From positions 1 to 64,000 of the forward strand of contig NZ_VULY01000018.1 of assembly GCF_009696485.1 (NCBI RefSeq): DNA of 64,000 nucleotides, given 5' to 3'. Made by a program: the position numbers and the translations under genes. Every line of letters starts with the position of its first letter. The stretch's first letter is position 1. Source of the stretch: Suipraeoptans intestinalis (GTDB taxonomy: Bacteria; Bacillota; Clostridia; Lachnospirales; Lachnospiraceae). The notes under the pieces are model-generated. The model did not search any database. It was not told the DNA's origin and saw only the letters and a list, made by a program, of their open reading frames with translations. Of this stretch, positions 1-64,000 are shown piece after piece.

Positions 1-1056
1 TTATTTCTGTTGGTTGGACTTCTTGCGGGATCTGTGGAAGAAGAGACGGTAGGAGGAAGTACAGAGTGGGCTGGATATAACCTTCCGGCGTGGATTACGG
101 ACGAGATGATGGAAGCTTTTACGGGACGCAAAAAGAATATGGAGTGCCAGTATCCACCGGTTATCTCAGGCGATCGTGGAAAGCACAGGAAGTTACGGCG
201 CCGGAATGTCTGGGTTGGCTTATTATCATAAAAACTTATTTGGAATAAAAGGAAGGAGTGGAAGTCCTTATGTTTCAGGGGTTGCTGTCATGGGAACACA
301 AGAACAAGCGGCAGGAGGTGGAATGTATGCCATTCAGGCTGGTTTTTCAGAATATAAAAGTTATAAAGACTGTATTTATGATAGAGCCTTGATGATTACA
401 ACGCTTAGTTACTATGCAGCGTGTGACCAGTATAAAAATTTAAATGATGGGAAGTATACCAAAGAGCAGGCAAACCAATATTGCAAAGCCTTTGCCAGTA
501 GCTGGGCAACCAGTCAGGTATATTATGAACATAATGTGAAAATTATGGAACAGTATAATCTGTATCAGTTTGATAACTTGACGTATGAACAGTTCCTGAA
601 GCTGAAGGAGGGTGGATCTGGTTTTCCAGCCAATGTTGTTTACAATGGAAAAATAACTGAAAAGATGAAACAAGTGGTGGCTATTGCCGGAGGGAATCGT
701 TCTGCTTTTCCTTGTACAGCAAATTATTGTGCAGCCTGGGTATCTGGCGTCTATCAGGCAGCAGGGCTTGGTTCCATCTCTGGTAATGCGATTGATATGT
801 GGAATAACTATAAATATACGGGTTCTACGGATCAAGGAAATATTCCGCCAGGAGCAGTGGTGTGCAGTTCCGGATGGGGTATGATGGTTCGATTTATGGT
901 CATGTTGGAATTTATCTGGGGAATGGGATGGTGGCGAACAATAAAGGATATTTTGCTGTAGAAACCATGTCGGAATTTTTGGCTTGGCAGACCGCTACGT
1001 GCCAGGGACACACTGGCTGGATTGGATGGGTTATGCCGATTAATTTAATGGACTGA
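1..1056 (+). pseudogene. ICE-type peptidoglycan hydrolase (glucosaminidase + CHAP), 5'-partial, three frameshifts
   Basis: Secreted cell-wall hydrolase of the Tn916 Orf14/CwlT kind, expected to open the wall locally during conjugation. Reading starts outside the window; codons 1-12 look like the end of a membrane segment (LFLLVGLLAG). A glucosaminidase-type domain follows (EAF, TQKEYGVPVSTG, LSQAIVES, NLFGIKG), then a CHAP/NlpC-like domain with Cys in NYCAAWV near 720 and His in YGHVGIYLGNG near 900. The frame must change three times: in the T run at 117-120, at the TT of 161-162 and in the G run 876-879. Each is repaired by adding one base, and no stop codon interrupts the sequence between them. 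Stop TGA at 1054. The domain assignment is firm; whether the gene is really dead or the bases were under-called cannot be told here. Upstream conjugation genes probably lie before the window. Confidence 0.8.
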
Positions 1057-1078
1057 TATTAACCAGGAGGAATGAAAA

Positions 1079-1324
1079 ATGATAGTTTTAACAAGAGGGG
1101 TTTCTTATCATTGTGAGAAAGACCATAAGTTTTTTGATTTTGTACAGGAGAGCCTTAGAAGATTTTTAAATGGAGACTGGGGAAATGTAGGTGGAGAAGA
1201 TAGGGCATTAAATGATGCGGAACCAGCGTTTGCATTAGGGGCTTATGCGGATGAACAGAATCAAGAGGTGTGGATCAAACGTGATGAAGGCACGATAACT
1301 ATTTTGTTTCCATCAGAATATTAG
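1079..1324 (+). CDS. small ICE-associated protein, 81 aa
   Basis: Short protein beginning MIVLTRGVSY, with the pattern DWGN..GEDRALND in the middle and TITILFPSEY at the end. I recognise this layout (ILTRGV, DWG, EDWELND-like, LFP.EY) from small uncharacterised proteins common in conjugative elements and plasmids of gut Firmicutes; no function is established to my knowledge. AGGAGG at 1064-1069 lies nine bases before ATG 1079. It sits between the hydrolase gene and a membrane-anchored protein, all on the same strand with short gaps, so it is probably part of the same conjugation operon. The gene is intact, unlike its neighbours. Confidence 0.7.
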   Translation: MIVLTRGVSYHCEKDHKFFDFVQESLRRFLNGDWGNVGGEDRALNDAEPAFALGAYADEQNQEVWIKRDEGTITILFPSEY

Positions 1325-1335
1325 GAGGAGTACCC

Positions 1336-1916
1336 ATGAATAAGAAAAGAAGAGTATGGATCGGATTTTGGCGTGTGTGATTGCATTACTTGGCTGTGCG
1401 TGTTTTTACTATTTTGAAAAAACGGAAGATAGTGGGAAAGCAGTAAAGAAGGAACAGGTGAAGGAGAAGCGAAAAGAGATAACAAAAAAACAAGAGGCAA
1501 AGATGACAGAAGCAGCTTTGAAGGAAGAAATTACTTCGAAAAAGTGGAGTAAGGAAAAGGCAGAGGAAATGGTTCCTCTTCCAGATGAGGAAGAATTATT
1601 ACCGAAGGAAGAAGGTGGAATCGCTGATGATGAAGGAGTCTATGAGCCGGACACATTAAAGATACACGAACGGGTGGAATTGAAGCAACAGTTGACCAAA
1701 GAAGAATATAAGATTTATGAATTGACTTTGATGGCGTGGCTGGAAGATCAGAAAGAATATCGTAAAAGTGTTTATGTAACGGGAATAGAGCTGGAAGGGG
1801 ACATTGTAACTGTTTATTTGACTTTCCAGCATGAGGATATTTCAAAGCCTTATCGGCATATTAAAAGTAAATTTCATAAGGATATACAGGCGGTAGAGTT
1901 TGCTTATCAGGAATAG
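1336..1916 (+). CDS. membrane-anchored or lipoprotein of the conjugative element, start region frameshifted
   Basis: Unknown protein with a short hydrophobic N-terminus (ILACVIALLGCACFYYF) that could be a membrane anchor or a lipobox (LLGC), a long Lys/Glu-rich linker, and a compact C-terminal domain from about residue 110 (YKIYELTLMAWLEDQ to QAVEFAYQE). The strong Shine-Dalgarno (AGGAGGAG, 1324-1330) points to ATG 1336, but that frame hits a stop at 1378. Adding one A to the run 1345-1348 joins MNKKKKS to MDRILAC at 1356. As written, translation would have to begin at ATG 1356, which has only a weak ribosome site. It is placed among conjugation genes, so an accessory role in the transfer channel is possible but only an inference. 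Confidence 0.6.
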
Positions 1917-1954
1917 ATTGCTGGAAAAGAGATTCGGAAAAAGGAGTGAATGGT

Positions 1955-3182
1955 ATGATGAATGATGTTATGGAAATTTTGATGCTGCGAAGTAAATTGG
2001 AAAAAATGGAGCCGGAGGAGATTTTAAAGATGGCGGAGGTATTAGGTTATGCCTCTGTTACACTGGATTTAGAAAAAAACCTGATGATTGAAGTGTTTTT
2101 AGAAGAGAAGAGAAAGGCAGAAGAAAAGAAAAAGAGAAGATTTTACAGGAAACAGGAAACGTGCAGTTGGCGCAGGAAATTTCTGATCAGAAGTATGTTT
2201 CTGCCAGAGAGCAGAAGAGAAAACAAAAGCAAGAAGAGAGAACACGAAAAAAGGAGGAAAAAAGGAAAAAAAAGAAAGAATCACAAGGGATTGTAAAGAG
2301 ATCTGATCGTTGGCTTGGTAGAAAAGTATACCGAGCCATTTTTTTATGGGTGTTGTTTGGCTGCGGTTTTGCTTTTGCAGTTTATAAGAATTTTACTGGA
2401 ATTGATCGTCATACAGTGCATGAAAAGGAAGTGGTTCAGGAAGTCTTGCTGGACACGAATGCATTGGAAAATTTTGCTTCTGATTTTTTGAAGGTGTATT
2501 TTTCCTGGACAGAAGAAACAACGGTAGAAGAGCGAGAGAAGCAGTTGGGCAAGTTTTTGCCGGAAACACTTCTGGATTACGGAATGGATATGAACAGACA
2601 GACTGAAAAGAAGCTTGCTTCTACAGTAGAAGATGTAAGGGTCTGGAATGTGAAGCGTTTAGGGAGAGATTATGCTATTACGGCAGAACTGGTATATCAG
2701 TTGGTACAGCAGCCAGAAGAAGAGGAAACTGCACAGTCTAAAAAGAAAAGAGTGCAAGAATGCTATCAGGTTGTGATTCATGCCGAGAAAAAAGGAATGA
2801 AAGTGACCAGGCTTCCTGTCCCGGTGAATATTTCTAAATTTGTCTCATATGTTCCGAAGCAGGCAGTCTCTGATCCGACAGTGGAAGATTCTTTGAAAAA
2901 AGAGATTCATTTATTTTTGAAGGATTTCTTCCAGGTTTATCCGTCTTTGAAAGCATCTGAAATGAAATATTATGTGAAGGGGGAGTAATGCCCAGGATGG
3001 AAGATCCAAATTTTGAATTAAAGGATCAACCTGTTGTGGCGATCCTTTCCGGAAATAAGAAAGAAGCAGAAGTGGAAGTATTTGTGACGTATGAGAGAAA
3101 GGATTCAAAGGTATTGCAGACGTTTCAATATCACTTAAAACTGAAAAAAGGTGATAACTGGAAAATCGTGGATCGCCAGTAA
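1955..3182 (+). pseudogene. tcpC-like: TcpC/Tn916 Orf13-like conjugal transfer protein, two frameshifts
   Basis: TcpC proteins are bitopic, membrane-anchored parts of Gram-positive conjugation machines with two NTF2-like extracellular domains. Here residues of the family are clear: a TM segment (IFLWVLFGCGFAFAVY) followed by KNFTGIDRHTVHEKEV, the FASDFLKVYFSW motif, a second domain (FLKDFFQVYPSL, MKYYVKG) and the terminal LKKGDNWKIV. ATG 1955 with AAAAGGAG in front starts an acidic/basic N-terminal segment of about 60 residues not typical of TcpC. One base is missing in an A run (2124-2127 or 2129-2133), and another in the G run 2979-2983, where the frame stops at 2986 while the C-terminal part continues from 2988 to 3182. 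Both are +1-base repairs. If whole it would be about 400 residues. Confidence 0.75.
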
Positions 3183-3203
3183 GCGTAAGGGAACCGTGAA
3201 ACA

Positions 3204-3455
3204 ATGAGAAATTTAGATGAAAAACGGAAAGAGTGGGTGTGGATCAGAGACAGAAGAAAGAAATTGCTCCGCAGAAAAGCGGAAGCAGAGAAACTATTTT
3301 GTCAAATGCGGAAGGATTCTATGTTCAGGAAGATCTATTCCGACGTCCCACTTTTTTCTTATTTAGGACACGTGGAAGATGAGTTGGAGACATTAGAAGA
3401 GCGTATGTGGTACGCAGAAGGAGAGTACGCTGCCGATAATCCATTTTTAAAATAG
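3204..3455 (+). CDS. hypothetical charged protein, 83 aa
   Basis: I do not recognise this family. The protein is rich in Arg, Lys and Glu with heptad-like spacing (KEWVWIRDRRKKLLRRKAEAEK), then a short hydrophobic stretch (YSDVPLFSYLGHVEDEL) and an acidic tail. It is probably mostly helical and cytoplasmic. ATG 3204 follows the TcpC-like gene by 21 bases with a weak purine-rich ribosome site. The position between TcpC and ArdA marks it as part of the conjugative-element cargo. The reading frame is intact. Confidence 0.55.
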   Translation: MRNLDEKRKEWVWIRDRRKKLLRRKAEAEKLFCQMRKDSMFRKIYSDVPLFSYLGHVEDELETLEERMWYAEGEYAADNPFLK

Positions 3456-3467
3456 GAGGAAGCAGAA

Positions 3468-3965
3468 ATGGAAGGACGAGTATACATTGTTAATTTAAAA
3501 GCTTATACCGAAGGAAAGGATTTAGGAAGCTGGTTTTCTATGCCGGTGAATCCGGATGAGGTAGATTCACGGTTAAATCTTCGCAATGGAGAAGCGGAGA
3601 TCGCTATTCATGATTCAGATTTGCCGTTTCCGGTTGATGAGTATATGTCTTTGGAAGAATTGAATAAAGAGTGGGCATGTTTCGAGGAGCTGCCGGAAGA
3701 TTTCCAAAAGGATGTGAAAGTGTTAGTGGGACGTTATGGAAATGTGGAGGCAATCATAGAAAATGTGGAGAATATAATTTTCTATGATGGAATACATGAA
3801 AGCTGTGATTTAGCTGAGTTTTGTCTTAAGGAAAAGGGAGTTCTGGAAGAAGTGCCTAAGGAAGTAAGGGACTATATTGACTATGAATCTATGGGGCGAG
3901 ACATGGAGCTTAACGGTCAATTTATATGGGGTAAAAACGGGGTTTTTGAAATCCTCAGGGTGTAA
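3468..3965 (+). CDS. ardA: ArdA-like antirestriction protein, 165 aa
   Basis: ArdA proteins are acidic DNA mimics that inhibit type I restriction enzymes and so protect incoming conjugative DNA. The N-terminal signature VYIVNLKAY.EG..LG.WF, the IHDSDLPF.VDEY motif and the LEELN region match the family, and the protein is visibly acidic and near the usual 165-170 residues. AGGAGG at 3455-3460 precedes ATG 3468. In Tn916 the ardA gene (orf18) also belongs to the transfer region, though there it lies on the other side of orf13/orf14, so the element is related but not colinear. Intact frame; this is the clearest mobile-element marker in the block. Confidence 0.85.
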   Translation: MEGRVYIVNLKAYTEGKDLGSWFSMPVNPDEVDSRLNLRNGEAEIAIHDSDLPFPVDEYMSLEELNKEWACFEELPEDFQKDVKVLVGRYGNVEAIIENVENIIFYDGIHESCDLAEFCLKEKGVLEEVPKEVRDYIDYESMGRDMELNGQFIWGKNGVFEILRV

Positions 3966-4016
3966 AAGTTTATGAAGACAAATATAGAAGCTTATGGTAA
4001 AATGGAGGAAAGAAAA

Positions 4017-4271
4017 GTGCCAGTAATTAGTATGTTTGCAGGAATGAAGATTTCTATGAATTTTATTGAAAGGGAGCATAATCCGCCGCATATTCATGTG
4101 GTAAGCGGAGAACATTCCTGTATGATAGATATAAGGACAGGAGAATTTGTAGAGGGGAATTTGCCTAAAAAGAAAGAAGAAATTATAAAAGAGTGGGTAT
4201 CGCTTCATCAGGAGGAGCTATTATTTATTTGGAATTCACAGGAGTTTATTAGAATAGAACCATATAAATAA
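4017..4271 (+). CDS. DUF4160 family protein, 84 aa
   Basis: DUF4160 proteins are small, often start MP.ISMF, and carry the motif NPPH(I/F)HV; here EHNPPHIHV is followed by an acidic-basic domain with EGNLPKKK and KEWVSLHQEELL. The start is taken as GTG 4017 because GGAGG (4004-4008) lies eight bases upstream and translation then begins MPVISMF, as in the family; the in-frame ATG at 3972 has no ribosome site. The conserved His residues suggest metal or nucleic-acid contact, but the function is unknown. It lies 15 bases before a DUF2442-like gene, a pairing I have seen in other bacteria. Confidence 0.8.
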   Translation: MPVISMFAGMKISMNFIEREHNPPHIHVVSGEHSCMIDIRTGEFVEGNLPKKKEEIIKEWVSLHQEELLFIWNSQEFIRIEPYK

Positions 4272-4286
4272 AAAGGAGGGATATGT

Positions 4287-4538
4287 ATGTTGTCTTACAG
4301 GGGAAAGGATCTTAGATTGATTGGAGATGGAGTGTTGGAAGTGGATTTTACAGATGGAGAAAAAAGGCGATATGATATGAGGCGATTAATCCCCAGACAT
4401 CCAATTGTTCAAAGGTTAATCGATAAGCCGGAGTTATTTAAGAAAGGTAAACTCTTTCATAACGGCATGACTGTATATTGGAATGATGACATTGATGTAA
4501 GTATTATGACTGTCTATGAATGTGGAGAAGTAATTTAA
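4287..4538 (+). CDS. DUF2442-like protein, 83 aa
   Basis: Compact beta-rich protein with the layout of DUF2442: an opening beta hairpin (LRLIGDGVLEVDFTDGEKRRYDM), a central region naming a residue to be lost or kept in the pocket (LFKKGKLFHNGMTVYW) and the final IDVSIMTVYECGEV. AAAAGGAGGG at 4271-4280 sits just before ATG 4287. It is cotranscribed with the DUF4160 gene and followed by a strong terminator at 4551-4579, so the two form the end of the operon. The function is unknown. The small size, pairing and element context would fit a toxin-antitoxin-like or host-interaction module, but no sequence feature proves that. Confidence 0.7.
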   Translation: MLSYRGKDLRLIGDGVLEVDFTDGEKRRYDMRRLIPRHPIVQRLIDKPELFKKGKLFHNGMTVYWNDDIDVSIMTVYECGEVI

Positions 4539-4550
4539 AGAGTGGGTTAA

Positions 4551-4579
4551 GGGGGAACTGTTAGGTTCTCCCTTTTTTT
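4551..4579 (+). terminator. rho-independent terminator after the DUF2442 gene
   Basis: GGGGGAAC (4551-4558) pairs with GTTCTCCC (4565-4572) around a six-base loop, with one G-U pair, and is followed by seven T. It closes the conjugative-element gene block. Confidence 0.85.
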
Positions 4580-4595
4580 GATTTAGAGGAAAAGG

Positions 4596-4604
4596 ATAGT
4601 AGAT
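4596..4604 (+). repeat. direct repeat copy 1 flanking the IS30 transposase
   Basis: ATAGTAGAT is repeated in the same orientation at 5688-5696; the wider match is 14 of 17 bases. Unusually long for an IS30 target duplication, so it may be part of the element ends or of an older junction. Confidence 0.45.
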
Positions 4605-4624
4605 TATCAATATAGGAATGAGAT

Positions 4625-5662
4625 ATGAAAAAGAAGAGAACATTTAAACATTTGTCCTCTTTTGAGCGTGGAAGAATTGCAGAAATGTATGAGAGGGGAT
4701 CATCGTATTATGCAATCGGAAAGAAACTGGGACGTTCAGCGTCTACGATTCGAGCAGAGATTCAGAGAGGAACGGTAAAACAGATAAAAAAGGGATATAA
4801 GGAAGTAGAACGATATTTTCCGGAAGCGGGACAGTACAGGTATGAGCAGAATAGAAAAGCGTGCATGCAACCGTACAGATGTGATAGAAAAGAATGTAAG
4901 AAGTTTATAGCATATGTTGAACGTGAAATTTTAGAAAAGAAGCAAAGTGTGGATGGAATTATTGGAAGAGCTAAGAAGTTGAAATTGTTTTCTCCGGAGG
5001 AAATGGTATGTACGACTACTTTCTATTCTTACATAGAAAAACAGTTGGTACACGTCCGTAATATAGATCTGCCTTTGAGGGTTCGTTACAGGAGAAAGAA
5101 GCAAGTGGTGATTCCGACACAGAAACGGATTTTTGGAACCAGTATAGAAAAAAGACCTGAGGAAGTAAATTTGCGTGCAGACTTTGGACATTGGGAAATT
5201 GATCTGGTGATTGGAAAGATTGAAAAGGATGAAGCATTGCTTGTACTCACGGAGAGAAAGACACGGAAGGAGTTTATCGAAAAGATTAAAAGAAAAACGA
5301 ATGAGGAAGTGAGAAAAGGGCTGTCTCGCATATTTAAAAGAGCCGGGCATGTAGAAAGTATTTTTCAGACGATCACAAGTGATAATGGTTCGGAATTTTC
5401 GAGGCTGCACGAGTTGGAAAAGTCCAGGAGCATTCAGGTGTACTACGCTCATCCATATGCAGCATATGAAAGGGGAAGTAATGAACGGAACAATGGATTG
5501 ATCCGTTATAGGATTCCGAAGCATACCAGTATTAAAAGGTACAGTAAAAAACAGATTTCGGAGATAGAAGAATGGATCAACAAAAAGCCTAGGCGGATTT
5601 TTGGGTATCTGACGGCGGATGAAATGTTTGAAAAGGAAGTTTCACGCTTTTCTTCCGCTTGA
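4625..5662 (+). mobile_element. IS30-family transposase, 345 aa, intact
   Basis: Full-length IS30-type DDE transposase. The N-terminal helix-turn-helix region reads LSSFERGRIAEMYERG followed by IGKKLGRSASTI, and the catalytic core shows the three acidic positions in FGHWEIDLVIG, TSDNGSEF and the YERGSNERNNGLIR motif, in the family order. The C-terminus has the usual SxxQI..IE.WIN.KPR...GY.TADE pattern. No frameshift or internal stop is seen, so it may be active. Clear terminal inverted repeats could not be picked out by eye. A 9-bp direct repeat ATAGTAGAT occurs at 4596-4604 and 5688-5696, inside a looser 17-base match. The element separates the ICE remnant from the chromosomal rex gene. Confidence 0.92.
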
Positions 5663-5687
5663 TCCGGGAAAGGTGGCTGGGTAGAGA

Positions 5688-5696
5688 ATAGTAGAT
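5688..5696 (+). repeat. direct repeat copy 2 flanking the IS30 transposase
   Basis: Same ATAGTAGAT as at 4596-4604; 26 bases beyond the transposase stop codon. Confidence 0.45.
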
Positions 5697-5700
5697 CAGC

Positions 5701-5732
5701 AAGTCAAGAGGGGTCTTGGCTTTGTTTTGTTG
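5701..5732 (+). terminator. rho-independent terminator between IS30 and rex
   Basis: AAGTCAAGA (5701-5709) and TCTTGGCTT (5714-5722) pair around GGGG with one G-U pair and are followed by a T-rich tract. It lies in the gene-free stretch 5663-5897, which otherwise holds the direct repeat and the rex promoter. Confidence 0.75.
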
Positions 5733-5824
5733 CCTATATATTGGTATATTTTCCGGAAATCAGGAAGACAAAGGTCTGGAGAAATTATGGTGATAAAAAA
5801 TTAAAAAAATATTTCTATTTGATA

Positions 5825-5854
5825 TTGACATCTCCAAATGGAATTCTATATAAT
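5825..5854 (+). promoter_or_regulatory. sigma-A type promoter of rex
   Basis: TTGACA (5825-5830) and TATAAT (5849-5854) are both perfect consensus hexamers separated by 18 bases, about 45 bases before the rex start. No clear Rex operator overlaps it. Confidence 0.8.
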
Positions 5855-5897
5855 AATGACAAAATGATAGCGACAAAACCTATGGGAGGACAAAATA

Positions 5898-6542
5898 GTG
5901 GAAGAAAGAGAAATTTCACAGGCTGTGATCCGCAGGCTGCCAAGATATTATCGTTATTTGGGAGAACTTTTGGAAAATGGAATGGAAAGGATCTCCTCAA
6001 ATGACCTGAGCAAGCGCATGAAAGTGACGGCATCCCAGATCCGTCAGGACCTGAACAATTTCGGCGGATTCGGACAGCAGGGATACGGCTACAATGTCAA
6101 ATATCTTTACACGGAAATCGGAAAGATCCTGGGTCTGGAGCAGGATCATAACATCATCATCATCGGAGCAGGAAATCTGGGACAGGCGCTGGCCAATTAC
6201 GCCGCTTTTGAGAGCAGAGGGTTTATCCTGAAAGGGATCTTCGATGTAAATCCCAGACTGGAGGGAGTGACGATCCGAGGAGTTCCCATCCGCATGATGG
6301 ATGAGATCAATTCTTTCGTGAAGAATAACGAGGTGGAGATCGCCGTTTTGACGATTCCGAAAGATAAGGCGCTTGAAGTTGCAGACCGTCTGGTGGAAAA
6401 CGGAGTCAGGGCGATCTGGAATTTTGCCCACACAGATCTGAATCTTCCGGATCATATCATTGTGGAAAACGTGCATCTGTCAGAAAGTCTGATGCAGTTG
6501 TCTTATAATATCAGCAGATACAAGGAAGAACATCGCAAATAA
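5898..6542 (+). CDS. rex: redox-sensing transcriptional repressor Rex, 214 aa
   Basis: Rex senses the NADH/NAD+ ratio and represses fermentation and redox genes when NADH is low. The N-terminal winged helix (to about residue 75) contains AVIRRLPRYYRYLGEL and TASQIRQDLNNFGGFGQQGYGYNV, and the Rossmann fold carries IIGAGNLGQAL around residue 90. Length is typical. The start is GTG 5898, with GGGAGGA at 5884-5890 correctly spaced; no ATG fits. It has its own consensus promoter and is followed by a terminator at 6554-6609, so it is a single-gene unit. It is the first gene of the GC-rich chromosomal part. The nfnAB operon 9.6 kb downstream is a plausible target. Confidence 0.97.
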   Translation: MEEREISQAVIRRLPRYYRYLGELLENGMERISSNDLSKRMKVTASQIRQDLNNFGGFGQQGYGYNVKYLYTEIGKILGLEQDHNIIIIGAGNLGQALANYAAFESRGFILKGIFDVNPRLEGVTIRGVPIRMMDEINSFVKNNEVEIAVLTIPKDKALEVADRLVENGVRAIWNFAHTDLNLPDHIIVENVHLSESLMQLSYNISRYKEEHRK

Positions 6543-6553
6543 CGATACATACA

Positions 6554-6609
6554 GACGTGTAACAAAGAGAGTGTGGGGAGGACAGTCTTGCTGTTACACG
6601 TCCTTTTTT
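6554..6609 (+). terminator. rho-independent terminator after rex
   Basis: A perfect 11-bp inverted repeat, GACGTGTAACA at 6554-6564 and its complement at 6592-6602, encloses a 27-base loop and is followed by C and six T. The loop is long, so a regulatory fold cannot be excluded. Confidence 0.75.
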
Positions 6610-6629
6610 ATGAAGGAGGGGAAGAGCCG

Positions 6630-8122
6630 GTGAGAATGCTGCTGACAAAAGAGCAGATGAAACAGGCGGACGCATACACCATCTCACAAAAAGGGATCCC
6701 GGCGGAGACTTTGATGGAGCGGGCGGCCTTTGCTTTTGTGGAGGCGCTGCTGAAAAGAAAGACGGATCTGCCCAGGGTCTGTGTTTTATGCGGAACAGGC
6801 AACAATGGAGGAGACGGCCTTGCTATTGCCAGGATCCTGAAGGAGCGGAATGTGGACGTGACGGTGGTGGTCACAGGCGATCAAAAAAAGGCAGTCCGCT
6901 TTTTTTCTGGGAGATGCAGCGCCTATTGGAGAGGGGATGCCGGATGGAGAAAGAATACCGGGAGGAGGACGGCGATCTGCTGGTGGACGCTATGTTTGGC
7001 GTGGGTCTTTCCAGGGAACTGTCGCCCCGGGATCAGGAGCTGATCCGGCGTCTAAACGCCATGAAAAAAGAAGTCTGGGCGGTGGATGTGCCTTCCGGCG
7101 TTTGCGCCTCCACCGGAAAGATCTACGGAGAAGCATTAAAAGCGCAGGTAACCGTCACCTTTCAGGCGGAAAAGCCAGGTCTCTTTCTCTTTCCCGGGAA
7201 GCAGTATGCGGGGGAAATCCTCTGCAGGGATATCGGGATCTCTTTGGACGGGGTTCAGGAAAAGGACGCCTGCTTTCTTCTGGAACAGGAGGAATACCGA
7301 CAGCTTCTGCCGCTTCGGAAAGAAGATTCCCACAAGGGGACTTATGGAAAAATCCTTCTGATAGCAGGAAGCAGAGGGATGGCGGGAGCAGCCTATTTAA
7401 GCGGACAGGCCGCTTATATGAGCGGGGCGGGGATGGTGCGAATCTATACTCCGGCAGAAAACAGGGTCATTTTGCAGACCCTTCTGCCCCAGGCGATGGT
7501 CAGTGAATATGAAAGCTTTGACCGAAATCAATTGCTGGAACTGCTGGACTGGGCGGATGCAGTGACCATCGGGCCGGGAATGGGAACAGGAGCCGATGCG
7601 GATCAGATCCTGGAAACCGTACTCAAAGAAAGCGGCCTTCCTTGCGTGATCGATGCAGACGGCCTGAATCTTCTGGCACAGAGGAAGCTAAAGAGAAAGC
7701 AGTTTTTGGGAAGAGCGGTAATACTGACGCCTCACATCGGGGAAATGAGCCGGCTGCTGCAGTGCCCGGCAGAGCGGTGGAAAGAAGAGAGGATAGAAGT
7801 CCTGCGGGAATTTGTGAGAGACTATCAGGTGACCTGTATCCTGAAGGATGCCAGGACCCTGGTGGCAGACGAAAGGAGGATGGCTTTGAACCTGACGGGG
7901 AACCAATCGGTGGCCAAAGCAGGATCCGGCGACATCCTGTCCGGTATTTTGACGGCGCTTCTGGCACAGGGAATGGATCCCTGGGAGGCGGGAGCGCTGG
8001 GGGTCTGGCTCCACGGGCGGGCGGCAGACCTTGCGAGAGAGCAAAAGGGAAGCTACAGTGTTTTGGAAAAAGATTTTCTGGAAAGTCTGGGAAGGGTATG
8101 GAAAGAGGAGGAAGAAAGATGA
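6630..8122 (+). CDS. nnr: bifunctional NAD(P)HX epimerase/dehydratase Nnr, interrupted by a -1 frameshift
   Basis: Nnr repairs hydrated NADH/NADPH: the N-terminal YjeF domain epimerises NAD(P)HX and the C-terminal ribokinase-like domain dehydrates it with ADP or ATP. GTG 6630 follows AAGGAGGGG with ideal spacing. The first frame holds MLLTKEQMKQAD, the GTGNNGGDGLAIAR motif and VVVTGDQKK, then goes off-family and stops at 7043. The remainder (EMQRLLERG, VDAMFGVGLSREL, the C-terminal VAKAGSGDILSGIL catalytic motif) is in the -1 frame. The junction fits the A run 6883-6889; restoring one base gives 497 residues, the normal size. The last base pairs overlap the alr start (ATGA). Real mutation, base-calling loss, or programmed slippage at A_AAA_AAG are all possible. 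Confidence 0.85.
6884..6890 (+). other. A_AAA_AAG heptamer at the nnr frame junction
   Basis: In the incoming frame the codons are AAA (6885) and AAG (6888), preceded by A, which is the dnaX-type -1 slippery heptamer in correct phase. A -1 slip here gives the same protein as adding one A to the run. Confidence 0.5.
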
Positions 8123-9285
8123 AAACATATGCAAGAGCTTGTGCGAAGATCAATTTGGATGCCATTGAATCCAATGTGGAACAGATGAAAGCGAACCTGA
8201 AGGAAGGCACCAGGATGCTGACCGTTCTGAAAGCAGACGGCTGTGGCCACGGAGCCCTGCCGGTGGCACATCTTTTGGAAGAAAAAGAATATCTCTGGGG
8301 ATTTGCCGTGGCGACGCTGGACGAGGCGATGGTTCTGAGGAAAGACGGAGTAAAAAAGCCGGTTCTGGTGCTTGGTTGTATTTTTCCGGAACAGAGGGCA
8401 GAGGCGATCTCCCATGAGATACGGCAGACGGTATATACTGTGAAAATGGCAGAGGAGATAGCACACCTTGCACAGGAAATGGGGAAGGATGCCTATGTGC
8501 ATGTGAAACTGGATACAGGAATGTCCAGACTCGGATTTCCGGCCAGAGAAGAAAGTGTAGAACAGATCCGGCAGATCGCAGGTCTGCCCGGTTTGAAGGC
8601 AGAGGGGATGTTTACCCACTTCGCAAAGGCGGACGAGACAGACAAAACGTTTACCAACCGGCAGATCGAGGCATACTGCTTTGTCCGCAGAAGGCTGGAG
8701 GAAGAAGGCGTGACATTTCCCATCTACCACTGCTCCAACAGCGCCGCTATCATTGATATGCCGGAAGCAAATATGGATATGGTGCGGGCAGGGATCGCCA
8801 TCTACGGACTGTATCCCTCCGAGGAAGTGAAGAAAGAGGCGGTAAAGCTGACGCCGGCTATGGAGTGGATCAGTCATGTGGCACACGTAAAGTGGGTGGA
8901 GGCAGGAACCCCTGTCAGTTACGGAGGAACCTTTGTGACAGAAAGACCTACACGGATCGCCACCGTTCCCATCGGATATGCGGACGGATATCCCAGAAGT
9001 CTTTCCAACAAGGGATATGTGTTGATCCGGGGCCAGAAAGCGCCTATTCTGGGAAGAGTATGCATGGATCAGATGATGGTAGATGCGACCGAAATAGAAG
9101 GGACGGCATTTGGAGACAGAGTGACACTGGTAGGAAGAGACGGAAAGGAAGAGATCAGCATCCAGATCCTGGCAGAGCTTTCCGAAAGGTTTAATTATGA
9201 ATTTGCCTGCGATATCAGCAAACGCGTTCCCCGGGAATACTGGAGAGGCGGAAAACGGGTGGCGCAGATCGATTATTTCGCATAG
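8119..9285 (+). CDS. alr: alanine racemase, 388 aa
   Basis: PLP enzyme converting L-alanine to D-alanine for peptidoglycan. The N-terminal TIM barrel carries the PLP lysine in VLKADGCGHG (Lys38), the DTGMSRLGF segment and HCSNSAAI; the C-terminal domain has the second catalytic base Tyr in VSYGG and the GRVCMDQMMVD motif. Normal length. Odd point: the usual Tyr four residues after the PLP lysine (KA.AYGHG or KADGYGHG), which touches the cofactor phosphate, is Cys42 here. ATG 8119 overlaps the nnr stop in ATGA, so translation is coupled. A 30-base in-frame alternative does not exist. Confidence 0.95.
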   Translation: MKTYARACAKINLDAIESNVEQMKANLKEGTRMLTVLKADGCGHGALPVAHLLEEKEYLWGFAVATLDEAMVLRKDGVKKPVLVLGCIFPEQRAEAISHEIRQTVYTVKMAEEIAHLAQEMGKDAYVHVKLDTGMSRLGFPAREESVEQIRQIAGLPGLKAEGMFTHFAKADETDKTFTNRQIEAYCFVRRRLEEEGVTFPIYHCSNSAAIIDMPEANMDMVRAGIAIYGLYPSEEVKKEAVKLTPAMEWISHVAHVKWVEAGTPVSYGGTFVTERPTRIATVPIGYADGYPRSLSNKGYVLIRGQKAPILGRVCMDQMMVDATEIEGTAFGDRVTLVGRDGKEEISIQILAELSERFNYEFACDISKRVPREYWRGGKRVAQIDYFA

Positions 9286-9328
9286 AAATGCGCAGGCAAG
9301 CATCAAAAAAGGAGAAATTAAACAGCTT

Positions 9329-10123
9329 ATGGAAGAAGGAAGTTTATTCCATCGCATGAAATATCTGTTTCAGACAGAGGATGAGATGGGAGAAGAAACA
9401 CAAAAGGAAGCGGCGGGATTGATCCGCAATATCTTAAGGTATCTGGACAAAGAAGCCGGCGACATCATGACCCACAGAAAGCATATCGTGGCCATCGACG
9501 GGAATAAATCTTTGGAGGCGGCGCTGAAATTTATGCTGTCCGAAAGCTTTTCCAGATTTCCGATCTACGGGGAGGATATCGATGAGATCATCGGGATCCT
9601 CCACCTAAGAGACGCTATGACGGCTTATTTCCGGGAGGAACTAAGACAGGTTCCCATCCGGGAGCTTGCGGAATATATCCGACCGGTAACCTTTATTCCC
9701 GAGACAAAGAGCATTGATACGCTGTTTCGGGAAATGCAGGCGGAAAAAAGCCACATGACCATTGTACTGGACGAGTACGGACAGACCTCGGGTCTGGTAG
9801 CCATGGAGGACATCCTGGAGGAGATCGTAGGAAATATCCTGGATGAATATGACGAAGAAGAGATCCAGATCCTCCGTCAGGCAGACGGGAGCTACCTGGC
9901 AAAGGGACTGATGGAGCTGGAAGAGCTGGAAGAAGTGATACCGGTGGTGTTTGAAAAGGAGGAATACGAGACGCTGAACGGATTTCTCATTGCACAGCTG
10001 GATCGGATCCCTGCCGAGGACGAAAAAGAACAGGTAGAATACGAAGGCTGGCTTTTTACGATCCTCCAGGTGGACAACAATATCATTCAGAGAGTTAAGA
10101 TTGAAAAAAGAAAAGAAGAATGA
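9329..10123 (+). CDS. CorC/HlyC-like CBS-domain protein without membrane domain, 264 aa
   Basis: Soluble member of the hemolysin C/CorC group. Two CBS domains (about residues 35-150: DIMTHRKHIVAID, SFSRFPIYGEDIDEIIGILHLRD, then EMQAEKSHMTIVLDEYGQTSGLVAMEDILEEIVG) are followed by a CorC_HlyC transporter-associated domain (ETLNGFLIAQLDRIP). The DUF21 transmembrane part found in larger relatives is absent. Start chosen at ATG 9329 after AAAAAAGGAG at 9305-9314; spacing is a little long and a non-ATG start a few codons upstream is possible. It may sense adenosine nucleotides in connection with Mg or other ion transport, but the real role is unknown. Confidence 0.85.
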   Translation: MEEGSLFHRMKYLFQTEDEMGEETQKEAAGLIRNILRYLDKEAGDIMTHRKHIVAIDGNKSLEAALKFMLSESFSRFPIYGEDIDEIIGILHLRDAMTAYFREELRQVPIRELAEYIRPVTFIPETKSIDTLFREMQAEKSHMTIVLDEYGQTSGLVAMEDILEEIVGNILDEYDEEEIQILRQADGSYLAKGLMELEELEEVIPVVFEKEEYETLNGFLIAQLDRIPAEDEKEQVEYEGWLFTILQVDNNIIQRVKIEKRKEE

Positions 10124-10167
10124 TAGAATAGGCAACGTGTGATAAAAATCAAGTGAAGGAGAAAAAG

Positions 10168-10905
10168 ATGTCCGGACATTCTAAATTTGCAAACATCAAA
10201 CATAAAAAAGAAAAAAACGATGCCGCCAAAGGAAAGATCTTTACCAAACTGGGGAAGGAGCTGGCAGTGGCAGTCAAGGAAGGCGGAAGTGCGGATCCTG
10301 CCAATAACAGCCGCCTGCGGGATGTGATCGCAAAGGCGAAGGCCAACAATATGCCAAACGATACCATCGAACGCAACATCAAAAAAGCGGACGGGGACGC
10401 CAACGCGGCAAACTACGAGCATATTACCTACGAAGGATACGGGCCGGGAGGCACAGCTATTATTGTGGAGACCCTGACTGACAACAAGAACAGGACAGCC
10501 TCCAACGTAAAAAATGCTTTCACGAAGGGTAGCGGAAGCGTAGGAACGCCGGGATGTGTCTCCTTTATGTTTGATAAAAAGGGACAGATCATTATTGACA
10601 AGGAAGAGTACGAGGGAGACGGAGACGAACTGATGATGCTGGCTCTGGATGCCGGAGCAGAAGACTTTGAGGAGCAGGAGGACAGCTACGAGATCGTGAC
10701 GGCTCCGGAAGAGTTTGGTCAGGTGCGGATCGCGCTGGAAGAGCAGGGGATCCCTATGGCGGCAGCAGAGGTGACCATGATCCCCCAGACGTATGTAAAG
10801 CTGACAGATGCAAAGGACATCGCTGGGATCCAAAAGACGATGGATCTGCTGGAGGATGACGACGACGTGCAGGATGTGTACCACAACTGGGAAATGGAAG
10901 CATAA
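10168..10905 (+). CDS. yebC: YebC/TACO1 family protein, 245 aa
   Basis: YebC proteins act as transcription regulators in some bacteria, and others help ribosomes through proline stretches. The sequence opens [14 protein letters not shown], continues with FTKLGKEL, the [13 protein letters not shown] motif and ends with the [10 protein letters not shown] and [12 protein letters not shown] segments, all standard. Length is typical. AAGGAG (10156-10161) precedes ATG 10168; an upstream GTG at 10153 in the same frame lacks a ribosome site. Which of the two proposed functions applies cannot be told from sequence. Confidence 0.97.
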
Positions 10906-10921
10906 GAGTCAGGAGAACAGG

Positions 10922-11680
10922 ATGAAGGATTATACAGAGCTGCTCCCGCAGCTGTTTGAGGAAATGCTGGGACAGATAAAGTATTTTAAAAAGAAGACAT
11001 ATCAGGATCTGTTTGAATCGCTTTTTGAGAAGCACAGACCTCTCATGGAGGCGCTTCAGGAATCTTATGAGTCAGAGGAGGATTTCCTGGATCGGACGGC
11101 GGGGATCATCCCGGATTATGCCCAGGAAAAGCTTTCCCATCTGTCCAAAGGAAAACGGGAGGTACAGATGGTGGATTATAATATGAGCATGGCGGTCTAC
11201 ATCGTTCCTCTGTTGAAGTATTCCAGACAGGAGGGTCCTGCCAGACTGGCAAAGGAAATGGTGATCCGATGGAATGAGAAAAAAATGATGCCGCTGATCC
11301 TGCAGGAATCTTCCTATGAAGAAATTTCCGGAGGATTTAAGAAAGGCTTCTGCTATATTACGACAGCCATCTGCAAAAGCAGAGGATTGCCGGATGACTG
11401 TGAAGAACTGACGATGCTGCGCAGCTACCGGGATACATATCTTTTGGCGACGGAAGAGGGCAGGATGCTGGTGGAGGACTATTACGACACGGCTCCGGTG
11501 CTGGTGCAGTGTCTGGATATGCGGAAAGACGCGGCAAGGATTTATGAAAGACTGTATAAAAAAGAACTGACGGAATGTCTTTCTCTGATCAGGGCGGGAC
11601 AAAACGAGATGTGCAAAGAACGATATGTGGACATGGTGAAACACCTGCAGAGATCTTACGGGGGGACCTGTACACATTAA
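10922..11680 (+). CDS. hypothetical protein with CYITTAxC / LRxYRDxxL domain, 252 aa
   Basis: Uncharacterised cytoplasmic protein seen in clostridia. The C-terminal half holds CYITTAICKSRGLPDDC (from about residue 144), then ELTMLRSYRDTYLL and LVEDYYDTAPVLV, a pattern related to the CFI/CYI-box families where a Cys-rich loop precedes an LR.FRD helix. The N-terminal half is helical and rich in Glu and Lys. No signal peptide or TM is visible. It lies between yebC and spoIIIE on the same strand with 16- and 12-base gaps, ATG 10922 after AGGAG, so it is probably cotranscribed. No function can be assigned. Confidence 0.7.
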   Translation: MKDYTELLPQLFEEMLGQIKYFKKKTYQDLFESLFEKHRPLMEALQESYESEEDFLDRTAGIIPDYAQEKLSHLSKGKREVQMVDYNMSMAVYIVPLLKYSRQEGPARLAKEMVIRWNEKKMMPLILQESSYEEISGGFKKGFCYITTAICKSRGLPDDCEELTMLRSYRDTYLLATEEGRMLVEDYYDTAPVLVQCLDMRKDAARIYERLYKKELTECLSLIRAGQNEMCKERYVDMVKHLQRSYGGTCTH

Positions 11681-11692
11681 GGGGGAAAAAAC

Positions 11693-14203
11693 ATGGCGGC
11701 AAAGTCCACCAAAAAAACACAGACAACAAAAAGAAGTACCGGCACAAAAAAAACCGGGGCAACCGGAAAAAGGAAGACGGCAGCGAGGAAGACCGGAACC
11801 GGCAGAAAGAAAGCCGGCACATCCGGAGGAGATCTGGGGTTTCTGAAACTGGAAACGGTTATCTGGACGCTGCTGACACTGTATGTATTGATGTTTATCA
11901 GCAATCTGGGGATAGGCGGAGCAGTCGGCCGCTTTATCTCCGGTCTTCTTTTTAGTGGGTTTGGGTGGATGTCCTATCCCCTTCCGATCCTCTTGTTTTT
12001 TGGGACTATTTTTGGTGTGGCCAACAGACGCAACAAAAGGGTATACGGAAAACTTCTGGCCTCTGTTTTATGCTTTGTCATGGTCTGCACCCTGCTTCAG
12101 CTGATGGATGGAAAAGGAGGCGGCATGGGAGGGAAAATGGAACAGCTTCTGGCTCCCAATCTGGGAGTGGCAGGGGCCTATGTGATCACCTTTGTCCTTC
12201 TGATCCTTTCCTTTGTCTATCTGTCGGGCAAGTCTGCGCTGAAGGGGATTCGGGATCATGGTCAAAGACTGTTTGAGAGGATCCGGGAGAGCGCATCAGC
12301 CAAAAGAGAGGCTGTCAGACAGAAAAGACAGGAAGAAAGAGCTTTTCGGGAAGCACAAAGAGCGACAGAAGCACAGGAGGAAGAGCTTCCGTGGGAGGAA
12401 GCTTTTGTGCCTCTGCCGGGAGCACGGAAAAGAAGAGACAGAAAAGTGGAGGGCGTTTCTTTCGATACTTCCATCGTAGGGGCGTCTCCGGAAGTAAGAG
12501 AGCTGTCGTCCTATGATCAAAAGACAGAAGAGGCAGGAGAAAAAACAGAAACAGAACCGGTTCCGGTGATCCAAAGGGGAGACACAAGGCAGGAGGAGGC
12601 AGAGCTTCCGGAAGAGGAAGCTCTGACGGCAAAGAGAAAGAAGCATCTGGAGAAAAACGAGGCGAAAAAAGGAATTGAGGAAGTGGAAAAAGAGGCGGTA
12701 AGGCAGTCCTCCATGCGTCCTCACACCTATGTACGTCCGCCTCTTACCCTTCTGAAAAAAGGAAAGCGGGGGACGGGAGAATCTGATGCCAGCCTCAGGG
12801 AAACGTCCATGAAGCTGCAGCAGACGTTAAAGACTTTCGGCGTCAATGTGACGGTGACCAATATCAGCTGCGGTCCCTCCGTGACCAGATATGAGCTGCA
12901 GCCGGAGATGGGAGTGAAGGTGAGTAAGATCGTAGGCCTGTCAGATGACATCAAGTTAAATCTGGCAGCGGCAGATATCCGGATCGAAGCGCCGATTCCC
13001 GGAAAAGCGGCGGTGGGGATCGAGGTGCCCAACAAGGAAAATTCAGCGGTAATGCTGCGGGATCTATTGGAATCGGAAGCTTTCCAGCGCAGCGAGTCCC
13101 GCCTTGCGTTTGCAGCAGGAAAGGATATCGGCGGCAAGCCGGTGGTGGCAGACCTTGCCAAAATGCCGCATGTGCTGATCGCGGGAGCGACAGGTTCGGG
13201 AAAATCTGTCTGCATCAATACGCTGATCATGAGTATTCTGTATAAGGCGTCGCCGGAAGAAGTAAAACTGATCATGATCGACCCGAAGGTGGTGGAGCTT
13301 AGCGTTTACAACGATATCCCCCACCTGATGATCCCGGTGGTAACAGATCCTAAAAAAGCAGCCGGAGCCTTGAACTGGGGCGTGGCGGAGATGACAAGAC
13401 GGTATCAGGAGTTTGCTTCCATGAATGTCCGGGATATCAAAGGATACAACGCGAAAATATCTCATCTTCCCGATACGGAAGAGGGAGAAAAGCCCAAAAA
13501 AATGCCGCAGATCGTCATTATTGTGGATGAGCTGGCAGATCTGATGATGGTGGCTCCGGGAGATGTGGAGGAAGCTATCTGCCGTCTGGCTCAGCTGGCC
13601 AGGGCGGCGGGAATCCATCTGGTACTCGCTACCCAGAGACCTTCCGTCAATGTCATTACGGGACTGATCAAGGCAAACATGCCGTCCCGTATTGCGTTTT
13701 CTGTTTCTTCCGGAGTGGATTCCAGAACCATCATTGATATGAACGGAGCGGAAAAGCTGCTGGGAAAAGGAGACATGCTGTTTTATCCCACCGGCTATCA
13801 GAAGCCGGCAAGAGTCCAGGGCGCTTTCGTGACGGACAAGGAGGTACAGGATGTGGTGCATTTCCTGAAGTCCAATCATCAGGAAGCTTCTTACGACGAA
13901 GAGGTGATCACCCAGGTCAATGCCGGTAACTTTGGAGAAAAAGCAGAGGGATCTGCGCCAGGCGGGGAAGAAAAAGACGCCTATTTTGCGGAGGCGGGAA
14001 GGCTGATCACCGACAAGGAAAAAGCTTCGATCGGAATGATGCAGCGTGCCTTTAAGATAGGATTCAACCGGGCGGCCCGGATCATGGATCAGTTGTGCGA
14101 GGCCGGGGTCGTGGGACCGGAAGAAGGGACAAAGCCCAGGAAGGTCCTGATGACGTCAGCCGAATTTGAGGACTTCCTCGGCGAAACGGCAGAGAATAGA
14201 TAA
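11693..14203 (+). CDS. spoIIIE: FtsK/SpoIIIE family DNA translocase, 836 aa
   Basis: Hexameric ATPase that pumps chromosomal DNA across the division or sporulation septum. A Lys/Thr-rich N-terminus precedes four TM segments (about residues 50-180), then a charged linker to about residue 350 and the motor domain: NISCGPSVTRYELQP, Walker A GATGSGKS near residue 500, IDPKVVELSVYNDIPHL, Walker B IIVDELADLM, and ATQRPSVNVITGLIKANMPSRIAF. The C-terminal gamma domain, which reads polar DNA motifs, ends the protein (KASIGMMQRAFKIGFNRAARIMD). Length is within the SpoIIIE range. ATG 11693 follows a G-rich ribosome site. Confidence 0.97.
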   Translation: MAAKSTKKTQTTKRSTGTKKTGATGKRKTAARKTGTGRKKAGTSGGDLGFLKLETVIWTLLTLYVLMFISNLGIGGAVGRFISGLLFSGFGWMSYPLPILLFFGTIFGVANRRNKRVYGKLLASVLCFVMVCTLLQLMDGKGGGMGGKMEQLLAPNLGVAGAYVITFVLLILSFVYLSGKSALKGIRDHGQRLFERIRESASAKREAVRQKRQEERAFREAQRATEAQEEELPWEEAFVPLPGARKRRDRKVEGVSFDTSIVGASPEVRELSSYDQKTEEAGEKTETEPVPVIQRGDTRQEEAELPEEEALTAKRKKHLEKNEAKKGIEEVEKEAVRQSSMRPHTYVRPPLTLLKKGKRGTGESDASLRETSMKLQQTLKTFGVNVTVTNISCGPSVTRYELQPEMGVKVSKIVGLSDDIKLNLAAADIRIEAPIPGKAAVGIEVPNKENSAVMLRDLLESEAFQRSESRLAFAAGKDIGGKPVVADLAKMPHVLIAGATGSGKSVCINTLIMSILYKASPEEVKLIMIDPKVVELSVYNDIPHLMIPVVTDPKKAAGALNWGVAEMTRRYQEFASMNVRDIKGYNAKISHLPDTEEGEKPKKMPQIVIIVDELADLMMVAPGDVEEAICRLAQLARAAGIHLVLATQRPSVNVITGLIKANMPSRIAFSVSSGVDSRTIIDMNGAEKLLGKGDMLFYPTGYQKPARVQGAFVTDKEVQDVVHFLKSNHQEASYDEEVITQVNAGNFGEKAEGSAPGGEEKDAYFAEAGRLITDKEKASIGMMQRAFKIGFNRAARIMDQLCEAGVVGPEEGTKPRKVLMTSAEFEDFLGETAENR

Positions 14204-14231
14204 GGAGAGAGGAAAGAAGGGAGTGTGCGGT

Positions 14232-15425
14232 ATGAAATGCCCAAATTGCGGATCCTTCATGAAAGAGGAAGAAATGCGGTGCAGACGATGCGGATATGCC
14301 ATACAGATGGTTCCGGACTACAACCCCCTGGAAGACTATCTGGCAGGAGAAATTTCCGGCAGAAATATTTCCGATCCGGTCAGCAGAAATACAACGGCAG
14401 AAAGCACGATGCAAAGAAGGCGGCAGAGCACCTGGACCTCTTCCCCAAAGAAGTCTTCCTATGACGAACGGGAAAGGCGCAGAAAACAGCTAGCCAGAAA
14501 GCGGCAGGCGCAAAAAAAGAGAAGGCTCAGATTTCTGGGAGTAGCGGTTCTTCTGATCCTGGTACTGATCCTGGGAGGGATCGGGCTTTACCGGACAACC
14601 TACAGCGGTCTGGTGGGAAGAGGGAAAAAGGCTCTTCAAAATCAGGAATATGAGAAAGCGAAAAGCCTGTTTCAAAGGGCGCTGAAAAAAAATGAAAAGA
14701 AGCCGGGAGCATACGAAGGACTTGCAAAAACTTATGTTGCCGCGGGAGAGAAAGAAAAAGCAGAACCCCTGTTTCAGGAGGCAATAAAAAAGCAGCCGGG
14801 AAATGTGGAGATCTACGAAGCGCTGATCCGATATTATATGCGGGAAAAAGAAACGGAGAAGATCCCGTCGCTTTTGGAGGACGCCCGGGAATCGGTAGCG
14901 GAAGCGCTGAAGGATTATGTGATAAAGAAACCGGGATTTAGTCTGGATGACGTGCCGGTCTATGACGACGTGCAGGAGCTGACCCTTCGTGCGAAGAAGG
15001 GGCAGACGATCCGTTACACAACAGACGGGACAGCGCCTACGCTGAAAAGTCAGGAGTATACGGAGGCGATCCAGTTGGAAGAGGGAGAAACCGTGATCAT
15101 CGCCATAGCGGTAGATGAAAGAAATATCCCAAGTCTTCCCCAGAAAAAGACCTATATGGTGGAGTTTCCGGTGGAGGATGCCCCGGCTGTTTCTCCTTCG
15201 ACGGGACAGTATTCGGAGGCAAAGCAAATAGAGATCAAGGTTCCGGAAGGGTATGAGGCTTACTATACCCTGGATAAAACAGAACCCACCACTTCTTCCA
15301 CCAAGTACACAGGACCAGTGGAGATGCCGCAGGGAGAAACGCTGTTTAAGGCTATCCTGGTCAATAAAAAGGGGAAAACAAGTGCGGTGACTACTCGGAA
15401 CTATCTGTTGGAACCGGGAAATTAA
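14232..15425 (+). CDS. zinc-ribbon membrane protein with TPR and chitobiase-type domains, 397 aa
   Basis: The protein starts with a zinc ribbon (CPNCG and CRRCG at residues 3-21), followed by an unstructured Arg/Ser-rich stretch, a single TM helix (FLGVAVLLILVLILGGIGLY, near 98-120), TPR-like repeats (ALQNQEYEKAKSLFQRAL, LAKTYVAAGEKEKAEPLFQEAI) and two beta domains of the CHB_HEX_C type (RYTTDGTAPT...Y and YYTLDKTEPT..TKYTGP). It is therefore likely cytoplasmic at its N-terminus and extracellular afterwards. Related zinc-ribbon/TPR proteins are common in Clostridia, but the role is unknown. ATG 14232 lies 28 bases after spoIIIE; no terminator separates them. Confidence 0.8.
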   Translation: MKCPNCGSFMKEEEMRCRRCGYAIQMVPDYNPLEDYLAGEISGRNISDPVSRNTTAESTMQRRRQSTWTSSPKKSSYDERERRRKQLARKRQAQKKRRLRFLGVAVLLILVLILGGIGLYRTTYSGLVGRGKKALQNQEYEKAKSLFQRALKKNEKKPGAYEGLAKTYVAAGEKEKAEPLFQEAIKKQPGNVEIYEALIRYYMREKETEKIPSLLEDARESVAEALKDYVIKKPGFSLDDVPVYDDVQELTLRAKKGQTIRYTTDGTAPTLKSQEYTEAIQLEEGETVIIAIAVDERNIPSLPQKKTYMVEFPVEDAPAVSPSTGQYSEAKQIEIKVPEGYEAYYTLDKTEPTTSSTKYTGPVEMPQGETLFKAILVNKKGKTSAVTTRNYLLEPGN

Positions 15426-15435
15426 GGAAACTATA

Positions 15436-15453
15436 TTGAAACAATTTTAACAA
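15436..15453. promoter_or_regulatory. possible Rex operator upstream of nfnA
   Basis: TTGAAACAATTTTAACAA matches the clostridial Rex consensus TTGTTAA-N4-TTAACAA at 11 of 14 defined positions, with a perfect right half. It lies about 40 bases above the -35 of the downstream promoter, so the fit to a simple repressor site is imperfect. Confidence 0.35.
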
Positions 15454-15492
15454 AATCCCATGAAAAAACTGAAAAATAAGAAGGATTCTGCC

Positions 15493-15521
15493 TTGCTATT
15501 TTCCCCTAAATATTTTATGAT
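15493..15521 (+). promoter_or_regulatory. sigma-A type promoter of nfnAB
   Basis: TTGCTA (15493-15498) and TATGAT (15516-15521) are spaced by 17 bases and lie 33 bases before the nfnA start, in the 128-base gap after the TPR gene. Confidence 0.6.
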
Positions 15522-15553
15522 GGAGAAAGTAGAAAAAATTAGGAGGGCACAGG

Positions 15554-16444
15554 ATGTACAGGATTGTAAAGGCTGAAAAATTAGCGGATTTGATTTATTT
15601 AATGGACGTGGAGGCTCCGCGTGTTGCCAGACACTGTGAGCCGGGACAGTTTGTCATTGTAAAGATCGACGATAAGGGAGAGCGTGTTCCTCTGACTATC
15701 TGTGACTATGACAGAGAGGCGGGGACTGTAACCATCGTATTCCAGACGCTGGGTGCTTCTACCTATCGTATGGCAGAGTTGAAGGAGGGAGATTCCTTCC
15801 AGGACTTTACGGGACCTTTGGGAGTTCCTTCAGAGTTTGTAAACGAAAGCCCGGACAGTCTCAAACAGAAAAAGATCCTGTTTGTGGCAGGCGGCGTGGG
15901 AGCAGCGCCTGTTTATCCACAGGCAAAATGGATGAAAGAAAGAGGGATCGACGTGGATGTGATCGTCGGATCCAAGACCAAAGATATGCTGATCCTGGAA
16001 GAAGAGATGCGGGCGGTATCCGGAAATTACTATCCCTGTACAGACGACGGCTCTTACGGTCATGCCGGTATGGTTACTACCAAGATCGAGCAGCTGGTGA
16101 CAGAAGAGGGAAAGAAGTACGACCTGTGTGTTGCCATCGGTCCTATGATCATGATGAAGTTTGTCTGTCTCCTTACGAAAAAGCTGGAGATCCCTACGAT
16201 CGTCAGCATGAATCCCATTATGGTGGACGGAACGGGTATGTGCGGAGCCTGCCGGCTTCATGTGGGCGATGAGATCAAGTTTGCCTGCGTAGACGGACCG
16301 GAGTTTGACGGACATCTGGTTAATTTTGACGAGTCCATGAAACGTCAGCAGATGTACAAGACGCAGGAAGGACGCGCAACACTGAAATTACAGGAAGGCG
16401 ATACCCATCACGGCGGATGCGGAAGATGCGGAGGTGACAACTAA
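15554..16444 (+). CDS. nfnA: NfnA-like sulfide dehydrogenase/ferredoxin-NADP reductase subunit, 296 aa
   Basis: Small subunit of the electron-bifurcating NADH-dependent ferredoxin:NADP+ oxidoreductase, also annotated as sulfide dehydrogenase subunit beta. It has an FAD-binding barrel (PLTICDYDREAGTVTIVFQTLG), an NAD-binding domain (FVAGGVGAAPVYP, VGSKTKDMLILEEEM) and the 2Fe-2S region (MCGACRLHVG, FACVDGPEFDGH), ending in HGGCGRCGG. AGGAGG at 15541-15546 precedes ATG 15554. The stop overlaps the start of the next gene by one base (TAATG), so the two subunits are translationally coupled. It moves electrons between NADH, NADPH and ferredoxin in the cytoplasm. Confidence 0.92.
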   Translation: MYRIVKAEKLADLIYLMDVEAPRVARHCEPGQFVIVKIDDKGERVPLTICDYDREAGTVTIVFQTLGASTYRMAELKEGDSFQDFTGPLGVPSEFVNESPDSLKQKKILFVAGGVGAAPVYPQAKWMKERGIDVDVIVGSKTKDMLILEEEMRAVSGNYYPCTDDGSYGHAGMVTTKIEQLVTEEGKKYDLCVAIGPMIMMKFVCLLTKKLEIPTIVSMNPIMVDGTGMCGACRLHVGDEIKFACVDGPEFDGHLVNFDESMKRQQMYKTQEGRATLKLQEGDTHHGGCGRCGGDN

Positions 16445-17844
16445 TGGGAGATATGTTGAAGAGAGTACCGGTAAGAGAGCAGGATGCAAAAGAAAGAGCG
16501 ACTAATTTTGAAGAAGTCTGCTATGGATATAATCTGGAAGAAGCAACGGAGGAGGCGGCAAGATGCCTGGACTGTAAAAATGCAAGGTGTATCCAGGGAT
16601 GTCCGGTGTCTATTAATATTCCGGGATTTATTACCAAGGTAAAAGAAGGAGACATTGAAGGTGCTTACGAGGTGATCGGTCAGTCCTCAGCGCTTCCGGC
16701 TATCTGCGGAAGGGTGTGCCCGCAGGAATCACAGTGCGAGTGCCGGTGTATCCGGGGGATCAAGGGAGAACCGGTGTCCATTGGGAAGCTGGAGCGGTTT
16801 GTGGCGGATTATGCCCTGGAGCATGATATCAAGCCGAAGAAGGCGGAGGCTTCCAACGGACACAAGGTGGCGGTGATCGGATCCGGACCGGCAGGTCTGA
16901 CCTGTGCGGGAGACCTGGCAAAGCTGGGATATGAGGTGACCGTGTTTGAAGCCCTTCACGAACTGGGAGGCGTTTTGGTTTACGGAATTCCGGAATTCAG
17001 GCTTCCCAAAGAGAAGGTTGTAAAAAAAGAGATTGAAAAGGTAAAAGAACTGGGTGTAAAGTTTGAAACCAACGTGGTCATTGGGAAGTCTACGACCATA
17101 GACCAGCTGATGGAGGAAGAGGACTTTGAAGCAGTGTTTATCGGTTCGGGGGCAGGTCTTCCGGTATTTATGGGAATTCCGGGAGAAACGGCCAACGGAG
17201 TGTTCTCGGCCAATGAATATCTGACCAGAAGTAATCTGATGAAGGCTTTTGACCCGGAGTATGACACGCCCATCGCAGCCGGAAAGAAGGTAGCCGTGAT
17301 CGGAGGCGGAAACGTTGCCATGGATGCGGCAAGAACAGCTCTTCGTCTGGGGGCGGAAGTTCATATCGTATATCGAAGAAGCGAGGCGGAGCTTCCTGCC
17401 AGAGTGGAGGAGGTGCATCATGCCAAGGAAGAGGGAATTATTTTTGATCTTCTTACCAATCCCAAGGAAATTCTGGTGGATGACAACGGCTGGGTAAAGG
17501 GTATGCGGGTGATCCGTATGGAACTGGGCGAGCCGGATGCCTCCGGAAGAAGAAGACCGGTGGAAATCGAAGGGTCTGAATTTGATATGGAACTGGATAC
17601 GGTGATCATGTCACTGGGAACATCTCCCAACCCCCTGATCGCAGCCACTACAAAAGGGTTGGAGACCAACCGGAGAAAATGTATCGTGGCAGACGAGGAG
17701 ACGGGAGAAACCTCCAAGGCGGCTGTCTATGCCGGAGGAGATGCAGTGACAGGAGCCGCCACCGTAATACTGGCAATGGGTGCAGGAAAGGCAGGCGCAA
17801 AGGGAATCCACGAGTACCTGTCCGGTGAAAGAGAAGAAGCATAG
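16444..17844 (+). CDS. nfnB: NfnB-like / GltD-type flavoprotein subunit, 466 aa
   Basis: Large subunit partner of NfnA, related to glutamate synthase small subunit (GltD, often named gltA). N-terminal cysteines CLDC..ARC...CPV and CGRVCPQ...CECRC form the two 4Fe-4S clusters. An FAD motif (VIGSGPAGLTCAG, near residue 142) and an NADPH motif (VIGGGNVAMDAARTAL) follow, then the C-terminal AGGDAVTGAATVILAMGAGK. The length of about 466 is right for NfnB rather than for a fused glutamate synthase, and no GltB large subunit is nearby, which with nfnA adjacent favours the transhydrogenase assignment. Confidence 0.92.
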   Translation: MGDMLKRVPVREQDAKERATNFEEVCYGYNLEEATEEAARCLDCKNARCIQGCPVSINIPGFITKVKEGDIEGAYEVIGQSSALPAICGRVCPQESQCECRCIRGIKGEPVSIGKLERFVADYALEHDIKPKKAEASNGHKVAVIGSGPAGLTCAGDLAKLGYEVTVFEALHELGGVLVYGIPEFRLPKEKVVKKEIEKVKELGVKFETNVVIGKSTTIDQLMEEEDFEAVFIGSGAGLPVFMGIPGETANGVFSANEYLTRSNLMKAFDPEYDTPIAAGKKVAVIGGGNVAMDAARTALRLGAEVHIVYRRSEAELPARVEEVHHAKEEGIIFDLLTNPKEILVDDNGWVKGMRVIRMELGEPDASGRRRPVEIEGSEFDMELDTVIMSLGTSPNPLIAATTKGLETNRRKCIVADEETGETSKAAVYAGGDAVTGAATVILAMGAGKAGAKGIHEYLSGEREEA

Positions 17845-17857
17845 ATGTTGCATGAGA

Positions 17858-17897
17858 AAAGAAGGACGTAGACCATTGGTGTTTGCGTCTTTCTTTC
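17858..17897 (+). terminator. possible terminator after nfnB
   Basis: AAAGAAGGACG (17858-17868) can pair with CGTCTTTCTTT (17886-17896) with one G-U pair; the descending arm is itself T-rich but no clean T tract follows. Confidence 0.45.
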
Positions 17898-17939
17898 AAT
17901 GGAGATAAGAATGAGAGCTGTGGGAAGGAGAATTTAAGA

Positions 17940-18716
17940 TTGGTAGCAACTTTCTGGGGATTGATGATCCCTTTTCTTGGAACGACGGCAGGTGCAGCCT
18001 GCGTGTTTTTTATCAAAAAAGAACTGAACCACCTGGTGCAGAAATCTCTTTTGGGATTTGCGGCAGGAGTCATGGTGGCGGCGTCGGTGTGGTCGCTTCT
18101 GATACCGGCCATGGAAATGTCAGACCAGTTGGAGCGATTGGCATTTTTGCCGGCCGCTGTCGGATTTATCGCAGGGATCTTTTTCCTGCTTCTTTTGGAT
18201 CGGTGGATTCCCCATCTGCATCCGGCTACTCTGGAAAGCGAAGGACCAAAGTCCTCCCTGAAGCGTTCCACCATGCTGATCCTGGCAGTGACGATCCATA
18301 ATATTCCGGAGGGAATATCGGGAGGAGCCGTCTTTGCCGGCGTGCTGGCGGGGAACACCAAGGTGACGCTGGCAGGAGCCTTTGCTCTGGCTATCGGGAT
18401 CGCCATCCAAAATCTTCCGGAAGGGTTCATTGTATCTTTGCCGGTCCGGGACGATCATGGCAGGAAGAAAGCGTTTATCTATGGAATGCTGTCGGGACTG
18501 GTAGAGCCGGTGGCGGGAGGGATCACAGTGCTGCTGGCTGCCTACATTACTCCGGCGCTTCCGTTTCTTCTGGCCTTTGCCGCCGGCGCCATGATTTATG
18601 TGGTAGTGGAGGAATTGATCCCCGAATCGGCGGAAGGAGCACACAGCAATGTGGGGACGCTGGGATTTGCCTTTGGATTTGTTGTGATGATGATTCTGGA
18701 TGTGGCGTTGGGATAA
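17940..18716 (+). CDS. zupT: ZIP family metal transporter, 258 aa
   Basis: Integral membrane transporter for zinc or related divalent metals. Eight TM helices are visible, with the two family motifs TIHNIPEGISGG and IAIQNLPEGFIVSLP in helices 4 and 5, and an EELIPE segment near the end that contributes metal ligands. The start is taken as TTG 17940 (LVATFWGLMIPFLG), because GGGAAGGAG ends nine bases before it and the first TM then begins at once; upstream in-frame codons code for hydrophilic sequence without a ribosome site. It is 96 bases after nfnB and 12 before rlmH. Confidence 0.9.
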   Translation: MVATFWGLMIPFLGTTAGAACVFFIKKELNHLVQKSLLGFAAGVMVAASVWSLLIPAMEMSDQLERLAFLPAAVGFIAGIFFLLLLDRWIPHLHPATLESEGPKSSLKRSTMLILAVTIHNIPEGISGGAVFAGVLAGNTKVTLAGAFALAIGIAIQNLPEGFIVSLPVRDDHGRKKAFIYGMLSGLVEPVAGGITVLLAAYITPALPFLLAFAAGAMIYVVVEELIPESAEGAHSNVGTLGFAFGFVVMMILDVALG

Positions 18717-18728
18717 GATGGGGGAAAC

Positions 18729-19208
18729 ATGAAGATTACGGTCTTAACGGTAGGAAAATTAAAAGAGTCCTATTTAAAGGATGCAGTAAAAGAGTATGCC
18801 AAGCGACTGGGAAAGTATTGCAGGCTGGAAATGGAAGAAGTAGCAGATGAAAAAGCGCCGGAGCATTTATCCCCGGCGGGAGAAAAGGGAATCCGAAGCA
18901 AAGAGGGGGAACGGCTCCTGAAAAAAATCCCCGAAAATGCCTTTGTCATCACCCTGGAGATCGAGGGGGAAGAGATTTCTTCCGTAAAGCTTGCCCAAAA
19001 AATAGAAAGTCTGGGAATTTCCGGGATCAGTCATCTGGCTTTTGTCATCGGCGGATCCATCGGATTGGGAGAAGAGGTGCTTCAAAGGTCGGATTATGCC
19101 CTGAGCTTCGGGCGGCTGACCTATCCCCATCAACTGATGCGGGTCATGCTGCTGGAACAGATCTATCGGAGTTTTCGGATCATAAACAAAGAACCGTACC
19201 ACAAATAA
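18729..19208 (+). CDS. rlmH: 23S rRNA pseudouridine-1915 methyltransferase RlmH, 159 aa
   Basis: SPOUT-class methyltransferase that methylates N3 of pseudouridine 1915 in helix 69 of 23S rRNA using S-adenosylmethionine. The start MKITVLTVGKLKE, the knot region FVIGGSIGLGEEVLQR and LSFGRLTYPHQLMRVMLLEQIYR, and the end NKEPYHK are diagnostic. Length is exact for the family. ATG 18729 has a GGGGGAA-like site. A weak CCTGCC/GGCAGG hairpin lies in the 81-base gap before phoH but has no T tract. Confidence 0.97.
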   Translation: MKITVLTVGKLKESYLKDAVKEYAKRLGKYCRLEMEEVADEKAPEHLSPAGEKGIRSKEGERLLKKIPENAFVITLEIEGEEISSVKLAQKIESLGISGISHLAFVIGGSIGLGEEVLQRSDYALSFGRLTYPHQLMRVMLLEQIYRSFRIINKEPYHK

Positions 19209-19289
19209 CAGGAAAACGGTAAAGCCTGCCGGATCAGAAGAAGGCAGGACAGAATTCTTCTAAAACATGCACGGAGAAGGAGAGAGGGA

Positions 19290-20333
19290 ATGGGACTTAC
19301 GGAACTTACCATGGAGATCCCTGCCGGACATGAAAGCAATGTGTTCGGACAGTTGGATCGCTACGCAAAAAAAATAGAACGGTCACTGCACGTGACTTTG
19401 GTGGCAAGAGGAGAGCAGCTAAAGATCATGGGGGAGGCGGCGGCAGCGGAGCGGGCGAAAACAGTTTTGACGCAGCTGACAAAGCTGTCCCAGACAGGAG
19501 CGGCGATTGAGGAACAAAAGGTGGATTACGCCATCTCCCTGGTCATGGAAGAGGGAGAAGACGCCCTTTTGGAGCTGGAGAAAGACCTGATCTGCCATAC
19601 CCTTCAGGGAAAACCGATCAAGCCGAAAACAAAGGGGCAGAAGGATTATGTAGATGCCATCCGCAAAAACATGATCGTGTTCGGACTGGGACCGGCGGGA
19701 ACGGGAAAGACTTATCTTGCCATGGCGATGGCCATCACGGCTTTTCAAAGAAATGAAGTCAGCCGCATCATCCTGACCCGGCCTGCCATTGAGGCGGGAG
19801 AGAAGCTGGGATTTTTGCCGGGAGATCTTCAGAGTAAGATCGACCCTTATCTAAGACCGTTGTATGACGCCCTGTATCAGATCATGGGAGCGGAAAGCTT
19901 TTTAAAGAATTCGGAGAAAGGACTGATTGAGGTGGCTCCTTTGGCCTACATGAGAGGACGGACGCTGGATAATGCCTTCATCATACTGGACGAGGCGCAA
20001 AACACTACGCCGGCACAGATGAAGATGTTTCTCACCAGGATCGGATTCGGATCCAAGGTGGTTGTGACAGGAGACGCTACCCAGAAGGATCTTCCGGCGG
20101 GACAGATCTCAGGTCTGGACGTGGCATCCCGGGTAGTTGCCGATCTGGAAGGGATCCGGATCTGTCAGCTGACCAGCAGAGACGTGGTGCGCCATCCGCT
20201 GGTGCAGAAGATCGTAAAGGCTTACGAGGAATACGAGGAAAAAAAGGCACGGAAAACGAGAGGCTTTCGCGCCGGCCGGGAAAAGAAACAGGATACCTCT
20301 TACAAAAAGAAGGAAACGAAAAGGAGAACCTAA
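19290..20333 (+). CDS. phoH: PhoH family ATPase, 347 aa
   Basis: Cytoplasmic RNA-linked ATPase of the YbeZ/PhoH group that acts together with YbeY. An N-terminal KH-like segment is followed by the ATPase core: Walker A GPAGTGKTYLA (near residue 132), the RPAIEAGEKLGFLPGDL motif, and Walker B FIILDEAQNTTPAQMKMFLTR with VVTGDATQKDLP. The C-terminal tail is Lys/Arg-rich (from about residue 312), which would suit RNA contact. ATG 19290 follows AAGGAGAG. Its stop codon directly abuts the ybeY start, and the ribosome site of ybeY lies inside its last codons. Confidence 0.95.
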   Translation: MGLTELTMEIPAGHESNVFGQLDRYAKKIERSLHVTLVARGEQLKIMGEAAAAERAKTVLTQLTKLSQTGAAIEEQKVDYAISLVMEEGEDALLELEKDLICHTLQGKPIKPKTKGQKDYVDAIRKNMIVFGLGPAGTGKTYLAMAMAITAFQRNEVSRIILTRPAIEAGEKLGFLPGDLQSKIDPYLRPLYDALYQIMGAESFLKNSEKGLIEVAPLAYMRGRTLDNAFIILDEAQNTTPAQMKMFLTRIGFGSKVVVTGDATQKDLPAGQISGLDVASRVVADLEGIRICQLTSRDVVRHPLVQKIVKAYEEYEEKKARKTRGFRAGREKKQDTSYKKKETKRRT

Positions 20334-20828
20334 ATGTATCTGTATATAGAAGAGGAGGGGGACAAGCGTCTGCCTCTGGATGTGAAAAAACTGGCGGAAC
20401 GTGCAGTGGAGGAGGCTCTTATTTTTGTGGGATGCCCCTATGAAACGGAAGTGAACCTGCTTTTGACAGAAAATCCCCAGATCCGGCAGATCAATTCGGA
20501 ACAGCGGGGGATTGACAGAGAAACGGACGTCCTGTCGTTTCCCATGGCGGATTATGAGACGCCGGGAGAATTTGAAGGATTTCAGGAAGAAACGTTTTTG
20601 TTCCACCCGGAGACAGGAAGGCTTCTTCTGGGAGATATCGTGCTGTCCAAGGAAAAGGTGCTGGAGCAGGCGGAAGAATTTGGACACAGCATAGAAAGAG
20701 AATATACTTTTTTAATCGTCCATTCTATGTTACACTTAATGGGTTACGACCATATGGAAGAGCTGCAGCGGCAGGAAATGGAAGAGCTGCAGAGACAGAT
20801 CATGAAAAAACTGAACCTATTACGTTAG
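20334..20828 (+). CDS. ybeY: endoribonuclease YbeY, 164 aa
   Basis: Zinc-dependent single-strand RNase for 16S rRNA 3' maturation and ribosome quality control. The metal motif HSMLHLMGYDH supplies the three His ligands, followed by EM; the N-terminal half shows NPQIRQINSEQRGIDRETDVLSFP, the usual substrate-facing motif. Length is typical. ATG 20334 begins immediately after the phoH stop, with AAGGAG about ten bases upstream, so it is coupled to its functional partner. Confidence 0.96.
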   Translation: MYLYIEEEGDKRLPLDVKKLAERAVEEALIFVGCPYETEVNLLLTENPQIRQINSEQRGIDRETDVLSFPMADYETPGEFEGFQEETFLFHPETGRLLLGDIVLSKEKVLEQAEEFGHSIEREYTFLIVHSMLHLMGYDHMEELQRQEMEELQRQIMKKLNLLR

Positions 20829-20843
20829 ATAAAGAGGTATGGC

Positions 20844-22502
20844 ATGGCAACACAAAAAGGAAAAAAAGAAAAAAACTTTTTAATACAGGGAACCATCCTT
20901 GCAGTGGCGGGCGTCATCACGAAGCTGATTGGAGCCGTTTACCGGATCCCCCTGACAAACATTGTGGGGAATGAGGGGATCGGCTATTACGGTGTGGCGT
21001 TTTCCATCTATATCGTGGCTCTGACGCTGACGTCCTACAGCCTCCCGCTGGCAGTGTCCAAACTGGTTTCAGCCAGGATGGCGGTGGGAGAAGTAAAAAA
21101 TGCCTATCGGGTATTTAAGGGAGCCCTGGCGTTTGCCATCCTGTCAGGCGGAGTGATCAGTCTGGTGATTTTTTTAGGAGCAGACTATATCGCCACCGAC
21201 ATTATGATCATGAAAATGAGTGTATATGCGCTGCGGATACTGGCTCCCTGCGTTCTGGTAGTTGCGCTTTTGGGCGTGTTCCGGGGATTTTTTCAGGGGA
21301 TCGGATCCATGATCCCTACGGCCATTTCCCAGGTGGTGGAGCAGGTGGTAAATGCGGTTGCTTCCATAGCCGGAGCCTATGTGCTGTTTCGCGTAGGGGC
21401 TGATATTGCCAAGGCAAAGGGCAACGATTCCTATGGTCCGGCCTATGCGGCAGCCGGAGGAACCATTGGTACGATCTTGGGAGCGGGGATCGCCCTGCTG
21501 TTTTTGATCCTGTTGTTTTTAGCCTATAAAAAGATCCTGAGACGGCAGATGGCCAGAGATATCCACAGCCGTAACGAGCACTACAGAGCCATCTACAAGG
21601 TACTGCTTTTGACCATTACGCCGGTAGTCCTGGGGGCAACGGTGTACAATATCAGCGACTTTGTGGACAGCGCTATTTTCAATACGGTCATGTCCGCCCA
21701 GGGATATAAATATACGGAATATGCCAAGCTTTTGGGGATGTTCAGCGGTCAGTACGGAACCATTACCAGCGTGCCGCTAGCAGTGTCTACGGCGTTGGCT
21801 TCTTCTTTGATCCCCAGTCTGGTGACTACAGTACAGACGGGGAACCGCAGGCAGATTCACAGAAAGATCACGACGGCCACCAGATTCAACATGATACTTT
21901 CCATCCCCAGCGCTGTGGGGCTGGTCATTCTGGCAAAGCCCATCCTGGATCTTCTATTCTACACGCAGGACAATACAAAACCGGCGCTGATGCTTCAACT
22001 GGGAGCTTTTTCCGTCGTCCTCTTTTGTCTGTCTACCGTGACCACTTCTGTGCTCCAGGGACTGGACGACATGATCACCCCGGTAAAAAATGCGGCCATT
22101 GCCCTGGTTCTCCATGTGATCGCCCTGCTTTTGATGCTGGTGGCCTTTAAGTGGAATATCTATGCGGTGGTACTAAGTAAAACCGTGTTTGCCGGAGTCA
22201 TCTGCATTTTGAATGCCCACGCGCTTCGGGAACGGATCGGGTATGTCCAGGAGCAGAAGAAGACCTTTGTGATCCCTATTCTGGCCTCTGCCATCATGGC
22301 TGTCTGCACCACTGTAGTCCATCTTCTGGCAGAACTGTTTGTAGGAGACAAATTTGCAACGGTGCTGGCTCTTCTTGTGGCAATGCTTACATACGGAGTG
22401 GCGCTGATCCTGCTGCGGGGGATCACGGAAGCGGAAATGCTAGAGATGCCAAAAGGGGCGATGCTTGTAAAAATTTGCCGGAAGCTGCGGCTGTTTCGTT
22501 AA
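20844..22502 (+). CDS. MurJ/SpoVB-like MOP superfamily flippase, 552 aa
   Basis: Polytopic membrane protein of the MVF/MATE-like group with about 14 TM helices. The start KNFLIQGTILAVAGVITKLIGAVYRIPLTNIVG is the standard opening of SpoVB/YtgP/MurJ2-type proteins of Firmicutes, which move lipid II or other lipid-linked glycans across the membrane. Further family motifs are FRGFFQGIGSMIPTAISQVVEQ and FFYTQDN-like turns (LLFYTQDN). The exact substrate is not readable from sequence; lipid II for peptidoglycan is the best guess given the nearby wall genes. ATG 20844 after AAAGAGG. Confidence 0.88.
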   Translation: MATQKGKKEKNFLIQGTILAVAGVITKLIGAVYRIPLTNIVGNEGIGYYGVAFSIYIVALTLTSYSLPLAVSKLVSARMAVGEVKNAYRVFKGALAFAILSGGVISLVIFLGADYIATDIMIMKMSVYALRILAPCVLVVALLGVFRGFFQGIGSMIPTAISQVVEQVVNAVASIAGAYVLFRVGADIAKAKGNDSYGPAYAAAGGTIGTILGAGIALLFLILLFLAYKKILRRQMARDIHSRNEHYRAIYKVLLLTITPVVLGATVYNISDFVDSAIFNTVMSAQGYKYTEYAKLLGMFSGQYGTITSVPLAVSTALASSLIPSLVTTVQTGNRRQIHRKITTATRFNMILSIPSAVGLVILAKPILDLLFYTQDNTKPALMLQLGAFSVVLFCLSTVTTSVLQGLDDMITPVKNAAIALVLHVIALLLMLVAFKWNIYAVVLSKTVFAGVICILNAHALRERIGYVQEQKKTFVIPILASAIMAVCTTVVHLLAELFVGDKFATVLALLVAMLTYGVALILLRGITEAEMLEMPKGAMLVKICRKLRLFR

Positions 22503-22535
22503 AGAACCGCTGCGGAAAAGAAAAGAGGACAGGAT

Positions 22536-22757
22536 ATGAAGGAAGAAAAGATCAAAAGAATCAACGAATTGTACCATAAGTCAAAAAAAGAGGGACTAAC
22601 CAAAGAAGAACAAAAGGAACAGCAGATTCTTCGGAAGGAATACATAGAGGCGTTTAAGCAGAATCTGCGGGGACAGCTAAACCAGATCTCCATCCAGGAA
22701 AAAGACGGGAGCATTACAAATCTGGGAGAAAAGTATGGAAACAAAGCAGGCCATTAG
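22536..22757 (+). CDS. DUF896 protein (YnzC-like), 73 aa
   Basis: Small basic helical protein of the DUF896 family: IKRINELYHKSKKEGLTKEE is the hallmark helical hairpin, followed by QQILRKEYIEAFKQNLRGQL. B. subtilis YnzC is the structural model; the role is unknown, with a link to the SOS operon there. ATG 22536 follows an AGGA site. Its last 23 bases overlap the next gene in another frame, which implies coupled translation. Confidence 0.93.
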   Translation: MKEEKIKRINELYHKSKKEGLTKEEQKEQQILRKEYIEAFKQNLRGQLNQISIQEKDGSITNLGEKYGNKAGH

Positions 22758-23295
22758 GCAGGTGCAGCTACAAAAAAGAAGAGAAATGTCAGAGGCAGAC
22801 TTTTGGAAAAAGTCTGAGCAGATAGCCAAACATCTGACGAGGCTGGATCAGTTTTGTCAGGCAACGGAAGTCTACCTGTTTGCTTCCTTTGGCAGGGAGC
22901 CGGATACCTGGAGGATCATGGAGGACTGCCTGAAACAGGGGAAGCGGATCTGGCTTCCGAAGATCGCGGGAAAAGAAATGGACTTTTTCCCCTATGAGAA
23001 AAAGGAGTGTCTGATAAGAAACAGATTTGGAATGCTGGAGCCGGATGGAACGGGAGAGAAGGGAACCGGAAAAACGGGGATGATCATCGTTCCGGCGCTG
23101 ACTGTGGACAAAGAGGGATACCGTGTCGGCTATGGCGGCGGATACTATGATCGGTACCTAAAGGAGCATAGGACGCTGTATAAAGCCGGGATCGTATTTT
23201 CCTGCCAGCTCCTGAAAAAAGTTCCCCGCTGCAAATATGACATCCCCTTAGACTGTGTGATAACGGAAGAGGGGATGTTTCGATTTCACCGATAG
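22735..23295 (+). CDS. 5-formyltetrahydrofolate cyclo-ligase, 186 aa
   Basis: ATP-dependent enzyme returning 5-formyl-THF to 5,10-methenyl-THF. The start KQAIRQVQLQKRREMS, the substrate region VYLFASFGREPDTW and KRIWLPKIAGKEMDF, and the family signature VGYGGGYYDRYLKEH are all present, with the expected length. It overlaps the DUF896 gene by 23 bases. A 13-base gap separates it from the DUF4250 gene. Confidence 0.94.
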   Translation: METKQAIRQVQLQKRREMSEADFWKKSEQIAKHLTRLDQFCQATEVYLFASFGREPDTWRIMEDCLKQGKRIWLPKIAGKEMDFFPYEKKECLIRNRFGMLEPDGTGEKGTGKTGMIIVPALTVDKEGYRVGYGGGYYDRYLKEHRTLYKAGIVFSCQLLKKVPRCKYDIPLDCVITEEGMFRFHR

Positions 23296-23308
23296 AAAGG
23301 AGACTGCC

Positions 23309-23488
23309 ATGAAGGAACTGCCCAAGGACCCCCATATGCTGGTCAGTGTGATCAATACAAAGATCAGGGATCAGTACCATGATCTGGATGCATTTTGTGA
23401 AGAAATGGGAGTGGAAAGAAAAGAACTGTCGGATTATCTGAAAGTTTATGAGTATGAATATGACGAATCGACCGGCCGATTTTATTAA
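23309..23488 (+). CDS. DUF4250 protein, 59 aa
   Basis: Short acidic protein opening MKELPKDPHMLVSVINTKIRDQY, then a helix (LDAFCEEMGVERKELSDYL) and the closing YEYDESTGRFY. This is the DUF4250 layout of small clostridial proteins, possibly a minimal helix-turn-helix. ATG 23309 follows AAAGGAG at 23297-23303. The function is unknown. Confidence 0.8.
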   Translation: MKELPKDPHMLVSVINTKIRDQYHDLDAFCEEMGVERKELSDYLKVYEYEYDESTGRFY

Positions 23489-23536
23489 TCGGTAAAGCTG
23501 AAATAGATGAAGAAAAGAAGAATTGAGGAAAGAAAA

Positions 23537-24982
23537 ATGGGAAACATTGATTGGGACAAGATGGATCAAAATGCAAAGCCGCCGGTAACAGAGCCGGAAA
23601 GACAACGGTTTTTTATCGCAAAGGCCAGGGGTTATGTAAAAGAAATGGAGAAACGTCTGGGGCGTCCGCTGACGGCGGCGGTAACCACCTTTGGATGCCA
23701 GATGAACGCCAAGGATTCTGAGAAGCTGAAAGGAATCCTGGGTCAGATGGGATACATAACAGGGAAAACAGAGGAGGAAGCAGACTTTGTGATCTTTAAT
23801 ACCTGTACCGTTCGGGAAAATGCCAATTTAAAGGTATATGGAAGACTGGGTTCTTTAAAATCCTGGAAGAAAGACCATCCGCATCGCATGATCGGCCTGT
23901 GTGGCTGCATGATGCAGGAGGAGACGGTAGTAGAAAAGCTGAAAAAAAGTTATCGATACGTAGATCTGATTTTTGGAACCCACAATATCTTCCGATTTGC
24001 AGAATTGATGGCGCAGCGGTTTGAATCGGGAGAGATGGTGATCGATATCTGGGAAAAGGCAGATCAGATCGTGGAGGATCTGCCGGCTGAAAGGAAATAT
24101 TCCTTCAAATCGGGCGTCAATATCATGTTTGGTTGTAACAATTTCTGCAGTTATTGTATCGTACCCTATGTAAGAGGGCGGGAAAGAAGCCGGGAACCGG
24201 AGGCTATCCAAAAAGAAATTGAGGAACTGGTAAAAGACGGGGTGGCAGAGGTGATGCTTTTAGGGCAGAATGTAAATTCTTATGGGAAAACTTTGGAGCA
24301 TCCCATTTCCTTTGCACAGCTTCTGCGCAGGATCCATGAAATCGAAGGATTGAAGAGGATCCGGTTTATGACCTCGCACCCGAAGGATCTGTCGGATGAG
24401 CTGATCCAGGTGATGCAGGAATCCCCGAAGATCTGCCGGCATCTGCATCTTCCGGTCCAGTCGGGAAGTACCCGGATCCTGCAGAAAATGAACCGCAGAT
24501 ACACAAAAGAATCCTATCTGGAGCTGGTGGAAAAGATCAGAAAGGCAATTCCGGACATTTCTCTGACGACGGATATCATCGTAGGTTTTCCGGGAGAGAC
24601 AGAAGAAGATTTCCAGGAAACGCTGGATGTGGTAAGAAAGGCAAGGTATGACAGCGCCTTTACCTTCTTATATTCCAAGCGCACCGGAACGCCGGCGGCA
24701 GTTTTGGAAGAACAGGTGGAAGAAACGGTGATGAAAGAGCGGTTCAATCGTCTGCTACAGGAAGTACAGACCATTTCCAGGGAGGTGTGTGCCGTCCATG
24801 AGGGAAGTGTTCAGGAAGTTCTGGTAGAATCTGTCAGTGAGCAGGACGCCTCCATGATCACAGGGAGGCTGGGCAACAACCTGCTGGTACATTTCCCAGG
24901 GAACCGGGAAAAAATAGGGAGCCTGATCCCTGTAAAATTGACAAAATGCATGGGATTTTATTATTTGGGAGAGGAGAATTAA
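23537..24982 (+). CDS. miaB: tRNA-2-methylthio-N6-dimethylallyladenosine synthase MiaB, 481 aa
   Basis: Radical SAM methylthiotransferase that adds the 2-methylthio group to i6A37 in tRNAs. The N-terminal domain binds one 4Fe-4S cluster through Cys in FGCQMN, NTCTVRENA and LCGCM; the radical SAM cluster is CNNFCSYC with GRERSR after it; a TRAM domain closes the protein. ATG 23537 is preferred because GAGGAAAG lies just before it; an in-frame ATG at 23507 has no ribosome site. miaB heads the miaB-mutS-mutL-miaA run, and MiaA, which makes its substrate, is encoded in the same run. Confidence 0.96.
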   Translation: MGNIDWDKMDQNAKPPVTEPERQRFFIAKARGYVKEMEKRLGRPLTAAVTTFGCQMNAKDSEKLKGILGQMGYITGKTEEEADFVIFNTCTVRENANLKVYGRLGSLKSWKKDHPHRMIGLCGCMMQEETVVEKLKKSYRYVDLIFGTHNIFRFAELMAQRFESGEMVIDIWEKADQIVEDLPAERKYSFKSGVNIMFGCNNFCSYCIVPYVRGRERSREPEAIQKEIEELVKDGVAEVMLLGQNVNSYGKTLEHPISFAQLLRRIHEIEGLKRIRFMTSHPKDLSDELIQVMQESPKICRHLHLPVQSGSTRILQKMNRRYTKESYLELVEKIRKAIPDISLTTDIIVGFPGETEEDFQETLDVVRKARYDSAFTFLYSKRTGTPAAVLEEQVEETVMKERFNRLLQEVQTISREVCAVHEGSVQEVLVESVSEQDASMITGRLGNNLLVHFPGNREKIGSLIPVKLTKCMGFYYLGEEN

Positions 24983-24983
24983 G

Positions 24984-27632
24984 GTGGAAGCACTGACACC
25001 TATGATGCAGCAGTACATCGAGACAAAAAAAGAATATCCGGACTGCATTTTATTTTACCGACTGGGAGATTTCTATGAAATGTTTTTTGAGGATGCCCTG
25101 ACAGCTTCCAAAGAACTGGAGATCACCCTGACCGGAAAAAACTGTGGAAGAAAGGAAAGAGCTCCCATGTGCGGGGTACCTTACCATGCGGTGGATGTAT
25201 ACCTGAACCGTCTGGTGTCCAAGGGATACAAGGTGGCGATCTGTGAACAGATGGAAGACCCTGCGGAGACAAAAGGACTGGTACGGCGGGAAGTCGTCCG
25301 GATCGTGACGCCGGGAACCAACCTGGATACGGGAGCTTTGGACGAGACGAAAAATCAGTACCTGATGTGCGTGGTCTATGTGGCGCAGAAATACGGGGTG
25401 GCCATCACAGACGTAACCACCGGGGACTTTTTTGTGACGGAGATGGAAGAGGGGGAAAAGCTGTACGATGAGATCTACCGGTTTATGCCCTCCGAACTGA
25501 TCTGCAATGAATCCTTTTATATCAGCGGTATGGACATGGAAATGCTGAAGGAGAAGCTGGGGATCACCATTTATTCTCTGGAGGCGTGGTACTGTGAGGA
25601 AGCGTCCTGCAAAAGTGCACTGAAGCGGCAGTTTGGAACAGACAGTCTGAAGGGACTGGGACTGGAAGACTATGACTGCGGAAGCATTGCGGCAGGCTCC
25701 CTGCTGACTTATCTGAAGGAAACCCAGAAACGGGATCTTTCCCACATCTCCCATCTGACGGTATACTCCACAGGCGCTTACATGGTGCTGGACAGCTCCA
25801 CCAGGCGAAATCTGGAGCTTTGTGAAACACTCCGGGAGAAGCAAAAAAGAGGCTCCCTGCTTTGGGTGCTGGACAAGACAAAAACGGCTATGGGAGCCAG
25901 AACCCTCAGAAAATACATAGAACAGCCTCTCATCCGCAAGGATATGATCGAAAAGAGACTGGACGCCATTGAAGAACTGACAAAAGGAGAGATTACCAGA
26001 GAAGAGATACGGGAGTATCTTTCACCGGTCTACGATCTGGAACGACTTCTGGCAAAGGTTACCTATCAGTCGGCAAATCCCAGGGACCTGCTTGCCTTTT
26101 CCGGATCCCTTTCCATGCTTCCTGCCATCCGGTGCCTTCTGCAGGACATGAGGAGCGATCTGCTGCAGGAAATGTTTGAGGAGATAGATCCCATGGAAGA
26201 TCTGTGTGCCCTGGTTACCGACGCCATCCGGGAGGATCCGCCTATCGCCATGAAAGAGGGCGGCATTATCCGGGACGGCTATCATGCGGAGGTAGACCGG
26301 CTGCGAAGCGCCAAATCGGACGGAAAGGACTGGCTGGCAAAGCTGGAGGAAGAGGAACGGGAAAAGACAGGGATCAAGAATCTCAAGATCCGTTACAACA
26401 AGGTATTTGGCTATTACATTGAGGTGACCAATTCTTTCCGGCATCTGGTGCCGGACTATTATACGAGAAAACAGACGCTGGTAAATGCGGAACGCTACAG
26501 TATCCCACAGTTGAAAGAGATGGAGGACACGATCCTGGGAGCAGAGGACCGGCTGTACGCTCTGGAATATGAGATTTATTCCGGAATACGGGAACGGATC
26601 GCAAGAGAGGTGGAGAGGATCCAAAGGACTGCCCGGGCGGTAGCGTGTGTGGACGCGCTGGCTTCTCTTGCCCATGTGGCGCAGAAAAACCGTTATGTCC
26701 GCCCCAAGATCAATGAAAAGGGCGTGATCCATATCAAAGACGGACGCCATCCGGTAGTGGAGAAGATGATCCCCCACGATATGTTTATTTCCAATGATAC
26801 CTATCTGGCAGACAAAAAAGACAGGATCTCCATTATCACAGGCCCCAATATGGCAGGAAAATCCACTTATATGAGACAGACGGCTCTGATCGTGCTGATG
26901 GCACAGATCGGTTCTTTTGTGCCGGCTTCCGCCGCAAATATAGGGTTGGTGGATCGGATCTTCACCAGAGTGGGAGCCTCGGATGATCTGGCCAGCGGAC
27001 AGAGTACGTTTATGGTGGAAATGACGGAAGTGGCCAACATCCTGCGGAATGCCACCAGCAAAAGCCTTCTGATCCTGGATGAGATCGGAAGAGGAACCAG
27101 TACCTTTGACGGACTTAGCATTGCCTGGGCAGTGATCGAACATATCAGCAATCCAAAGCTACTGGGAGCCAAGACCCTGTTTGCCACCCACTATCACGAG
27201 CTGACAGAACTGGAAGGAAAGATCGATCATGTAAAAAACTATTGCATTGCCGTTCGGGAAAAAGGAGAAGACATTATTTTCCTGAGAAAGATCGTAAGAG
27301 GCGGAGCCGATAAAAGCTACGGGATCCAGGTGGCCAGGCTGGCGGGAGTTCCCGACAGTGTGATCCGGCGGGCGAAGGAGATCGTGGAGGAGCTGGTGCA
27401 GGCGGATATCACCGTCAGGATCAAAAATATTGCGCTTCCTTCTGCAGAGACAGGCAGATCCAAAGGCGTGCATTATGATGAAGTGGATCTGGCGCAGATG
27501 TCGCTGTTTGACACGGTAAAGGATGACGATGTACTGGAAGAATTAAAGACGCTGGACGTCAGCAACCTGACGCCGATTGAAGCGCTGAATACCTTATATC
27601 AACTGCAAAACAAATTAAAGAACAGGTGGTAG
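24984..27632 (+). CDS. mutS: DNA mismatch repair protein MutS, 882 aa
   Basis: Mismatch-recognition ATPase. The N-terminal mismatch-binding domain has the Phe-X-Glu motif in RLGDFYEMFFEDA (mismatch-stacking Phe), followed by connector, lever and clamp domains, and the ATPase with Walker A GPNMAGKSTYMRQ near residue 620, the DDLASGQSTFMVEM signature and Walker B LLILDEIGRGTSTFDG, then FATHYHELTELE. Length is typical of MutS1. GTG 24984 is the start, one base after the miaB stop, with GAGGAG upstream. Confidence 0.98.
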   Translation: MEALTPMMQQYIETKKEYPDCILFYRLGDFYEMFFEDALTASKELEITLTGKNCGRKERAPMCGVPYHAVDVYLNRLVSKGYKVAICEQMEDPAETKGLVRREVVRIVTPGTNLDTGALDETKNQYLMCVVYVAQKYGVAITDVTTGDFFVTEMEEGEKLYDEIYRFMPSELICNESFYISGMDMEMLKEKLGITIYSLEAWYCEEASCKSALKRQFGTDSLKGLGLEDYDCGSIAAGSLLTYLKETQKRDLSHISHLTVYSTGAYMVLDSSTRRNLELCETLREKQKRGSLLWVLDKTKTAMGARTLRKYIEQPLIRKDMIEKRLDAIEELTKGEITREEIREYLSPVYDLERLLAKVTYQSANPRDLLAFSGSLSMLPAIRCLLQDMRSDLLQEMFEEIDPMEDLCALVTDAIREDPPIAMKEGGIIRDGYHAEVDRLRSAKSDGKDWLAKLEEEEREKTGIKNLKIRYNKVFGYYIEVTNSFRHLVPDYYTRKQTLVNAERYSIPQLKEMEDTILGAEDRLYALEYEIYSGIRERIAREVERIQRTARAVACVDALASLAHVAQKNRYVRPKINEKGVIHIKDGRHPVVEKMIPHDMFISNDTYLADKKDRISIITGPNMAGKSTYMRQTALIVLMAQIGSFVPASAANIGLVDRIFTRVGASDDLASGQSTFMVEMTEVANILRNATSKSLLILDEIGRGTSTFDGLSIAWAVIEHISNPKLLGAKTLFATHYHELTELEGKIDHVKNYCIAVREKGEDIIFLRKIVRGGADKSYGIQVARLAGVPDSVIRRAKEIVEELVQADITVRIKNIALPSAETGRSKGVHYDEVDLAQMSLFDTVKDDDVLEELKTLDVSNLTPIEALNTLYQLQNKLKNRW

Positions 27633-27634
27633 AT

Positions 27635-29704
27635 ATGAATGAAATTAGAGTACTGGATCCGGCAACCATAGATAAGATCGCAGCCGGGGAGGTGGTAGAA
27701 AGACCGGCCTCCATCGTGAAGGAACTGGTGGAAAATGCCATTGATGCCGGGGCCGATGAGATTACGGTAGAAATCGAGGAGGGAGGGATTGCTCTGATCC
27801 GCGTCACGGACAACGGATGCGGAATGGAGAAGGATCAGATCCCCCGGGCGTTTCTGCGCCACGCCACCAGTAAGATCGACAGTGCAGAGGACCTGTCTCA
27901 TCTGACCTCCCTGGGATTTCGGGGGGAAGCCCTGTCCAGTATCGCCGCCGTTGCAAAGGTGGAGGTAAGGACGAAGACGCCGGAAGCGCCGGTGGGGATC
28001 CGATATGAGATCGCAGGAGGCGTGCCGGGAGAAACAGAAGAGATCGGAGCAAAAGACGGTACCACCTTTTTTATCCGGCATCTGTTTTACAATACGCCGG
28101 CAAGGCGCAAATTTCTGAAGACAGCCATGACGGAAGCAGGGCATATCGGGGATCTGATGACCCGGATGGCGCTTTCCCACCCAAAGATCGCCTTTCGTTT
28201 TATCAACGGCGGGCAGACCAGACTTCAGACGTCGGGCAACGGAAGTATAAAGGATATCATTTATCACATATATGGCAGAGAGATCGCATCCAATCTCATG
28301 GAGGTGTGTCAGGAAGCGGGAGGGATGCGGATAGAAGGATATATTGGGAAACCGCTGATTTCCAGGGGAAACAGGAATTACGAAACCTATTTTATCAATC
28401 ACAGGTATATTAAAAACGGGATTTTGTCAAAGGCCATTGAAGATGCCTACAAGGATTTCACCATGCAGCACAAATACCCCTTTGTAGTATTGCATCTTGC
28501 GGTAGATACCCAAAAGGTAGATGTCAACGTTCATCCCTCCAAGATGGAAGTACGGTTCAGCAGCCATCAGGAGGTCTATGGAACTGTGTTTGAGGCGCTT
28601 TCAAAGACACTGCACGAAAAAGAGCTGATCCCACAGGTGGAGTTGGAGACGCCGCCCGTCGGATACCCTTCCCGGAAACAACAGCCAGACAGACAGGAAG
28701 AAAGAAATACCGGGTCTGTTGCATTTGCCAGCTTTCCTTCGGAGGCAGAGGCAAACGGAGGTACTGAAAAAAATGATCCAAAACCGTCTGCTTTGACAGG
28801 AGGGATGCCAAATGCTTCCCTGCCTGAAAAGAGCGGACAGAAAGACCTGGAGTATTTTCTGGGAAAAATGAGAGAGAGGGTAGAATCCTACCACAGGCAA
28901 AATTCCGCCGCTGAGGTGGGGATGCTGGATCAGATTTTTCGCCCGGACGCCCAGGTGGACAGGATCCGGGAGCAGGTGCGCTACGGAAGAGAACCATCGA
29001 AGTCGGAAGAAGCAGAAACAGCAGAAATAGCAGAAAAGAGGGAGACTGCCGGGGAAAGTCCGGGAAAGGGAACGGAGGAACAGCTGGACTTCTTCGGAGA
29101 AAACCTTCTGAAGCGGGAAACCAAAGCGGGGTACCGGCTGATCGGGCAGGCCTTCGATACCTACTGGATGGTAGAATTTCAGGAGCAGCTATATATCATT
29201 GACCAGCATGCAGCCCACGAGAGAGTGCTGTATGAACAGACGATGAAGCAGTTAAAAACCCACGAGACCTGTTCCCAGATGATCGCGCCGCCCATTATCC
29301 TTACCCTGGACATGCAGGAGGCGCTGGTTTTGGAGTCTCATCTGGGGCAGTTTGAAAAAGTGGGATTTGAGATCGAATCCTTTGGACAGAATTCCTTTGC
29401 AGTACGGGGAGTTCCGGCAAATCTTTCCGGAATCGCAAAAAAAGAGCTCCTTCTTCAGATGCTGGATGGTCTGGCAGATGAAATGGAGCGGAAGATCTCA
29501 CCGGAGCTTTTGGAGGAAAAGATCGCATCCATGTCCTGCAAGGCGGCTGTAAAGGGACACGACCGCTTATCCTTCCAGGAGGCAGACGCCCTGATGGACC
29601 AGCTTCTGACTCTGGAAAACCCCTATCATTGTCCGCACGGACGGCCGACTTTGATCGCAATGTCCAAGCGGGAACTGGAAAAGAAATTTAAAAGGATCGT
29701 ATAG
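27635..29704 (+). CDS. mutL: DNA mismatch repair protein MutL, 689 aa
   Basis: GHKL ATPase that couples MutS to downstream repair. N-terminal motifs: IDKIAAGEVVERPASIVKELVEN, DNGCGM, and TSLGFRGEALSSI. The C-terminal domain carries DQHAAHERVLYE and CHHGRP-like (CPHGRPT) metal motifs, showing it is an endonuclease-type MutL as in bacteria without MutH. The linker near residues 345-480 is low-complexity and Glu-rich. ATG 27635 follows the mutS stop by two bases; the GTG at 27626 overlaps mutS and is less likely. Confidence 0.97.
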   Translation: MNEIRVLDPATIDKIAAGEVVERPASIVKELVENAIDAGADEITVEIEEGGIALIRVTDNGCGMEKDQIPRAFLRHATSKIDSAEDLSHLTSLGFRGEALSSIAAVAKVEVRTKTPEAPVGIRYEIAGGVPGETEEIGAKDGTTFFIRHLFYNTPARRKFLKTAMTEAGHIGDLMTRMALSHPKIAFRFINGGQTRLQTSGNGSIKDIIYHIYGREIASNLMEVCQEAGGMRIEGYIGKPLISRGNRNYETYFINHRYIKNGILSKAIEDAYKDFTMQHKYPFVVLHLAVDTQKVDVNVHPSKMEVRFSSHQEVYGTVFEALSKTLHEKELIPQVELETPPVGYPSRKQQPDRQEERNTGSVAFASFPSEAEANGGTEKNDPKPSALTGGMPNASLPEKSGQKDLEYFLGKMRERVESYHRQNSAAEVGMLDQIFRPDAQVDRIREQVRYGREPSKSEEAETAEIAEKRETAGESPGKGTEEQLDFFGENLLKRETKAGYRLIGQAFDTYWMVEFQEQLYIIDQHAAHERVLYEQTMKQLKTHETCSQMIAPPIILTLDMQEALVLESHLGQFEKVGFEIESFGQNSFAVRGVPANLSGIAKKELLLQMLDGLADEMERKISPELLEEKIASMSCKAAVKGHDRLSFQEADALMDQLLTLENPYHCPHGRPTLIAMSKRELEKKFKRIV

Positions 29705-29707
29705 CGT

Positions 29708-30649
29708 ATGAAAAAACCTTTCGTAGTACTTGCAGGGCCTACGGCGGTAGGAAAGACGGAGCTTTCCATTTCCCTGGCAAAAAAGCTGGATGCGGAGATC
29801 ATTTCCGCCGATTCCATGCAGGTGTACAGACAGATGAATATCGGATCGGCCAAGATCACGCAGGAGGAGATGCAGGGAATTCCCCACCATCTTATTGACG
29901 TGCTGAATCCGGATGAGGAATTCCATGTGGTACGTTTTCAGGAAATGGCGAAAAAGGCCATGGAAGAGATCTATGCCAGAGGCAGGCTCCCTCTTCTGGT
30001 GGGGGGGACCGGATTTTATATCCAGGCGCTTTTATATGACATTGATTTCCAAGCGGCGGGAGAGAGTGAAGAGATTCGAAGCAGTCTTCTTAAAGAGGCG
30101 AGGGAGAAGGGAAATCAGGTTCTGCACGACAGACTGAGGCAGGTGGATGAAGCAGCGGCTCTGGCGATCCATCCCAACAATGTGAAACGGGTGATCCGGG
30201 CGCTGGAGTTTTATCTTACCACAGGCAGACAGATCTCCCGGCACAATGCAGAGCAAAAGAAGCGGCAGTCGCCTTATGATTTCCGGTATATTGTGCTGCA
30301 TGCCAGGCGGGAAGAGCTTTACCGAAGGATCGATCTGCGGGTGGACCGGATGCTGGAAGCAGGCCTGGTGGAGGAAGTCAGGGCGCTGAGAGATCAGGGC
30401 TATACCAAAGAAATGGTGTCGATGCAGGGCCTGGGATACAAGGAGATCCTGGATTACCTGGAAGGAAACAGCAGCCTTTCGGAGGCTGTTTACCGAATCA
30501 AGAGGGATACCAGACATTTTGCCAAAAGACAGTTAACCTGGTTTCGGCGAGAACCGGATGTCATCTGGGTGGACAAGACGGAGTTGGGATACAGGGAAGA
30601 TGCGGTATTGGAACAAGTACTGCAATACATGAACTGGGATAGAAAGTGA
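29708..30649 (+). CDS. miaA: tRNA dimethylallyltransferase MiaA, 313 aa
   Basis: Transfers the dimethylallyl group to N6 of A37 in tRNAs reading UNN codons; MiaB then acts on the product. The P-loop GPTAVGKTELS is at residues 9-19, with SADSMQVYRQMNIGSAK, the HHLIDVL motif, LVGGTGFYIQALLYD, and the C-terminal VSMQGLGYKEI and RDTRHFAKRQLTWFRR. Length is normal. It starts three bases after mutL. Confidence 0.97.
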   Translation: MKKPFVVLAGPTAVGKTELSISLAKKLDAEIISADSMQVYRQMNIGSAKITQEEMQGIPHHLIDVLNPDEEFHVVRFQEMAKKAMEEIYARGRLPLLVGGTGFYIQALLYDIDFQAAGESEEIRSSLLKEAREKGNQVLHDRLRQVDEAAALAIHPNNVKRVIRALEFYLTTGRQISRHNAEQKKRQSPYDFRYIVLHARREELYRRIDLRVDRMLEAGLVEEVRALRDQGYTKEMVSMQGLGYKEILDYLEGNSSLSEAVYRIKRDTRHFAKRQLTWFRREPDVIWVDKTELGYREDAVLEQVLQYMNWDRK

Positions 30650-30659
30650 GAACGAAAAG

Positions 30660-31943
30660 ATGCAGACAACAAAGCAACTTTATGAAGAGATGGGAATCCG
30701 CAGGGAGATCTGGCAGCTGGGACAAAGGATCCAGGGAGAGCTTCAGGAGCGGTTTCAGGAAATTGATGAAAGGGCGGAATATAACCAGCTAAAAGTCCTG
30801 AAGGCCATGCAGGAACACAGGGTAGATGCCTCCTGCTTTCAATATACCAGCGGCTATGGGTACAACGACCACGGAAGGGACGTGCTGGAAAAGGTTTATG
30901 CTTCTGTTTTCCGTACAGAAAGCGCACTGGTAAGGCCGCAGCTTTCCTGCGGGACACACGCGCTGGCAATCGCCCTGGGAGCTGTTTTAAGACCGCAGGA
31001 TATCCTTCTGGCGCCGGCAGGCAAACCCTATGATACCCTGGAGGAAGTGATCGGGATCCGTCCGTCTCCGGGATCTCTGGCAGAATACGGGATCGGGTAT
31101 CGCCAGGTGGATCTGCTTCCTGCGGGAGGGTTTGACTACGAGGCCATCAGACGGGCGATCACGCCAAAGACCCGGATGGCTGCCATCCAGCGTTCCAAGG
31201 GATACCAGACGCGCCCTACTTTTTCGGTGGAGCAGATCGGAGAGCTGATCCGGTTTTTAAAAGAACTGAAGCCGGATATCATCTGTATGGTGGATAACTG
31301 CTATGGCGAATTTGTAGATGTGAAAGAGCCGGGAGAAGTGGGCGCTGATCTGGTGGTAGGCTCTCTGATCAAGAATCCGGGAGGCGGTCTGGCTCCGGTA
31401 GGGGGGTACATCGCAGGAAGAGAAGACCTGGTAGATGCCTGTGCCTATCGTCTTTCCGCTCCCGGACTGGGAAAAGAGGTAGGGCCTTCTCTTGGCGTTA
31501 TGCAGGCATTTTATCAGGGGCTGTTTCTTGCCCCTACTGTGGCTGCCGGAGCTTTAAAGGGCGCTATATTTGCGGCAAGGATCTATGAGGAACAGGGCTT
31601 TTTTGTTCTTCCGGACGGAAAAGAAGAACGGCACGACATCATTCAGGCAGTAACGCTGGGAAGTCCGGAGGGTGTAGTGGCTTTTTGTCAGGGAATCCAG
31701 GCAGCGGCGCCGGTAGATTCCTATGTGACCCCGGAACCCTGGGCAATGCCGGGCTATGACAGTGACGTGATCATGGCGGCGGGGGCATTTGTACAGGGCT
31801 CTTCTATCGAACTGAGCGCCGATGGACCTATAAAACCACCCTATGCTGTGTATTTCCAGGGAGGCCTGACCTGGGAGCATGCCAAATTCGGTATCCTGAT
31901 GTCCCTGGAATATCTGGCGCGCAGGCAGCTGGTTGATCTCTAG
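30660..31943 (+). CDS. methionine gamma-lyase family PLP protein (aluminium-resistance type), 427 aa
   Basis: Fold-type I PLP protein of the Pfam methionine gamma-lyase-like family found next to miaA in many clostridia. Visible features are DASCFQYTSGYGYNDHGRD, the cofactor region RPQLSCGTHALAIAL, CMVDNCYGEFVD with its Asp for the pyridine nitrogen, and SLIKNPGGGLAPVGGYIAG with the probable PLP lysine. The specific substrate is unproven; the name aluminium resistance protein is historical. ATG 30660. Confidence 0.88.
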   Translation: MQTTKQLYEEMGIRREIWQLGQRIQGELQERFQEIDERAEYNQLKVLKAMQEHRVDASCFQYTSGYGYNDHGRDVLEKVYASVFRTESALVRPQLSCGTHALAIALGAVLRPQDILLAPAGKPYDTLEEVIGIRPSPGSLAEYGIGYRQVDLLPAGGFDYEAIRRAITPKTRMAAIQRSKGYQTRPTFSVEQIGELIRFLKELKPDIICMVDNCYGEFVDVKEPGEVGADLVVGSLIKNPGGGLAPVGGYIAGREDLVDACAYRLSAPGLGKEVGPSLGVMQAFYQGLFLAPTVAAGALKGAIFAARIYEEQGFFVLPDGKEERHDIIQAVTLGSPEGVVAFCQGIQAAAPVDSYVTPEPWAMPGYDSDVIMAAGAFVQGSSIELSADGPIKPPYAVYFQGGLTWEHAKFGILMSLEYLARRQLVDL

Positions 31944-31973
31944 AGGATGGCGCAGGATTGACAGGAGGCAGAC

Positions 31974-33254
31974 ATGAAGAGGATCATTATCGTCGGAGGA
32001 GGCGCATCGGGGATGGCGGCTGCCATTTCTGCTCTGCGAAGAGCGCCCCACATGGAAGTGATAGTGTTGGAACAAAAAGAAACCCTTGGGAAAAAGATAC
32101 CTGCAACGGGAAACGGCAGGTGTAACCTGACCAACCGGAAGCTGGACTGGACGTTCTACCGGGGTGAAAACCCTGCCTTTGTAAAGGCGGGACTGGAGCG
32201 GTTTGGCTGTCGGGAAACGGAACGGTTTTTTTCCTTGCTGGGACTTTCTTTGAAAGACAGGGGAGAGTATGTATATCCCCGGAACGACCAGGCGCTGGCT
32301 GTGCTTTTACTGCTGCAAAAAGAACTGCAAAGACTGGGCGCTCGGGTATATACCGGGCTTTCTGTCGTCTCTGTAAAAAAGGCAGGGAAAGGCTATCAGA
32401 TTCTTACCACAGGGGAGGAGTTTTGGGGAGATTGTGTGATCCTGTCTACGGGAGGCTGTGCTTCTCCGGTGCATGGAAGTAACGGAAGCGGATTTCAGCT
32501 TTTGAGGAAGCTGGGACACAGAATCGTTCCCCCCGTTCCGGCGTTGGTACCGCTGGAAATCAGGAAATTCCCATTTTTTCGGGCGGCGGGAGTACGGACG
32601 GAGGGAAAGGTATCCCTGTACTGTGCAAACGTCCTTCAAGGAGAGGACAGAGGAGAGATACAGATCACCAAGACCGGTATTTCAGGAATTCCGGTATTCC
32701 AGATCAGCCGTTATGCCGCCAGAGGGCTGGCAGAAAGGAAACCGGTAACGGTAAAACTGGACCTACTTCCGGAATGGTCAGAAGAAGAATTCCGAAATCT
32801 GATCCGGAACAGAAAAAAAGAAGAAACGGCAACGGCAGAGGATCTGCTTCTGGGATTGTTTCATCAGAGGCTTCTTTCCAGTCTGTGCTTTCTGGCAGGC
32901 ATTACGCCGGCCGAAAGGATAGCAAAATGGAGCGGAGAAAAGACGGAGGCACTGATCCGGGTCTGCAAGTCGTCGACACTGACGGTGGAAAAAACGAAGG
33001 GATTTGAAGGGGCGCAGGTGTGCGCAGGAGGAGCGGATACTTCCGAGATCAGGGAGGATACGATGGAATCCAAGAAATATCCCGGACTTTATATTACCGG
33101 AGAACTGCAGGATATCGACGGAATGTGCGGAGGATATAATCTGCAGTGGGCATGGACAAGCGGATTCCTTGCGGGAGATGCAGCGGCAAAAGCGCTGGTG
33201 AAAAAGGAAAGCAGGGAACATTTTGAAAAAAGCGGAAAAAGGAAAAAGATATGA
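31974..33254 (+). CDS. HI0933/BaiN-like flavoprotein, 426 aa
   Basis: FAD/NAD(P)-dependent oxidoreductase of the HI0933 group. The dinucleotide motif is IIVGGGASGMAAAISALRR, followed by LGKKIPATGNGRCNLTN, LSTGGCASPVHGSNGSGFQ and the C-terminal GLYITGELQDIDGMCGGYNLQWAWTSG, all family signatures. Its substrate is unknown; BaiN, a bile-acid enzyme, is a distant member, but no bai genes are nearby. AGGAGG precedes ATG 31974. It overlaps the next flavoprotein gene by four bases (ATGA). Confidence 0.9.
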   Translation: MKRIIIVGGGASGMAAAISALRRAPHMEVIVLEQKETLGKKIPATGNGRCNLTNRKLDWTFYRGENPAFVKAGLERFGCRETERFFSLLGLSLKDRGEYVYPRNDQALAVLLLLQKELQRLGARVYTGLSVVSVKKAGKGYQILTTGEEFWGDCVILSTGGCASPVHGSNGSGFQLLRKLGHRIVPPVPALVPLEIRKFPFFRAAGVRTEGKVSLYCANVLQGEDRGEIQITKTGISGIPVFQISRYAARGLAERKPVTVKLDLLPEWSEEEFRNLIRNRKKEETATAEDLLLGLFHQRLLSSLCFLAGITPAERIAKWSGEKTEALIRVCKSSTLTVEKTKGFEGAQVCAGGADTSEIREDTMESKKYPGLYITGELQDIDGMCGGYNLQWAWTSGFLAGDAAAKALVKKESREHFEKSGKRKKI

Positions 33255-34903
33255 TCCAGATACAACAGTTAAAAATGAAAATTCCCCATTCAGAGGAGGA
33301 ACTGAAGGAAAAGGTGGTGAAGATCCTGCGGATCCCGCCAAAAGACCTTCTTTCTCTTACCATCAAAAGAAGGTCCCTGGACGCCAGGAAAAAGCCGGAG
33401 CTTAGATATGTATACACTGTTGAAGCCGAAGTTCGAAGAGAGGAAGAAGTCACTTTCCGGAAGGAGCAAAAGGCACAGATCTCCTTTTTGGATCCTTCTC
33501 CCGGATACCAGCTTCCAAAATCGGGAGACGCCCCGATGAAATCTCGGCCGGTGATCGCAGGAAGCGGACCGGCAGGACTTTTTTGCGGGTATCTGCTGGC
33601 ACAGCAGGGTTACCGCCCTATTATTTTGGAAAGAGGAGAGGATGTGGATGCCAGAATAAAAACGGTGGACCTGTTCTGGGAAACGGGAAAACTGGACAGG
33701 GAGTCCAATGTACAGTTTGGAGAGGGCGGTGCAGGTACTTTTTCCGACGGAAAGCTAAATACTTCTGTGAAGGACAAATCCGGAAGAGGACGGAACGTTC
33801 TGGAAATTTTTACCGGACACGGCGCACCAAAGGAGATTCTGTATGACAATAAGCCGCATATCGGAACGGACGTGCTGAGCCATGTGGTCAAACAGATGAG
33901 GCAGAAGATTCTGTCCTGGGGAGGAGAAGTCTGGTTTTCTGCCAAGCTGACGGGGATTCGGACGGAAAAAACATGGCAGGAAGGAAGAACCTCTCCTGTG
34001 CTGACAGCGGTTGAGATTCAACACACCAAAACCGGGAAACAGGAAATGCTGGAAACGGATACGCTGGTGCTAGCAGTGGGACACAGCGCCCGGGACACCT
34101 TTGAAATGTTGCAGGAAGAAGGGATCGTGATGGAAGCAAAATCCTTTGCAGTGGGCGTCAGGGTGGAACATCCTCAGAATCTGATCGATCATGCGCAGTA
34201 CGGAAGAGAGGCAGGAGATTATCTTCCTGCCGCCGATTATAAACTGACCGCACAGACGGAGAAAGGAAGAGGGGTGTATACCTTTTGTATGTGCCCGGGA
34301 GGCTATGTGGTAAATGCTTCCTCGGAGGAAAACAGACTGGCGGTCAATGGAATGAGTTACCACAAAAGAGACGGACAAAATGCCAACAGCGCTGTGATCG
34401 TTACCGTTTCCCCGAAAGATTTTGGAGAGGAATCCAATCCTCTGGCAGGAATGGCATTCCAGCGGAAACTGGAGGAAAGGGCGTTTGCTTTGGCAGAGGG
34501 AAAGATTCCCGTTCAGCGGTTTGAAGATTTCTGCAACAATCATTCCTCAGAGGAAGGCGGGCATTTTTTGCCGCAGACAAAGGGACAGTACCGGTGGCGA
34601 AATGTCAGGGAGATCTTTCCCAAAGAGCTGGCGGAGGCGCTGGAGGAAGGAATCCGCCGGTTTGACAAAAAGCTTCCCGGATTTGCGGAGAAAGACGCCG
34701 TGCTTTCAGCCGTAGAAAGCAGGACCTCCTCTCCGGTACGGATCCCGCGGGATGTGGATCTTCAAAGCAGTACCAGGGGGATCTATCCCTGCGGAGAGGG
34801 AGCGGGATTTGCCGGAGGCATTATGTCGGCGGCGATGGACGGAATGAAGGTGGCAGAGGCGATCATAAAAAACAAAGCCCCGGCGGGGGAAAGACCGGTC
34901 TGA
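33251..34903 (+). CDS. NAD(P)/FAD-dependent oxidoreductase, 550 aa
   Basis: Uncharacterised flavoprotein. A short N-terminal domain (KIPHSEEELKEKVVKILRI, KRRSLDARKKPELRYVYTV) precedes the FAD motif VIAGSGPAGLFCGYLLAQ, then NVQFGEGGAGTFSDGKLNT, a CPGG motif (FCMCPGGYVVNAS) and the C-terminal RDVDLQSSTRGIYPCGEGAGFAGGI. This is the group often labelled FAD-dependent dehydrogenase in Firmicutes. Coupled to the preceding flavoprotein gene. An AGACCGG/CCGGTCT hairpin spans its 3' end (34892-34919) without a T tract. Confidence 0.87.
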   Translation: MIQIQQLKMKIPHSEEELKEKVVKILRIPPKDLLSLTIKRRSLDARKKPELRYVYTVEAEVRREEEVTFRKEQKAQISFLDPSPGYQLPKSGDAPMKSRPVIAGSGPAGLFCGYLLAQQGYRPIILERGEDVDARIKTVDLFWETGKLDRESNVQFGEGGAGTFSDGKLNTSVKDKSGRGRNVLEIFTGHGAPKEILYDNKPHIGTDVLSHVVKQMRQKILSWGGEVWFSAKLTGIRTEKTWQEGRTSPVLTAVEIQHTKTGKQEMLETDTLVLAVGHSARDTFEMLQEEGIVMEAKSFAVGVRVEHPQNLIDHAQYGREAGDYLPAADYKLTAQTEKGRGVYTFCMCPGGYVVNASSEENRLAVNGMSYHKRDGQNANSAVIVTVSPKDFGEESNPLAGMAFQRKLEERAFALAEGKIPVQRFEDFCNNHSSEEGGHFLPQTKGQYRWRNVREIFPKELAEALEEGIRRFDKKLPGFAEKDAVLSAVESRTSSPVRIPRDVDLQSSTRGIYPCGEGAGFAGGIMSAAMDGMKVAEAIIKNKAPAGERPV

Positions 34904-34977
34904 AAAAGCATGCCGGTCTGCCAAACAAGGACACAAAAAATTAAGAAATGCTTATGGAAATACTTCCGGCAATCACC

Positions 34978-35006
34978 TATACACTTTTTTTAAAGTGTGA
35001 TAAAAT
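34978..35006 (+). promoter_or_regulatory. promoter with an operator-like palindrome in its spacer
   Basis: TATACA (34978-34983) and TAAAAT (35001-35006) are 17 bases apart. The palindrome ACACTTT-TTTT-AAAGTGT (34981-34998) fills the spacer, placed where a repressor could block RNA polymerase. It lies upstream of the DUF4321 gene. Confidence 0.5.
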
Positions 35007-35043
35007 AGAGAAAGTTTTCAGGAAGAAGTGAGGAGGAGAGGGT

Positions 35044-35304
35044 ATGAAAGGAGCAGCCGGAAAGAATGTCTGGGCGCTGTTTTTGCTGATATTGGCAGGG
35101 ATCGTGCTGGGTGGATTTTTAGGGAGTCTGTCGGAAGGGATCCCGGCTCTTAGCTGGCTGGGATATGGTCAGACCTTTGGGCTGAAAGCGCCTGTATCCC
35201 TGGATCTTGGGATCGTGGCGGTTACTTTCGGGATTTCCATAAAGATCACCATTGCCGGTCTTCTGGGCATTGTGGCAGCGGCTGGTATCTACCGTTTCCT
35301 GTAG
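35044..35304 (+). CDS. DUF4321 membrane protein, 86 aa
   Basis: Small protein with two TM segments (VWALFLLILAGIVLGGFLGSL and ITIAGLLGIVAAAGIYRFL) joined by a short extracellular loop with the GLKAPVSLDLG.V.VTFG pattern. This matches DUF4321, usually found just before radC and mreB in clostridia, as here. AGGAGGAG precedes ATG 35044. Unknown function, perhaps tied to the elongation machinery by location. Confidence 0.88.
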   Translation: MKGAAGKNVWALFLLILAGIVLGGFLGSLSEGIPALSWLGYGQTFGLKAPVSLDLGIVAVTFGISIKITIAGLLGIVAAAGIYRFL

Positions 35305-35331
35305 GATAAAACGTGCGGATCTGACAAAGAG

Positions 35332-36018
35332 ATGATCCATACTATGAAACAGATACCCGAAAGGGAAAGACCCTACGAAAAGTGTGAGAGAGAAGGAGCG
35401 GCAGCCTTAAGCGATACGGAACTTCTGGCCGTCCTTTTGCGAAGCGGCACCAAAGGAGAAAATGCGCTGACTCTGTCCCAGAGGATCCTGAGCGGCAGTG
35501 AAGGAATAGGGATTTTGGGACTCCACCAGTTCCGGCTGAACAGGCTGAGAAAGATCAGAGGAATCGGAAGAGTCAAGTCCATCCAGCTGTCCTGTATTGC
35601 AGAACTGGCAAAAAGGCTGTCCAAGGCTTCCTACAGTGAAGGGGTCAGCTTTGACAAACCGGCGTCCATCGCCGGATATTACATGGAAGAAATGCGCCAC
35701 AAAAGACAGGAGGTTATGAAGCTTCTGATGCTGAATTCAAAGTCCCGTCTGGTGGGAGAAACGGACATTTCCAAAGGCACCGTCAACGCCTCCGTGGTCA
35801 CGCCCCGGGAACTGTTTATCGAGGCACTGGAAAAGAATGCCGTGTTCATCATTTTGCTGCATAATCATCCCAGCGGAGAGGTGACTCCAAGCAGAGAGGA
35901 CCTTCTGGTAACCGAACGGATCAAAAAAGCGGGGGCTTTGATCGGAATAGACCTTCTGGATCACATCATTATCGGGAATAACCGCTACCTCAGCTTTTGT
36001 GAGCAGAAGCTACTGTAA
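35332..36018 (+). CDS. radC: RadC family JAB-domain protein, 228 aa
   Basis: Has the N-terminal helix-hairpin-helix (LRKIRGIGRVKSIQLSCIAELAKR) and the JAMM/MPN-type metal motif in HNHPSGEVTPSRED. The family name is historical; a DNA-repair role is doubtful and the enzymatic activity unknown. Two in-frame ATGs, 35332 and 35344, are possible; neither has a strong ribosome site, so the start is uncertain by four codons. It stands before mreB, the usual place in Firmicutes. Confidence 0.93.
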   Translation: MIHTMKQIPERERPYEKCEREGAAALSDTELLAVLLRSGTKGENALTLSQRILSGSEGIGILGLHQFRLNRLRKIRGIGRVKSIQLSCIAELAKRLSKASYSEGVSFDKPASIAGYYMEEMRHKRQEVMKLLMLNSKSRLVGETDISKGTVNASVVTPRELFIEALEKNAVFIILLHNHPSGEVTPSREDLLVTERIKKAGALIGIDLLDHIIIGNNRYLSFCEQKLL

Positions 36019-36040
36019 AGGCTGTCTGAAACAGAGGGAA

Positions 36041-36109
36041 ATGGCGGTGAAAACGGTTGGAAAAAGAGAAAGAAAACTTCTGGAAAAGGAAGATGAGGAT
36101 AGAACGTAA
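36041..36109 (+). CDS. possible 22-codon upstream reading frame of mreB
   Basis: ATG 36041 begins a short Lys/Glu-rich frame (MAVKTVGKRERK...) whose TAA overlaps the mreB ATG as TAATG. The ribosome site (GAGGGA) is too close for efficient use, so this may be chance. If translated it would couple into mreB. Confidence 0.25.
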   Translation: MAVKTVGKRERKLLEKEDEDRT

Positions 36110-37131
36110 TGGCCAGAAACACCTATGGACTGGATTTAGGATCCTATGAAATAAAAGTATATGACAAACAGAAAGATACCATCTGGAAAGAAAAAAATGT
36201 TCTTGCAAGAAGAAACGGGCAGGAGATCTTTGCGGTGGGAGAAGAAGCCTATCATATGCAGGGAAAGGTTCCCGGAGATATCGAGATCACTTTTCCCATG
36301 AAAGGAGGCGTGATTTCCCGGTTCAACGATATGCAGAACCTTCTGAAGCATCTTCTGAAAAAAGACCGGCAGCTGGTAAGAGGATCCCAGTATGTGATCG
36401 CCGTTCCCACTGACGTGACAGAGGTGGAAAAAAAGGCTTTTTTTGATCTGGTCATCCATTCAACGGCAAGGGCAAGGGAAGTTAATATCGTGGAGCGCGC
36501 CATTGCGGATGCAGTGGGACTGAATCTGGATGTGGCCAATACCAAAGGCGTTATGATCGTAAATTTCGGGGCGGAGACGACGGAGATATCCGTTCTGGCA
36601 GGCGGCGGGATGGTTCTGAACCGCCTCCTGAAGATCGGGGGAGCCACCTACGACCATGCGGTCATCAGCCTGATCCGGCACAGCCATGACTTTCTGGTGG
36701 GGCGGCTGACGGCGGAAAAACTCCGGAAAAGCTTTGGGATTTTTACCGATGAGGCGGACAGAGTGATCCCGGTAGCCGGAAGAGATCTGATCACGGGAGT
36801 TCCCACGCAGAAATCCATCTCCATCCAGATTGTCCGTGCAGCCATGAAGGATGCTCTGTTCCAGTGTGTCAAAGAGATCACTTCTTTGATCGACCGGACC
36901 CCTCCGGAAGTAAGAAAGGCCATCAGGGACAATGGTATTTTCCTGACAGGCGGACTGTCCCATGTGCAGGGGTTTGAGACCTATATAGAAGAGATGGTAG
37001 GGATCAAGACCCGCACGGCGCTGGATCCGGATATCTGTGCCGTCAACGGACTGAAAAAGATCATTGTATCGAAGGAACTGAGAGAACTTGCATATTCTAT
37101 GTTAGATGAAAATTATAGGTGGATGAGATAA
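36109..37131 (+). CDS. mreB: rod shape-determining protein MreB, 340 aa
   Basis: Actin-like filament protein organising lateral wall synthesis. Motifs: phosphate-1 YGLDLGSYEIKVYD, VAVPTDVTEVEKKAF-like segment (VIAVPTDVTEVEKKAFFD), phosphate-2 VNFGAETTEISVLAGG, the TAEKLRKSFG helix and the adenosine motif LTGGLSHVQGF. Length matches MreB. It heads an operon with mreC, mreD, mrdA, a minD-like gene and rodA, so the whole elongasome is encoded together. Confidence 0.95.
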   Translation: MARNTYGLDLGSYEIKVYDKQKDTIWKEKNVLARRNGQEIFAVGEEAYHMQGKVPGDIEITFPMKGGVISRFNDMQNLLKHLLKKDRQLVRGSQYVIAVPTDVTEVEKKAFFDLVIHSTARAREVNIVERAIADAVGLNLDVANTKGVMIVNFGAETTEISVLAGGGMVLNRLLKIGGATYDHAVISLIRHSHDFLVGRLTAEKLRKSFGIFTDEADRVIPVAGRDLITGVPTQKSISIQIVRAAMKDALFQCVKEITSLIDRTPPEVRKAIRDNGIFLTGGLSHVQGFETYIEEMVGIKTRTALDPDICAVNGLKKIIVSKELRELAYSMLDENYRWMR

Positions 37132-37132
37132 G

Positions 37133-38014
37133 ATGAAGACCAGAAGACATTCTTCCCTTCCAAGTAAATACTGGATGATCCTGGTGGCGTTTTGCTGTGT
37201 GATCCTGCTTGTGATAGAAGCCTTCACAGGCGGGAAAGGCCCCCTTCGCTTCGTGGCCAACTATACGGTGATCCCCATGCAGAAGGGGATCAGCTTTGTG
37301 GGCGGCTTTATGAGCGACGTATCGGACAATTTCCAGACACTGAAGGAAATGAAAAAGGAAAATGAGGCGCTGCAGTCCAAGGTGGACAAGCTGACAATAG
37401 ACAACACCTATCTGCGGCAGGAGCAATACGAACTGGAACGGCTCAGGCAGTTATACCAGCTGGATGAAAATTATTCCGATTATAAAAAAACGGGAGCCCA
37501 TGTGATCGCCAACAACGGAAGCAACTGGTTTAACGACTTCACCATTGATAAAGGGACCAACGACGGAGTGCAGGTAAATTCCAATGTTTTGGCAGGAAGC
37601 GGACTGGCGGGTATCGTGACGGAGGTAGGACCGGATTATGCCAGAGTACGCTCTGTGATCGATGACGCCAGCAATATCAGCGCCATGATCTTGTCTACGT
37701 CAGATCTTTGTGTGGTAAGAGGAGATCTGAAGCTGATGGCGGACGGCAGGATCCGGTTTGAAAAGCTTCCCAACAATGACCATCCGGTCGAGGTGGGAGA
37801 GCAGGTGGTGACCTCTCATGTGAGCAATCGCTTTCTGCAGGGACTGTTCATCGGATATATCAGTGAGATCAAAGTGGACGCCAACAATCTGACCAGATCC
37901 GGGTACATTACGCCCGCCGTGGATTTCAGCCGTCTGCAGGAGGTTCTGGTGATCACTTCCACCAAACAGGATCTGCTGAAGGACAGTGAGAAAGAAAAGG
38001 AGGCGGGAAATTGA
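37133..38014 (+). CDS. mreC: rod shape-determining protein MreC, 293 aa
   Basis: Bitopic protein linking MreB to extracellular synthases. One TM helix (MILVALCCVILLVIEAFTG-like, residues 13-30), a coiled coil (TLKEMKKENEALQSKVDKLTIDN) and the two-barrel extracellular domain (GTNDGVQVNSNVLAGSGLAGIVTEVGPDYARVRSVIDD, GEQVVTSHVSNRFLQGLFIGYI) are typical. ATG 37133 is one base after the mreB stop; the 3' end overlaps mreD by four bases. Confidence 0.95.
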   Translation: MKTRRHSSLPSKYWMILVAFCCVILLVIEAFTGGKGPLRFVANYTVIPMQKGISFVGGFMSDVSDNFQTLKEMKKENEALQSKVDKLTIDNTYLRQEQYELERLRQLYQLDENYSDYKKTGAHVIANNGSNWFNDFTIDKGTNDGVQVNSNVLAGSGLAGIVTEVGPDYARVRSVIDDASNISAMILSTSDLCVVRGDLKLMADGRIRFEKLPNNDHPVEVGEQVVTSHVSNRFLQGLFIGYISEIKVDANNLTRSGYITPAVDFSRLQEVLVITSTKQDLLKDSEKEKEAGN

Positions 38015-38529
38015 AACGGAAAGGGATTATCTTGGGTCTGATCGTTCTTGCCTTCCTTCTGGAAAGCACACTGTTTTCCCATCTTTCCTTTGCAGGGATC
38101 AAGCCAAATCTTCTGATTATCCTGACGTCTTCTTTCGGGTTTATGCGGGGAAAGAAAGAAGGCCTTTGGGTGGGGCTGGTCTGCGGAGTGTTTGTAGATG
38201 TGCTGTGGGGCGGCATGCTGGGGTTACAGATGCTGATCTTTTCTGTGATCGGGTATGGCAACGGAATGTTCCGCCGCCTTTTTTACGACGACGATATCAA
38301 ATTACCCCTTGTTTTGATAGGAGCCAGCGAGCTGCTTTATGGGTTCGCAAATTATGTCGGCTTTCATCTGCTCAAGGGTGATTTTGCATTTTATAACTAT
38401 TTCAGCCACATTATCCTGCCGGAGCTGATCTATACCGTTTTGGTCACACTGGCAGTCTACCAGGTGGTCCTGAAGATCAACAAAAAGCTGGAAGCAGAAG
38501 AGCAAAGGAGTGCAAGCAGATTTGTATAA
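38011..38529 (+). CDS. mreD: rod shape-determining protein MreD, 172 aa
   Basis: Hydrophobic protein with about six TM helices; opening GIILGLIVLAFLLESTLFSH and the IKPNLLIILTSSFGFMRGKKEGLWVGLVCGVFVD segment are typical of MreD. The start is TTG 38011, overlapping the mreC stop (TTGA), a coupled arrangement. GGAGG at 37999-38003 serves as ribosome site. Confidence 0.92.
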   Translation: MKRKGIILGLIVLAFLLESTLFSHLSFAGIKPNLLIILTSSFGFMRGKKEGLWVGLVCGVFVDVLWGGMLGLQMLIFSVIGYGNGMFRRLFYDDDIKLPLVLIGASELLYGFANYVGFHLLKGDFAFYNYFSHIILPELIYTVLVTLAVYQVVLKINKKLEAEEQRSASRFV

Positions 38530-41458
38530 TTTATGGGAACGGATCAAGTCCGGCATATTTGAATTGGTACAGTCAAGGGTCTTTGTGGTAGTCCTTTTAT
38601 TTTGCGTCATGTCAGGGATCCTGGTGCAGCGGGTGTTTTATCTGCAGATCGTAAAAGGGCAGGAGTATTTTGACGATTACAAACTTCAGATCCAGAAGAC
38701 GAGAAGCGTAGAAGGAACCAGAGGAAATATTTACGACAGGAACGGAAAGCTTCTGGCCTACAATGAGCTAGCCTACGCCGTCATGATAGAGGACAACGGA
38801 GATTATGAGAGTCTGACCCAGAAAAACAAGGAGATCAACAAGGTGGTTACCAAAGTGATCCGGATGGTGGAGGGTAACGGCGACTCTGTGATCAACAATT
38901 TCGGGATCATCCTGGATTCCAATCAGGAATATCGGTTCATGGAAAAAAATGAAACGGCACGGATGCGTTTTATTGCGGATGTTTATGGAAAAAGGACGAT
39001 CGATCAGCTGTCCGAAAAGCAGCAAAATGCCTCGGCGAAGGATGTAATCGACTATCTTTGCACGGATAAGATCAGCGGCTATGGCATCGACCAAAAGAAG
39101 CTGTCTCCTGCAGAGGTATTGAAGCTGGTCAACATTCGGTATGCCATTTCTCTGAACAGCTACCAGAAATATATCGCCACCACCATCGCCGATGATGTCA
39201 GTGATGAGACGGTAGCAGACATTATGGAAAATCTGGACAGCCTGCAGGGGGTCAGCATAGAGGAAGAGTCTCTGCGGCGTTATACAGACAGTGTCTGCTT
39301 TGCCAACGTGATCGGCTACACCGGACAGATTTCTACCGAAGAGTATGATGCGTTAAGCAAGGAAGAGCAGGAGGCCTACGACAAGACGGATACCATCGGG
39401 AAAGCGGGGATCGAAAAGACGATGGACAGTGTGCTTCAGGGTGAAAAGGGAGAAGAGAAGCTTTATGTCAACAGTGTGGGAAAGGTGATCGAAACGGCAA
39501 AAGGCAAGAATCCGAAGGCCGGAAACAACCTTTACCTTACGATAGATGCAGACCTGCAAAAAGTCGCCTATCACGTGATAGAGCAGGAACTGGCGGGGAT
39601 CCTTATTTCCAAGATCAAAAACATAGCGGATTATGACAGGGAAACGGTGCAGGAAGGAAATGACGTGATCATTCCCATCACAGATGTATACCATACGCTG
39701 GTCAACAACGACATCCTGGATATGAAGCATTTTTCGGCGGAAGATGCCAGGGAAGGCGAAAAAGAAATAGAGGCAGTCTTTCTGGAAAGAAAAGAGGCGG
39801 TGAAAGAAAGCCTGAAAAAGTCTCTGCAGGATCCGCAGGCCCCGGCGCTGACCAATCTGGGGAAGGAAGAGCAGGCATATATGAATTATCTGGTGAACCA
39901 TGTGCTGAGCTCTTCTCTGATGAAAAACCGGATAGATAAGGGAGATGCGGGATACAAAAACTGGAAAAAGGACGGAAGCATCAATGCGTACACCTTTCTC
40001 CAGCACGCCCTGTCACAGAACTGGATCGATACCTCTCTTTTGCGGGAGTATGTAAAAGGAGGGCACACCTATTCCAGCTCGGAAGAGCTGTACAACGCCA
40101 TGATCGAATACGGACTGGATCAGCTGTCTTCCGATTCTGAGTTTGACAAGATCCTGTACAAGTATCTGATCGTTGGCGGTTCTGTTACAGGCAGGCAGCT
40201 TTGTATGGCTCTGTTTGAACAGGGGATCCTGCAGGAGGATGCGGGATCTTACGAAGGACTGAAGGCCGGAAGCGTGGATGCGTACAGCTTTATCATGAGC
40301 AAGATCGAGAACCTGGAACTGACGCCGGGACAGCTGGCGCTGGAGCCCTGCACCGGTTCCATGGTGGTAACGGACCCCGGATCCGGACAGGTGCTGGCCA
40401 GTGTATCCTATCCGGGATACGACAACAACCGGCTGGTCAATACGATGGATTCCAACTATTACAACAAGCTGGTAATGGACAAATCCCGTCCGTTCTACAA
40501 CAACGCCACGCAGGAGCGCACGGCGCCGGGATCGGTATATAAGCCGCTGACTGCTGTGGCGGGACTGACGGAAGGGATCATTGATCTGAATACCTACGTA
40601 AACTGTACCGGAAGCTTTGACCGGGTGGAGCCAAGTCCCAAGTGCTGGATCTATCCAGGAGCCCACGGACCACTGAATGTGGAAGGCGCCATCGCCCATT
40701 CCTGCAACATTTTTTTCTATGAACTGGGCTATCAGATGAGCCTGCAGAAAGCAGACGGGACTGCATCCGGTCAGACAGGAGGAAACCGGACGACAGACGG
40801 AGCCAGTTCTTTTTCCAGTCGGAAAGGGACAGACATCCTGAAAAAATATGCGGAAGAATTTGGCCTGGGAAGTACCAGCGGAATAGAGATACCGGAATCA
40901 GAACCTCAGATTTCAGACGAATACTCCATTCTTTCTGCCATCGGCCAAGGAACCAACAATTACACCACCAGCCAGCTGGCCAGATATATGGCGACGATGG
41001 CAAATAAAGGGAACCTGTACGACCTGACTCTGCTGCAGAAGGAGACGTCCTCTAAAGGAGAGCTGATCAAAGAATATCAGCCGAAGGTGAAGAAACAGGC
41101 GACCAACGTGGCAGATACTACATGGAATGCAGTGCAAAGCGGAATGCGTCAGGTAGTGACCAGTACTTATGCCACGACCTTCTCTAAAATCAATGGCAGC
41201 GGAGTGTCTGTATCAGGAAAAACGGGAACGGCACAGCAGAGCAGAACACATGCAGACCATTCTCTGTTTGCAGGCTACGCCCCCAGCGACGATCCCAAGA
41301 TCGCCTTTTCCATCCGGATCGCCAACGGATATGGCTCTACCCATGCGGTGGAAATTGGGAAATATGTGCTGGAGTATTACTACCAGCTGACGGATCCTTC
41401 GGAGATCCTGACGGGAAAGGCTTTCAATGTAAGCAGCGACATTATCGTAACAGATTAA
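38522..41458 (+). CDS. mrdA: penicillin-binding protein 2 (elongation transpeptidase), unusually large, 978 aa
   Basis: Class B PBP crosslinking lateral wall peptidoglycan. One TM helix at residues 20-40, the dimerisation-domain start GTRGNIYDRNGKLLAYNE, and the transpeptidase motifs SVYK (Ser671 by my count), SCN (727-729) and KTG (900-902). Most PBP2 proteins are 600-750 residues; the extra length lies before the catalytic domain, in a long helical, Glu/Lys-rich region roughly between residues 340 and 600. AAAGGAG at 38504-38510 favours TTG 38522 over GTG 38510, which overlaps it. It forms the elongation pair with RodA, encoded two genes on. Confidence 0.93.
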   Translation: MYNLWERIKSGIFELVQSRVFVVVLLFCVMSGILVQRVFYLQIVKGQEYFDDYKLQIQKTRSVEGTRGNIYDRNGKLLAYNELAYAVMIEDNGDYESLTQKNKEINKVVTKVIRMVEGNGDSVINNFGIILDSNQEYRFMEKNETARMRFIADVYGKRTIDQLSEKQQNASAKDVIDYLCTDKISGYGIDQKKLSPAEVLKLVNIRYAISLNSYQKYIATTIADDVSDETVADIMENLDSLQGVSIEEESLRRYTDSVCFANVIGYTGQISTEEYDALSKEEQEAYDKTDTIGKAGIEKTMDSVLQGEKGEEKLYVNSVGKVIETAKGKNPKAGNNLYLTIDADLQKVAYHVIEQELAGILISKIKNIADYDRETVQEGNDVIIPITDVYHTLVNNDILDMKHFSAEDAREGEKEIEAVFLERKEAVKESLKKSLQDPQAPALTNLGKEEQAYMNYLVNHVLSSSLMKNRIDKGDAGYKNWKKDGSINAYTFLQHALSQNWIDTSLLREYVKGGHTYSSSEELYNAMIEYGLDQLSSDSEFDKILYKYLIVGGSVTGRQLCMALFEQGILQEDAGSYEGLKAGSVDAYSFIMSKIENLELTPGQLALEPCTGSMVVTDPGSGQVLASVSYPGYDNNRLVNTMDSNYYNKLVMDKSRPFYNNATQERTAPGSVYKPLTAVAGLTEGIIDLNTYVNCTGSFDRVEPSPKCWIYPGAHGPLNVEGAIAHSCNIFFYELGYQMSLQKADGTASGQTGGNRTTDGASSFSSRKGTDILKKYAEEFGLGSTSGIEIPESEPQISDEYSILSAIGQGTNNYTTSQLARYMATMANKGNLYDLTLLQKETSSKGELIKEYQPKVKKQATNVADTTWNAVQSGMRQVVTSTYATTFSKINGSGVSVSGKTGTAQQSRTHADHSLFAGYAPSDDPKIAFSIRIANGYGSTHAVEIGKYVLEYYYQLTDPSEILTGKAFNVSSDIIVTD

Positions 41459-41468
41459 GGAGAAGGAT

Positions 41469-42287
41469 ATGGGAAAGACAGTGGCAGTGTTGTCCGGAAA
41501 AGGCGGAACAGGGAAGACGTTTGTAACCGCAATGCTTTCCCGGGCTCTGGCGGAAGAGGGAAAAACAGTCCTGTGTATCGATATGGATTTTGGCCTCCGG
41601 GGACTGGAGATGGCGCTGGGAATTACGACGCCCATCCTGCATCACGTGCTGGATGTATGCGAAGGAAAAACAGACATTCGGGAGGCGGCGCTGCCCCACC
41701 CGAACTGTCCAAAGCTGAAGCTTTTGGCAGCTCCTCAGACAAAAACATGGAAGGATCTGGAGGAAAAGAAGCTGGAAGTACTGCTAAAAGACATGGAAGA
41801 AGCATATGACTGGATTTTTCTGGACGGCCCTGCCGGAATTGGAAAGGGCGCTGAACTCTGTGCCAGATCCTGCAGAGAAGTACTGCTGGTCAGCCTGTTG
41901 GAACCGCTCTCCTTGAGGGCGGCGGATAAAATGAGTGCAGCCTGTGCCGGATGGGGGCGAAGAGAGCAGAGCATGATCCTGAATCAGATTCCTTCGAGAA
42001 TGCCGAAAGGATATGAAGAGGGAGAATGGAAGGACCTGGTTTCCCCTGAGATTGTAGGGTTTCTTCCGCAGGAGGACAAGATCCGGGAGCAGTTCCAAAA
42101 AGGAGACGGTCTGTGGGAGATAGAAACAAAATCCCTTGCCCTTTGTAAAACTATCGGAGAATATCTGGCGGAGCCCTATGGAGAAAGAAAGCTGGGCAGG
42201 ATCCCAAGGCCGGATGTAAAGGAGAAAAAACGTGAGAATTCATTTATCCAGAAGATTTACGAAGCCTTATCAAATAAAAAATTATAG
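41469..42287 (+). CDS. minD: MinD-like ParA-family ATPase, 272 aa
   Basis: Deviant-Walker-A ATPase: VLSGKGGTGKTFVTAML with the signature lysine, DMDFGLRGLEMALG (MinD: D.DIGLRNLD..LG) and FLDGPAGIGKG (MinD: DSPAGIE.G). The C-terminus ends in a short possible amphipathic helix (NSFIQKIYEALSNKKL) resembling the MinD membrane anchor. MinD normally partners MinC and MinE, whose genes flank it in related genomes, but neither is present here: mrdA ends 10 bases before and rodA starts within its last 56 bases. So it could be a divergent MinD with other partners. Confidence 0.82.
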   Translation: MGKTVAVLSGKGGTGKTFVTAMLSRALAEEGKTVLCIDMDFGLRGLEMALGITTPILHHVLDVCEGKTDIREAALPHPNCPKLKLLAAPQTKTWKDLEEKKLEVLLKDMEEAYDWIFLDGPAGIGKGAELCARSCREVLLVSLLEPLSLRAADKMSAACAGWGRREQSMILNQIPSRMPKGYEEGEWKDLVSPEIVGFLPQEDKIREQFQKGDGLWEIETKSLALCKTIGEYLAEPYGERKLGRIPRPDVKEKKRENSFIQKIYEALSNKKL

Positions 42288-43365
42288 ATTCAGTCTGGTG
42301 ATCCTGGTGATCCTCCTTTCTGTGATCGGCGTTTTGGTGGTGGGAAGTGCAAGAGCTTCCTTCCAGAACAAGCAGCTGGTAGGTATGATCCTGGGGATCC
42401 TTGTCATGCTGGTGGTCTCCCTGGTGGACTATGAGTGGGTACTGAATTTTTACTGGCTTCTCTACGGGACTGTGATCGTGATGCTGGGAGCCGTTCTGGT
42501 CATCGGTGAAAATGTAAATGGAGCAACCCGGTGGATCAACCTGGGATTTACCACCTTTCAGCCGTCGGAACTTTCCAAGATCCTTTTGATCCTGTTTTTT
42601 GCCAAATTTATCATGGAACACGAGGAAGATATCAGTGGTAGATTTACTCTGATCAAATACGCTCTGTTATGCGGAGTGCCCTTGGCTTTGATCGTGGTGG
42701 AGCCGAATCTGTCCACTACCATCTGTACAGCTCTTACGCTGTGTCTGATGATCTATGTGGGAGGACTTCATTACAGATTCATCGGAACTGTCCTGCTGAT
42801 ACTGATCCCGCTGACCATTATTTTTCTGAGCATTGTGGTGCAGCCCAACCAGAAGATCCTGAAGCCTTATCAACAGAAGCGGATTTTAGCCTTTATTGAA
42901 CCGGAGAAATACGCCAGTGACGAGGCCTATCAGCAAAAAAATTCTGTTATGGCCATCGGATCCGGACAGCTTTCCGGCAAGGGACTGGACAACAATACGA
43001 CGACTTCGGTAAAAAACGGAAATTTCATATCGGAACCTCAGACGGACTTTATTTTTGCGATCGTGGGGGAGGAACTGGGATTTATAGGCAGCTGTATAGT
43101 TATTGCGTTACTCTTATTAATTGTGATACAATGCATGTTAGTGGGAATGCGTGCAAAAGACATGGCGGGCAGGATCATCTGCTGCGGGGTAGGAGGCCTG
43201 ATTGGGATACAAAGCTTCATCAACATTGGCGTTGCCACGAAGCTTTTGCCCAATACGGGCGTACCGCTTCCTTTTGTAAGCTACGGGCTTACTTCTCTTG
43301 TAAGTTTATATATCGGCATCGGGTTTGTTCTGAATGTCGGATTACAGCCCCAAAAATATCAGTAA
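42232..43365 (+). CDS. rodA: RodA/SEDS peptidoglycan polymerase, 377 aa
   Basis: SEDS glycosyltransferase with about ten TM helices. Family motifs: NGATRWINLGFTTFQPSELSKI, VVEPNLSTT, GSGQLSGKGL, EPQTDFIFAIVGEELGFIG and the C-terminal LPNTGVPLPFVSYGLTSLVSLYIGIG. It supplies glycan strands that the PBP2 crosslinks. GTG 42232 is well spaced after AAAGGAG (42218-42224) and overlaps the minD-like gene by 56 bases. Confidence 0.94.
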   Translation: MRIHLSRRFTKPYQIKNYRFSLVILVILLSVIGVLVVGSARASFQNKQLVGMILGILVMLVVSLVDYEWVLNFYWLLYGTVIVMLGAVLVIGENVNGATRWINLGFTTFQPSELSKILLILFFAKFIMEHEEDISGRFTLIKYALLCGVPLALIVVEPNLSTTICTALTLCLMIYVGGLHYRFIGTVLLILIPLTIIFLSIVVQPNQKILKPYQQKRILAFIEPEKYASDEAYQQKNSVMAIGSGQLSGKGLDNNTTTSVKNGNFISEPQTDFIFAIVGEELGFIGSCIVIALLLLIVIQCMLVGMRAKDMAGRIICCGVGGLIGIQSFINIGVATKLLPNTGVPLPFVSYGLTSLVSLYIGIGFVLNVGLQPQKYQ

Positions 43366-43380
43366 GAGGAGATAAAAGAG

Positions 43381-43776
43381 ATGAACATCGGTTTAATTGC
43401 TCACGATTCCAAGAAAACGTTGATGCAGAATTTTTGCATTGCGTACAGAGGGATCCTAAATAAACATAGTCTTTATGCAACAGGAACTACAGGACGACTG
43501 ATCGAGGAAGTGACCAATCTCAGCATCCACAAGTATCTGGCAGGTCCTTTGGGCGGAAAGCAGCAGCTGGGCGCCCAGATTGCGCAGAATGACATCGACG
43601 CACTGATCTTCCTGCGGGAGCCGGCCAACCCAAAGCCACATGATCCGGATGTGAATGATGTGATCCGGCTTTGTGACACCTACAATATTCCCATGGCGAC
43701 AAACCTGGCTACAGCAGAACTGATTATTTTAGCGATTGACAGAGGAGATTTGGACTGGCGTGAAATGTACAAATAA
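43381..43776 (+). CDS. mgsA: methylglyoxal synthase family protein with altered active site, 131 aa
   Basis: Converts dihydroxyacetone phosphate to methylglyoxal in active homologues. Family motifs are clear: GLIAHDSKKT, YATGTTGRLIEE, LAGPLGGKQQLGAQI, PHDPDVNDVIRLCD, NIPMATNLATAELI. The catalytic base of E. coli MgsA is Asp71 in GGDQQVG; here the codon at 43558-43560 is AAG, giving Lys60, and the Asp91 equivalent is Glu (REP instead of WDP). Other conserved His and Asp (HD near residue 8, PHDPD) remain. It may be inactive or have another activity. Located behind rodA as in other Lachnospiraceae. Confidence 0.88.
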   Translation: MNIGLIAHDSKKTLMQNFCIAYRGILNKHSLYATGTTGRLIEEVTNLSIHKYLAGPLGGKQQLGAQIAQNDIDALIFLREPANPKPHDPDVNDVIRLCDTYNIPMATNLATAELIILAIDRGDLDWREMYK

Positions 43777-44731
43777 AACGGGAGTGTTCCTTGTGCTGGC
43801 ATTTGTTGTCCTGCTGGGAAGCGGATGCAGATTTTCAGGATTTCAGAGTGTAGTAGAGCATTATGAGACAAAGGAATACGAAAAGCGTGCATATGTAAAT
43901 AGTCTGTACAGCGACGATTTGTGCGTGGTGCCCAAGGAAGAGAAAAAGCAGCAGGACTGGGGGCTGAGTGGGGCGGATTCTTCCGCTCTTTTCAATGAAG
44001 GGACGAAAGAGACCCTCTACGCTTTCCAGGTTTACAAACAACTCTATCCGGCCAGTGTTACCAAGATACTGACGGCTCTTGTAGCGTTGGAGCATGGTAA
44101 TCTTCAGGATACGGTTACCGTATCCCGAAACGGGGCGGCGTCCAGCTTTCCTTCCTATGCGCAGGTCTGTGGACTGCAGGAGGGAGACAGATTGTCACTG
44201 GAAGCCCTCCTTTGCGGGCTTTTGCTTCATTCCGGGAATGACAGTGCAGTAGCCGTTGCAGAGCATATCGGCGGTACGGAAGAGAAATTCGTGGATATGA
44301 TGAACCAGAAAGCGGCAGAGCTTCTGGCAACGGATACGCATTTTACAAATCCCAGCGGACTGCATGACGATGAGCACTACACAACAGCGTATGACCTGTA
44401 TCTGATCTTTCACGCATGCATCCGGCAGGAGGCGTTTGTGAACATCATCCAGATGCCTATGTATACTGCATCCATTACCGGGAGAGATGGGAGTGTTCGT
44501 CAGGTATCCTGGGAACCGACCAATTACTATGCCAGAGGTCTGGTCGCATCCCCACAGACGGCTGTCATTGCAGGAGGAAAGACCGGCACTACGGACGAGG
44601 CGGGCAACTGCCTGATCCTGTTGGAGTATGCAAACGACGGGACACCTTACGTTTCTGTTGTTATGGGGGCAAAGACAAAGGAGCTTTTGTATCAGGATAT
44701 GTCGGCTCTGATAGAACAGATTTCCCCTTAA
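43760..44731 (+). CDS. D-alanyl-D-alanine carboxypeptidase lipoprotein, 323 aa
   Basis: Penicillin-binding carboxypeptidase (peptidase S11) trimming pentapeptide stems. Motifs: SVTK (SxxK) near residue 98, SGN in LLHSGNDSAVA, and KTG in AGGKTGTTDEAG. The N-terminus GVFLVLAFVVLLGSGC is a signal with lipobox, so the protein is probably lipid-anchored. Start GTG 43760 overlaps mgsA by 17 bases, with AGAGGAG about 13 bases upstream. Part of the wall-growth operon by position. Confidence 0.9.
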   Translation: MKCTNKTGVFLVLAFVVLLGSGCRFSGFQSVVEHYETKEYEKRAYVNSLYSDDLCVVPKEEKKQQDWGLSGADSSALFNEGTKETLYAFQVYKQLYPASVTKILTALVALEHGNLQDTVTVSRNGAASSFPSYAQVCGLQEGDRLSLEALLCGLLLHSGNDSAVAVAEHIGGTEEKFVDMMNQKAAELLATDTHFTNPSGLHDDEHYTTAYDLYLIFHACIRQEAFVNIIQMPMYTASITGRDGSVRQVSWEPTNYYARGLVASPQTAVIAGGKTGTTDEAGNCLILLEYANDGTPYVSVVMGAKTKELLYQDMSALIEQISP

Positions 44732-44776
44732 ATGTTTTGAAAGACTTTTCCTGAGTAAAAGGCGGGAGGCATCTAC

Positions 44777-46144
44777 TTGGCAAAAAATAATATGACCAAT
44801 ATCCAGGTCTATAAACGAAAATGGAATTTAAATATCGGCGTTCTGATTTTTGGGATCGTCTTTGTATATCTTATCATCATCATACTGGGTTCTCTTACCA
44901 ACCGGTCGGTTTCCACCTATGAGGTCCGAATGGGATCGATCTTGAAGGAAGTGTCCTACACGGGACTTGTGTTACGACAGGAAGAGGTAGTCCAGACAGG
45001 CGAGGACGGGTACGTTAACTATCTGATCCCGGAGGGGAGCAAGGTGGGCGTGAAGACAAAGGTGTATGCTCTGTCAGAACATAAGCTTCAGTTTGAACAG
45101 CCTCAAAGTGAGTCACAAAGCCTCAGCAGGGAAGAACAATATTCTGTCTTTATGAAAGTGCAGGAATTTGGGAATAGTTTCAAACCGGAGAAATTTTCGG
45201 ACGTCTACACCCTAAAGGACCAGCTGACCACATTGCTGACAGATCAATCAAGTTTGAGCCGTCAGGCGCAGCTGGATGCAATGGCGGAGACGGAGGCACT
45301 TAAGACTTATACGGCGACCTCCGATGGGATCATTCTTTATTCTACAGACGGATATGAAGACATATCAGAAGATAACCTGTCAAAAGAAATGTTGTCCAAA
45401 GAAAAATATCAGGCAGAGATTTTAAAGGACAATACTTCCGTGAAAGCGGGCAACGCCGTTTACAAGCTGGTAAAGGATGACGACTGGAAGGTCTGCATTC
45501 CTCTGGATAAAAAGATGGCGAAGGAGTTAAAAGAACGTTCCTATGTGAAGGTACGGTTTTCGGCAGACGGGCAGACCATGTGGGCCAAAGTCAAAGTACA
45601 GGAAAAGAAGGACGGCGTGACAGGAATCTTAAACTTTGACACATCCATGGTAGCTTATGCAAAAGAACGGTATCTGAACGTAGACCTGATCCTGGAAGAT
45701 GAAACAGGGCTGAAGGTTCCCAAGTCTGCCGTTACCAAAAAGACCTATTACGCCATACCAAGAGATTATCTGACGCAGGGAGGTAACAGCCAGTTAAGCG
45801 GGGTGTTAAAGGATATTGGAAAAGATTCTGTAAAATTTATCCCCACCGGCAGTTATTATGCAGATGAAGAGGCGGGAAAAATCTATATCGACTCCGATCT
45901 GTTTGACAAGGGAGATGTTTTGAAAAAACCAGACTCCTCTGATACGTTTACTTTGAAAGAAACAGAGCTTCTTACCGGCGTATATAATGTAAACAGAGGG
46001 TATGCGTCTTTTCGTCAGGTGAAGATCCTGTGCGAGAGTGAGGACTATTATATCGTTGAGCCGACTACTCTCCATGGACTTTCCAACTATGACCATATTG
46101 CACTGCACGGGAAAGATATGAAAGAAAACAAGGTGATCTTTTAG
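44777..46144 (+). CDS. HlyD-like membrane fusion protein, 455 aa
   Basis: N-terminal TM helix (LIFGIVFVYLIIIILGSL, near residues 20-40), then the HlyD/biotinyl-lipoyl type hairpin region (VLRQEEVVQTGEDGYVNYLIPEGSKVGVKTKVY), a helical middle part and a barrel-like C-terminal half (AVTKKTYYAIP, VNRGYASFRQVKIL). No transporter gene is adjacent, so it is unlikely to be a classic export adaptor; it is conserved beside yggS and sepF in clostridia. Start TTG 44777 after GGGAGG with nine-base spacing; ATG 44792 is the alternative. Confidence 0.75.
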   Translation: MAKNNMTNIQVYKRKWNLNIGVLIFGIVFVYLIIIILGSLTNRSVSTYEVRMGSILKEVSYTGLVLRQEEVVQTGEDGYVNYLIPEGSKVGVKTKVYALSEHKLQFEQPQSESQSLSREEQYSVFMKVQEFGNSFKPEKFSDVYTLKDQLTTLLTDQSSLSRQAQLDAMAETEALKTYTATSDGIILYSTDGYEDISEDNLSKEMLSKEKYQAEILKDNTSVKAGNAVYKLVKDDDWKVCIPLDKKMAKELKERSYVKVRFSADGQTMWAKVKVQEKKDGVTGILNFDTSMVAYAKERYLNVDLILEDETGLKVPKSAVTKKTYYAIPRDYLTQGGNSQLSGVLKDIGKDSVKFIPTGSYYADEEAGKIYIDSDLFDKGDVLKKPDSSDTFTLKETELLTGVYNVNRGYASFRQVKILCESEDYYIVEPTTLHGLSNYDHIALHGKDMKENKVIF

Positions 46145-46226
46145 ATGGCAGAATGATTTTCAGACAGAAAAGATCGGTTGAAAACGCCGAAAAGAAAGAT
46201 CGGACGGGAAAGAGAAGAGGAGAAAG

Positions 46227-46937
46227 ATGCTGGAAGAACGTTTAAGGCGCACCATACAGGAAATAGAAGACAGCTGCAAAAAGGCGGGAAGAAAGAGGGA
46301 AGAGGTGACGCTGATCGCCGTCAGCAAGACCTGGCCCGCAGAAACTCTCCGGGAGGCCTATGACCTGGGATGCCGGGAATTCGGCGAGAACAAGGTGCAG
46401 GAACTGGTTCAAAAGTACGATTCCCTTCCCAAAGATATCCGTTGGCATATGATCGGGCATTTACAGAGGAACAAAGTAAAGGATGTGATAGATAAGGTGG
46501 ATTTGATCCACTCTGTGGACTCCATCCGGCTGGCCAGGACCATCGAGCAGGAGGCTGCAAAAAAAGATCGGATCATCGATATCCTGGTAGAAGTCAATGT
46601 TGCCCAGGAGGAAAGCAAATTTGGGATTTCTCCCCGGGAAGCCCTGAAATTTGTAGAGGAGATTGCAGCTTTTCCCCATATACGTGTACGGGGATTGATG
46701 ACGATCGCCCCTTTTGTGGAAAATTCCGAAGAAAACAGGCAGGTTTTTGCGGATTTACGCAAATTATCTGTTGACATTGCCGAAAAAAGCATTGATAATG
46801 TGAGTATGGATGTCCTGTCCATGGGGATGACGAATGATTATCCGGTGGCAGTGGAAGAAGGGGCTACTCTTGTCAGAGTGGGCACCGGGATATTCGGCGG
46901 TCGTGATTACGCCAAAAACAGGATGACCGAGAAATAA
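46227..46937 (+). CDS. yggS: YggS/PROSC-type PLP homeostasis protein, 236 aa
   Basis: Single-domain PLP-binding barrel involved in vitamin B6 and amino-acid homeostasis. VTLIAVSKTWPAE contains the PLP lysine; CREFGENKVQEL, WHMIGHLQRNKVKDV and LSMGMTNDYPVAVEEGATLVRVGTGIFG are the family motifs. Length is standard. AGAGGAG precedes ATG 46227. Its neighbours sepF and ylmH form the conserved division-site cluster. Confidence 0.96.
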   Translation: MLEERLRRTIQEIEDSCKKAGRKREEVTLIAVSKTWPAETLREAYDLGCREFGENKVQELVQKYDSLPKDIRWHMIGHLQRNKVKDVIDKVDLIHSVDSIRLARTIEQEAAKKDRIIDILVEVNVAQEESKFGISPREALKFVEEIAAFPHIRVRGLMTIAPFVENSEENRQVFADLRKLSVDIAEKSIDNVSMDVLSMGMTNDYPVAVEEGATLVRVGTGIFGGRDYAKNRMTEK

Positions 46938-46952
46938 GATGGGAGAATTGTA

Positions 46953-47483
46953 ATGGGAGTATTGGATAAGCTTTTAAACATTATGAAACTGGACGATGGG
47001 GATGACTATGAAGATCCCTTTAACGAAGTAGATGATGACGAAGGATATGAGGAGAAGCCAAAGACGAATCTTTTCAGCAAGCTGAGAGGACGGGAAGAGG
47101 CGGAAGAGGAGATAGAAGACGTGCCTGCCAGAACTTCCAGGACAACGGGAAGCAAGGTGACGGCGATGCGTCCGTCCTCCAGAAGACCGGCGGCTATGGA
47201 GGTCTGTGTAATGAAGCCCAATTCTGTGGACGATGCCAGAGAGATTACAGAGACACTGCTTTCCGGACGGACAGTGATCCTGAATCTGGAAGGACTGGAT
47301 CTGGAAGTGGCTCAGAGAATCATTGATTTTACTTCCGGCGCTACTTTTGCCATCAGCGGGAATCTTCAGAAGGTGTCCAGCTACATCTTCCTGGTGACGC
47401 CTACCAATGTGGACATCTCCGGGGACCTGCAGGATCTTCTGAATACTTCTTTTGATGCGTCTTCCATGCGTTCCAGGTTTTAG
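46953..47483 (+). CDS. sepF: cell division protein SepF, 176 aa
   Basis: FtsZ-bundling protein at the septum. The N-terminal membrane-targeting amphipathic helix (MGVLDKLLNIMKL), an acidic linker and the C-terminal SepF domain (KPNSVDDAREITETLLSGRTVILNLEG, RIIDFTSGATFAISGNLQKVSSYIFLVTP) are present. In Firmicutes it normally links FtsZ to the membrane. Close to yggS and ylmH as in B. subtilis. Confidence 0.96.
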   Translation: MGVLDKLLNIMKLDDGDDYEDPFNEVDDDEGYEEKPKTNLFSKLRGREEAEEEIEDVPARTSRTTGSKVTAMRPSSRRPAAMEVCVMKPNSVDDAREITETLLSGRTVILNLEGLDLEVAQRIIDFTSGATFAISGNLQKVSSYIFLVTPTNVDISGDLQDLLNTSFDASSMRSRF

Positions 47484-47488
47484 CAGGA

Positions 47489-48244
47489 ATGGACCGGGAG
47501 GAAGCGCTGCTGAGAAAACGGTTGATCGAACTTTCTCAGATGGCTTTTCACAAGGGGATTGTGATTTTTTCGGATTTTTTGAATCTGAATGAACTTCATA
47601 TATTGCATACAACACCGAAGGATCTTTTTTACACAGAGTATGAGACCTTTGGCGGATATGAGATGTCAGAGCGTCAGATAGCAGCTTTTCTTCCTGATGC
47701 TCTTTGTTGTGCGTCCGGATATCCCATTACGCCATTGGAGATTCTTCCCAACGCCTCCAAGTTTGCGGTAGGAATGTCGCATCGGGATTATCTGGGGGCT
47801 CTGGTTCACCTGGGGATCGAACGCGGCAAGATCGGAGATATTCTGGTCTACGAAAAAAGCGCGGTGGTCTTTGTAAAACGGGAGATGGCAGCATTCATTA
47901 CAGAACAGCTGACCAGGATCGGACGGCAGTCTGTACGGGTAAAAGAACAGGAGAAGCCGGAGGAAACCTATCTTCCTTCCTGCCAGCTTCTTACAGGAAC
48001 GGTGGCATCGGTTCGGCTGGATACGGTGCTGGCAGTGGCTTATCCTCTTTCCAGAAGTAAGATCGTGCCCCTGATCGAAGGCGGAAGAACATTTGTCAAC
48101 GGAAAGCTGATTCTCAGTAATGGATTCCACTTAAAAGAAGGCGATGTGATCTCTGTCCGCCAGCTGGGACGGATCGTTTACGAAGGGGAACTGTCCGTTA
48201 CCAAAAAAGGAAGGCACCTGATCCGGATAAAGAAATTTGGATAG
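47489..48244 (+). CDS. ylmH: YlmH-like S4 RNA-binding protein, 251 aa
   Basis: RNA-binding protein with the S4 domain at the C-terminus (VRLDTVLAVAYPLSRSKIVPLIEGGRTFVNGKL). In B. subtilis YlmH binds stalled ribosome-nascent chain complexes. The N-terminal half (FTEYETFGGYEMSERQIAAFLP-type: TEYETFGGYEMSERQIAAFL, GALVHLGIERGKIGDI) matches the family. Starts five bases after sepF. Confidence 0.92.
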   Translation: MDREEALLRKRLIELSQMAFHKGIVIFSDFLNLNELHILHTTPKDLFYTEYETFGGYEMSERQIAAFLPDALCCASGYPITPLEILPNASKFAVGMSHRDYLGALVHLGIERGKIGDILVYEKSAVVFVKREMAAFITEQLTRIGRQSVRVKEQEKPEETYLPSCQLLTGTVASVRLDTVLAVAYPLSRSKIVPLIEGGRTFVNGKLILSNGFHLKEGDVISVRQLGRIVYEGELSVTKKGRHLIRIKKFG

Positions 48245-48270
48245 AAAGAGTTTAAGAAAAGAGGAAAATT

Positions 48271-50145
48271 ATGCGCAGACTGGCACTTTCTGACGATATT
48301 TTGATGAAAATAGAAAAACCGGCACGCTACATCGGGGGCGAGGTAAATTCGGTGATGAAAGACAAAGAGCAGGTGGAGATTCGCTTTGCCATGTGTTTTC
48401 CCGATGTATACGAGATTGGGATGTCCCATCTGGGGATCCAGATCCTGTATGGGATGTTTAACCGGCGGGAGGATGTGTGGTGTGAGAGAGTGTATTCGCC
48501 CTGGCTGGATCTGGACGCCTGTATGCGTCAGGAAAAGATTCCCCTGTTTGCCCTGGAATCCCAGGATCCCATCAAAGAATTTGATTTCCTTGGAATTACC
48601 ATCCAGTATGAAATGTGTTACACCAATATTTTACAGATCCTGGATCTTAGCGGGATCGCTTTGCTGGCAAAGGAACGGGAAGAATCAGATCCTATCGTGA
48701 TCGGCGGAGGTCCCTGCACCTATAATCCCGAACCCCTGGCGGATTTTTTTGATCTGTTTTATATCGGGGAAGGAGAAACCGTCTATGATGAACTGCTGGA
48801 TCTGTATAAGGCAAACAGACAGGCCGGCGGTTCCCGGATGGAATATCTGGAAAAGGCGGCGCAGATCGAAGGGATCTATGTACCTGCTTTTTACGATGCG
48901 GCATATACAAAGGAAGGATTGCTGTCATCTTTTACACCAAATCGCCCCTGTGCAAAGCCTGTCATTCAAAAACAGGTGGTAATGGATCTTGACGGGGCGT
49001 ATTACCCGGTAAAGCCGGTGGTTCCTTTCATTAAGGTGACGCAGGACAGGGTGGTGCTGGAGATACAAAGAGGTTGTATCCGCGGTTGCCGGTTCTGTCA
49101 GGCAGGTATGCTGTATCGGCCTACCAGAGGAAGGAGCCTTGAGACACTGAAAGAATATGCCAGAAAGATGCTTGCTTCTACCGGGCACGAAGAGATCTCC
49201 CTGAGTTCTCTAAGCTCCAGCGATTACCCGGATATGAGGGGACTGGTGACCTTTCTGATCGAGGAGTTTCAGGAAAAGAAGATCAACATTTCCCTGCCTT
49301 CTCTCAGGATCGATGCGTTTTCTCTGGAGGTGATGGAAAAGGTGCAGGATGTCCGGAAAAGCAGCCTGACTTTTGCGCCGGAAGCGGGCTCTCAGAGGAT
49401 GCGGGACGTTATCAACAAAGGGCTGACGGAGGAGATCATTCTGGAAGGGGCACAGCAGGCCTTTGACGGAGGATGGAACAAAGTAAAGCTGTATTTCATG
49501 CTGGGACTTCCCAATGAAACCCTGGAGGATCGGAAGGAAATTCCGCGGCTGGCAGACAAGATCGCCAGAAAGTACTACGAGATCCCGAAAGATAAGAGAA
49601 ACGGAAAATGCCAGATCACTTCCAGCACGTCCTTCTTTATCCCCAAGCCTTTCACGCCTTTCCAGTGGGCGCCCATGTACGATTACGAGGAGTATGTGCA
49701 GCGAGCCGCTGATGTGAAGCGGGAGTTTCAGGAGCAGCTGAACCGGAAAAGCCTGAAATATCACTGGCACGATGCCGAAACCACTGTGCTGGAGGGCGTG
49801 TTTGCCAGAGGAGACAGAAGGATCGGAGCCGTGATCTGCAGAGCCTATAAAAAAGGCTGTCTTTATGATGCCTGGAATGAATGTTTTTCCTATGAAAAAT
49901 GGGTGGAGGCTTTTGAAGAAGAAGGGCTGGATATCCGGTTCTACAACAATCGGGAACGAAAGATGGAGGAGCTTTTTCCCTGGGACTTTATTGATATTGG
50001 GGTGACAAAAAGGTTCCTGCAAAAAGAGTGGCAGCGGGCGCAGGGAGCCGAAGTAACGCCCAACTGTAAAGAAAGATGCATGGGCTGTGGAGCGGGAAAA
50101 TATAAAGGGGGTGTCTGTCTTGAAAGCAAGGATGAAGTTTCGTAA
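48271..50145 (+). CDS. radical SAM protein, TIGR03960 type, 624 aa
   Basis: B12-binding-like N-terminal domain followed by a radical SAM core. The cluster motif is IQRGCIRGCRFCQAGM, a CxxxCxxC arrangement, with GRSLETL afterwards and FAPEAGSQRMRDVINKGLTEE further on. It is usually next to a DUF2344 gene, with which it overlaps here by 26 bases, and both precede ribosome-related genes in many genomes. C-terminal cysteines (CKERCMGCG) may bind a further cluster. Reaction unknown. Confidence 0.92.
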   Translation: MRRLALSDDILMKIEKPARYIGGEVNSVMKDKEQVEIRFAMCFPDVYEIGMSHLGIQILYGMFNRREDVWCERVYSPWLDLDACMRQEKIPLFALESQDPIKEFDFLGITIQYEMCYTNILQILDLSGIALLAKEREESDPIVIGGGPCTYNPEPLADFFDLFYIGEGETVYDELLDLYKANRQAGGSRMEYLEKAAQIEGIYVPAFYDAAYTKEGLLSSFTPNRPCAKPVIQKQVVMDLDGAYYPVKPVVPFIKVTQDRVVLEIQRGCIRGCRFCQAGMLYRPTRGRSLETLKEYARKMLASTGHEEISLSSLSSSDYPDMRGLVTFLIEEFQEKKINISLPSLRIDAFSLEVMEKVQDVRKSSLTFAPEAGSQRMRDVINKGLTEEIILEGAQQAFDGGWNKVKLYFMLGLPNETLEDRKEIPRLADKIARKYYEIPKDKRNGKCQITSSTSFFIPKPFTPFQWAPMYDYEEYVQRAADVKREFQEQLNRKSLKYHWHDAETTVLEGVFARGDRRIGAVICRAYKKGCLYDAWNECFSYEKWVEAFEEEGLDIRFYNNRERKMEELFPWDFIDIGVTKRFLQKEWQRAQGAEVTPNCKERCMGCGAGKYKGGVCLESKDEVS

Positions 50146-50857
50146 ATGGGGGAGTATGAAATATGTGGGACATCTGGACATGATGCGTTTCTTCCAAAAA
50201 GCATTGAGGCGGGCCGAGATCCCCGTTGCCTTTTCAGGAGGGTACAGCCCTCATATGATCCTGTCTTTTGCCCAGCCTTTGGGGCTTGGCATTACCAGTG
50301 ACGGAGAATATATGGATCTGGAATTTTGCGAAGGAATCGTTCTGGAAGAAGCAGATTTGAAAGAGACTGTCCAAAAGCTCAATCAGGTTATGGTAGACGG
50401 AGTGGAAGTAGTCAGTTTGGTGGTGATCGATCCGGATAAAAAACGAGGAGGGATGACGATCGTAGCCGCTGCCTCCTACCAGGTAAGGCTTCTGGCCTCG
50501 TTAAGATCCCTGGAAGAAGCGCTGCCCTTTCCGGAAAGATGGCAAAAAGCATTGCCTGATTTTTTAGGGCAAAAAGAACTCCCTGTGTGGAAAAAGACGA
50601 AAAGCAAAGAGACCCTTGTGGATATCCGCCCGATGATCTACCAGATGGAAATGGAGGAGGAAAAGCTCTGTCTGTTTTTGGCAGCCGGAAGCAACGAGAA
50701 CCTGAAACCGGAACTGGTTATGAAAACCTTTCTGGAGTATCTGGGAGAAGGCGGGGAATATTTCTTTTCGTATCACCGAACGGATCTGTATGCCAGGACA
50801 GAAAACGGATTTTGTCCGTTGGATTCCCTGGAATATCGGGAGGAAACAGCACAGTAA
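50120..50857 (+). CDS. DUF2344 / TIGR03936 protein, 245 aa
   Basis: Partner of the radical SAM gene. Opening KARMKFRKWGSMKYVGHLDMMRFFQKALRRAEIPVAFSGGYSPH is the family signature, recalling the N-terminal half of RNase E/G-associated fusions. TTG 50120 is chosen because AAGGGGGTG lies just before it and the protein then begins as family members do; the ATG at 50132 is an alternative. In related genomes the next gene is often rng and then rplU, but here lysC follows. Confidence 0.88.
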   Translation: MKARMKFRKWGSMKYVGHLDMMRFFQKALRRAEIPVAFSGGYSPHMILSFAQPLGLGITSDGEYMDLEFCEGIVLEEADLKETVQKLNQVMVDGVEVVSLVVIDPDKKRGGMTIVAAASYQVRLLASLRSLEEALPFPERWQKALPDFLGQKELPVWKKTKSKETLVDIRPMIYQMEMEEEKLCLFLAAGSNENLKPELVMKTFLEYLGEGGEYFFSYHRTDLYARTENGFCPLDSLEYREETAQ

Positions 50858-50908
50858 AAGCTTCTTTGATGTCTTTTGCCATCCCTTTGACGTCTCTTAC
50901 GCGAATTC

Positions 50909-50937
50909 TTGCAAATCATAAAAAAATCGTGTAAGAT
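50909..50937 (+). promoter_or_regulatory. sigma-A type promoter of lysC
   Basis: TTGCAA (50909-50914) and TAAGAT (50932-50937) with a 17-base spacer, 38 bases before the start codon. The leader is too short for a lysine riboswitch. Confidence 0.65.
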
Positions 50938-50974
50938 AGGAAAGTCTAAGGAAGGCAGTTTGGAGGAAGCAAAT

Positions 50975-52294
50975 ATGGTAAAAGTGGTAAAATTTGGAGG
51001 AACTTCCCTGGCCAGTGCCGAGCAGTTTAAAAAGGCGGGAAAGCTGATCAGGAAAGACAGCGACAGACGTTATGTGATTCCCTCTGCACCGGGAAAGAGG
51101 ACTTCTGATGATACAAAGGTGACGGATATGCTGTACAGCTGTTATGGGCTGGCAATCTCGGAAGAGGAGTTTGAAGAGGCGCTTCTGGCCATCAAAGACC
51201 GATATGATTCCATCATCCAGGGACTGGGACTGCATCTGGATCTGACCCCGGAATTTCAAAAGATCCGTGTAGATTTCACGAAAAAAGTAGGAAGAGACTA
51301 TGCGGCCTCCCGGGGAGAATATCTGAACGGCCTGATCATGGCGGCCTATCTGGAGATTCCGTTCATAGATGCGGCGGAAGTCATCGTATTTGATGAGACC
51401 GGGGAATTTTTGCCTAAGGAGACAGACCGGAGGCTGAGAGAACGCCTTGCAGAAACGGAGCGGGCGGTGATCCCCGGATTTTACGGTGCAAGTCCGTCCG
51501 GAAAGATTTTTACTTTTTCCAGAGGAGGATCGGATCTGACCGGATCTATCGTGGCCAGGGCAGTACACGCAGGCTTGTATGAAAACTGGACGGACGTGTC
51601 AGGCTTTCTGGTGGCAGATCCAAGGATCATTCCACATCCCAAGGGAATTGACGTGATCACATACCAGGAGCTTCGGGAACTGGCATATATGGGAGCATCC
51701 GTGCTGCATGAGGATGCGATTTTCCCGGTACAAAAAGAGGGGATCCCTATTAATATCCGCAATATGAACGTGCCGGAGGATGAGGGAACGCTGATCGTAT
51801 CCGACACCTGCCGAAAACCCAGATTTATCATTACGGGGATCGCAGGGAAGAAGGATTTTGCTTCTATTACCATTGAAAAAGCAATGATGAACCGTTCTGT
51901 GGGATTTTGCAGAAAGGTACTGACAATTTTTGAAGAAAACGGAATTTCCATCGAACACATGCCTACCGGGATCGACACCATGACGGTGTTTGTCCATCAG
52001 GATGAGTTTGAGGAAAAAGAACAAAAAGTATTGGCAGGGATCCACCGGGCAGTGGAGCCGGATTGCCTGGAGCTGGAGTCTGATCTGGCGCTGATCGCAG
52101 TAGTAGGACGGGGGATGAGAGCCACAAGGGGAACCTCCGGCCGAATTTTTTCCGCTCTGGCTCACGCCAGCGTAAACGTAAAAATGATCGACCAGGGATC
52201 CAGTGAGCGCAATATCATTATCGGAGTCAGAAATCATGATTTTGAGGTGGCGATCCATGCAATCTACAATATCTTTGTCAATACGGTGATCTAA
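50975..52294 (+). CDS. lysC: aspartate kinase, 439 aa
   Basis: First enzyme of the aspartate family of amino acids, phosphorylating L-aspartate. KFGGTSLASAEQFKK starts the kinase domain, with FSRGGSDLTGSIVARAVHA for substrate binding and two ACT domains at the C-terminus (FASITIEKAMMNRSVGF, LALIAVVGRGMRATRG). Monofunctional length. ATG 50975 with GGAGG at 50962-50966. The regulator domains imply feedback control by lysine or threonine, not distinguishable here. Confidence 0.96.
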   Translation: MVKVVKFGGTSLASAEQFKKAGKLIRKDSDRRYVIPSAPGKRTSDDTKVTDMLYSCYGLAISEEEFEEALLAIKDRYDSIIQGLGLHLDLTPEFQKIRVDFTKKVGRDYAASRGEYLNGLIMAAYLEIPFIDAAEVIVFDETGEFLPKETDRRLRERLAETERAVIPGFYGASPSGKIFTFSRGGSDLTGSIVARAVHAGLYENWTDVSGFLVADPRIIPHPKGIDVITYQELRELAYMGASVLHEDAIFPVQKEGIPINIRNMNVPEDEGTLIVSDTCRKPRFIITGIAGKKDFASITIEKAMMNRSVGFCRKVLTIFEENGISIEHMPTGIDTMTVFVHQDEFEEKEQKVLAGIHRAVEPDCLELESDLALIAVVGRGMRATRGTSGRIFSALAHASVNVKMIDQGSSERNIIIGVRNHDFEVAIHAIYNIFVNTVI

Positions 52295-52319
52295 TGATTG
52301 TATTTGGAGGAAACCGGAA

Positions 52320-52724
52320 ATGAACATTCTCTTTTTTCTAAAGCCTAAAAGCGAGCTGGCATATATCTATGATTACCACACGCTGCGTCAGGCATTAGAA
52401 ATCATGGAGTACCACAAGTATTCGTCCATTCCTATTCTGAACCGGGACGGAAAGTATATCGGTACGATTACGGAAGGAGACCTGCTTTGGACTCTGAAGA
52501 AACTGAATCTTCTGAACCTGAAAGAAGCGGAAGATATCAGCATTATGAAAATCGAAAGAAGGCTGGATTATCTGAGCGTTTCCGCAGAGTCCGCCATGGA
52601 GGACCTGATCGGAAGGGCCATGGAACAGAATTTTGTTCCGGTGGTGGACGATAGAGAACATTTTATCGGGATCGTGACCCGAAGAGACATTATAGGGTAC
52701 TGTTATCAGAAAATGGAAAAATAA
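52320..52724 (+). CDS. CBS-pair protein, 134 aa
   Basis: Stand-alone pair of CBS domains (SELAYIYDYHTLRQALEIMEYHKYSSIPILNRDGKYIGTITEGDLL and SVSAESAMEDLIGRAMEQNFVPVVDDREHFIGIVTRRDI). Such proteins bind adenosine nucleotides and regulate a partner that cannot be named here. Twenty-five bases after lysC, with GGAGG upstream, and ends just before a strong terminator, so it is cotranscribed with lysC. Confidence 0.9.
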   Translation: MNILFFLKPKSELAYIYDYHTLRQALEIMEYHKYSSIPILNRDGKYIGTITEGDLLWTLKKLNLLNLKEAEDISIMKIERRLDYLSVSAESAMEDLIGRAMEQNFVPVVDDREHFIGIVTRRDIIGYCYQKMEK

Positions 52725-52745
52725 GATAAAACAGCGTAAGAAGAG

Positions 52746-52801
52746 AAAGAACGAGCCGTTCCAGAAGGAAATGATGGAAAGAACGGGCCGTTCTTTTTTT
52801 T
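52746..52801 (+). terminator. rho-independent terminator after the lysC operon
   Basis: A long hairpin (about 52746-52761 with 52781-52796, two single-base bulges) ends in a run of eight T. The element repeats AAAGAACG-GCCGTTC in both arms. Confidence 0.85.
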
Positions 52802-52854
52802 ATTTATCAGAAAAGAATACGGGTGGGCTTTATTGTCCTCGTAAATAGCGTCAC

Positions 52855-52877
52855 ATATATAGAAAAATACTATATAT
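52855..52877. promoter_or_regulatory. AT-rich inverted repeat upstream of the rhodanese lipoprotein gene
   Basis: ATATATAG (52855-52862) and CTATATAT (52870-52877) around a seven-base loop, about 50 bases above the -10. Could be an operator for this operon; function not shown. Confidence 0.4.
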
Positions 52878-52903
52878 CACATGTTCTTATAGAGTTTTTC
52901 ACT

Positions 52904-52932
52904 TAGACGGGAAAGAACAAACAAGGTATAAT
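52904..52932 (+). promoter_or_regulatory. promoter of the surface-protein operon
   Basis: TAGACG (52904-52909), a 17-base spacer and a perfect TATAAT (52927-52932), 55 bases before the rhodanese start. The rest of the gap 52725-52987 holds the terminator and the inverted repeat described. Confidence 0.55.
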
Positions 52933-52987
52933 TTAAACAGCGAATTGGGCAAATTGTCTAAAAATATATCAACAAAGGAGAACACAC

Positions 52988-53959
52988 ATGAAAAAAAACA
53001 GGAAAATTTTACTGATGACCCTGCTGCTTTTTGGCAGCCTTTTGCTTTTTGGATGCCATAAGAAGCAGGAGCCTACGGCGGAAAGAAAGACGGTAGAGGA
53101 AAAGGAAGAGGCTGAAGGGACAGAAGAAAGAAAAGATGACGGACATTTCCATGGGAAATGGATCGTGGACGCAGAATATGCCGCCGGTCGGGTAGGCGCA
53201 GAAGATACTATTTTTGTGGACAGCCGTGGAGAAAAAGCCGCCATGATGGGAACCATCAGCGGCGCCATCGCCACCACCTGGCAGGACTGGTCGGAAATGT
53301 CCGTGGGTCAGGGAAATGCAGGCTATGCCACCTACCTTCCGGCAGACAAGATGTCGGAAATCCTGGGGAACCTGGGCCTGACAAAGGACAAAGAGATCAT
53401 TATTATCGGAGAGGCAAAGGAAGGCTGGGGAGATGATGCCCGACTTTTGACCCAGCTTCTGGCCTGCGGGTATACAGACGTAAAGATCGTAGACGGAGGC
53501 TACGCTGCCATGAAGGAAAAAGGGGCGGCTACCCAGTTGTTCGCCAGCAAGCCGGAACCGGCAGAGGTGACGGTTGATCAGGTAGATACCTCCAAGATCG
53601 TGACGACAGAGGAGCTTCAGGAGCATTATGCGGATTATAAGATCCTGGATGTGCGAAGCAAAGAAGAATATGACGGAGCGGTCCTGTATGGAGAGGCAAA
53701 AGGAGGGCACTTAAAGGGAGCCATTCATTTTCCTTATACCTCTCTGTTTCAGGAGGACGGGACGTTAAAATCCAACACAGAGATTCAGAAGATGCTGAAG
53801 GATGCAGGCGTAGAACCAGGCGACAAGGTGGCTGCCTACTGCACCGGAGGGATCCGGTCCGCATATATGCAGGTGGTTTTGGAAATGTGCGGATATGAAA
53901 CCTCCTATAACTACATAGAATCCTTCTGGAGATGGTCTGTAGCAGGCGAAGTAGAGTAG
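52988..53959 (+). CDS. rhodanese-domain lipoprotein, 323 aa
   Basis: Exported sulfurtransferase-like lipoprotein. Signal peptide with lipobox (LLMTLLLFGSLLLFGC, Cys near residue 23), then two rhodanese domains: the first (FVDSRGEKAAMMGTISGAI, IIIIGEAKEG) lacks the catalytic Cys, the second has it in YCTGGIRSAYM with LDVRSKEEYDGAV. Such proteins usually act on sulfane sulfur outside the membrane; substrate unknown. AAAGGAG precedes ATG 52988. No terminator separates it from the large surface-protein gene 52 bases on. Confidence 0.88.
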   Translation: MKKNRKILLMTLLLFGSLLLFGCHKKQEPTAERKTVEEKEEAEGTEERKDDGHFHGKWIVDAEYAAGRVGAEDTIFVDSRGEKAAMMGTISGAIATTWQDWSEMSVGQGNAGYATYLPADKMSEILGNLGLTKDKEIIIIGEAKEGWGDDARLLTQLLACGYTDVKIVDGGYAAMKEKGAATQLFASKPEPAEVTVDQVDTSKIVTTEELQEHYADYKILDVRSKEEYDGAVLYGEAKGGHLKGAIHFPYTSLFQEDGTLKSNTEIQKMLKDAGVEPGDKVAAYCTGGIRSAYMQVVLEMCGYETSYNYIESFWRWSVAGEVE

Positions 53960-54011
53960 GAAGGATCCGACGGCAGGAGAAAAGGGCGACAGAAGGAAAA
54001 GGAGAGTATTT

Positions 54012-57000
54012 ATGAAAAAGAGCAGGATAATGGCGTGGCTTTTAATAGCAATGTTGTGCATATCTGCCCCCATGACAGCGCTGGCAGAAGGAGAGGATTC
54101 GAAAGCTTCCGGGGCATCATCGGCAGTCGTGCCAGAGGCGGATACTTTGGAAGCAGCGGCAGCAACGGAAGGAGAAGCTGCAAACGCCGGAAATTCCGGG
54201 CAGGAAGAAGCAGTGGCGCCGGATAGTGGAACACAGATACTGCCGGAAACACAGTCGGTTTCTGAAACGGCAGAGGCTGCAGATGCGGAAGGCACCGACG
54301 GGGAAGCAGACGCTTCTTCTCCCTGGCAGGCGGAAGACTTTACCTACGGGATGATCGAGCATACCTTAAGCGGATGCAACTATACGCGTGAGATCCAGGT
54401 TCAGGGGACCGGGATCCTGGGATTGTCCGATTCGGGAAAGGAAAAGATCCAGGTCAACAAGCATCTGGTACTTCCGGGGAAAGCGCCGTCAGGAGAGACG
54501 ATAGTAGGAGTAGGTCCCAATGCATTTGCCAAAATGGGGATCGAGACCATCACGTTTCCCGAAGATATGATGATCCCTTATGATGACACAGTCACCCACA
54601 CCATCACACGAAGAGGAAATTTCATTATCAAAAGCGGGGCTTTTTCTGATAACAATCTTACAGCGATGGATTTTCCCGAGGGAATTCTGTTTATTGACGC
54701 TGCGGCATTTAAAAACAACCGTATGACGGAGGTGCGGTTTCCGCATACGCTTTGGATGATCGGAAACCAGGCGTTTGCCTCCAACAGTCTGCGTCAGGTA
54801 CAGCTTCCCGTTACCTGCGATTTTCAGTTCCAGATCGACAATATGGCGTTTGCTGACAACCAGATCCGTTCCGTCACGTTGCCGGATTATACGGAAAAGG
54901 TCTTTATGTACAGCTTTTTCAAGAATCCCGGAATGGAGGAGATCCCGGCCGAGGCGCCGGACAAAGTCAAAGCGGAAGGAGCCGGAGTCGTTTATATGTA
55001 TACCAACAACGACGCTTTGTTCCAGCTGGATCGGATTCACCATCTGGGAAGGACGGCCGCCAACCAGAAATCCTGGGTACAGAAGCTGATAAAGGGAGAA
55101 GATACCCAGACAGTATGGGGAATCCGGGATTTTACCTATGAGGGGAATACGGTCACAGGACTTTCCGAGAGCGGGATCCAGAAACGGGCGAAGAATAAAA
55201 ACCTGATCCTTCCTTCCCGCACAGATACCGGAGAAGTGGTAAAGGCTGTCGGAAAAGGCGGGACGATAGGAGCTTTCGTGACGGCAGAGGAAGGATTTGA
55301 TTCCGTAGAGATCCCCGATACGGTAGAGACTATAGGAGACAAGGCGTTTCATTCCAGCGGTCTGAAAAGCGTCGTGATCCCTAATTCCGTTACATCTATC
55401 GGGATACAGGCATTTAGCAATAATCAGTTAAAAAAGGTGACGCTTCCGGATTCTGTTACTACATTGGGCGGAGCGGCATTTTCTGACAACCGGATGTTGG
55501 CGGAAGTGCAGATTTCTGCCGGCCTGACGGAACTGATGCCTACTGTGTTTGGACTGACAGGAAACAATGTGTCCAATGAAAATTTAAAGACGGTGATCAT
55601 CCCGAAGGGAATCCGGAAAATCGGAAGGGGTGCTTTTGGAGGACAGGCAATAGAAACCCTCAGTCTTCCGGAAGGACTGCAGGAGATTGATGCGTCTGCT
55701 TTTAAAGGAAACCATCTGTCTTCCCTGGCTCTTCCCGGAACCGTGACCAAGGTGGGAAACAGCGCTTTTGAGCAGGGAGGCGCGGGAGGCTTTCTTACGT
55801 CCCTCTTTCTGTCGGATGGCTTAAAAGAGATCGGAAGCAAGGCTTTTGCCAGAGGGGCTTTGAGCCGGGTGGATCTGCCCTATGGACTGCAAAAGATGAA
55901 CAAGCTGGCGTTTGACGAAAATCAGACGGTGCCTGTGCCGGCTTATACCCCGAATGAAGAGGCGCACAAGCCGCTGGAAGTGGCGGGAGCCACCTTTACC
56001 ATCAAAAAAGCGGAGGATGTTTGGACGGTCAATGACTTTACCTACGATGAGGCAGGCACTACCATAACCGGATTCTCGGAAAGCGGTCATGCGAAGAAAA
56101 CCTCCATGGACACTTTGATCTTCCCGAATCAGAACACGAAAGGAGAAGATATTATCGCCATCGGAGACGGAGCAGCGGGAGGAGGCGGCCTGTTTGCCGG
56201 AGAGGGAGTCGCATTTAAAAAAGTGATACTTCCGGTTCACCTGATCAGGATCGGGAAGTTTGCCTTCGTAGACGCAGGAATCGAATCGGTAGCCTTTCCC
56301 AGCACGCTGACCTCTATCGATATGCGTGCCTTTGCCCAGAACAAGATCAGGGAAGTGGTGCTTCCGGATTCCGTTACCACGCTGGGAGCGGCGGCCTTCG
56401 GATCAAATGATACGCTGGAAAAGGTTGTGATTTCCAGGGGAATGAAAGAGATCCCTGCCAGTGCATTTGTAAATAACACACCGGTAAAAACCTTTACCTC
56501 CGTTACCATCCCGGAGGGGATCGAGAGCATTGGAAATCTGGCTTTTTCCGGAAACGGATTTACTACGCTGACGCTTCCTTCCACCGTAAAAAAGATCGGA
56601 GACAACGCCTTTGCCCAGGGAGATTGCTGCTCCAGTCTGAAAGAAGTTTTTCTGCCGGAAGGATTGACAGAGATCGGGAAAAAGGCTTTTAAGGACACGC
56701 TGCTGACGCAGATCGATATTCCTGCGGGACTGCAGAAGCTGGCAAAAGATACGTTTTCCAATCAGAAAGGAACGGTGGTAAAGGTCCGCACAACAAATGA
56801 GGCGCATCTGAAGGATAATGGCAGGATTTTCTATGCCAGCTCCCAGTATCATAAAGTAGTATACGACAAGCTGACAGGAACCGGCTGGAGCAATGAAGAT
56901 TTTACCTATGAGGGTGGCACTGTCACCGGCTGGTCCCAGCAGGGACACAAGACGCGGAAACGCTGTCTGGACCTGGTACTGCCGGAAGTGAATCCGGAAA

Positions 57001-58439
57001 CCCAAGAACCGATCACCCGGATAGGAGCCGGTGCATTCCAGATCCCGGAGGGAGAATGGGAACAGGGAAAGAGCGGGATCTATTCGCCAAACGGTATGAA
57101 GACCGTGAAGCTTCCGGATACACTACAAGCGATAGAAGAGTCTGCTTTCCAGTACAACAGTCTGGAAAAAGTGGAATTCCCGGCTTCTTTGACAGAGATT
57201 GGAAAACAGGCATTCCATTCCAATAAGCTGAAGGCGGTAGTACTTCCGGATACGGTGAAGACGATCAAGGAAGGCGCTTTTTCAGTCAATGAGATCGTGG
57301 ATCTTACCTTGTCCCGGGGACTGACAAAGATCCCCCAGGCAGCCTTTTCCATGAATATCAACCTGACCCATGTCACACTTCCGGACACCATTACGGAAAT
57401 TGATGATTTTGCATTTGCGGGAGCCAGACTGGAGACACTTGAGATCCCGGCGTCCGTCGTGCGGATCGGAAGAAAAGCCTTTCATCTCCACCATCTGACA
57501 CAGCTTCGCATCCCCGGAACAGTCAAGGAAATCGGGGAGTCTGCTTTTGAGGGAACCTTTAAATTCCTTTCTCTGCGGGAACTGATCCTGGAAGAGGGGA
57601 TCGAAACGATCGGAACCAATGCTTTTAAGGAAGGATATCTGGAAACTGTCCAGCTTCCCAGCAGTCTGAAATTTCTGGCAGAGAGTGTATTTCCCAATAA
57701 TGCAGGGGTCAACGGAGACTATGTGGTAGCGTGCTATACAAAGAATCCGGAACACAAAAATCTGAAGGCTTCCGACAAATCTCATCGCATTGTATATCAG
57801 GGAAGCGAGTCCGCAGGGCAGTGGATACAGGACGGAACCGGCTGGTGGTATCGCTTGGCAGACGGGTCCTATCCGGTGAATCAGTGGGAGAGGATTGATG
57901 GACAATGGTATTACTTTAATGGATCCGGTTACGCTCTTTGCGGACAGTGGCAGAGCTTTGGCGGCACCTGGTACTATTTTGACGGAAGCTGTAAGGCGGT
58001 GACCGGATGGCAGCTCGTGGGTGGTGCCTGGTATTACTTTGATCAGGAGACCTGTGCCATGAAAACGGGTTGGATCAAGGACGGAAGCACCTGGTATTTC
58101 CTTTCCGGCAGCGGGGCCATGCAGACCGGTTGGCTGAATCAGGGAGGCGCCTGGTACTATCTGAATCCGGCAGGCGGACAGATGATGATCGGCTGGATCA
58201 GCGTAGGCGGACAGTGGTACTTTATGGACAAAGAGACAGGAGCCATGCGTACCGGCTGGATTAAGGATGGAAGTACCTGGTACTTCTTAAACGGCAATGG
58301 AATCATGAAAACCGGCTGGCTGCAGAGCGGAACCATCTGGTACTATCTGAAGGCGGACGGAGCTATGGCGGAAAGTACAGTAGTAAATGTAGGCGGAACC
58401 AATTATCGGTTTGACGGATCGGGTGTGTGGATTGGATAA
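54012..58439 (+). CDS. BspA-type leucine-rich-repeat surface protein with choline-binding-type repeats, 1475 aa
   Basis: Secreted adhesin-like protein. Signal peptide (MAWLLIAMLCISAPMTALA), an Ala/Glu-rich linker to about residue 105, then four ectodomain modules each starting with a D-F-T-Y motif (near 54340, 55126, 56032, 56908) and containing LRR_5 units such as FPSTLTSIDMRAFAQNKI and LPDSVTTLGGAAFSDN. The C-terminal 200 residues are aromatic repeats (GWWYRLADGSYPVNQW, GWIKDGSTWYFL) of the choline-binding/CW_binding type that anchor proteins to wall teichoic acid or similar. LRR_5 proteins often bind host or bacterial surfaces; the target is unknown. AAAAGGAG precedes ATG 54012. Confidence 0.93.
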   Translation: MKKSRIMAWLLIAMLCISAPMTALAEGEDSKASGASSAVVPEADTLEAAAATEGEAANAGNSGQEEAVAPDSGTQILPETQSVSETAEAADAEGTDGEADASSPWQAEDFTYGMIEHTLSGCNYTREIQVQGTGILGLSDSGKEKIQVNKHLVLPGKAPSGETIVGVGPNAFAKMGIETITFPEDMMIPYDDTVTHTITRRGNFIIKSGAFSDNNLTAMDFPEGILFIDAAAFKNNRMTEVRFPHTLWMIGNQAFASNSLRQVQLPVTCDFQFQIDNMAFADNQIRSVTLPDYTEKVFMYSFFKNPGMEEIPAEAPDKVKAEGAGVVYMYTNNDALFQLDRIHHLGRTAANQKSWVQKLIKGEDTQTVWGIRDFTYEGNTVTGLSESGIQKRAKNKNLILPSRTDTGEVVKAVGKGGTIGAFVTAEEGFDSVEIPDTVETIGDKAFHSSGLKSVVIPNSVTSIGIQAFSNNQLKKVTLPDSVTTLGGAAFSDNRMLAEVQISAGLTELMPTVFGLTGNNVSNENLKTVIIPKGIRKIGRGAFGGQAIETLSLPEGLQEIDASAFKGNHLSSLALPGTVTKVGNSAFEQGGAGGFLTSLFLSDGLKEIGSKAFARGALSRVDLPYGLQKMNKLAFDENQTVPVPAYTPNEEAHKPLEVAGATFTIKKAEDVWTVNDFTYDEAGTTITGFSESGHAKKTSMDTLIFPNQNTKGEDIIAIGDGAAGGGGLFAGEGVAFKKVILPVHLIRIGKFAFVDAGIESVAFPSTLTSIDMRAFAQNKIREVVLPDSVTTLGAAAFGSNDTLEKVVISRGMKEIPASAFVNNTPVKTFTSVTIPEGIESIGNLAFSGNGFTTLTLPSTVKKIGDNAFAQGDCCSSLKEVFLPEGLTEIGKKAFKDTLLTQIDIPAGLQKLAKDTFSNQKGTVVKVRTTNEAHLKDNGRIFYASSQYHKVVYDKLTGTGWSNEDFTYEGGTVTGWSQQGHKTRKRCLDLVLPEVNPETQEPITRIGAGAFQIPEGEWEQGKSGIYSPNGMKTVKLPDTLQAIEESAFQYNSLEKVEFPASLTEIGKQAFHSNKLKAVVLPDTVKTIKEGAFSVNEIVDLTLSRGLTKIPQAAFSMNINLTHVTLPDTITEIDDFAFAGARLETLEIPASVVRIGRKAFHLHHLTQLRIPGTVKEIGESAFEGTFKFLSLRELILEEGIETIGTNAFKEGYLETVQLPSSLKFLAESVFPNNAGVNGDYVVACYTKNPEHKNLKASDKSHRIVYQGSESAGQWIQDGTGWWYRLADGSYPVNQWERIDGQWYYFNGSGYALCGQWQSFGGTWYYFDGSCKAVTGWQLVGGAWYYFDQETCAMKTGWIKDGSTWYFLSGSGAMQTGWLNQGGAWYYLNPAGGQMMIGWISVGGQWYFMDKETGAMRTGWIKDGSTWYFLNGNGIMKTGWLQSGTIWYYLKADGAMAESTVVNVGGTNYRFDGSGVWIG
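57841..58430 (+). repeat. cell-wall-binding module, copy 1 of a 590-bp repeat
   Basis: Pairs with 61763-62352 at an offset of 3922 bases with nine mismatches and no gaps by hand count; it encodes about ten aromatic ~20-residue repeats (WYYF, WYFL). Confidence 0.9.
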
Positions 58440-58451
58440 GAGATTCAATCC

Positions 58452-58500
58452 GGGAGAGATCTTTGACAGACAAAAAGGTCTGATGGAAAAGGTCTCTCCC
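58452..58500 (+). other. 12-bp RNA hairpin between the first two surface-protein genes
   Basis: GGGAGAGATCTT (58452-58463) and AAGGTCTCTCCC (58489-58500) pair with one G-U; no T tract follows, so it may be an mRNA stabiliser or processing site rather than a terminator. Confidence 0.5.
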
Positions 58501-58533
58501 TGCACTTATGTCAGATAACAGCAGGGGGAACAT

Positions 58534-61500
58534 ATGAAAAACGAAAGAGAAACAGGGAAGAGGATCCTTTCAGCAGCACTGGCTGCGGCATTGATGATTT
58601 CTTCCGTATGGTTTACAAAAGAAACAGAAGTCCGTGCGACAAACTGCGGCGGACTGGAGGAAGTGGACGTATATGTCCCGGGAGCCGAGGAAGTAGTAAA
58701 AAATCCGGCGTTGCACTGGGCGGTTAGAGCGTCTTTGAATGCAGTGAAAGAGCATGTTAAGATTACGCCGGAGGTTATGGAAGAAGTTAAACATTTGTCT
58801 TATGCCCAACTGAATCATCCGGAAAATTTTTCCAAGTGGAAACAGCAATACTGGATCGATGATCTGTCGGGGCTGCAGTATGCCACCAATATGGAAATCC
58901 TTGAGATCACATCCACCGCTTTCAAAGAAGGAGCCAGCCTTTCAGATCTGTCTCCTATTGAGAATCTGACCAAGCTGAAAAATGTACAGTTTCCCAATGA
59001 CAATCTCACAAATATCGACAAACTGAAGAAGCTGACCAATATGGAGATCCTGTATCTGGACAGCAACAAGATTCAGGATGTGTCAGCTCTTTCCGGGATG
59101 AAAAAATTGACACAGCTGTCTCTTAGCAGAAATGAGATAAAAAATGTAGAGATGCTGTCCGGGCTGAAAAATCTGAAGTATATCAACCTTTCCTACAATC
59201 AGATTTCCTCGCTTCCGGATCTGTCGGCACTTTCCAATGCGGAAAGCTTCATTGTTAGCCATAATCAGCTGACAGATGCCACGCCGATCAGCAAGCTGCA
59301 TAATCTCAGGGCATTGGATCTGACAGGGAATCCGAATCTGACGAATATCAAAGCTCTGGCGACCTTGACCAATCTGGACAAAGCTAGGACTATGCTGCCG
59401 GAAGGAACCAGTAAAGAAGATCTTTTTGCGGCTATCGATATCAACAAGCTGTTCGCCAATTTCAGTATCAGCAACATGAAAGCTTCTGACGTAGAAGCAG
59501 TGGAAAAATCGCTGAGCGCCTATGAGAAACTGACACAGGAGCAGAAAACCTATATTCCTTCCGAAAAAATCCAGGCGATCCAAAGCAATCTGGAAAAGGT
59601 GAAAAACGGAGGGACGCCGGATGCCTATCCCCAATGGGATGCAGATAATGTAAAAGTTCCGGTACTGGATCGTCTGGAAATCCATGTGGTAGATAAAAAG
59701 GGAAATCCTTTGTCCAATATTTCCTTTATCAAGCATGCCATGGGAACCAAGGAATATGTTTCGGATGAAAACGGTCTTTTGACGATAGATCATAGGTTAA
59801 ATGATGATTATTGGGATACTTATGTGGAGATCAAGGGAAGTGATTATGTTGCATCTCCTGCCCGTATCGACTATAAGACCAAAGACGGAAGAACCTTTAC
59901 GGTAAACGGAAAGATGGTGACCGGTCTGGAGGAATACACTATAGTAGTGGTGCCGGCGGCAGAATATGTCAATAAAGACAACCTGCAAAAGGCAGTAGAG
60001 GCCACCAAGGAGGTGGAGCACGAGACGCAGTATACGGCAGATAGCTGGAAACCTTATAAAAAAGCACTGGAAGAGGCGAAAGCTGTCCTGGAGAATGTGG
60101 ATGCTACTCAGCTGCAGGCGGATCAGGCGGCAGAAGCTCTGAGCAAGGCGACAGCAGCCCTGACAAAATCCAGTGTCCTGCGAGCCCTGAAGGTAACGGT
60201 AAAGGACAGCAACGGAAATCTGTTTGGAAGAGCCTTTAAATTCCAATTGCATCGAAACGACACCATGGAAGGCGCTTATAACGAATATTCGGACCCAAAC
60301 ACGTCTGTCGCTTATTTTATACCCACACGGGCGTATAAAAGCGGGCAGATCTGGCAGGTGCATGCCTGCACGGAGGAACCCTATGAGTTTCCGGTGATCA
60401 GCGTGGAAGCCGGGGAGCAAAACGGCGAGATCTACATTCGCAAGGTAAACGGTCAGGAAGTGACCAATGGATTTGAAATGAATATTACCCTGCAGCCGGC
60501 GGAAAAATCTACGGCTACAAGAAAACCGGATCCGACCGTTTTGAAAGAGAAGCTTGCGAAGACAAAAACTTTAAACAAAGCAGAGTACATCCCGTCTACT
60601 TTTCAGGTGCTGGAAACAGCGGCAGAAGCAGGAGAAAAGGCAGCCGCTGCCGGAAAAACACAGGAAGAGATAAACGCCGCTATAGCTGCTTTGGAGCATG
60701 CGTTTGCCGGATTGAAGATCCTTCCCAACAAGGCGGCGCTACGGGAAGAACTGAACATGAAAGAGAGCCATAGGGCTTCCTATTATACAAACACCAGCTG
60801 GAAAGCCTATGAAGATCAGTATGCGGCGGCTTTACAGGTATATGAAGACCCGGAAGCCGATGAGACTGCGGTGGAACAGGCAAGAACAGCACTTCTGGAG
60901 AAAAGGAATCATCTGGTAAACAAAGGCAATAAAAATCAACTAAAAAAACTGTTGGATGACTGCAGTGGACTAAAAGCAGAAGATTACGAAAGCGGATTCG
61001 ATCTGTTTACACAGGAGTTAGAGAAGGCAGCCCGGCTTTACGAGCAGGAGGACGTTACACAGGCACAGATCAATGAACAGGTCAAAAAGTTAAATGAAGT
61101 GCTTGGCTATTTGATTCCCGTAAAACCCGCCGCCCCTGCCACCTGTGAATCCGGTGTGTTCAAAGCAAATATTCTGGATGCAAAGGGAAGACCGGTATCC
61201 GGCGTAAAACTTCAGTTCAGTAATGCGGAAGAGGGGGTATTTTCCGCAAAAGCTTCCGATAAAAACGGAGTGGTGGAGTTCCGCATCAGTTCTTATGATA
61301 TTGGAAAAGAGATCACCGCACAATTGGCAGATACCAACTATACAACGGAAGATACCCATACGTTTACGGCCAAGGAAGGGGAAGAAGCCTATTACGCTGT
61401 GCTGGATCAGATAGACGGACAACCTTATCAGGATGGGATCAGTATCATCTATACAGTAAAAAGTCTGCAGCCGGCAGAAAAAAGCAGCCTGCAGGAAAAG

Positions 61501-62361
61501 ATAGCGGAAGCAAAGACGGCACTGGAACAAGCAGGGAAATATACACCGGAATCTATTGCATCGCTTCAGGATGCTCTGCAGAAAGCGGAAATGGTGTATG
61601 CGGATGAAGAGGCTCTTCAAAGTGAAGTGGAAATTGCAAAAATCCGACTGTCAAATACCATATTGGGATTAAAAGAAAAAGAAGAGCCGGAACCGGAACC
61701 GCAGCCTCAGCCTCAGCCGGATCCCCAACCTGAGGTAGGGAAATGGCGCAGCGATCAGAACGGCTGGTGGTATCGCTTGGCAGACGGATCTTATCCGGTG
61801 AATCAGTGGGAGAGGATTGATGGACAATGGTATTACTTTAATGGATCCGGTTACGCTCTTTGCGGACAGTGGCAGAGCTTTGGCGGCACCTGGTACTATT
61901 TTGACGGAAGCTGTAAGGCGGTGATCGGATGGCAGCTCGTGGGTGGTGCCTGGTATTACTTTGATCAGAAGACCTGTGCCATGAAAACGGGTTGGATCAA
62001 GGACGGAAGCACCTGGTATTTCCTTTCCGGCAGCGGGGCCATGCAGACCGGTTGGCTGAATCAGGGAGGCGCCTGGTACTATCTGAATCCGGCAGGCGGA
62101 CAGATGATGACCGGCTGGATCAGCGTAGGCGGACAGTGGTACTTTATGGACAAAGAGACGGGAGCCATGCGTACCGGCTGGATTAAGGATGGAAGTACCT
62201 GGTACTTCTTAAACGGCAACGGAACCATGAAAACCGGCTGGCTGCAGAGCGGAACCATCTGGTACTATCTGAAGGCGGACGGAGCTATGGCGGAAAATAC
62301 AGTAGTAAATGTAGGCGGAACCAATTATCGGTTTGACGGATCGGGTGTGTGGCTTCCTTAG
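58534..62361 (+). CDS. internalin-like LRR protein with FIVAR-like repeats and choline-binding-type repeats, 1275 aa
   Basis: Secreted surface protein. Signal peptide ILSAALAAALMISSVW; a helical cap, then six to seven 22-residue LRRs (about residues 105-285: LTNIDKLKKLTNMEILYLDSN, LKYINLSYNQISSLPDLSALSN). Three beta domains of the prealbumin/Cna-B kind (LEIHVVDKKGNPLSNISF, LKVTVKDSNGNLFGRAFKF, FKANILDAKGRPVSGVKL) alternate with five helical FIVAR-like repeats of about 65 residues. A Pro/Glu/Gln spacer (EPEPEPQPQPQPDP) leads to the wall-binding module. ATG 58534 after CAGGGGG. Likely an extended adhesin; ligand unknown. Confidence 0.9.
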   Translation: MKNERETGKRILSAALAAALMISSVWFTKETEVRATNCGGLEEVDVYVPGAEEVVKNPALHWAVRASLNAVKEHVKITPEVMEEVKHLSYAQLNHPENFSKWKQQYWIDDLSGLQYATNMEILEITSTAFKEGASLSDLSPIENLTKLKNVQFPNDNLTNIDKLKKLTNMEILYLDSNKIQDVSALSGMKKLTQLSLSRNEIKNVEMLSGLKNLKYINLSYNQISSLPDLSALSNAESFIVSHNQLTDATPISKLHNLRALDLTGNPNLTNIKALATLTNLDKARTMLPEGTSKEDLFAAIDINKLFANFSISNMKASDVEAVEKSLSAYEKLTQEQKTYIPSEKIQAIQSNLEKVKNGGTPDAYPQWDADNVKVPVLDRLEIHVVDKKGNPLSNISFIKHAMGTKEYVSDENGLLTIDHRLNDDYWDTYVEIKGSDYVASPARIDYKTKDGRTFTVNGKMVTGLEEYTIVVVPAAEYVNKDNLQKAVEATKEVEHETQYTADSWKPYKKALEEAKAVLENVDATQLQADQAAEALSKATAALTKSSVLRALKVTVKDSNGNLFGRAFKFQLHRNDTMEGAYNEYSDPNTSVAYFIPTRAYKSGQIWQVHACTEEPYEFPVISVEAGEQNGEIYIRKVNGQEVTNGFEMNITLQPAEKSTATRKPDPTVLKEKLAKTKTLNKAEYIPSTFQVLETAAEAGEKAAAAGKTQEEINAAIAALEHAFAGLKILPNKAALREELNMKESHRASYYTNTSWKAYEDQYAAALQVYEDPEADETAVEQARTALLEKRNHLVNKGNKNQLKKLLDDCSGLKAEDYESGFDLFTQELEKAARLYEQEDVTQAQINEQVKKLNEVLGYLIPVKPAAPATCESGVFKANILDAKGRPVSGVKLQFSNAEEGVFSAKASDKNGVVEFRISSYDIGKEITAQLADTNYTTEDTHTFTAKEGEEAYYAVLDQIDGQPYQDGISIIYTVKSLQPAEKSSLQEKIAEAKTALEQAGKYTPESIASLQDALQKAEMVYADEEALQSEVEIAKIRLSNTILGLKEKEEPEPEPQPQPQPDPQPEVGKWRSDQNGWWYRLADGSYPVNQWERIDGQWYYFNGSGYALCGQWQSFGGTWYYFDGSCKAVIGWQLVGGAWYYFDQKTCAMKTGWIKDGSTWYFLSGSGAMQTGWLNQGGAWYYLNPAGGQMMTGWISVGGQWYFMDKETGAMRTGWIKDGSTWYFLNGNGTMKTGWLQSGTIWYYLKADGAMAENTVVNVGGTNYRFDGSGVWLP
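61763..62352 (+). repeat. cell-wall-binding module, copy 2 of a 590-bp repeat
   Basis: Second copy; see 57841-58430. The similarity breaks off sharply at both ends, at the domain boundary upstream and four codons before the stop. Confidence 0.9.
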
Positions 62362-62370
62362 CCACGCACC
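62344..62370 (+). other. hairpin spanning the stop codon of the second surface-protein gene
   Basis: GGTGTGTGGC (62344-62353) and GCCACGCACC (62361-62370) pair around a seven-base loop containing the stop codon; no T tract follows. Confidence 0.4.
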
Positions 62371-62423
62371 AAAAGGAAACACTTTGAAACATTCTCAGAT
62401 AAGACAACAGGGGGAAAATACAG

Positions 62424-64000
62424 ATGAAAACAAAATGGATGCCGGTACAGATCAAAGGGATCCTGCTGGCAGCAGGCGTGCTTTTTACGGCAGGATGCAT
62501 GGGAAACTCTGCCAGGGCAGAGGAGGGAATTCCTGTTTCCCAGGATACCTTTCCCAATGAAAGCTTTCGTAGCTATGTGGAAGCAAACATCGATACCAAT
62601 GGCGACAAGAGTCTGTCTCCGGAAGAAAGAGCGGCGGTGACGGCCTTGGATTTCAGCGAGGAGGGACTGTCCCTGACCACGCTGAAGGGGATTGAATATT
62701 TCACGGAACTGGAATCCTTAAACTGTTCTTTCAGTGAAGTGGAAGAACTGGACGTGACCAGAAACTCCAAATTGAAAATATTGGACTGCTCCTATAATGA
62801 AAATCTGAAGGCGATTGACGTGACGGGAAATCCGGCGCTGGAGATCCTGTATTGCTATGAAACAAAGATCGCATCTTTAAATGTGACCGAAAATCCCGGA
62901 CTGATCCGGCTGGACTGCAATGCAACCCAGTTGAAAGAACTGGATGTGACCAGAAACCCAAAGCTGTTTGCCCTGAATTTTTCCGGGACGGATATTTCCT
63001 CTATCGACGTGACTCAAAATCCGCAGCTATACGAGATCTACACGACACGCTCCAAGCTGGAATCTTTGGATGTCAGCCGGAACCCGGAACTGGTGCATAT
63101 CTGGGTAAGCGGGACAAACGTAACAGAACTGAATGTAAAAAACAATCCGAAGCTGGCCATTTTGATGGTGGACAATACCGCCATTACCAGTCTGGATCTT
63201 AGCGGCAATCCTGGAATGCAGGAACTGTACTGCTACAATACCCAGATCAGCAGCCTGGATCTGACATCTTTTCCGGCATTTAAGACCCTGGAATGCTATG
63301 ATACACCGATCGAACAGCTGAATCTGGGGAAGAATCCCAATCTGGTGGGGCTGGACTGTTCCAGAACCAAGATCCGATCCTTGGATCTTTCCCAGAACAA
63401 AAATCTGAAGAGACTGGAATGTGCAGAGACCAAGATCGGAAGTCTGGATCTGTCCAACCAGTCACAGCTTAGGACGCTGAATATCAAAGATACCCTGATC
63501 CAAAATCTTCAGACGCTGGATCTTCGCCACTGCAAAGAACTGGAATACCTTTTCTGTGACAGAGCCCAGATCAAGGAGATCCGTCTGGCTCCGGGTGCGC
63601 CGTTGTCCGACCTGACCTGCTCGGATAACGGGCTGACCGAGCTGGATCTGCGGGCATACAGTGGAATCTGGGGATTTTCAGCAGAACATGTAGCCAGACA
63701 GGTTCGGGACGTATATGGTCCTGTTACCAAAGGAGGAAAGATGTTCGACCTAAAGACGGTGGTGGCAGATCTTTCCAAGGTTACGGTGGCTTCGTCGGAT
63801 CAGTATGCCTACGATCCGGCAACCGGCATACTGACAATGGAAGGAGAAGCCCCCACAGAGGTTCACTATACCTACCAGACAGGTGTTGAGAATGTTCTTA
63901 TGGATGTTCTTTTGGAGGTGCATCCGTTGTATGGGGAATGGATTAAGGACGGAACCGGCTGGTGGTATCGCTTTGCAAACGGATCCTATCCGGTGAATCA
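62424..64000 (+). CDS. third LRR surface protein, 3'-partial, at least 525 aa
   Basis: Open frame from ATG 62424 to the window end. N-terminal signal with either a lipobox (LFTAGC) or a signal-peptidase site after SARA; then an EF-hand-like loop (DTNGDKSLSPEE) and about twelve leucine-rich repeats of 21 residues of the form NP-x-L-x-x-L-x-C-x-x-T-x-I-x-x-LDVT, running to about residue 400. A linker domain follows, and at 63938 the same wall-binding module begins (GEWIKDGTGWWYRFANG) and is cut by the window. Shared design with the two genes before it but a different ectodomain. CAGGGGG precedes the start. Confidence 0.9.
   Translation, partial: MKTKWMPVQIKGILLAAGVLFTAGCMGNSARAEEGIPVSQDTFPNESFRSYVEANIDTNGDKSLSPEERAAVTALDFSEEGLSLTTLKGIEYFTELESLNCSFSEVEELDVTRNSKLKILDCSYNENLKAIDVTGNPALEILYCYETKIASLNVTENPGLIRLDCNATQLKELDVTRNPKLFALNFSGTDISSIDVTQNPQLYEIYTTRSKLESLDVSRNPELVHIWVSGTNVTELNVKNNPKLAILMVDNTAITSLDLSGNPGMQELYCYNTQISSLDLTSFPAFKTLECYDTPIEQLNLGKNPNLVGLDCSRTKIRSLDLSQNKNLKRLECAETKIGSLDLSNQSQLRTLNIKDTLIQNLQTLDLRHCKELEYLFCDRAQIKEIRLAPGAPLSDLTCSDNGLTELDLRAYSGIWGFSAEHVARQVRDVYGPVTKGGKMFDLKTVVADLSKVTVASSDQYAYDPATGILTMEGEAPTEVHYTYQTGVENVLMDVLLEVHPLYGEWIKDGTGWWYRFANGSYPVN

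Follow-up and report, generated by a model that had tools for sequence, protein, structure and literature searches.

An MgsA-like protein without the catalytic aspartate is encoded downstream of rodA in Lachnospiraceae

The window analysed here, a stretch of 64,000 nucleotides from Suipraeoptans intestinalis, encodes directly after rodA an MgsA-like protein in which lysine occupies the position of the catalytic aspartate. The original prediction of an Asp-less MgsA at this place is right, and the phenomenon is broader than first noted, extending through Lachnospiraceae and into other families of its order. Judging from the residue change, normal methylglyoxal synthase activity has likely been lost, and we give about even chances to the reading that this is an MgsA freed from catalysis and retained in the elongation operon for a ligand-binding and probably regulatory role.

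Results

The window protein and its active site

The translation of the mgsA-like open reading frame (Table 1), whose start codon lies 15 nt past the stop codon of rodA (43363-43365), includes LAGPLGGKQQLGAQ. The best solved relative of this protein in a phmmer comparison was B. subtilis MgsA (6f2c, E 1.5e-43), and the gap-free alignment of the two places K60 opposite the B. subtilis aspartate. It also aligns FLREP of the window protein with FLRDP of 6f2c, and the residue at the position of E. coli Asp91 is therefore a glutamate, Glu80; both substitutions had been called beforehand and are borne out. According to a study of the C. difficile 630 enzyme (PMC7843640), which shares its numbering with the window protein, D60 is the catalytic base and the pocket consists of H8, K12, TGTTG 34-38, S54, G55 and H87, with Ser54 contacting the phosphate. 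All of the residues given there are kept in the window protein except D60 and S54, the latter being replaced by Ala. The earlier claim that the other motifs are intact thus stands for the TGTTG, Lys12 and Gly55 of the phosphate pocket and fails at residue 54, where the phosphate-contact Ser is expected. His87 and Asp90, which correspond to E. coli His98 and Asp101, are both present.

The protein scores 164.2 bits against TIGR00160 (cut-off 146.9), also exceeds the cut-off of NF003559 and matches Pfam PF02142, and the NCBIfam equivalog models accordingly name it methylglyoxal synthase; in a scan of 38 Asp-less proteins, among them that of the window, these models hit every one (the cut-offs refer to the window protein only). 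An AlphaFold2 monomer model, built with 38 sequences from the window and the named genomes described below, has the MGS fold (pLDDT 84, pTM 0.81), its least confident part being the active-site loop of residues 54-58 (pLDDT <50). Foldseek returned MgsA structures first (2xw6, 6f2c, 1wo8 and 1b93, with query TM scores of 0.85 to 2xw6_B and 0.81-0.83 to 6f2c) and then MGS domains of carbamoyl-phosphate synthetase.

Table 1. Coordinates of the mgsA-like gene, its diagnostic codons and its neighbours in the window.
Feature	Position	Strand	Basis
mreB	36109..37131	+	PF06723
mreC	37133..38014	+	PF04085
mreD	38011..38529	+	PF04093
Class B penicillin-binding protein (PBP2 type)	38510..41458	+	PF00905, PF03717
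MinD/ParA-type ATPase	41469..42287	+	TIGR01968 131.6 bits, below cut-off 212.9; Pfam AAA_31, CbiA
rodA (SEDS glycosyltransferase)	42232..43365	+	PF01098, E 1e-82
GAGGAG, probable ribosome-binding site	43366..43371	+	read from sequence
MgsA-fold protein without catalytic Asp	43381..43776	+	ORF, 131 aa; TIGR00160, NF003559, PF02142, Foldseek 2xw6/6f2c
Codon GCA, Ala54	43540..43542	+	position of phosphate-contact Ser
Codon AAG, Lys60	43558..43560	+	catalytic Asp position (E. coli Asp71, C. difficile D60)
Codon GAG, Glu80	43618..43620	+	E. coli Asp91 position
D-alanyl-D-alanine carboxypeptidase (S11), start codon uncertain	43736..44731	+	PF00768; overlaps mgsA-like 3' end
sepF	46953..47483	+	PF04472; downstream of mgsA-like gene

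Residue 60 in Lachnospiraceae and Lachnospirales

Asp60 was absent from each of 59 Lachnospiraceae genomes read by similarity (among the matches listed, those ranking highest by likeness to the Lys60 query, the window's own included), in which residue 60 of the rodA-linked copy was Glu in 25, Lys in 13, Met, Gln, Ala and Thr in 4 each, Ser in 3, and Gly and Asn in 1 each. It was likewise absent from all 80 named-genome loci, the best 80 of more, which were retrieved with peptide patterns that leave out site 60 and may share species with the former set; here we counted Lys 24, Glu 22, Ala 9, Ser 8, Thr 7, Met 4, Gln 3, and Ile, Val and Gly once each. Fourteen more rodA-linked Lachnospiraceae copies, kept outside the main count, also have no Asp, but add little, their genomes having been picked for a missing GGDQQ motif. 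Beyond the family, 36 loci were read in 18 other families of Lachnospirales, and 35 of them lacked Asp60 (Glu 26, Gln 4, Leu 3, Ala 1, Ile 1, Asp 1). The gene followed rodA in 59/59, 79/80 and 36/36 loci of the three sets, respectively, and the noted placement after rodA thus holds across the loci read in the family and its order. Asp-bearing, rodA-linked exceptions within Lachnospiraceae came from a GGD motif search (L224 and L225, in genomes G070 and G250); both combine Asp60 with Ala54 and are perhaps returns to Asp by drift. L178 is another rodA-linked exception that bears Asp.

The recurrence of Lys in 13 of the 59 genomes and 24 of the 80 loci rules out a lone mutation or a sequencing error in the window. 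To single out lysine as the change was correct as far as it went, but understated the matter, since a dozen residues, Lys among them, occur at a site that varies freely across the order.

A conserved pocket around a variable position

Across 82 non-redundant Lachnospiraceae rows, H8, K12, T34, T36, T37, G38, G55, G58, G59 and N108 were invariant and G35 was kept in 73, while site 60, at 2.54 bits, was the second most variable of the 131 positions. When rates were estimated on a fixed tree, site 60 fell into the fastest class, at rank 7/131 among 94 Lachnospiraceae rows and 9/131 among 130 rows of the order; in the latter it takes 12 residues and requires at least 38 changes. Its rank of 116/131 among 32 Asp-bearing operon rows follows from the construction of that set: the selection of both Asp-bearing reference sets (26 and 32 rows) required Asp60 and Ser54, which makes invariance there a matter of design. 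The gene as a whole is maintained, as had been proposed, with a median dN/dS of about 0.07 over the 146 unsaturated of 1176 pairs, most of them at dS >1.5. For the 7 pairs at dS <1.5 the median is 0.10, and mean column identity across 38 sequences is 87 percent. The protein is therefore under strong purifying selection, and its catalytic position is relaxed but not fully free.

Strict selection for anything but Asp at site 60 was considered and rejected. Among the 130 order rows Asp occurs once and Arg never, and in codon simulations started from GAA (15 kappa/rate settings, 60 replicates each) the probability of at most one Asp ranged from 0 to 0.15; the absence of Arg was at least as improbable in 10 of the 15 settings, and the simulations do not support avoidance of Asp.

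Glu, a possible base, is the commonest residue at site 60 (67/130), which speaks for the alternative that the window-type protein is still a methylglyoxal synthase of lower or altered activity, with Glu60 (in many members) or Asp90/His87 acting as the base. His87 and Asp90 are mostly kept (77 and 71 of the 82 Lachnospiraceae rows), and the canonical GGDQQ motif was found in only about 103 of 299 Lachnospiraceae genomes, so that activity of the operon copy may be needed in the remainder. We nevertheless consider a surviving synthase unlikely. Ala, Gly, Thr, Ser, Met, Lys, Ile, Val and Leu, all poor substitutes for an Asp base, also occur at site 60; the Ser that contacts the phosphate has gone from most rows (74 Ala, 6 Pro and 2 Ser of 82); and no further acidic residue falls at this position when the window protein is aligned without gaps. 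Loss of activity in the Lys, Ala and Thr types is expected from the published role of Asp71/D60.

The same fold and phosphate ligand could also serve a different reaction independent of Asp60. The invariant pocket would suit such an enzyme, as would nine sites (Q16, N17, G24, E42, N46, K51, L57, I76 and E128) that are at least 95% fixed in Lachnospiraceae and not in the Asp-bearing operon copies. Our analysis did not, however, place these newly fixed residues at the active site, and free variation of residue 60 would be unusual for one; we rate a new chemistry as distinctly improbable.

Operon neighbourhood and the elongasome

On one strand the window carries mreB, mreC, mreD, the PBP2-type gene, the MinD/ParA-type ATPase gene, rodA, the mgsA-like gene, and genes for the carboxypeptidase, an HlyD-type protein, a YggS-type protein (Ala_racemase_N) and SepF. 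The carboxypeptidase frame, which has a TTG start and whose true start is unsure, shares up to 41 nt with the 3' end of the mgsA-like gene, and this overlap suggests that the two may be translationally coupled. The MinD-like ATPase is encoded by the sole + strand frame of at least 80 aa from the PBP2 gene to rodA; no minC or minE was seen among such frames in this interval, and the Min system of the operon is possibly altered.

The mgsA-like gene lies within the mre/rodA operon of the relatives as well. Co-occurrence with the elongasome proved of little value as a test, MreB being present in 116/116 and MreC in 111/116 genomes of the order. An MgsA-like match was absent from 12 Lachnospirales genomes at least 90% complete, of which 12/12 have MreB and 11/12 MreC (G302, G310, G312 and G317, for example, have MreC), and the window-type protein is thus not an obligatory part of the elongasome.

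Canonical and additional MgsA copies

The check proposed earlier, a search for a second canonical mgsA, was positive. On the minus strand of the same contig, near 232.7 kb, the window genome (2.6 Mb, 44 contigs) encodes a longer-type MgsA that carries GGDQQIG and PHDPD; it also has an MGS domain within a 1077-aa open frame. By motif search, GGDQQ occurs anywhere in 103/299 Lachnospiraceae genomes, leaving about two thirds without it, a count that is approximate because for two hits (G051, G210) the stretch that was fetched contained no MgsA match, the hits of G070 and G250 are the rodA-linked Asp copies, and some canonical copies are missed (L343 reads GGDLQ). By protein search, 16 of 18 named genomes had a second MgsA-like match, and all 12 second copies fetched from them (L302-L313) carry Asp, which is not by construction here. 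Second matches were found in 13 of 51 genomes with a non-Asp operon copy vs 0 of 26 with an Asp copy (Fisher P 0.003, not corrected for kinship), an excess that weakly fits a takeover of the chemistry by a separate canonical gene in some lineages.

These second copies are also what one would expect if the Asp-less protein were an inactive subunit that joins canonical MgsA in mixed oligomers and regulates it. Against such pairing, GGDQQ is present in only those 103 of 299 genomes, even if the motif overlooks some canonical copies; identity between the two copies in the window genome is 48 percent; and outside Lachnospirales second matches number 2/16 vs 0/26 (P 0.14). We regard the partner subunit as an improbable explanation.

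Among loci from other Lachnospiraceae genomes (L332-L342 and L344-L351), 11 hold a second, odd MgsA paralogue, mostly of GGDKQF type, with Asn after His8, no PHEPD motif and a location away from rodA. Among the neighbours scanned, recG homologues lie near it in five loci (L344, L345, L346, L349, L350), fakA in three (L344, L345, L349) and coaD-type genes in three (L344, L350, L351). This GGDKQF-type paralogue may be another decatalysed MgsA. A class-level genome, G480, has three MgsA-like copies (L246-L248), two with strongly altered active sites (Val60 and Met60).

Other clostridial families

At the level of the class we read 56 loci from 45 families, 44 of which lie downstream of rodA, minD or pbp2 homologues (same strand, at most 3.2 kb upstream of the mgsA-like gene). 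These operon-linked copies have Asp in 28 cases, among them L281, which is of the longer, E. coli-like type, and another residue in 16; an Asp-bearing MgsA therefore shares the operon in many clostridia. Families f74 and f87 each hold Asp and non-Asp copies. Loci L194-L223 were fetched by the GGD motif and have Asp by construction, L194 giving no MgsA match.

In a tree of 126 proteins, computed without the four active-site columns and leaving few columns and many open forks, the Lachnospirales operon copies form one clade with the unlinked paralogue L191 (SH-aLRT 98). At least 10 changes between Asp and non-Asp are required on this weakly resolved tree, which makes the number of losses rough but suggests that the catalytic Asp was lost several times among clostridia.

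Discussion

Decay of the gene, or its carriage as a passenger solely for the order of the operon, is barely credible: the catalytic residue is lost and 14 of 299 Lachnospiraceae genomes have no match, but the low dN/dS medians, the matches in the other 285 and the high column identity contradict it.

The reading that we prefer, a former MgsA retained as a ligand-binding protein, would have the following history. The ancestor would have been an active MgsA of clostridia, encoded even then inside the mre-min-rodA operon. The catalytic Asp would have been lost in the ancestor of Lachnospirales, with fold, phosphate pocket and operon place kept, and the same loss would apparently have been repeated in several other clostridial lineages. 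For the present window-type protein we infer absence of methylglyoxal synthesis, ligand binding, an oligomeric state and a regulatory target: it would most likely be a non-catalytic oligomer that binds phosphate or triose phosphate and informs the machinery of elongation or Min about the state of glycolysis, be it through RodA/PBP2, MinD or another partner. Three observations point this way. The variety of residues at the base position disfavours a single conserved mechanism of Asp type, invariance of the phosphate pocket favours binding of phosphate or triose phosphate, and the operon place favours a role with wall elongation or Min. The proposal of a role other than methylglyoxal production is upheld insofar as the residue change fits a loss of ordinary catalysis, and the pocket is compatible with its suggested form, DHAP sensing for wall growth. 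The more ambitious view, that a widespread clostridial pseudo-MgsA, arisen several times and independently out of the operon's own enzyme, serves in most Lachnospiraceae as a glycolytic (DHAP/phosphate) gauge for lengthening and Min positioning, we put forward only tentatively and think doubtful.

Lachnospiraceae are a dominant gut family, and the MgsA-like gene is found in nearly all of its genomes; if the protein were a sensor, it would provide a direct link between glycolysis and rod growth. Among the literature matches listed, mostly judged by titles and the starts of abstracts, there was no paper on Asp-less or rodA-linked MgsA, and mgsA does not occur in the main text of a C. difficile Tn-seq/CRISPRi paper (PMC12548448), as far as its available part goes.

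Since the NCBIfam models name Asp-less proteins methylglyoxal synthase, metabolic models and shunt proposals that count mgsA may include a non-enzyme. Papers on Butyrivibrio cite mgsA genes for a methylglyoxal shunt in strains without enolase (PMC5716241, PMC6912079, PMC7523725), one of them crediting B. hungatei with two (PMC5716241). The five Pseudobutyrivibrio and Butyrivibrio genomes that we searched each combine a rodA-linked copy bearing Thr60 with a second match, which is canonical in the four where it was fetched. In these genomes, probably, only one of the two mgsA genes should be counted, and the shunt would still be possible.

How, then, does the window protein compare with known systems? 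It resembles the MgsA of E. coli, B. subtilis (6f2c) and C. difficile 630 in fold, with a length and numbering near the clostridial type, and shares with them TGTTG, Lys12, His8, Gly55 and GG.QQ.G; in many families an Asp-bearing MgsA gene even occupies the same place in the operon. It is unlike them in that the catalytic Asp is replaced and the position variable, Ser54 has become Ala and, in the window copy, Glu stands at the Asp91 position. The MGS-like allosteric domains of carbamoyl-phosphate synthetase, the next-best structural matches, have the fold in common with it, and such a domain binds its ligand without methylglyoxal chemistry; they differ in being only 14-21 percent identical and part of a large enzyme rather than a separate small protein. 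B. subtilis UgtP and GlmR/YvcK are metabolic sensors of cell growth whose folds are unrelated to MGS; what they, and Crh-regulated MgsA, would share with the window protein is the concept of coupling wall growth or carbon flux to a protein that binds a metabolite. B. subtilis MgsA, finally, is reportedly regulated by Crh, according to a study of the two proteins, and is, unlike the window protein, an Asp-bearing enzyme.
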